Part shown: positions 1 through 22,054 of the stretch, piece by piece | Position numbering within the stretch: position 1 is the stretch's first letter | How the letters are laid out: every line of letters starts with the position of its first letter | IMG/VR virus record: IMGVR_UViG_3300020027_000033 | Location: 1-22,054 of that record | DNA from: a virus | Direction: 5' to 3' (one strand) | Length of the DNA stretch: 22,054 bases | Program-made: the position numbers and the translations under genes | Notes under the pieces: generated by a model | The model's database searches: none | What the model saw: only the letters and a program-made list of their open reading frames with translations | Told to the model about the DNA's origin: nothing

Positions 1-2016
1 CCTTTATCTCCAGGGAAATACCTGGTGGACGTCGATCTGGACTGGGGTCCAGCTGTCCCGATGGTGAAGCGCATTCTGCGCAACACGAATTTTGGCTACG
101 GACGCGGCAAGCGTCCCCTTTCGCATCTCTTCTACACGACCTCCACGCCGCTCGTCTCCAAGAAATACATGGACATCGATCAGTCGATGCTCGTGGAACT
201 TCGAGGGACCTGCAAGGATGGCTCCCTCGGCGTGCAGACGATGATGCCGCCGTCCCTCCACCCTGACGGCGAACACGTCAAGATAGTAATGGACGGTGAG
301 TTGACACACGACGATGATATCGATCGGCGTGTATTGCTCTTCGCTGTCGCCTCGCTTCTCTTCAAGCATCTTGGCTCGCGCGGGTTCACCCACGACGTGC
401 GGTTGTCAACGGCCGGTTTTCTCTACTACCAGCATTTTACCTCTGACGAAGCGATTCTCATCGGCGAGGCGATCGCCAGCCTGTCGGCGAACGACCCGAC
501 CGATGTTCGTCTCACCGTCGAGACCACCTATACGCGGGTCCTTAACGGGGAGAAGGTCACCGGTCAGAACGTGCTTCGCAAGCAGCTAGGTGACGCAGGC
601 GCGCGTGTGCTCGCCCGAATTAAATCGTGGCTCGGCACCGACGATTTCGCGCGCGGGGAGAACGGGATCGTTCTTCCGAACGAACGCAACCTTATCCTGG
701 CGTTCGAACGACTCAACGCGCAACTGTCCTACGATACATTTGCCAATCGGATGCTCCTGACCTGGGATCGTTACAAAGGCCCGGTCGGGGACCATCAGCG
801 CGATGACCTCTTCCTCGCCGTGAAGCGCGAATTCAGCATCAATGCTGGGGCCGATTTCTTTGATATCGTGCTCCGCGCCACTGCGAGGGCCAACTCATTC
901 CACCCTATCCTGGAGTATCTGAACTCGCTCGTGTGGGACGGCACGCCTCGAATCGCGAATTGGCTCATCGATTATGCAGGTGCTGGACAAACAGAAGCCG
1001 ATAGTCCTGCCGCTGAAAAGATGCGCGATTACGTTCGGGCCGTGAGCTCTATCGTTCTGATCGCGGCCGTTCGCCGTATTCGGAAACCAGGATGCAAATT
1101 CGATGAGTTGCTCGTGCTCGAATCGACGTTGCAGGGGAAAGATAAATCCACGGCGCTCAGAACTCTCTGTCCAAATGACGACTGGTTCTCAGATAACCTC
1201 CCACTGAACGTGGACGCGAAGCAGATTATTGAACAAACGGCCGGAAAGTGGATCATTGAAGCCGCAGAATTGAGCGGTATGACCAGCAAAAGCTGGCAAG
1301 TTGAACACCTTAAGGCGATGCTCTCGCGTCAAGTCGATGGCCCGGTGCGTATGGCCTACGCGCGAATGCCGATTGAACAACCGCGACAGTTTATTATGAT
1401 CGGCACGACCAATAATCACTCCTACTTGCAGGATGATACTGGCAATCGCCGATTCTGGCCGATGCGAATTCAGAGCTTTGACGTGGCCGGTATCCGTGCG
1501 AACCGCGACCAACTCTGGGCAGAGGCCGCTCAAAGAGAAGCCAGAGGTGAATCTATACGCCTTGACCAAGACCTCTGGGAAATGGCGTCACTACAACAAG
1601 AGCGGCGACGAATTGAAGACCCGTGGGAAGAGGCCATCTCAGATGCGTTCCCGGAAACCGACGACCACCGACTTGCACCAGAGGAAGTTTGGGACGTCGT
1701 GGACAAGCCGATGGATCAACGCGGCAAGTCGGACAATAAACGCGTCTCTGATATCATGCAGCGCCTCGGGTTTCGACGCATGGCCGTGTGGAACAAGGAC
1801 AAAAAGAAAACAGTCAAGGGATGGGCGAGGGACATTGTGAAGGGTAATGGGCACCTTCCGTGGGCCAAGATACCGGAAAATCCGGAGTCTCGGGAGCAGG
1901 CTTTACGTGCTGACCGTGACGCTTGGGCCGCTCAAGTTAAGTCTAAATTGGATGCTGATCTAAAAACTAGGTCCGAGGGTGAGGATGGAAACGAAGATGA
2001 ACCCGAGGGTCAATAG
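1..2016 (+). CDS. Primase-polymerase / VapE-type helicase (5' end outside window)
   Basis: The frame is open to the left edge, so the true start lies upstream; the first in-window start candidate is a GTG at 25 (residue 1 below). The N-terminal part resembles the end of an archaeo-eukaryotic primase-polymerase domain, with an LVELRG segment followed by MMPPSLHPDGEH near residues 73-84. The C-terminal half is a virulence-associated E (VapE/VirE) superfamily 3-like helicase. It has a P-loop region LQGKDKST (369-376), a Walker B-like EAAELSG (412-418) and a sensor/arginine-finger segment IGTTN...GNRRFWP (459-479). Such proteins prime and unwind phage DNA at the origin. The residue before the P-loop lysine is Asp rather than Gly. 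The C-terminal tail is acidic. It ends at TAG, just before a repeat-rich non-coding region, which suggests the origin is nearby. The family call is firm; the prim-pol part is less certain because it is truncated. Confidence 0.85.
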   Translation, partial: PLSPGKYLVDVDLDWGPAVPMVKRILRNTNFGYGRGKRPLSHLFYTTSTPLVSKKYMDIDQSMLVELRGTCKDGSLGVQTMMPPSLHPDGEHVKIVMDGELTHDDDIDRRVLLFAVASLLFKHLGSRGFTHDVRLSTAGFLYYQHFTSDEAILIGEAIASLSANDPTDVRLTVETTYTRVLNGEKVTGQNVLRKQLGDAGARVLARIKSWLGTDDFARGENGIVLPNERNLILAFERLNAQLSYDTFANRMLLTWDRYKGPVGDHQRDDLFLAVKREFSINAGADFFDIVLRATARANSFHPILEYLNSLVWDGTPRIANWLIDYAGAGQTEADSPAAEKMRDYVRAVSSIVLIAAVRRIRKPGCKFDELLVLESTLQGKDKSTALRTLCPNDDWFSDNLPLNVDAKQIIEQTAGKWIIEAAELSGMTSKSWQVEHLKAMLSRQVDGPVRMAYARMPIEQPRQFIMIGTTNNHSYLQDDTGNRRFWPMRIQSFDVAGIRANRDQLWAEAAQREARGESIRLDQDLWEMASLQQERRRIEDPWEEAISDAFPETDDHRLAPEEVWDVVDKPMDQRGKSDNKRVSDIMQRLGFRRMAVWNKDKKKTVKGWARDIVKGNGHLPWAKIPENPESREQALRADRDAWAAQVKSKLDADLKTRSEGEDGNEDEPEGQ

Positions 2017-2063
2017 TGAAATGGTGTGAAAATTACTGAATATCGTGGCTCAGAGTGGAAATT

Positions 2064-2299
2064 CCTAACTGGAAAAAACGCAAAGTTATGCGATTTTTTG
2101 GGGTTGGACTTGTAAATACTGCTCCTAACTCCTAACCGCCTAACCTGGCACTCTAAGAGTAGCAGACCTCAAATTCTTTAGAACCACCGTCACAATTATT
2201 TGTTTACTAAGTTAGTTAGGTTAGGTTGGTTAGGTCTGAAACCCTCGTGATTCTATTGGACTTTCGCCCGTGAAATCACCCTAACCGCACCCAGTTAGG
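2064..2299. repeat. CCTAAC/GTTAGG repeat array, candidate origin or operator region
   Basis: CCTAAC occurs at 2064, 2124, 2131, 2139 and 2280. Its complement GTTAGG occurs at 2215, 2220, 2229 and 2294. That is nine copies in 236 bp. The 2124-2144 cluster can pair with the 2215-2234 cluster as a long imperfect hairpin whose roughly 70-nt loop contains the palindrome ACTCTAAGAGT (2150-2160) and an AT-rich stretch (2170-2210). The last CCTAAC and GTTAGG (2280-2299) form a small local hairpin with an 8-nt loop. No + strand gene is evident between 2017 and 2441. The position directly behind the replication gene suggests iterons or operator sites. The repeats are seen directly; the function is inferred. 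Confidence 0.6.
2073..2099 (+). terminator. Possible rho-independent (bidirectional) terminator
   Basis: CGCA (2079-2082) pairs with TGCG (2089-2092) around a 6-nt loop. The flanking A6 (2073-2078) can pair with T6 (2094-2099) past one bulged A. It lies 57 nt after the stop of the primase-helicase gene. The GC part of the stem is only 4 bp, so termination may be weak. The A/T arms could let it work in both directions. Confidence 0.4.
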
Positions 2300-2432
2300 C
2301 CCAGTAATGATGGCCCTCGGGCAGTTTCACTTTCGCCTCGGCACGTGCCGCTCGACTTCGGCCGGGCGCGGGCGTATAGTTGCGGTAAGCCATCTGCACC
2401 GAGAGCTTCACGTCGGTAAGAGCGGCGTTCAT
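2295..2432 (-). CDS. Possible small minus-strand protein, 45 aa
   Basis: This short frame runs from an ATG at 2432-2430 to a TAA at 2297-2295 and would encode a basic protein beginning MNAALTDVKLSVQMAYRNY. Third codon positions are mostly G or C, unlike the AT-rich DNA to its left, which is why it looks coding. It would be the only gene on this strand and would run divergently from the tRNA. No clear Shine-Dalgarno site precedes it, and I recognise no family. The stop codon lies inside one of the GTTAGG repeats. It may instead be a chance frame in a GC-rich structured leader. Confidence 0.35.
   Translation of the reverse strand: MNAALTDVKLSVQMAYRNYTPAPGRSRAARAEAKVKLPEGHHYWA
2339..2350. repeat. 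12-bp perfect palindrome
   Basis: CGGCACGTGCCG reads the same on both strands and lies in the GC-rich stretch upstream of the tRNA. It could be a protein-binding site. It also lies within the possible minus-strand reading frame, so codon content could explain it. Confidence 0.3.
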
Positions 2433-2441
2433 AATGAAATT

Positions 2442-2516
2442 CGGGACATAGCTCAGTTGGTAGAGCAGCAGGTTGAAATTCTGTGTGCACCGGTTCGATT
2501 CCGGTTGTCCCGACCA
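2442..2516 (+). tRNA. tRNA-Phe (anticodon GAA)
   Basis: A complete cloverleaf can be drawn by eye. The acceptor stem CGGGACA (2442-2448) pairs with TGTCCCG (2506-2512), followed by discriminator A and an encoded CCA (2514-2516). The D stem is GCTC/GAGC around AGTTGGTA. The anticodon stem GCAGG/TCTGT (2468-2472, 2480-2484) has G-U pairs at both ends. Its loop TTGAAAT places GAA at 2475-2477. The variable loop is 4 nt. The T stem ACCGG/CCGGT encloses TTCGATT. GAA reads Phe codons. It is the only tRNA seen, so it probably supplements the host supply; its 3' half could also match a host attachment site, though no integrase is in view. Confidence 0.95.
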
Positions 2517-2520
2517 TATC

Positions 2521-2694
2521 ATGACCAAGTATCTATTTGCTGACGTCAATACCCAAGAACTAACGGAGTTCTTGTCCAAGTTACACCAACAAAGATGCAA
2601 GGTCACATTCATTGTTCCATCAGTCTATGCTATGGGAGGAACCTTGAAAATCCTGACGCAAGTCATGGTCTTTTACGAAGAGACGGACATCTAG
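2521..2694 (+). CDS. Small hypothetical protein, 57 aa, directly after the tRNA
   Basis: The ATG lies only 4 nt beyond the CCA end of the tRNA, so no Shine-Dalgarno site can exist outside the tRNA sequence. The product begins MTKYLFADVNTQELTEFL and ends in an acidic VFYEETDI. It looks like a compact soluble alpha/beta protein, with no membrane segment or metal motif. The frame extends upstream through the tRNA, but those codons are structural RNA, so the ATG at 2521 is preferred. The next gene starts 2 nt after its stop. No family is recognised. If real, it would be translated from a transcript trimmed by tRNA processing, or by coupling. Confidence 0.5.
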   Translation: MTKYLFADVNTQELTEFLSKLHQQRCKVTFIVPSVYAMGGTLKILTQVMVFYEETDI

Positions 2695-2696
2695 CC

Positions 2697-3002
2697 ATGC
2701 CCATCTATACTCGCTTCGACGTTGAGAAGTTCGTGGACCGCGTCATGAACGATCCTCATTACCAAGAGTCCGTTGTGCAGCGGGCGCGTGAGGGCAAGCT
2801 CCATCCGACTGTCGAGAAATGGTTTCTAGAATCGTTCTTCGGGAAGCCAATCAACAAGACAGAGATCACCGTCAGGCAGACTGGCGGGGATGATCTCACC
2901 ACCATGTCTGACGAGCAGTTGACCCTCGAATACGAACGCGTCACGCAGCGTATCTTCACCAACGCGCGGAAACAGTTGGCGAATGAAATGGAAGACCGAT
3001 GA
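2697..3002 (+). CDS. Hypothetical protein, 101 aa; possible small terminase subunit
   Basis: It starts at the ATG at 2697, 2 nt after the preceding stop. The product is charged and mainly helical by appearance. It contains a GKLHPTVEKWFLESFFGKP segment (about residues 30-48), then TEITVRQTGG, and a helical tail beginning TTMSDEQLTLEYERV. A 'GKP' followed by a short beta-like segment and a 'LS/TMSDEEL' helix is seen in some phage proteins annotated as terminase small subunits or DUF5681-like. That match is from memory and weak. Its position, upstream of the large terminase but separated by several small genes, is compatible. Otherwise it is an unassigned early or packaging accessory protein. 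Confidence 0.6.
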   Translation: MPIYTRFDVEKFVDRVMNDPHYQESVVQRAREGKLHPTVEKWFLESFFGKPINKTEITVRQTGGDDLTTMSDEQLTLEYERVTQRIFTNARKQLANEMEDR

Positions 3003-3027
3003 ATTGTGGATGAACGGGAGCATAATC

Positions 3028-3675
3028 ATGGTTGAACATCACTGCGAAGAGTGCGGCGCGATCGTAGGGCCGATGGGTCATTCTAAGACAACGTGCCTCA
3101 AACTCATCGAAGAAATCAAACAATTCGAAGCACACAAGAATGCTGTTTTAAGCTCGGGAGCGTTGTATCGCTTACAACCGACAGACTTCGAGCTTCGCGA
3201 CACGAGTGACCCAATCGTTGGAAAACCAACTGGTGAAGCAAAATTCGAATACATCGCGGATGTTTCCGACGTTGGGAAAACGACTGGCGAAGCGAAAATG
3301 GAAGACGTTTACATCGCGGATGTGTCCGACGCCAAAATGCGCGTGGGCCAACCGGGAAACTTTCTCGGCGTTATACTGAAGATGTTCGAGGGTCGCGCGA
3401 CGCCGTGGAGTCAATATCTCAATCGGGTGGCCTTGGCTATCACGCCGCACGCCAAGGACATCTTGGTCGTCCCTGCCGCTGATCAAGGCTTCGCCGATCG
3501 CGCGGGTCTTCCCACGGACAATGAGGTCTACTATGTAGTATTCGTGACCCCAGAGGTCGTGCGCATCGCAGTCAGAGCGCGAAAGTATCTTGCGGCTGAA
3601 GAACTCGCGGCGGTATGCACGCACATCTCCATCGATGTTCTCAAGTGTCCCGGTCTCCACGTAAGGCTGCAGTAA
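3028..3675 (+). CDS. Hypothetical protein with Cys motif and internal tandem duplication, 215 aa
   Basis: The ATG at 3028 is chosen because GGGAG (3015-3019) sits 8 nt before it; an ATG at 3010 and a longer frame from 2983 lack this. Residues 6-23 contain C6-x2-C9, H18 and C23, a possible small zinc knuckle. The middle carries two adjacent copies of a VGK-TGEAK-...-YIADVSD unit (3217-3270 and 3271-3330; 18 and 20 residues). The C-terminal part is ordinary globular sequence with hydrophobic strands such as DILVVPA and VYYVVFVT. No family is recognised. It is followed by a TAATG overlap with the next gene. Confidence 0.65.
   Translation: MVEHHCEECGAIVGPMGHSKTTCLKLIEEIKQFEAHKNAVLSSGALYRLQPTDFELRDTSDPIVGKPTGEAKFEYIADVSDVGKTTGEAKMEDVYIADVSDAKMRVGQPGNFLGVILKMFEGRATPWSQYLNRVALAITPHAKDILVVPAADQGFADRAGLPTDNEVYYVVFVTPEVVRIAVRARKYLAAEELAAVCTHISIDVLKCPGLHVRLQ
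3217..3330 (+). repeat. In-frame coding tandem duplication
   Basis: Two adjacent units, 3217-3270 (54 nt) and 3271-3330 (60 nt), encode nearly the same peptide around TGEAK and IADVSD. The second copy has two extra codons, and many third positions differ between copies, so the duplication is not very recent. Confidence 0.75.
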
Positions 3676-3815
3676 TGGCTAGCAAATTCTGGAACGAGAA
3701 GGAATACCGGCGCGATTGGCTCAACGCGAACCTTGGGCCGTTTGTGGTCTTCTGCGGTGCCCTCGGCTATCTCGTTGGGATGCTCGCTTGGAGCGTATTG
3801 TTGACTTGGTTCTGA
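3675..3815 (+). CDS. Small single-span membrane protein, 46 aa
   Basis: The start ATG overlaps the upstream stop (TAATG at 3673-3677), which indicates translational coupling. The first 20 residues are charged (MASKFWNEKEYRRDWLNANL). They are followed by one hydrophobic stretch of about 25 residues (GPFVVFCGALGYLVGMLAW and on) to the C-terminus, ending LLTWF. This predicts an N-in, single-span inner-membrane miniprotein. The function is unknown. Holin is possible in principle, but the position far from any lysis gene does not favour it. Confidence 0.6.
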   Translation: MASKFWNEKEYRRDWLNANLGPFVVFCGALGYLVGMLAWSVLLTWF

Positions 3816-3817
3816 CC

Positions 3818-4009
3818 ATGATCACTAGACGACAGCTTTTCATGACTCTCCTTTTTGGTCCGTTGGCTACACGAGTCGCGCCAGAAATCATGACTTTACA
3901 CCTGGATAGAACGCAGGATCCATGGATTCGAGGCATTCATCGTGTTGGCTACCAAGAATACACGGTGCACCGTTTCGACTGTCAGTTATCGAAATCGGAC
4001 GGGGCATAA
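3818..4009 (+). CDS. Small hypothetical protein with signal-like N-terminus, 63 aa
   Basis: The ATG at 3818 lies 2 nt after the preceding stop. The N-terminus MITRRQLFMTLLFGPLATRV has a twin-arginine pair followed by a hydrophobic run, resembling a short Tat-type or Sec signal, or a membrane anchor. The remainder (about 40 residues) is polar with one Cys and has no recognised domain. Longer frame extensions upstream overlap the previous gene in another frame and are not favoured. The small size and lack of a family keep the confidence moderate. Confidence 0.5.
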   Translation: MITRRQLFMTLLFGPLATRVAPEIMTLHLDRTQDPWIRGIHRVGYQEYTVHRFDCQLSKSDGA

Positions 4010-4012
4010 ATC

Positions 4013-4252
4013 ATGGTAGAACAAGTGCTATTTGACAACCAGAGCGACACCCATCGACTGGTAGTCGTTCGAAAGACCAGCGATACCGCTGAGTGGCAAT
4101 TCATTCGTCTCAAGGACAACAAAGTCATCGAAACGCAAGTTGTTCCTCTGCACGCGTCCGGCCCGAACCTTGCTTGGAACGCTGATGACGCGGGCCTTTG
4201 GTGCACGATGGCAATGAAGGCAGAACAGAAAGACCTGAAAGAACACGCGTAA
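4013..4252 (+). CDS. Small hypothetical protein, 79 aa
   Basis: It starts at the ATG at 4013, 3 nt after the upstream stop, behind a G-rich stretch (GGGG at 4000-4003). The sequence has alternating strand-like segments (HRLVVVRKT, EWQFIRLKD, KVIETQVVPL) and a charged C-terminus, suggesting a small beta-rich soluble protein. No motif or family is recognised. It is the last full-length member of the small-gene run before the terminase. Confidence 0.6.
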   Translation: MVEQVLFDNQSDTHRLVVVRKTSDTAEWQFIRLKDNKVIETQVVPLHASGPNLAWNADDAGLWCTMAMKAEQKDLKEHA

Positions 4253-4255
4253 CCT

Positions 4256-4351
4256 GTGCAGAACGAACGGTTCAAAGCTGTGCCGTGCGACGTATGTCAC
4301 GGTAGCGGTGATTCGGATCGTCCATGGCAGACACCGACCTCTGGGACCTGA
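4256..4351 (+). CDS. Possible 31-aa Cys-motif miniprotein overlapping the terminase start
   Basis: A GTG at 4256, 3 nt after the previous stop, opens a 31-codon frame containing PCDVCHGSGD (residues 10-19). This is the CxxCxGxG signature of zinc-binding DnaJ-like and small phage zinc proteins. The frame runs 28 nt into the large terminase gene in another frame and stops at 4351. It fills what would otherwise be the only gap in this tightly packed cluster. With only two Cys it could bind metal only as a dimer or with other ligands. There is no strong Shine-Dalgarno site. It may be a remnant. Confidence 0.35.
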   Translation: MQNERFKAVPCDVCHGSGDSDRPWQTPTSGT

Positions 4352-5985
4352 TACCAGACCCAGAACGACCCGTCATAATCAATCACGACGTTCCAGCGCA
4401 AGCTGTCACCCCACCGACCGGTATCCAAGCTCTCGTTGCAGAACACGAATTACTCCAGCATATCCAGGATGAAATTGACCGCCGCCGGCTAGAGAAGGTC
4501 GAAGCCGAACGGTGCAAGCGTCATCTCCTGGATTTCGTGCGGAAATGCTGGCATATTGTCGAGGAGATGCACGAATTCCAGACCAATTGGCACATTGAGG
4601 AACTGTGCAAATATCTGGAAGGAGTGACACGCGGCGAGAACCCGCGACGCACCATTATTAATGTGCCGCCAGGCACGATGAAGACATTGCTTGTCCAGGT
4701 CTTTTGGCCGGCCTGGGAATGGGCAACCAATCCGCGACTCCGCTATCTCACCGCTTCATACAGTGAAGACCGGACCATCGATGCCAACACGATGGTGCGC
4801 AATATCGTCACTTCCGAGTGGTATCAGACGCACTTCCCGGGAACCGTTCTCAAAGAAGACCAGAACCAGAAACGACGGTTTGACACGACGGCTGGCGGAT
4901 GGCGCATTGCTACGGCCGTGCGTGGTCTCGGCACGGGACTCCACCCGGATCGTGTGCTCATAGACGACCCGACCACCGCCGAGCAAGCCCTCTCTGACGT
5001 CGTTAGGCCGGCGACCAACAAGTGGTTTGACCGCACCATTTCGATGCGCGGCGCGAGTCGTAGATGCATCGTCATCCTCATTATGCAGCGACTGCATGAG
5101 GATGATATGACCGGTCACTTGCTCCCGCGCAGGAATTGGGAGCATATTTGCTTCCCAATGTATTATGAGACCACGAGGGTAGACGAACCAAATTGGAAGC
5201 CGGACCCGCGTGATCATCGCACCGAACCTGGAGAGATCCTCTGGCCCTCGTTACTCCCCTTGGACATCCTTGAGGAGAAGGAAATCGACCTCGGACCTTA
5301 CGGTGTAGCAGGTCAGTTTCAGCAACGTCCGGCGCCAGAGGGCGGTGGACTCTTTAAGCGTGCATGGTTCAAGTATCTAGACGCGCTACCTCTCACGTTT
5401 GTCAAGGCTGTTCGAGGGTGGGATACGGCTGGCACAGATAACGCTGGGGATTACACCGTTGGCGTGAAGATGTTGGAGTTCGAAAAGGGTTTCATCGTCG
5501 CGGACGTGCAGAGAGACCAACTGGACCCGGATGAAGTGGATAGTTTGATAGAATCCATTGCGGTGACTGACGGCCGAGAATGCGCGATTCGTGAGGAAAA
5601 GGAAGGGGGAGCCTCAGGCGTTGCGGTCATTAAGGCTCGCACACGAATGCTACAGGGCTTTGACTATGAGGGTGTGACCATCGGAAAAGACAAGATTATC
5701 AGGTCGAGACCCTACCGCTCGCAGTGTAAGGCTGGAAACGTGTATCTTCTACGGGCCGATTGGAATGAAGCCTATCTCACGGAATTATGTGGATTTCCAA
5801 CGGCGAGCAAAGACGACCAAGTTGACGGTTCTAGTTGTGCATTCAATGCACTTGTCGGTGACCCGATACCGCAATCAGAGGGGACATGGGGCAGCAAAAA
5901 GCGGCGCGAAGAACGAAGAAAGTGGGCCCGCGCAAGACTCGGGCCAAGACACCAGCGAGTGTTAGAATCCGAGACTTTACAGTGA
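4324..5985 (+). CDS. terL: Terminase large subunit (TerL)
   Basis: This is the DNA-packaging motor that cuts concatemers and pumps DNA through the portal. The ATPase domain shows a Walker A-like VPPGTMKT (114-121), Walker B VLIDDP (211-216) and a coupling motif MQRLHEDD (254-261). The nuclease domain (RNase H fold) shows WDTAG with Asp367, then EEKEGG (424-429), and DDQVD (497-501) with late acidic residues. The 553-aa length is normal for a two-domain TerL. The start ATG at 4324 is the only one after an in-frame stop; its Shine-Dalgarno site is weak, so coupling to upstream genes is likely. The lysine-containing PPGxxKT loop places it with the TIGR01630/terminase_6-type large subunits. Confidence 0.95.
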   Translation: MADTDLWDLIPDPERPVIINHDVPAQAVTPPTGIQALVAEHELLQHIQDEIDRRRLEKVEAERCKRHLLDFVRKCWHIVEEMHEFQTNWHIEELCKYLEGVTRGENPRRTIINVPPGTMKTLLVQVFWPAWEWATNPRLRYLTASYSEDRTIDANTMVRNIVTSEWYQTHFPGTVLKEDQNQKRRFDTTAGGWRIATAVRGLGTGLHPDRVLIDDPTTAEQALSDVVRPATNKWFDRTISMRGASRRCIVILIMQRLHEDDMTGHLLPRRNWEHICFPMYYETTRVDEPNWKPDPRDHRTEPGEILWPSLLPLDILEEKEIDLGPYGVAGQFQQRPAPEGGGLFKRAWFKYLDALPLTFVKAVRGWDTAGTDNAGDYTVGVKMLEFEKGFIVADVQRDQLDPDEVDSLIESIAVTDGRECAIREEKEGGASGVAVIKARTRMLQGFDYEGVTIGKDKIIRSRPYRSQCKAGNVYLLRADWNEAYLTELCGFPTASKDDQVDGSSCAFNALVGDPIPQSEGTWGSKKRREERRKWARARLGPRHQRVLESETLQ

Positions 5986-6239
5986 TACCAAAGACCCGCA
6001 AGCAACAATTGGGGACGATGCAGGAACAAACATTGTGGACTTCGCACGTCGAGTTCCACAAGCAGTTCAACCTACCATCTAACCCGGAGACGGGCCGCGC
6101 GGGAAACACCATTTCAGTGGTGTCGGCGCCAGGTAAACAGGCAGTCCGACTGTCCACGGCTGGTGCAACGTGGATGACCTTGGACGAGGTCAGCGTCTTG
6201 ATTGGTATGCTGATAGAGGCGTGCGAAGAGGCGAAATGA
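5886..6239 (+). CDS. Basic hypothetical protein, 117 aa (overlaps terL by 100 nt)
   Basis: The ATG at 5886 is preceded by GAGGGG, giving a product whose first 43 residues are very basic (MGQQKAARRTKKVGPRKTR). This part lies entirely over the end of the terminase gene. A shorter start at 6018, preceded by GGGG, would give 73 residues beginning MQEQTLWTSHVEF. The latter part, with segments such as NTISVVSAPGKQ and a final helix WMTLDEVSVLIGMLIEACEE, looks like the conserved body of the protein. No family is recognised. The stop overlaps the next gene (ATGA). Confidence 0.6.
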   Translation: MGQQKAARRTKKVGPRKTRAKTPASVRIRDFTVIPKTRKQQLGTMQEQTLWTSHVEFHKQFNLPSNPETGRAGNTISVVSAPGKQAVRLSTAGATWMTLDEVSVLIGMLIEACEEAK

Positions 6240-6343
6240 CCTCCATACAGGACCTAATCGATCTAATGATTGAAAATCCTGTTTGGATTTTCGTAGTGTT
6301 GACTTTCCTCTGGTTCAAAATGAACGGGCAAGAAAGGATATGA
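6236..6343 (+). CDS. Single-span membrane micropeptide, 35 aa
   Basis: The ATG at 6236 overlaps the upstream stop as ATGA, and its own stop TGA (6341-6343) overlaps the next start in the same way, so it sits exactly in the operon. It encodes MTSIQDLIDLMIENP followed by a hydrophobic core VWIFVVLTFLWF and a short charged tail KMNGQERI. This fits an inner-membrane micropeptide. The function is unknown. Confidence 0.6.
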   Translation: MTSIQDLIDLMIENPVWIFVVLTFLWFKMNGQERI

Positions 6344-6564
6344 GAAACTTACTACCGTCGCGTCCTACGGTTCCATCACCAATTGTAGAAACGGCCAATT
6401 TCCAGGACGGAATCAAGAAGTGCGTCATCATGATCGACCGGGCCAAGTGGACTAATGACGCAGGCCATAAGACCTCTGACGCGTGCAGCTATTGCGGTCG
6501 TATTCCCAAGGAAGACGACCCCAATTGCGCCGGGTGTGGCGCACCGTTCCGTGCTATCAAGTAA
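6340..6564 (+). CDS. Zinc-ribbon small protein, 74 aa
   Basis: The start ATG at 6340 shares an ATGA with the preceding stop, and AGAAAGG lies just upstream; the longer frame from 6283 would overlap the micropeptide. The N-terminal half is Pro-rich and flexible. The C-terminal half has CSYC (C49, C52) and CAGC (C63, C66) separated by ten residues, a classic zinc-ribbon spacing seen in many small phage DNA- or RNA-binding proteins. The specific role is unknown. It is followed by a ribbon-helix-helix gene 3 nt later. Confidence 0.7.
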   Translation: MRNLLPSRPTVPSPIVETANFQDGIKKCVIMIDRAKWTNDAGHKTSDACSYCGRIPKEDDPNCAGCGAPFRAIK

Positions 6565-6567
6565 ACC

Positions 6568-6780
6568 ATGGCGCGCGGTCGTCCACTCGAATATGAGGAA
6601 ACTTCGTCGGAGGTCATTCGAGTCAGAATGACCCCGAGTCAGAAGTGCGCCTTAGAGAGGATGGCCGCTGATCAATCGTGTTCCATATCTAAATTGATTC
6701 GTGACGCGATCAACGGATATGTTGCAGATTACGGAGATCAGGAGGTATTTCGTAGGACCAAATTAGCTCCACCGTCGTAG
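6568..6780 (+). CDS. Ribbon-helix-helix (CopG/Arc-like) protein, 70 aa
   Basis: Residues 15-22 (EVIRVRMT) fit the antiparallel DNA-contacting beta strand. They are followed by helix A (PSQKCALERMAADQ) and a turn leading to helix B (SISKLIRDAINGYV). This is the pattern of MetJ/Arc/CopG regulators, which bind DNA as dimers. It could regulate the downstream morphogenesis operon, or act in packaging, since some small terminases bind DNA through similar small folds. The target is unknown; the palindromes and CCTAAC array near 2060-2350 are candidates only by inference. Confidence 0.75.
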   Translation: MARGRPLEYEETSSEVIRVRMTPSQKCALERMAADQSCSISKLIRDAINGYVADYGDQEVFRRTKLAPPS

Positions 6781-6803
6781 ACTCGTCTCGACGTCCAGAG
6801 CTA

Positions 6804-8174
6804 ATGTCCAATATTGGGTTTATTCGTGCCGCTTCTGCTCTTCTCGCGCGCGCCTCTCTGGCCGTGCAGGCAGGTCTTACCTTCGGCGGCAAACGAAACG
6901 TTGATGAAGCCCTCGGCTACACCAACAACATCACTCTAGAGCAGTATGACAACCGCTACAAGCGAAATGGTGTCGCTCGTAAGGTCGTCAACATCCTCCC
7001 CAAAGCTACGTGGCGCGGCGCGACGTTAGACCTCGTTGAAAACGACGATCCGAAGAATCCAACACCCTTCGAGAATGAGTGGAAGGAACTATCGAAGCGT
7101 CTGAAAATCTCCACGGTTTTCAAGCGTGCAGATTGCGTTGCCGGTCTCGGCAACTACTCCGTCATTCTGATTGGCGCGCCAGGTCCTGCGGAAACACCGT
7201 TGCCCAGTCCGCTCAAAGCGGAAGACATCTCATTTCTTTCCATCTACAAGCAGAAGGACGCCGGCATCGAAAGTTACATTTCTGATGTCGAAGACGTGCG
7301 TTACGGCCTCCCGGCCTACTACAATCTAAAGAAGTCGATCACCATCGACAATTCTACAGTTAAGACACGTCAGTTGGGTCGCACCCATTGGTCACGGATT
7401 ATCCACATTTCCGATGGCTTGCTTGATGACGAATTGATGGGCACACCGCGACTGGAATGCGTGTGGAATTTCCTGGACGATTACGACAAGGTGCGCGGCG
7501 GTGGAGCCGAATCGTTCTGGATGACCGCGCAGCCTGGAACCCAATTCGATTTGGACAAGGACGCGAAGCTTACTCCTGAAGCACAGGAGGACATGGAAGC
7601 TGAAATCGATGAATGGCACCATGCACTTCGACGCGTCGTGCAGACCAAGGGAGTCAAGATGACGCAAACGCAAGCGTCTGCCATTGATTTCAAAGGCCCG
7701 TGCGATACGATCTTGACCGCGATCGCTTCCTCCATCGACGTCCCGCAGCGCATTTTTCTTGGCTCGGAACGAGGAGAACTCGCGTCGTCACAGGACCGTG
7801 CGCAGTGGGTTGAGACCATCCAGGACCGTCGCAACGAATTCGCTGAGCCCTATGTAGTCAACCAGCTAGTAGATCGGCTGATTGAGCACAAAGCACTCAC
7901 CGAACCCAAGGAATACTCGGTGCGTTGGCCGGAGATCTTCGATATTTCCATGACAGAACGGTTGGATATGGCTGATAAGATGGCCAGTATCAACCAGAAG
8001 AATGGGGATATCGTCATGACTCCGGAGGAGATTCGTGACCGTGCCCTCGGGTGGGACCCGCTAGACGAAGCCGACCTTGATGAACTGCTTGACCGTCGCC
8101 AAGCAGAAATTGAGGCCGTGACCGTCGCGGAGCCCCCAGCACCTGGCGCAGAAGAGGAAGCGGCGGTTGCCTAA
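6804..8174 (+). CDS. Portal protein (DUF1073 / PF06381 type)
   Basis: This is the dodecameric ring at the unique capsid vertex, which binds terminase and later the connector. The sequence follows the DUF1073 anti-CBASS-portal family. An N-terminal segment (DNRYKRNGVARKVVNILP) is followed by a core GLGNYSVILIGAPG, then IIHISDGLLDDELMGTPRLE, and the family's SSQDRAQWVETIQDRR motif starting at residue 328. The C-terminus is an acidic, Ala/Pro-rich tail. Length (456 aa) is normal. The stop overlaps the start of the next gene. No C-terminal 2H phosphodiesterase (Acb1) domain is fused, as it is in some relatives. The start ATG at 6804 has only a weak ribosome-binding site. Confidence 0.9.
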   Translation: MSNIGFIRAASALLARASLAVQAGLTFGGKRNVDEALGYTNNITLEQYDNRYKRNGVARKVVNILPKATWRGATLDLVENDDPKNPTPFENEWKELSKRLKISTVFKRADCVAGLGNYSVILIGAPGPAETPLPSPLKAEDISFLSIYKQKDAGIESYISDVEDVRYGLPAYYNLKKSITIDNSTVKTRQLGRTHWSRIIHISDGLLDDELMGTPRLECVWNFLDDYDKVRGGGAESFWMTAQPGTQFDLDKDAKLTPEAQEDMEAEIDEWHHALRRVVQTKGVKMTQTQASAIDFKGPCDTILTAIASSIDVPQRIFLGSERGELASSQDRAQWVETIQDRRNEFAEPYVVNQLVDRLIEHKALTEPKEYSVRWPEIFDISMTERLDMADKMASINQKNGDIVMTPEEIRDRALGWDPLDEADLDELLDRRQAEIEAVTVAEPPAPGAEEEAAVA

Positions 8175-9078
8175 GCATCCGGTTAGGCACGTTGCAGACA
8201 CGTATACGGGCCGAACGCGCATGGTATTCATGCGAGCGTTCAGTGCAGGGAAGCGAAAGATGAGTCTAGCAAAGCTTACATCGGCATTCGCGTCCCATGA
8301 CCGTGCGGTCCTGGAACAGAGTGTCGATCGGGCTTTGTTGACCATTGAGAATGAGCTTTCGGAGACCGCGCCTCCGCTGCTGTTCAACATTCTGACGGCC
8401 GCTGGACGCGCCACGGCTTCGACGTTCCGGAAACCTAAGAAAGCTGTGGATTTGAGTGCGGCGAAGAGCAAACCGTCCATTCATTTTAGCAATACGAATC
8501 CGCAAGCTATCGCGTGGGCACGGACACAATCGGCGCAGTTGGTGACGGATATCACCAATGAAACCCGGTCGTCGATCCAAGAGATCATGGCTCGTTCTTT
8601 CTCAGAGAAGTTTCCGCCGGCGCAATCCGCGCGACTCCTTCGAGAGGTTGTGAGTTTGAACTTGCGCCAGGCAAAGGCTCTGGCAAATTTTCAAGTTGCT
8701 GTAGTGAACAATCCGGGCAAGATCGTGCAGGCCGGATCACTCCGCATTCGCGTTCCGGAAGGTGGGATGTCGAAAGCGAAGTTGGACAGTTACATGATGC
8801 GCTACGCGGAGAAGCTGCAGCGCAATCGGGCGATGATGATCGCGCGCACAGAAACGATGGGCGCGGCAAACGAGGGCCAACGTCAACTCTGGCTGCAGGC
8901 CCGCGACAACGGATTGCTGACGGGCAAGGAACGGCGCGTGTGGATTGCAGGCGATCCATGCGATGATTGTCGACCGTTCGAAGACATGACGGCTCCGTTG
9001 ACGTCACCGTTCCAGGGTGGACCAATGAATCCGCCACTGCATCCGATGTGCCGTTGCACGACGGGATTAGTGTTGTAA
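8167..9078 (+). CDS. Head morphogenesis protein (Mu gpF / SPP1 gp7-like)
   Basis: This is a minor head protein associated with the portal and ejected DNA. The C-terminal third has the family signature: MMIARTETMGAANEGQ, a VWIAGDPCDDC segment (C265, C268), and the terminal PPLHPMCRC (289-297) whose Cys/His may bind metal. A TTG start at 8167 sits 8 nt after GAGGAAG and overlaps the portal stop; an ATG at 8221 is the alternative, giving a product 18 residues shorter. The N-terminal part is helical and basic. It follows the portal directly, the usual order. The stop overlaps the next start (TAATG). Confidence 0.88.
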   Translation: MPKHPVRHVADTYTGRTRMVFMRAFSAGKRKMSLAKLTSAFASHDRAVLEQSVDRALLTIENELSETAPPLLFNILTAAGRATASTFRKPKKAVDLSAAKSKPSIHFSNTNPQAIAWARTQSAQLVTDITNETRSSIQEIMARSFSEKFPPAQSARLLREVVSLNLRQAKALANFQVAVVNNPGKIVQAGSLRIRVPEGGMSKAKLDSYMMRYAEKLQRNRAMMIARTETMGAANEGQRQLWLQARDNGLLTGKERRVWIAGDPCDDCRPFEDMTAPLTSPFQGGPMNPPLHPMCRCTTGLVL

Positions 9079-10700
9079 TGGCCGCCGAAGCTCGCAATTT
9101 CCTACTGACCTTGTCGGGATCGGGACTCCGATCTGCGATGTATGAAGGCAAGAGCCATTTGGTGGTTCCTGTCGTCATGATGGTCGAAGGGGTTGTCTGG
9201 GCCGTGAACTCTCCGGCACCAGAACTCGTGGAGGAAGACGAGCTAATCAAGGCGTTCAAGGGTTGGAATGGTCGGCCGGTCATGGGAGAGCATCCCCAAC
9301 GTGACGGGCAGATGATTTCAGCCAATGAGCCCTCAGTCCTAGAGCAGCACGCGTTCGGTATCGTGTTCAACGCTTACGTCAAGAACAAGAAACTTGCCGG
9401 CGAAGCTTGGATTGATGCGCTCAAGGCTGGAAAGACTGAAGTTGGACGCGCGGTGCTTGAACGTCTGAACAACGGGAAGATGGTTGAGATTTCTGTGGGC
9501 GCGTTCATACAAATCGAACATGTCGCGGGAGATTTCAACGGACAAAAATACGAAGGTCGGTGGACGGAGATCGTTCCTGACCATCTCGCATTCTTGCCCA
9601 ACGACATCGGAGCATGCAGTATCGAGGCCGGTTGTGGAGCACCGCGCACGGCCGCTCATCACCATCGTCTTACTGAACAAGGAATTGAAATCATGGCCGA
9701 AACAGCAGCGACGGGTGACGCGCCCAAGACTCCGGTGGTTGTTCCGACGTGGAAAGAGCGGATTGCTGCTCTTCTCAAGTTTCGCTCCAACAAGACCGAA
9801 GAGGTCAGCGTCAATGAGCTCTGGGGTGCCCTCGGGGATGCGTTGCGTGCTGTAGAACCGGGATACCTCGGCATCGAAGATGTGATCCTTGGCGCGTCAC
9901 AGGTTATCTACGCGGTGGATCCCGGAACGTTCGGGATTTTCATGCGCGACTACACCATGGCCGATGGGACCGTGTCGCTCGGTAAGGGCAAGACGGAAGT
10001 TCAGCCCGTTCGGGTCTGGGAACCGGTGGCTGCGCAGGGTGCGCCGGCCACTCCACGTGGCGCCTGCGGTTGTGGCGCCTCTACATCAACACAAGTCACA
10101 GCCGCTGAAGGAGACACGAAAATGGCGAAGGCAAAGAAAGAGATTGTGGACGGTCTGATCGCGAACACGGCCACGCCGTGGGTGGAAACCGATCGGTCGT
10201 TCTTGGAAGGGCTCGATGACGCCCGACTGACCGCATTCGAGGCGCAGGTCAAGCCCGCTGCCACGACGGAGACGGCGCAGCCGGTCGCACAGCCTGCCGC
10301 CGCTGCGGCCGCGACAACGCAGCCGGTGGCGCAGACGACGCAGACCGTGGTGGCGCTGACCACGGAGCAATATATCGCGCAGGCTCCGGTCGAATTGCAG
10401 GAGACGTTGCGTGAGGGACTCCGGGCGTCGCAGGCGGCGCGAACCAAGGCCGTCACTTCGCTGAAGGATTCCAAGCGCTGCGCGTTCACCGACGCGGAGT
10501 TGGCCGCGATGCCGATGGAGCATCTCAATCGGATGGTCACGTTGCTCGGCGCGCCCGCGCGGACGGGTCCGACCGTGGTGGACTTCTCCACGCGCAACAC
10601 GACTGCGGCTGCGGCCGGTTCGGAAGAGGAAACCGGCGCACCGGAACCGATCGACCTCGCGGGCAACATTCGCGCGGCGGCACTCGCTGCCAAGAAGTAA
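9078..10700 (+). CDS. DUF2213 protein, likely prohead protease-scaffold fusion, 540 aa
   Basis: The start ATG at 9078 overlaps the upstream stop (TAATG); a longer frame from 8967 would overlap the head protein and is not favoured. Residues 1-200 match DUF2213, with VPVVMMVEGVVWAVN and WNGRPVMGEHP (63-73) and later VEISVGAF. In phage neighbourhoods this family occupies the prohead-protease position. Residues about 206-320 form a second module (ELWGALGDALRAVEPGYLG), followed by a Cys-rich turn CGCG (330-333). Residues 349-540 are Ala/Thr/Gln-rich and charged, like a scaffold. Strong in-frame internal starts at 9693 and 10122 suggest shorter products from the same frame. Protease activity is inferred; no catalytic triad can be assigned by eye. 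Confidence 0.85.
   Translation: MAAEARNFLLTLSGSGLRSAMYEGKSHLVVPVVMMVEGVVWAVNSPAPELVEEDELIKAFKGWNGRPVMGEHPQRDGQMISANEPSVLEQHAFGIVFNAYVKNKKLAGEAWIDALKAGKTEVGRAVLERLNNGKMVEISVGAFIQIEHVAGDFNGQKYEGRWTEIVPDHLAFLPNDIGACSIEAGCGAPRTAAHHHRLTEQGIEIMAETAATGDAPKTPVVVPTWKERIAALLKFRSNKTEEVSVNELWGALGDALRAVEPGYLGIEDVILGASQVIYAVDPGTFGIFMRDYTMADGTVSLGKGKTEVQPVRVWEPVAAQGAPATPRGACGCGASTSTQVTAAEGDTKMAKAKKEIVDGLIANTATPWVETDRSFLEGLDDARLTAFEAQVKPAATTETAQPVAQPAAAAAATTQPVAQTTQTVVALTTEQYIAQAPVELQETLREGLRASQAARTKAVTSLKDSKRCAFTDAELAAMPMEHLNRMVTLLGAPARTGPTVVDFSTRNTTAAAAGSEEETGAPEPIDLAGNIRAAALAAKK
9679..9695 (+). promoter_or_regulatory. Possible internal ribosome-binding site and start (ATG 9693)
   Basis: AAGGA (9679-9683) precedes an in-frame ATG at 9693 by 9 nt, within the context GAAATCATGGCC. 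Many real starts in this genome also read ATCATG (3028, 4013, 10738, 11787). It falls exactly at the end of the DUF2213 domain (residue 206), so it would give a 335-aa product lacking that domain. Use of this start is inferred. Confidence 0.35.
10122..10700 (+). CDS. Nested in-frame scaffold protein, 192 aa (internal start)
   Basis: Inside the DUF2213 gene and in the same frame, GAAGGAGA (10107-10114) lies 7 nt before an ATG at 10122. The context GGAGACACGAAAATGGC closely resembles the start of the very next gene (GAGGACACGAATCATGGC at 10738). The product begins MAKAKKEIVDGLIANTATP, then has an Ala/Gln/Thr-rich linker, a helical segment (EQYIAQAPVELQETLREGL), a DAELAAMPMEHLNRMVTLLG region and a basic/Ala C-terminus. 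This composition is typical of capsid scaffolds, which template procapsid assembly and are removed later. Lambda C/Nu3 uses the same nested plan. Codon use is noticeably GC-rich, like the other capsid genes. Confidence 0.65.
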   Translation: MAKAKKEIVDGLIANTATPWVETDRSFLEGLDDARLTAFEAQVKPAATTETAQPVAQPAAAAAATTQPVAQTTQTVVALTTEQYIAQAPVELQETLREGLRASQAARTKAVTSLKDSKRCAFTDAELAAMPMEHLNRMVTLLGAPARTGPTVVDFSTRNTTAAAAGSEEETGAPEPIDLAGNIRAAALAAKK

Positions 10701-10737
10701 CTTCGTCAACCTCGTGATCAGTTAGAGGACACGAATC

Positions 10738-11253
10738 ATGGCAACGAGTCTCGCATCGCGGTTGGATGTCAACTTCTCCTTCGTGGAGAAGAATCCACAG
10801 GACCTGGGCGCATCCGAAATGAAATCGGCTGTCGCCTATGCCAAGAAACTGCTGGACGGCATCTCATCCGGTCAGGCCGACAAGATTGTCGGCGATACGG
10901 TCACGCTCGCGGACGGAGGCAATGTCAGCATCGATCTCGCCGGTTCGCTGACCGATCTGCTCACCGGCGCGTTGGTCACCTTGGCCAAGGTCAAGATGGT
11001 CTTGGTGGTCAGCAAGGAAAACAACACCACGCGTTTGACCATCAGCCGACCGGCGTCCAATGGTGCGCCGTTGTTCGGCGCGGCGAGTGGCGCGCTGGCG
11101 TCTCTCGGCGCGGATGGGGTGTTTCTGGCGTTCGATCCCGGCGTTGCTGGGTTGTTCACCGTGGTCGCGGCCACCGGCGATTTGCTCAACTTCGCCAATT
11201 CGGCGGGCGCGGTCGCCACCTTCACTTACGTCGTTGTCGGCACCAGCGCGTAA
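10738..11253 (+). CDS. Putative virion structural protein (head fibre/decoration-like), 171 aa
   Basis: The start ATG at 10738 is preceded by AGAGGACACG. An N-terminal helical region (EMKSAVAYAKKLLDGI) is followed by Gly/Ala/Val-rich beta-like sequence. The C-terminus contains FDPGVAGLFTVVAATGDLL and NSAGAVATFTYVVVG, a pattern I associate with small head or capsid-surface proteins between scaffold and capsid genes. It has no membrane or enzymatic motifs. Its position between the scaffold and a second small capsid-associated protein, and its GC-rich codon use, suggest a moderately abundant virion component. The exact role is not established. Confidence 0.6.
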   Translation: MATSLASRLDVNFSFVEKNPQDLGASEMKSAVAYAKKLLDGISSGQADKIVGDTVTLADGGNVSIDLAGSLTDLLTGALVTLAKVKMVLVVSKENNTTRLTISRPASNGAPLFGAASGALASLGADGVFLAFDPGVAGLFTVVAATGDLLNFANSAGAVATFTYVVVGTSA

Positions 11254-11301
11254 ACACCAAACAGCACCGGAGCATTTCAACTTTCGACAGGAGATAGAAC
11301 T

Positions 11302-11736
11302 ATGGCAACGCGTCCCATCAAGCTGTTGGGTGAGCCCATCCAGAACGAGGATGACAAGGCGGCCGACGGCACCATTCTTCCTGGTCATTTGCTGGCCTAC
11401 AATGGCGGAGGCAATCTGATCCGCCATGCGACGGCCGGCGGCAAGGCTCAGAAGAAATTCGCCATGGAACGTGAGGAAGCTGGCCAGGGCAGCGACGTTC
11501 TGTATGCCACAGGCGACATCGTCAAGGTTGGCGTGTTTGCCACTGGCGATCGCGTCAATGCGTTGGTTGCGGCCGCTGCCGCCGCTATCGTCAAGGGAGA
11601 CAGGCTGACATCGGCCGGCGACGGAACGCTGAAGAAGTCCAACGGGACAACCGACAACGAGATCGCGGTCGCGTCGGTGGCCCTCGACAATTCCGCCGGT
11701 GCGTCTGCCGCGCGGTTGGATGCGGAAATTCTGTAA
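11302..11736 (+). CDS. Capsid decoration (head-stabilising) protein candidate, 144 aa
   Basis: AGGAGA precedes the ATG at 11302 at good spacing. The product contains a GDIVKVGVFATGDRVNALVA segment, then KGDRLTSAGDGTLKK and a C-terminal VASVALDNSAGASAARL. The 'GDxLxSxGDGTLxK' pattern is common in small head proteins encoded just before the major capsid gene, which cement or decorate the shell from outside. The gene immediately precedes the major capsid protein. Codon use is GC-rich, consistent with high expression. Lambda gpD-like function is an inference from position and pattern. Confidence 0.7.
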   Translation: MATRPIKLLGEPIQNEDDKAADGTILPGHLLAYNGGGNLIRHATAGGKAQKKFAMEREEAGQGSDVLYATGDIVKVGVFATGDRVNALVAAAAAAIVKGDRLTSAGDGTLKKSNGTTDNEIAVASVALDNSAGASAARLDAEIL

Positions 11737-11786
11737 CCTGCGTCAACGCGCGAGCGGTCAATCGCAGATAGTTGAGGGAGTCAATC

Positions 11787-12863
11787 ATGTCAGATTTCGC
11801 AAGCATCGACACCGGCCGCTCGATCATGGGCGGTGGCGGTGGAAAGTGGGCTGGCGAACAGTTCATGCGCGCAATGGCGATGAATAAACCCATCGCAACG
11901 TCGTTGCTGCGCACCAATGAACTGTTGCGCCGGGACGAGTGGAAGGTGTTGGATCAGGCGCTAGTGACAGCATATCAAACCCGCATTCGCGCGGTTGCCG
12001 ACGTGCTCGCGGCCGGTCTCACCCATCCGATCGCCAACGGCCTCGGCAAGACCATCCTCGAATGGGAGAAGATGGGCGACATGATGGGTGCTGACGTTTC
12101 TCTGGACGGCATCACCCGCACGGAAAACGACCGGTTGGACTTCGGATGGTCCGGTCTGCCATTGCCCATCACCCACAAGGATTGGTATCTGAATCTGCGC
12201 ATGCTCGCGGCGTCCCGCGAACGTGGCGAAGCCATCGATACCACCTACAGCCGGGTGGCGGGTCGCAAGATCGCCGAGGCATCGGAAGAAATCCTCATTC
12301 GTGGCGGTATCACCACGATGCGCGGGTTCAAGACCCTGAAGTTCATGGGTCTGAATGTCTACGGCTACACCACGTATCCCGACCGCAACGCCATCACGTT
12401 CGGTGACGCGACGGGCGTGGGCGTGGTCACGTCGATTCCGTGGGGCGATGCGACCAAGACCGGCGACGGTATCTTGGCGGACGTCAAGCGTCTGATCGCT
12501 GCGGCCGAGGGTGATCGCAAGTTCGGGCCTTACATCATCTACGTGGGTGGCACGGCGGCATCGCTCAAGCTCGCGTCGGACTACAAGGCCGCGACATCCA
12601 CCACGATTCGCCAGCGCATTCTGGACTTGGAGCAGATCTCCGACATCCGCACGCTCGACATGCTGCCGGTGAACGAGGTGTTGCTCATCGAGATGTCCAG
12701 CGACACTATCGAGATGGTCATCGGCGAACCGCTGCAGACCGTGCAGTGGGACGTCCATGGCGGATTCCAGATCAACTTCAAGGGCTTCCAGATCGTGGTG
12801 CCTCTGATTCGGTCGGACTCCGAAGGTCGCTGCGGCATCGTGCACATGACGGTGGCTCCGTAA
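11787..12863 (+). CDS. Major capsid protein, HK97 fold, encapsulin-like
   Basis: The ATG at 11787 follows AGGGAG at 7 nt; an upstream TTG at 11772 is rejected. Residues 51-75 (EWKVLDQALVTAYQTRIRAV) and 124-140 (LPLPITHKDWYLNLRML), then GEAIDTTYSRVAGRKIAEASEE, match the encapsulin/Linocin-M18 pattern: a PLP-x-x-x-KD strand followed by the long spine helix. The C-terminal part (YIIYVGGTAAS, VIGEPLQTVQWDVHGGFQ, FQIVVPLI) fits the A-domain and closing strands. The 358-residue length is right for a phage capsid subunit. It lies after the scaffold and decoration genes. A 9-bp hairpin follows the stop. The N-terminus is Gly-rich (GGGGGK, 15-20). Confidence 0.88.
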   Translation: MSDFASIDTGRSIMGGGGGKWAGEQFMRAMAMNKPIATSLLRTNELLRRDEWKVLDQALVTAYQTRIRAVADVLAAGLTHPIANGLGKTILEWEKMGDMMGADVSLDGITRTENDRLDFGWSGLPLPITHKDWYLNLRMLAASRERGEAIDTTYSRVAGRKIAEASEEILIRGGITTMRGFKTLKFMGLNVYGYTTYPDRNAITFGDATGVGVVTSIPWGDATKTGDGILADVKRLIAAAEGDRKFGPYIIYVGGTAASLKLASDYKAATSTTIRQRILDLEQISDIRTLDMLPVNEVLLIEMSSDTIEMVIGEPLQTVQWDVHGGFQINFKGFQIVVPLIRSDSEGRCGIVHMTVAP

Positions 12864-12880
12864 ACGGAAGTCCATCAACG

Positions 12881-12902
12881 GGTGGCTCGGAGTCGAGCCA
12901 CC
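12881..12902 (+). terminator. Perfect 9-bp hairpin after the major capsid gene
   Basis: GGTGGCTCG (12881-12889) pairs perfectly with CGAGCCACC (12894-12902) around the loop GAGT. It lies 17 nt after the capsid stop. No long T-run follows, so it may be a weak terminator, or a stabilising or processing structure that sets the ratio of capsid to downstream transcripts. Confidence 0.55.
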
Positions 12903-12930
12903 AACTCACTTTCGAGAAAGGAACATCGTC

Positions 12931-13323
12931 ATGCGTTATCGAGTCAAGCTCGGAGCAAAATACACGGTGGGCGACAAGCGAGTCCCACCGGGCACCATTC
13001 TTCCGCCGCTCAGCAAGGAGCAAGTTCAGGCTCTGGAAGGCATCATCGAGCCGGTGGAAAGCGTGCTGTCGGATCGTCAACAGCCTGGTCAATTCGCGGC
13101 CAACGACCCGGGTGAATTCATGGACGCGGATGACGAACAGCCACCGCTGCCGCCACCGCCGCCCAAGCCGGCCAAGCCCGTGACGACGCCGGTCGCACCG
13201 GCTGTGGTTCCGACCGCGCCGAAAGCCACCACGGTTGCTGTTCCGGCTGCGGCTCCGGCCAACGCACCCAAGGCCCCGGAAGTCAAGACGCCGGAGCAGT
13301 TGATCAACGACGCCAAGAAGTAA
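12931..13323 (+). CDS. Pro/Ala-rich head-associated protein, 130 aa
   Basis: GAGAAAGGAAC lies just before the ATG at 12931. The first 45 residues (MRYRVKLGAKYTVGDKRVPP...) form a small folded region. The rest is a long linker rich in Pro, Ala, Val and Lys, with a run of prolines (PPLPPPPPKPAKP) and a final short helix (TPEQLINDAKK). It sits between the capsid and connector genes and may be a minor head or tether protein. No enzymatic motif and no exact family are recognised. Confidence 0.65.
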   Translation: MRYRVKLGAKYTVGDKRVPPGTILPPLSKEQVQALEGIIEPVESVLSDRQQPGQFAANDPGEFMDADDEQPPLPPPPPKPAKPVTTPVAPAVVPTAPKATTVAVPAAAPANAPKAPEVKTPEQLINDAKK

Positions 13324-13335
13324 TCACCACGAACA

Positions 13336-13845
13336 ATGGCTCTAATCGCAACTCCAGGCACGGCAGACGCTAACAGCTACCTCACGGTGGCGGAGGCCGA
13401 CGCCTATTTTGCGGAGCGATTGTATTCTGAAGCCTGGGGCGCAGCTTCCAACGAGAACAAGGAAGCTGCGCTCATCATGGCAACAGGATTGCTGGATTCA
13501 TCTTACGTGTGGTCGGGTAGCGCGACGACACCAGACCAAACGTTGGCTTGGCCACGCACGGGTATGAAGCTGTATGGGCAGACGATCGCGTCAGACGTCA
13601 TCCCTCGATTGGTCAAGAAGGCAACGGCGGAAATCGCGTTGTATCTTTTGGGCAACAATCCATTGGCGGTGGGTGATACAGACAACATCTCGAAGGTCAA
13701 GGCCGGCCCAGTAGAAGTCCAATTCAAGGACTCGGCGAAGATCACCGTTCTCCCGTCGAACATCTTGTCGTTCATTCCAATTGGATGGGTTATCGTGGAC
13801 GACCCGGACGATACATCATTTGAAGCCATATTCAAGGTCTTATGA
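13336..13845 (+). CDS. Head-tail connector (DnaT-like/gp6-type adaptor), 169 aa
   Basis: The sequence fits the phage family labelled 'putative DnaT-like ssDNA binding protein', now viewed as head-tail adaptors. It opens with ANSYLTVAEADAYFAERL, continues with NKEAALIMATGLLDSSYVW and the hallmark QTLAWPRTGM, and then VIPRLVKKATAEIALYLLG. Such proteins form a ring under the portal. It is the first gene of the neck cluster, as expected. There is no strong Shine-Dalgarno site before the ATG at 13336. The stop overlaps the next start (ATGA). The DnaT name is a family label, not evidence of replication function. Confidence 0.8.
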   Translation: MALIATPGTADANSYLTVAEADAYFAERLYSEAWGAASNENKEAALIMATGLLDSSYVWSGSATTPDQTLAWPRTGMKLYGQTIASDVIPRLVKKATAEIALYLLGNNPLAVGDTDNISKVKAGPVEVQFKDSAKITVLPSNILSFIPIGWVIVDDPDDTSFEAIFKVL

Positions 13846-14264
13846 GCTTAGCAGATGTCGTTCGATCGGCGGTGGCTGTTGCTGATAGGGTGTCCAAACC
13901 TTTGCAGCCCGAGGTGACGTTTGCACCTTGGATCAGTGAATCAGGTTTCGGGGATGTGGAATATCGTGAACCGTTCGGCGATCCTATCCCCATCAATGCA
14001 ATTGTCGAGCAGAAACAGAGATTGAAACTCGTCAATGGCCAACAGGTCATGACGATGGCTCATCTTGTTATCTTGACTCCGATTGCGGACACGGACGTGC
14101 CAGATCGCGTGAATCCGATTGACCCACGGGATCGTTTCGTCCTGCCGGACGGCACGACTGGGCCAATCGTGGATATTTCTGGTCTGATCGACAAAGACAC
14201 CAAACGGCCGTTTTTCGCCGAGGTGTGGATTGGAAGTTTGACGCAGGTAAAGCAGGGATACTAA
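13842..14264 (+). CDS. Head closure/stopper-like neck protein, 140 aa
   Basis: The start ATG at 13842 overlaps the previous stop, showing coupling. The protein is compact and beta-rich, with QVMTMAHLVILTPIA, DPRDRFVLPDGTTGPIVDI and a final FFAEVWIGSL. The 'D-RFxLPDGxxGPI' strand pair is typical of head-closure (stopper) proteins, which follow the adaptor and seal packaged DNA before tail joining. The order adaptor, stopper, gp10-like, terminator supports the assignment. Sequence alone gives moderate confidence. Confidence 0.7.
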   Translation: MSLADVVRSAVAVADRVSKPLQPEVTFAPWISESGFGDVEYREPFGDPIPINAIVEQKQRLKLVNGQQVMTMAHLVILTPIADTDVPDRVNPIDPRDRFVLPDGTTGPIVDISGLIDKDTKRPFFAEVWIGSLTQVKQGY

Positions 14265-14653
14265 TGGCTTCTGAGTTCAGATTGGACGGCGAAAACCTAA
14301 TGAGGTCCAAACTGCGTCGGATCGCCAAAGATTCCCCTGACGAATTTGCTCGCGCACAGTATCAGGAAACGCAGGTGGAAACGGCGGAGTCCCGACGTCG
14401 GACTCCGTTTGACACTGGAACGCTGCGCGGAACGGTGCAGACCGAAGGTCCGGAACGGCAGGGGAAGCACATTATTACATCGGTGTCGGCGGGAGGTCCA
14501 GCCGCACCCTACGCGGTGTATGTCCACGAAGACCTGGAGGTAGAACACCCACATGGCCAGGCGAAGTTCATCGAGTCAACCTTGAACGAATCAGCACCGT
14601 TTATGGGCGCGCGTATCGCGCGACGAATCGATTTGAATAGGTTGGCGCGGTGA
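14264..14653 (+). CDS. HK97 gp10-like neck/tail-completion protein, 129 aa
   Basis: The ATG at 14264 overlaps the preceding stop (TAATG); a frame from 14225 is longer but uncoupled. The product has RRTPFDTGTLRGTVQ, then PYAVYVHEDLEVEHPHGQAK and KFIESTLNESAPFMG. This is the HK97 gp10/minor-capsid pattern (ATP/DTGxLR..., Y-x-x-YVHE, GQxKFxE). Proteins of this group complete the neck or the tail top. It is followed by a GTGA overlap with the tail terminator gene. Confidence 0.82.
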   Translation: MASEFRLDGENLMRSKLRRIAKDSPDEFARAQYQETQVETAESRRRTPFDTGTLRGTVQTEGPERQGKHIITSVSAGGPAAPYAVYVHEDLEVEHPHGQAKFIESTLNESAPFMGARIARRIDLNRLAR

Positions 14654-15060
14654 TTCAGGCTCTTGCCATAGTTCGATACTTGGAGTCCCTCGGGTTAGGC
14701 GAACTCGGGGTGGACACTTTTATTGGACTCAAGTCAACGCTTCCCAATCTCAAACCGGAACAGGTTGGACCGTTCGTTACCATCGTAGAAACTGGTGGAT
14801 TGGGGCCGTTAGGGACACATAACGAGGGTAAAACGGCGTATCGCCGGCCGTGGTTTCAGCTGGTAATCCGTCACAAATCCCCATTCTTGGCGCGAGAGAA
14901 AGCTGACCAACTGTATCTTGCCCTCGCAACGGAGAACAAACTAATGGGTGACTTGCGTTTCGTGAATGTCACTCCATTGCAGGAGCCGTTTCCTCTAGGT
15001 CCCGATGATAAGGGATTTGATAGGATGGCATTCAACATTTCGAGCACCCACCACCGCTGA
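14650..15060 (+). CDS. Tail terminator protein, 136 aa
   Basis: A GTG start at 14650 overlaps the previous stop (GTGA). The sequence carries PFVTIVETGG, RRPWFQLVIRHKSPFLAREKA and a final GFDRMAFNIS. This is the fold pattern of small phage tail terminators and 'minor capsid' proteins: a strand-helix unit in which an arginine-rich strand is followed by a helix, then late beta strands. Terminators cap the tail tube and set the head-tail joint. The location between the gp10-like gene and the tail-tube gene is exactly as expected. Confidence 0.75.
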   Translation: MIQALAIVRYLESLGLGELGVDTFIGLKSTLPNLKPEQVGPFVTIVETGGLGPLGTHNEGKTAYRRPWFQLVIRHKSPFLAREKADQLYLALATENKLMGDLRFVNVTPLQEPFPLGPDDKGFDRMAFNISSTHHR

Positions 15061-15073
15061 AGGAGAGACTGAC

Positions 15074-15499
15074 ATGTCTGAAGCTGTTTCAACCACTGGT
15101 ATTCTGGTAAAGCGTTCGCCTTTGCCAGTTGCCGACCCGGCCGTCTATACGACGGTCGCGGAAATCACGATGGTGACGCCGCCAGGCAAGTCACGCAACA
15201 AGCTGGAAACGTCAACTCACAACGACGGGGCCGAGTCCTACGTGTTGGGCATCTTGCGCCAGAAGGACGCCGCGTTCACCGTGAACTGGCTTCCGGACGA
15301 TGAGACACATGCTCAAATCGAAGACGATATCGACACCAATACCAAGGCGTCGTGGCGTGTCGAGTTCCCCAGCGGCATCAAGATGACAGGCAACGCGCGC
15401 GTTCAAAATTTCGAGCCGGCCGATGCGCCGGTGGATGGTATCCAGGCCGCCAGCGTCACGCTCGCGTGGTCCGGCTTGGTCGTTACGACTCTGGACTAA
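15074..15499 (+). CDS. Major tail tube protein, 141 aa
   Basis: GAAGGAGAG (15059-15067) precedes the ATG at 15074 at ideal spacing. The product begins MSEAVSTTGILVKRSPLPV. It then has TTVAEITMVTPPGKSRNKLE, AAFTVNWLPDD, WRVEFPSGIKMTGNARVQNF and a final SVTLAWSGLVVTTLD. These are the strand motifs of lambda gpV-like siphovirus tail tube proteins. The GC-rich codon use and strong ribosome-binding site suit an abundant structural protein. Hexamers stack around the tape measure to form the tube. No Ig-like C-terminal domain is present, so this is the short form. Confidence 0.85.
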   Translation: MSEAVSTTGILVKRSPLPVADPAVYTTVAEITMVTPPGKSRNKLETSTHNDGAESYVLGILRQKDAAFTVNWLPDDETHAQIEDDIDTNTKASWRVEFPSGIKMTGNARVQNFEPADAPVDGIQAASVTLAWSGLVVTTLD

Positions 15500-15502
15500 C
15501 AC

Positions 15503-16267
15503 GTGAAACTCCGTCGAATTCACATACCGGAGTGGGGTGGGTCGGTCTTTCTCCGACTCCTCTCCGGTATGGAATTGACGGAGTATCTGGATTCGTTAGA
15601 GGAGAATCCAGACAAAACTGGCGTCCGGTTACTTTCATTGATTCTGTGCGACGACACAGGAAAATTGATTGTAAAACCGGGAAGTCAGTTAGACCTTGGA
15701 CGGAAAGACAAGAAAGTCATCGCGCGGCTTGCAGATGCAGCCGCAGAATTTCACGGTCTTACCAAAGAAGCGGTTCAGGCAGCACGTAAGTATCTGCAGT
15801 CGTCGAGGGTCAAATTCCAATTCCGTCTTGCGATGTCCATGGGGATGACGCGACGAGAGTTGCTGAATCGAATCGACGCTGAAGAACTACTCCACTGGGA
15901 TCTGCTGGAAAGCATGGACCCTTACGGTCAACGGCGTGGGGATTACCAGACAGCCTATCTTGTTCAGACGATAGTCAACGTGAATCGCGGTCAGAAAACG
16001 GCCGCTACGAAGTTGGACGATTGTCTGTTGAAATTCCGTAGCGCAGAAGAGGAGCAAAAGAAACAAACAGCTGAAGAGATGGAGCGGTTGATCAGGCAAA
16101 GTGTTGCCCGGCACAATGCTCGATGGAAGAGAATGCACGGCAATAAGACCGAAGAGGAAGTTGAAGCAGAGGAGCAAACACGTGGAACTCGAAGAAAAGC
16201 CCGACCAGAGCCCGAACCCAAGCGAAAACAGAGATCTGCTCGTTCCCGAAAAGATCCTGACCGCTGA
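15503..16267 (+). CDS. Tail assembly chaperone, fused G/T-like, 254 aa
   Basis: It starts with the ATG-like reading at 15503 just after the tail-tube stop. Residues 6-13 are IHIPEWGG, opening a chaperone N-domain. Residues about 110-175 contain MGMTRRELLNRIDAEELLHW and LESMDPYGQRRGDYQTAYLV, which resemble the second-domain pattern (DUF4035-like) usually reached in phages by a ribosomal frameshift (lambda G to GT). Here both parts are in one frame. The C-terminal about 65 residues are highly charged and overlap the next gene. These chaperones bind the tape measure during tail assembly. The start codon should be checked, since the base context is ambiguous between GTG and ATG readings. Confidence 0.75.
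   Translation: MKLRRIHIPEWGGSVFLRLLSGMELTEYLDSLEENPDKTGVRLLSLILCDDTGKLIVKPGSQLDLGRKDKKVIARLADAAAEFHGLTKEAVQAARKYLQSSRVKFQFRLAMSMGMTRRELLNRIDAEELLHWDLLESMDPYGQRRGDYQTAYLVQTIVNVNRGQKTAATKLDDCLLKFRSAEEEQKKQTAEEMERLIRQSVARHNARWKRMHGNKTEEEVEAEEQTRGTRRKARPEPEPKRKQRSARSRKDPDR
16168..16174 (+). promoter_or_regulatory. Shine-Dalgarno site that decides a GTG start
   Basis: AGAGGAG lies 7 nt before the GTG at 16182, inside the upstream chaperone gene. It supports independent initiation of the second chaperone gene, rather than production by frameshift. Confidence 0.6.
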
Positions 16268-16616
16268 AGATATCCTCGCGGCAGACGATCTCACGACCAA
16301 GAAGATCCATGTCCCCGAATGGGGTGGGACTGTGATCATCCGCACCCTCTCGGCCGAGGGCGCAACTGCATTCGGCACCTATGTCTCCGACCCGAAGAAC
16401 AAGCGCAAGGCCATGCTCTACTTGGTCCGGAATTCCTTGGTGAATCCGGATGGGTCATACGTTTTCACGGAAAAGCAGGCCGAAGCGTTTTCCAAGAAGT
16501 CGGTCAAGGTCTTCGGCATGCTCCAGAAGGAATGCCTGTTGCTCAACGGCTTCGCCGATGAGGAAGACTTCAAGAAAAAGACTGAAGGCCCGCAGGTCGA
16601 GATCGACGCCGCGTAA
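16182..16616 (+). CDS. Second tail assembly chaperone (paralogue), 144 aa
   Basis: A GTG at 16182 follows AGAGGAG at 7 nt and is preferred over the longer frame from 16101. The frame overlaps the upstream gene by 86 nt, in the +1 register. After a charged N-terminal extension of about 38 residues it has KKIHVPEWGGTVIIRTLSAE (40-59), which matches the start of the preceding protein (RRIHIPEWGGSVFLRLLS). The two proteins also share a later 'dp...G...' spacing pattern and a helical end (KVFGMLQKECLLLNGF). This indicates a duplicated chaperone domain. It is placed right before the tape-measure gene, where a second chaperone normally lies. Confidence 0.75.
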   Translation: MELEEKPDQSPNPSENRDLLVPEKILTAEDILAADDLTTKKIHVPEWGGTVIIRTLSAEGATAFGTYVSDPKNKRKAMLYLVRNSLVNPDGSYVFTEKQAEAFSKKSVKVFGMLQKECLLLNGFADEEDFKKKTEGPQVEIDAA

Positions 16617-16640
16617 CGCATCGTAGGAAGGGCCTCACTG

Positions 16641-19600
16641 ATGATCAGCATTGGTATTCTCAAGGGAATCATAGACCTTGAGGACCGGTTTTCCAGCAAG
16701 CTGACTCTAGCTGCGACTTCGCTCGACAAATTTGCCGACGGCGGCAAAAAAGTTGGTGAGGCCCTCACATACTCTATCTCAGCACCACTCATCGCCTTGG
16801 GCGCGTTGGCCGTTAAGACGTTCATGGACTTCGACGGAGCCATGAAAGGTGTCGAAGCCGCACTTGCTCCGACGCAACCGCAGCTTGAGAAGCTGGAAGC
16901 GGCTGCGATGGAATGGGGCGCGAAGACCAAGTTTTCCGCCACGGAAGCGGCCCTGGCCCTCGGGGAAATCGGCAAGGCCGGCTATGATGTCGACCAGTCG
17001 ATCAAGACCTTGCCGGCCGTGCTCAATCTGGCTACGATTTCTGGTATGGGACTCGCGGAAACCGCGACGTTGACATCAGATTCGTTGCATCAGATGAACA
17101 TGAGTATCGACCAAGCTACTCATCTCAATGATATTCTGGCCAAAGGTGCGCAAATATCTACAGTGGATGTTGCGGAACTTGGCCGATCGTTTACAGACTC
17201 CGCTGGTCCCGCCATTGGACTTGGAATGTCCTTGGAAGAGTTGACCGGGAGTCTGGCTGCGTTTGGCAATGCCGGTCTCAAGGGTGAACGAGCCGGCACT
17301 GCGCTCCGTAACATCATCACGGATATTGCCGTCCCCACTAAGGGGATGACGGAGGTAATGGCTAAGTTCGGCATTGAATCGTTGAAGTCCGCAGACGGGA
17401 CGATTCACTTGGGCGACGTTCTTCAGATCTTGAAGGACAAGGGGGCCAAAGCCGAAGACGCCATGAAAGCGTTCGGAGACCGGTCCGGACCGGTTATGGT
17501 CACGTTGCTCCAGCAGACGGGCAATCAAATCAAGGAGATGACCTCCCAGTTGGGCAATGTTGACGGCGCAGCCAAGAAAGCTGCAGAAGTCATCATGAAG
17601 GGTTTGACCGGAGCCGTTGAGAACATGCGCGGTTCGATGGAAACCGCCGGTATCGCGATCGGGAAGGTTCTTGCGCCATCTCTCATACAGGTTGCTGACC
17701 TAGTTGGGAAAGCTGCAGACTTCATCACGAACAAGATAGCTCCAGCATTCGCAAGTTTGCCGGAGCCGATCAAATTGGCAGCGTTGGCCTTGGCTGCACT
17801 CGCTGCTGCCGTTGGTCCAGCACTCATCATTTTCGCCAAGATCGCTGAAGCTGTTGTAGTGTTGACCCCCTACGTTACGGAAGGGTCTACAGCCTTTGCT
17901 TTGATGACGAATCCCGTTACGATTCTCATCGGCGCGCTTGCTGCCTTGGCTTTCGGGTTGCGTTATCTCACCGGTTCTTGGGATGGCGTGCTGCAAGTCG
18001 TGACCCTCGGGACTCTGAATTTTCAGCGTATTGGAGTCATTTGGGACGTGCTCTCTACCGTCGCCCAAACGTTGTGGGGTTGGCTCAGTAAGCTCGCCGT
18101 TGTTGTGGGTGAAGGGCTCGGGTGGGCATTTCAGAATCTCCTCTTACCTGCTGCGACAGTGGTTTGGGAGGTCCTGTCAGGAGTCGCGTCGTTCATCGGT
18201 TCCGTCGCCATGAGTGCTTGGGAAGGACTCATGGGAATCATTTCCGCTGTGGCTGATTCTGGATTTGGCCATCTTGTGATAGCGGTTGGAGAGTTCATCG
18301 CGAAGGTCGCTGGATGGGCCATCATCATTGCGGCGGTCGCATGGTGGGAACGGTTCAAAGTTGGTATCGACATCATCGTGATCGTGTTTGGTTACCTGTA
18401 TCGAGCATTTGTTGATATCGCGTCGTTCATCGGTAACGTTTTCCTGGATCATATCAAGAATCTGTGGAACGCATTCTCAACGGTAGTTCAGATAGTTGCT
18501 GGGCCAACCATTGAGACATTCAAGTCATTCATCAATATTCTCAACATTGTCTCTCAGAAAGCGGCAGATGTTGTAAATTGGATGAATAAGAACATTCCCG
18601 GATTCGAGAAGTTTTCCGGAGGCGCGAAGGACGCCGGACAGGCCGCGTTGGAGTGGGGCAAGGGCCTCGACACGTCGGCGAAGGCGGTCCAGGGGGTGAC
18701 ACAGGCCACCGCAGCGGGTGCCGCTACGGCCACCGCGCACGCCGGCGCGATCGCCGGGCAGAAGTCGGCGGTCGTCAATCTTGCTGCGCAGCTTGTTGAA
18801 GCAAAGAAAGCTGTTGCCGCACTTACTGAAGAGGACAAAGCCAATATCCAGGCTGGAATAACGCTTCATAAGTCGGTAGACGACATCTCCAAATCCACCA
18901 AACTCGCATCGTCTACGATTCAGTTGTATGAGGATAGTCTCAAGAAGGGGACGGCCGAAACTAAGAAGGCGGCCAAGGAAACTGAGAATCTGGCGAAAGC
19001 CGACGCCAAGATGATCAAGGAAGGGATTCAGCAGGGCAGTAAGGTTTTCTATCAGGAATGGCAAGACCGTGCGAAGGTCGCCGAGCAAGCCGCTGAGAAG
19101 ATCGCCAAAGCTATTCAGGCTGACTACTACGGACGTCTCAAGATCGAGGAAGAGACTGCAGACATGGTCCGTAAGTTGACCATGAACGAATTCGAATACG
19201 AACTTGATTCGATCATTCGTAAAGGCGAGGCACGCAAGAAAGATTTCGAGGGCATGGGAGCGCAGGCCGTAGGCGCGCGCGAGGCCATCGACAGGCAGAC
19301 CGCGCTGACGGCGCAGCAGATGATCTTCCAGGCCAAGGACGTCCAGAAGGTCTTTGGACAAATCGCGTCGAGTCTTCCGATGATGTTCGGTGGGTTAGAA
19401 ATCATCGCGAATGGCTCCGTGGAGAAGTTCCAAGAGAGTCTGGAAGGGGTCACCAAGAAAACGACCAACTGGAAAGATGCGTTATCCACGGTCGGAGCCG
19501 CATTTACGCAGTTGGCGCAGACGTCCAAAGGTGCATTGAGTGGTCTTGCTGAGGCCCTCGGAAGTGCTCTCAACGCCGCCAATCTTGGTGCGCAGGCCGG

Positions 19601-21434
19601 TGCTCAGTTCTCAAAGGGATTGGAAGACGCGTTGGCCCCAGGTAAGAAAAATTGGGGCAACATCACCACGAACATTACGGCAGGAATTCTGGGGGGTATC
19701 GGCGCGGTCTCCGCTGCGACGGACCCATCCAAGAGTCTTGCATCGCGCATGCTCGGTGGCGCAGCGGCCGGTGCGGCTTCAGCCGCAGCCGTTGCTACCG
19801 CGTTTGCAGCTCAGATGTCAGTGACCGGGCAGGTCTACTTGATCGCGGCAGCAGCGGTCGTAGGTTTGTTTGTTGGCTACTTCCGAGGGCAAAAGGCTCG
19901 TCGGGAGATGGAGATTGTTGGATCGGAATGGGGTCAGTCGATTTCGAAGGGTCTCAAAGACAAGATTGACTCGACGTCATTGGACATGGGCTTTGGACGA
20001 GTCGAAAGCTCACTGTTCCATATGAAAGATTTCATCAGTGAAGCTGGTGGACTCAACAATCTGAATTTTGACCGTTTCGTTGGTAAGCTACACGACGTGT
20101 TTTCGGCCCTTGAGACGGGCGCATTTTCGATGGACCAGGCTACGCGGGTCATCGATGAGAACTTTGGCGCATTCGCTCAGCACGTAGTGGAAGAGGGGGG
20201 GATCGCCTCCACGAAATTCCAAGAAATCATCGCGCTTAACGCGACGATGGGAATGTATTCTGGGGAAGTGCTCAAATTCATCGGTGAGCGCACGTCGGTG
20301 GTCTCCGACGGCCTTGCAGCGATGGTTGGACCACTCCAGGCATCCATCGACGCGTGGGGCGAAGCGATGGATCAGGCAGAGAAGACTGGAAAAGTTCTTG
20401 AAGGAACAGACCAGTTCATCGTCAATTCTGCCGCTGAGATCGACAACCTTGGAGTCATTGCCGTTGGGGCGTTCGGGGCCGCGCGTGCAGCGGGTCTGAG
20501 TTATTACGACGCCGCGAAACAGATGCAGTCCGGTCTGTCTGCGCTCGGGAAAGCGCAAGCAGCCATCGGAATCCAGAGCGACAATATTGCTCTGCAGGAC
20601 CTGATACACTTCAACGATCGCATCGTTAACAATGAGACTCTTGTCAAAGCGACAGAGGCTCTTGGCACGACGATGGAAGGTTTGTCTCAGATTGGCAAGC
20701 TCAATGCTGAGACGTTGGCCGCCGTAGAAACGCAGGGTATGACGACCTACGGTCGTCTGACGGCTGCGGGCTTCACTGAAAACGAAGCTCTGGCGCTCAT
20801 GTCTGACTATCTGATTGACGTCATTGAGGCCCATGAAGCTCTGGGAACTCCGATTGACGACAACACCGCCGCCTTGATCAATCAGGCCGATAGCATGGGT
20901 CTGCTGAAAAAAGATGGTAAGTCTATGACAGATGTTCTCCAGACTGGTTTCGATAACCTGACGGCCGGCATCAACGAATTGATCCTCACTCTGGGAGGTG
21001 TTCCTCTCAAGTTCGATGAGATCGGGAACGCAATCAACAAGATCCCGAAGAAAGTGACGACCACGGTGACGCCGGAATTGGACATGAGCGGACTCCCTGA
21101 TGGTTGGGTTTTCCCTGGAAAGGGGACGGCGGAACAGCCAGAAGGATTTGAGGGCGGCACACACGGTCTTCGCGACTTCGGGGCGGGAACAATGGCCATT
21201 CTGCACAAAAAGGAAGCGGTGGTGACTGAAGCGGAATGGAACCGGGCGCAGAAGCAAACGGCGACTGTCGCGTTTACACAAGACCGTGACCGGAACGTTC
21301 GACCGGTTTACATCAATGCGCCGAACTCGAATTTTGGAGATTACGCGTCTCAGCAGAATTTCAAGCGAACCATCAGCGATGTCTTGCTGACGGATCAGAT
21401 TCGATTCCAGACGGGAACAACGGGATTCCGGTAA
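16641..21434 (+). CDS. Tail tape measure protein, 1597 aa
   Basis: AGGAAGGG precedes the ATG at 16641. Residues about 65-235 are the TP901-type tape-measure core (MDFDGAMKGVEAALA, GEIGKAGYDVDQSIKTLP, GNAGLKGERAGTALRNI). Hydrophobic stretches lie near 377-410, 426-443, 544-569, 575-597 and 1039-1081; they are likely used in membrane penetration at DNA ejection. A coiled-coil-prone charged region spans about 770-875. The C-terminus (GGTHGLRDFGAGTMAILHKK) is typical of the family. Length sets tail length; by the usual rule of about 0.15 nm per residue this implies a tail of some 240 nm. No peptidase or lysozyme domain is evident. The codons between 18600 and 18780 are GC-rich. The stop overlaps the next start (TAATG). 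Confidence 0.92.
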   Translation: MISIGILKGIIDLEDRFSSKLTLAATSLDKFADGGKKVGEALTYSISAPLIALGALAVKTFMDFDGAMKGVEAALAPTQPQLEKLEAAAMEWGAKTKFSATEAALALGEIGKAGYDVDQSIKTLPAVLNLATISGMGLAETATLTSDSLHQMNMSIDQATHLNDILAKGAQISTVDVAELGRSFTDSAGPAIGLGMSLEELTGSLAAFGNAGLKGERAGTALRNIITDIAVPTKGMTEVMAKFGIESLKSADGTIHLGDVLQILKDKGAKAEDAMKAFGDRSGPVMVTLLQQTGNQIKEMTSQLGNVDGAAKKAAEVIMKGLTGAVENMRGSMETAGIAIGKVLAPSLIQVADLVGKAADFITNKIAPAFASLPEPIKLAALALAALAAAVGPALIIFAKIAEAVVVLTPYVTEGSTAFALMTNPVTILIGALAALAFGLRYLTGSWDGVLQVVTLGTLNFQRIGVIWDVLSTVAQTLWGWLSKLAVVVGEGLGWAFQNLLLPAATVVWEVLSGVASFIGSVAMSAWEGLMGIISAVADSGFGHLVIAVGEFIAKVAGWAIIIAAVAWWERFKVGIDIIVIVFGYLYRAFVDIASFIGNVFLDHIKNLWNAFSTVVQIVAGPTIETFKSFINILNIVSQKAADVVNWMNKNIPGFEKFSGGAKDAGQAALEWGKGLDTSAKAVQGVTQATAAGAATATAHAGAIAGQKSAVVNLAAQLVEAKKAVAALTEEDKANIQAGITLHKSVDDISKSTKLASSTIQLYEDSLKKGTAETKKAAKETENLAKADAKMIKEGIQQGSKVFYQEWQDRAKVAEQAAEKIAKAIQADYYGRLKIEEETADMVRKLTMNEFEYELDSIIRKGEARKKDFEGMGAQAVGAREAIDRQTALTAQQMIFQAKDVQKVFGQIASSLPMMFGGLEIIANGSVEKFQESLEGVTKKTTNWKDALSTVGAAFTQLAQTSKGALSGLAEALGSALNAANLGAQAGAQFSKGLEDALAPGKKNWGNITTNITAGILGGIGAVSAATDPSKSLASRMLGGAAAGAASAAAVATAFAAQMSVTGQVYLIAAAAVVGLFVGYFRGQKARREMEIVGSEWGQSISKGLKDKIDSTSLDMGFGRVESSLFHMKDFISEAGGLNNLNFDRFVGKLHDVFSALETGAFSMDQATRVIDENFGAFAQHVVEEGGIASTKFQEIIALNATMGMYSGEVLKFIGERTSVVSDGLAAMVGPLQASIDAWGEAMDQAEKTGKVLEGTDQFIVNSAAEIDNLGVIAVGAFGAARAAGLSYYDAAKQMQSGLSALGKAQAAIGIQSDNIALQDLIHFNDRIVNNETLVKATEALGTTMEGLSQIGKLNAETLAAVETQGMTTYGRLTAAGFTENEALALMSDYLIDVIEAHEALGTPIDDNTAALINQADSMGLLKKDGKSMTDVLQTGFDNLTAGINELILTLGGVPLKFDEIGNAINKIPKKVTTTVTPELDMSGLPDGWVFPGKGTAEQPEGFEGGTHGLRDFGAGTMAILHKKEAVVTEAEWNRAQKQTATVAFTQDRDRNVRPVYINAPNSNFGDYASQQNFKRTISDVLLTDQIRFQTGTTGFR

Positions 21435-22054
21435 TGGCCTACCAGCATGCGCGCTCCGGCATCTGTCGTTCGGGGACAGCCATTAGCGGTTTGGTTCCGT
21501 ATCGACTTCGCTGCACGATCGCTGGAGTTGAACGAGGCATCCAAATCGGAAGTCTCTCGATCACCCATACGCTCGGGCAGGCGAGTTCGTGTGCCCTGCA
21601 GGTTCAGGGATTCCAGGTTCGTAACGGTCAAGAGGTTCAGATTTCAGACGACGGAGTATCCAATCTTCTGTTTGGGGGCACGGTTATGCGTCGTCAGAGA
21701 CGCATCCAGAGGGGTGAACCAGTCTACACCAACGTTCTGTGTAACGATTGGTCCTGGCTGATGAACAAAGAGGAGAGGGTATTCGACAATTTCTACGACC
21801 TTTCCGCGAACGTCGCTTTGTATAGAGTGCTTCAGCACTGCCCTGCGGCCCTCGGGATGCGCGTCGGGTATGCGCCACATAGCCTCGGCAAGGTAACGCT
21901 TGCGTTTAACGGTGAGACCATTACCGATGCGATCGGCAAAATCGCGAGCGCATGTAACGCCTATTGGAAATGGAATCCCGGGAAGACTGTGGATATTTTC
22001 CAGTCAGAGGTGCCTCACGGAGAAACTCTGATTCTCAATGATTCTACTGGTATC
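21434..22054 (+). CDS. Tail-tip/baseplate hub-like protein (3' end outside window)
   Basis: The ATG at 21434 overlaps the tape-measure stop. The frame stays open for 207 codons to the window edge, so the gene is truncated by the window. It begins MAYQHARSGICRSGTAISGL, followed by beta-rich sequence (GIQIGSLSITHTLGQ, ALQVQGFQVRNGQEVQISDD, LLFGGTVMRRQRR). After that comes LAFNGETITDAIGKIASACN and AYWKWNPGKTVDIFQSE. The 'I-G-I-A...YWxWxPxKTVxIF' pattern resembles hub domains of distal tail/Tal (gp27/gpP44-like) proteins, which follow the tape measure. The frame lies opposite to a short shadow frame. Placement supports a tail-tip role; the exact type needs the missing part. Confidence 0.72.
   Translation, partial: MAYQHARSGICRSGTAISGLVPYRLRCTIAGVERGIQIGSLSITHTLGQASSCALQVQGFQVRNGQEVQISDDGVSNLLFGGTVMRRQRRIQRGEPVYTNVLCNDWSWLMNKEERVFDNFYDLSANVALYRVLQHCPAALGMRVGYAPHSLGKVTLAFNGETITDAIGKIASACNAYWKWNPGKTVDIFQSEVPHGETLILNDSTGI

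Follow-up and report, generated by a model that had tools for sequence, protein, structure and literature searches.

A putative three-tier protease/scaffold gene with two internal start signals in a tailed-phage head cluster

Overview

The DUF2213 gene of the viral DNA analysed here (an IMG/VR virus record of 22,054 bases, called the window below) is probably a three-tier, 3'-co-terminal protease/scaffold gene, a variant of the phage lambda C/Nu3 and Mu I/Z arrangement. Three proteins would be made in one frame with a common stop, ribosomes beginning at three places. In the full-length product, a prohead protease with the T4 gp21/assemblin fold would occupy the N-terminal part, and the scaffold at the C-terminus would bring it into the procapsid. 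A putative middle form, without the protease, would begin at Met206, and a putative free scaffold at Met349. While nesting of two proteins is known in phages, three tiers made by internal translation starts would be the new element.

A free scaffold is absent from the annotation of phages with a DUF2213 gene. The matching protein family phrog_760 is annotated as of unknown function and DUF2213 is uncharacterised, and in many such phages a single gene probably provides the head protease, the scaffold, and a third form. A literature search, covering papers available without subscription, found no description of a DUF2213 protein with internal starts and none of a three-tier phage gene for protease and scaffold.

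The DUF2213 gene and its neighbours

The head gene cluster of the window includes genes for terminase, portal, Mu F-like head protein, the DUF2213 protein, a phrog_22694 protein, decoration protein, and major capsid protein. The single frame given for the DUF2213 gene in the preliminary description (9078..10700, + strand) is an open ORF encoding 540 aa (57.2 kDa). The protein matches DUF2213 (PF09979) with 26.7 bits against a cut-off of 22 (E 6e-6) and the phrog_760 profile over residues 12-454 (E 6e-28). PF09979 is also matched by 42 of the 44 aligned family members, and an NCBIfam search with the window protein gave no match. Downstream on the + strand, the phrog_22694 gene (10738..11253; function not known) lies between the protease/scaffold gene and the gene for the head decoration protein (phrog_766; 11302..11736). 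This is followed by the major capsid gene (DUF6260, phrog_771; 11787..12863), with ATG 11787 taken as the start.

The full-length ATG overlaps the stop codon of the upstream gene (TAATG, 9076-9080) and has little Shine-Dalgarno (SD) sequence, suggesting reinitiation and a low protease output. In the family as a whole, full-length starts, for which the best candidate in the 45 codons ahead of the protease profile was used, have a median SD energy of -4.2 kcal/mol; 18% of them reach -7.5 or lower, compared with 77% of the next-gene starts.

Elsewhere in the window, a tRNA-Phe (GAA) gene is found at 2442-2516 on the + strand. Two overlapping genes in different frames (15503-16267 and 16101-16616) have a common IH[IV]PEWGG... 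region; they have the appearance of tandem paralogues and lie in the tail region, ahead of the tape measure gene.

Domains and predicted structure

In an AlphaFold2 model built with 44 sequences, the window protein has confident domains at residues about 15-190, 225-307, and 348-391 plus 429-491, with pLDDT > 90 over most of 20-180, 245-310, and 350-390. They are separated by predicted disordered linkers at 192-222 and 320-347, where pLDDT is < 50.

The first part (9120..9647, + strand) is predicted to be the prohead (head maturation) protease domain. Its best Foldseek match is T4 gp21 (5jbl; E 6e-4, probability 1.0), and structural alignment to the same entry by VIA-align gives Z 11.6 and rmsd 3.2 A over 139 residues. 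Herpesvirus proteases come next (Z 6-8). H72, S139, D168, and H169 are invariant across the 44 family members.

The middle domain (9750..9998, + strand) is modelled as helices packed on a four-stranded antiparallel sheet. Sequence searches with it of Pfam, PHROG, and PDB found no relative of weight except phrog_760. Its cystatin/VirB8-like fold matches were not used to assign a function, as their Z of 7.1 or less is within the range of common arrangements.

The third part is predicted to be helical from Met349 onwards, as expected for a scaffold. A weak PDB sequence match of the family to the Pa193 gp24 scaffold (E 0.074) was lost with a slightly different alignment and was set aside.

The internal ATGs had been described as coinciding with domain borders. 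This is exact for residue 349, as a helix starts at 348. Residue 206 is within the disordered first linker, about 19 residues ahead of the first helix of the middle domain (225).

Internal start signals in the window

An exact SD is defined here as one of the 5-mers AAGGA, AGGAG, GGAGG, or GAGGT ending 4-13 nt upstream of a start codon. As first reported, the in-frame ATG at 9693 is codon 206, with AAGGA (9679..9683, + strand) ending 9 nt upstream, and the in-frame ATG at 10122 is codon 349, with GAAGGAGA ending 7 nt upstream (AAGGAG at 10108..10113, + strand). The putative products are the middle domain plus scaffold (9693..10700, + strand; 335 aa, 34.9 kDa) and the mostly helical scaffold (10122..10700, + strand; 192 aa, 20.0 kDa). 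Predicted diagnostic peptides are AETAATGDAPK (Met removed) for the middle form and LTEQGIEIMAETAATGDAPK for the full-length protein.

A properly placed SD 5-mer is present at 20 of the 540 codon positions of the gene (3.7%), and codons 206 and 349 are the only in-frame ATG, GTG, or TTG codons of the whole gene that have one. SD duplex energies are -5.7 kcal/mol for Met206 and -8.8 kcal/mol for Met349. Among all + strand ATGs of the window, 12.5% reach the former value and 0.8% the latter, so that the Met349 SD is exceptional and the Met206 SD moderate.

The start context of gene 10738 is similar to both internal starts. The near-copy of it that had been noticed at 10122 was confirmed: GACACGAA and ATGGC are common to the two sites, with the spacing one base shorter. 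Absent from the preliminary description is AATCATG at the 9693 site, which is common to the starts of genes 10738 and 11787. This motif has six copies in the window, including 4009 (an ORF start), 3024, and 3886. Because 15 of 100 shuffles also reach six copies, its sharing is a weak aid.

These observations bear on a simpler reading, in which the gene gives two products, the full-length protein and the Met349 scaffold, in the style of lambda C/Nu3 and Mu I/Z, and Met206 is a little-used chance match. The moderate SD of Met206, equalled by one in eight window ATGs, is in its favour. However, the gene's sole SD-bearing starts are exactly Met206 and Met349, and the context of Met206 matches that of two neighbouring gene starts. 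With the family evidence given below, we consider this reading rather unlikely.

Conservation of the internal starts among relatives

A single-sequence scan found no close relatives of the window gene. Profile scans of viral contigs gave about 300 related loci, some of which are overlapping pieces of one contig. Profiles were built for the three parts, and 200 genes (none > 70% identical) were retained, 175 of which have the protease and middle parts in the right order. The two linkers were already conspicuous for SD-bearing ATGs in an initial set of 50 genes.

In the protease|middle linker, an ATG with an exact SD is found in 69 of 142 genes, where 22.2 are expected (the largest of 500 permutations is 35). 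In the middle|scaffold linker it is found in 130 of 164 genes, where 28.0 are expected (largest of 500 permutations, 43). When the 12 residues after the protease profile are left out, the first linker has such an ATG in 35 of 109 genes against 14.9 expected (largest null 24). Within the domains of the 175 relatives, exact-SD ATGs number 14 in the protease (32.4 expected), 14 in the middle domain (15.4), and 44 in the scaffold (33.1), the last being a small excess (largest null 50). Their rarity in the protease domain looks as if stray internal starts are selected against.

The same pattern is found when SD energy is used. ATGs at -7.5 or lower are present in the first linker of 56 genes and in the second linker of 109, with 16.8 expected for each, and they are at or below chance within the domains. 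For SD energy, z is -9.6 in the first linker and -23.8 in the second. Both sites have an ATG at -7 or better in 42 of the 175 relatives. The preliminary description had named conservation of both SD sites in relatives as a check; both linkers are enriched far above chance, with the first site patchier (69/142, ATG only). Among the 20 nearest relatives, counting exact SDs with ATG or GTG, the first site is present in 15-16 (5.3 expected) and the second in 15 (4.5 expected). Brevundimonas phage MaInes (host B. pondensis LVF1) carries both sites (AAGGAGG and GGAGA), which would yield a form of 34.4 kDa beginning PKANTTVV... and one of 18.4 kDa beginning STNGGPAGDQ... Being cultured, it is suited to direct tests of the stoichiometry and of the role of the middle domain. 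Three relatives (L039, L017, and L020) have no recognisable middle domain, yet have two SD-bearing internal starts.

The signals could also come from linker composition. One primary product would then be made, the protease would release the scaffold and middle form by cutting within the disordered linkers, and the SD-likeness would reflect a composition rich in Lys, Glu, and Gly. Both linkers are indeed predicted to be disordered, a prohead protease is part of the same protein, and in a synonymous-codon shuffle with the protein fixed the first linker stands out only weakly (z -2.4; equalled in 3 of 400 shuffles). In these same linkers, however, SDs precede ATG and not other codons, so that composition does not explain them, and we regard this explanation as very unlikely. 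In the 175 relatives, neither linker is enriched in TTG with an exact SD, or in CTG and ATT/ATC by SD energy. GTG starts in the first linker are in excess by energy (39 vs 12 expected). This is partly explained by a conserved peptide at the protease end, and the excess falls to 17 vs 12 when the 12 residues past the protease profile are skipped. Therefore GTG is left out of the main claim. Note that the SD core is found in two codon phases among relatives, so no fixed peptide lies behind it.

Natural splits of the gene

Two relatives (L130 and L131) are the only ones in which the scaffold ORF is separate from the protease ORF. In L131, an ORF for protease plus middle domain ends at 3667 and is followed by a separate scaffold gene of 174 residues (3687-4211) behind AAGGAG. 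In L130, the protease ORF stops at 4171 and a second gene has the scaffold, with an internal AAGGAG-ATG. The true gene boundaries of these relatives are at or near the two junctions. In at least one relative, therefore, the scaffold is translated as a separate unit, and the separate gene of L131 lends indirect support to a short scaffold product. L131 has, in addition, two related tail tube-type-like genes (1948-2403 and 4239-4667) flanking the protease and scaffold genes, an odd site for tail genes.

Such splits, with junctions that are real gene borders, could mean that separate protease, middle, and scaffold genes fused recently and left the internal SD-ATGs behind as unused relics. Against the two split relatives, however, stand 69-130 genes with intact SD-ATGs, and relics would be lost since the linkers diverge fast. 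RNA structure around the sites is also low, as it is at real starts: the unpaired probability is 0.525 at the first site and 0.536 at the second, compared with 0.522 at the starts of the next genes and 0.406 at control positions. Together with the avoidance of SD-ATGs within the protease domain, this makes relics extremely improbable.

The two internal sites compared

The scaffold site is the stronger of the two. The synonymous-codon shuffle that finds the first linker weakly unusual finds the second clearly unusual (z -6.0). This shuffle is taken as a conservative bound and not as the main test, because the SD itself shapes the amino acids of the linker. Between related pairs, SD conservation at the second site is 0.89, compared with 0.83 in the flanks, and that of its ATG is 0.99. 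At the first site, SD conservation is 0.69 against 0.72 in the flanks and the ATG is at 0.72, showing no excess. The first site has little phylogenetic signal when ATG only is considered (p 0.054) and some when GTG is counted (p 0.002), and it is gained and lost along the tree. No association between the two sites was found among the relatives (Fisher p 0.49).

The reading with two products draws on this lack of pairwise conservation, and on the absence of the first site in many relatives. It does not account for the large family-wide excess in the first linker (69 vs 22) or for the presence of the site in most of the nearest relatives. We therefore keep the three-tier reading and grade its parts, since the shuffle, the pairwise conservation, and the turnover along the tree weaken the first site. 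Judged from these sequence signals, the scaffold start at Met349 is near-certainly real. The middle start is probable for the family and, in the window, likely rather than certain. The middle form would be dispensable, because about half of the relatives are without a strong first ATG site.

Proposed mechanism

In the three-tier gene, the full-length start should be least used because it has little SD and overlaps the previous stop codon; the middle start would be used at an intermediate level and the scaffold start strongly. From signal strength we infer that scaffolds would be abundant and proteases scarce, with middle forms in between. Coat assembly would be directed by the scaffold. Self-cleavage by the protease and its cutting of the scaffold would follow, plausibly within the disordered linkers, and the fragments would exit ahead of packaging. 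One component of the head (portal, vertex, or capsid lattice) is the probable binding partner of the middle domain, a contact that the middle form would provide without extra protease. The internal SDs argue for translational starts over nested transcripts. It is quite possible, as a more tentative proposal, that such a translational ladder sets procapsid stoichiometry across a widespread group of tailed phages, the middle form being a distinct assembly factor, for example in portal or vertex placement.

Cysteine pairs (CGCG, CSCGG, CCxxC, CxPC) occur near the internal starts, in the window at 10047-10100 (residues about 324-341) and in the linkers of relatives. Of the 175 relatives, 52 have C-x(1,2)-C in the first linker and 65 have it in the second, and the Cys content is 3.4% in the second linker vs 0.3% in the scaffold. 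The pairs may form a metal site or a crosslink.

Comparison with known systems

The DUF2213/phrog_760 proteins of Salmonella and Klebsiella siphophages (e.g., ViII-E1 VIP0015) have the same three parts and an internal scaffold start (GGGGAAATCTCA-ATG), and their genes also adjoin decoration and coat genes. What differs from the window is the first internal start, which this group lacks or has in a weak form.

T4 gp21 has the same protease fold (Z 11.6 over 139 residues). The scaffold of T4 (gp22) is encoded by a separate gene; thus, in contrast to the window gene, it is not fused to the protease gene.

In lambda, the protease C is of the S49/ClpP type and, as in the window protein, has the scaffold as its C-terminal part; the scaffold is also produced from an in-frame start within the protease gene. 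In the window protein, a Pfam search found no Peptidase_S49 domain, DUF2213 being the only match. C/Nu3, which the preliminary description had named as a two-product precedent, is indeed one gene for protease and scaffold (PMC8508860). While lambda has two tiers, the window gene would add a third with a separate middle domain, and its protease has the T4 gp21/assemblin fold.

Another example is Mu I/Z and gene 27 of the Mu-like phage PaMx73, where translation of the scaffold begins in frame inside the protease gene, about 8-9 nt downstream of an SD (PMC4378225). The window gene likewise has an in-frame, co-terminal scaffold start with its own SD (ATG 10122, -8.8 kcal/mol), as found in 130 of 164 relatives. 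The Mu-like genes differ in having two tiers; no self-starting middle module is described there (PMC4378225).

In logic, the window gene appears to resemble herpesvirus UL80. HCMV UL80 has four nested in-frame co-terminal products made from nested transcripts, as Welch 1991 is cited in PMC9732275. In HCMV UL80/UL80.5 and herpes UL26/UL26.5, as in the window gene, an assemblin-fold protease is fused to a scaffold and the products are nested in frame. The difference is that nested transcripts are used in UL80 and not internal ribosome binding sites. The window gene would therefore be a translation-made, multi-tier phage counterpart of the UL80 nested family.
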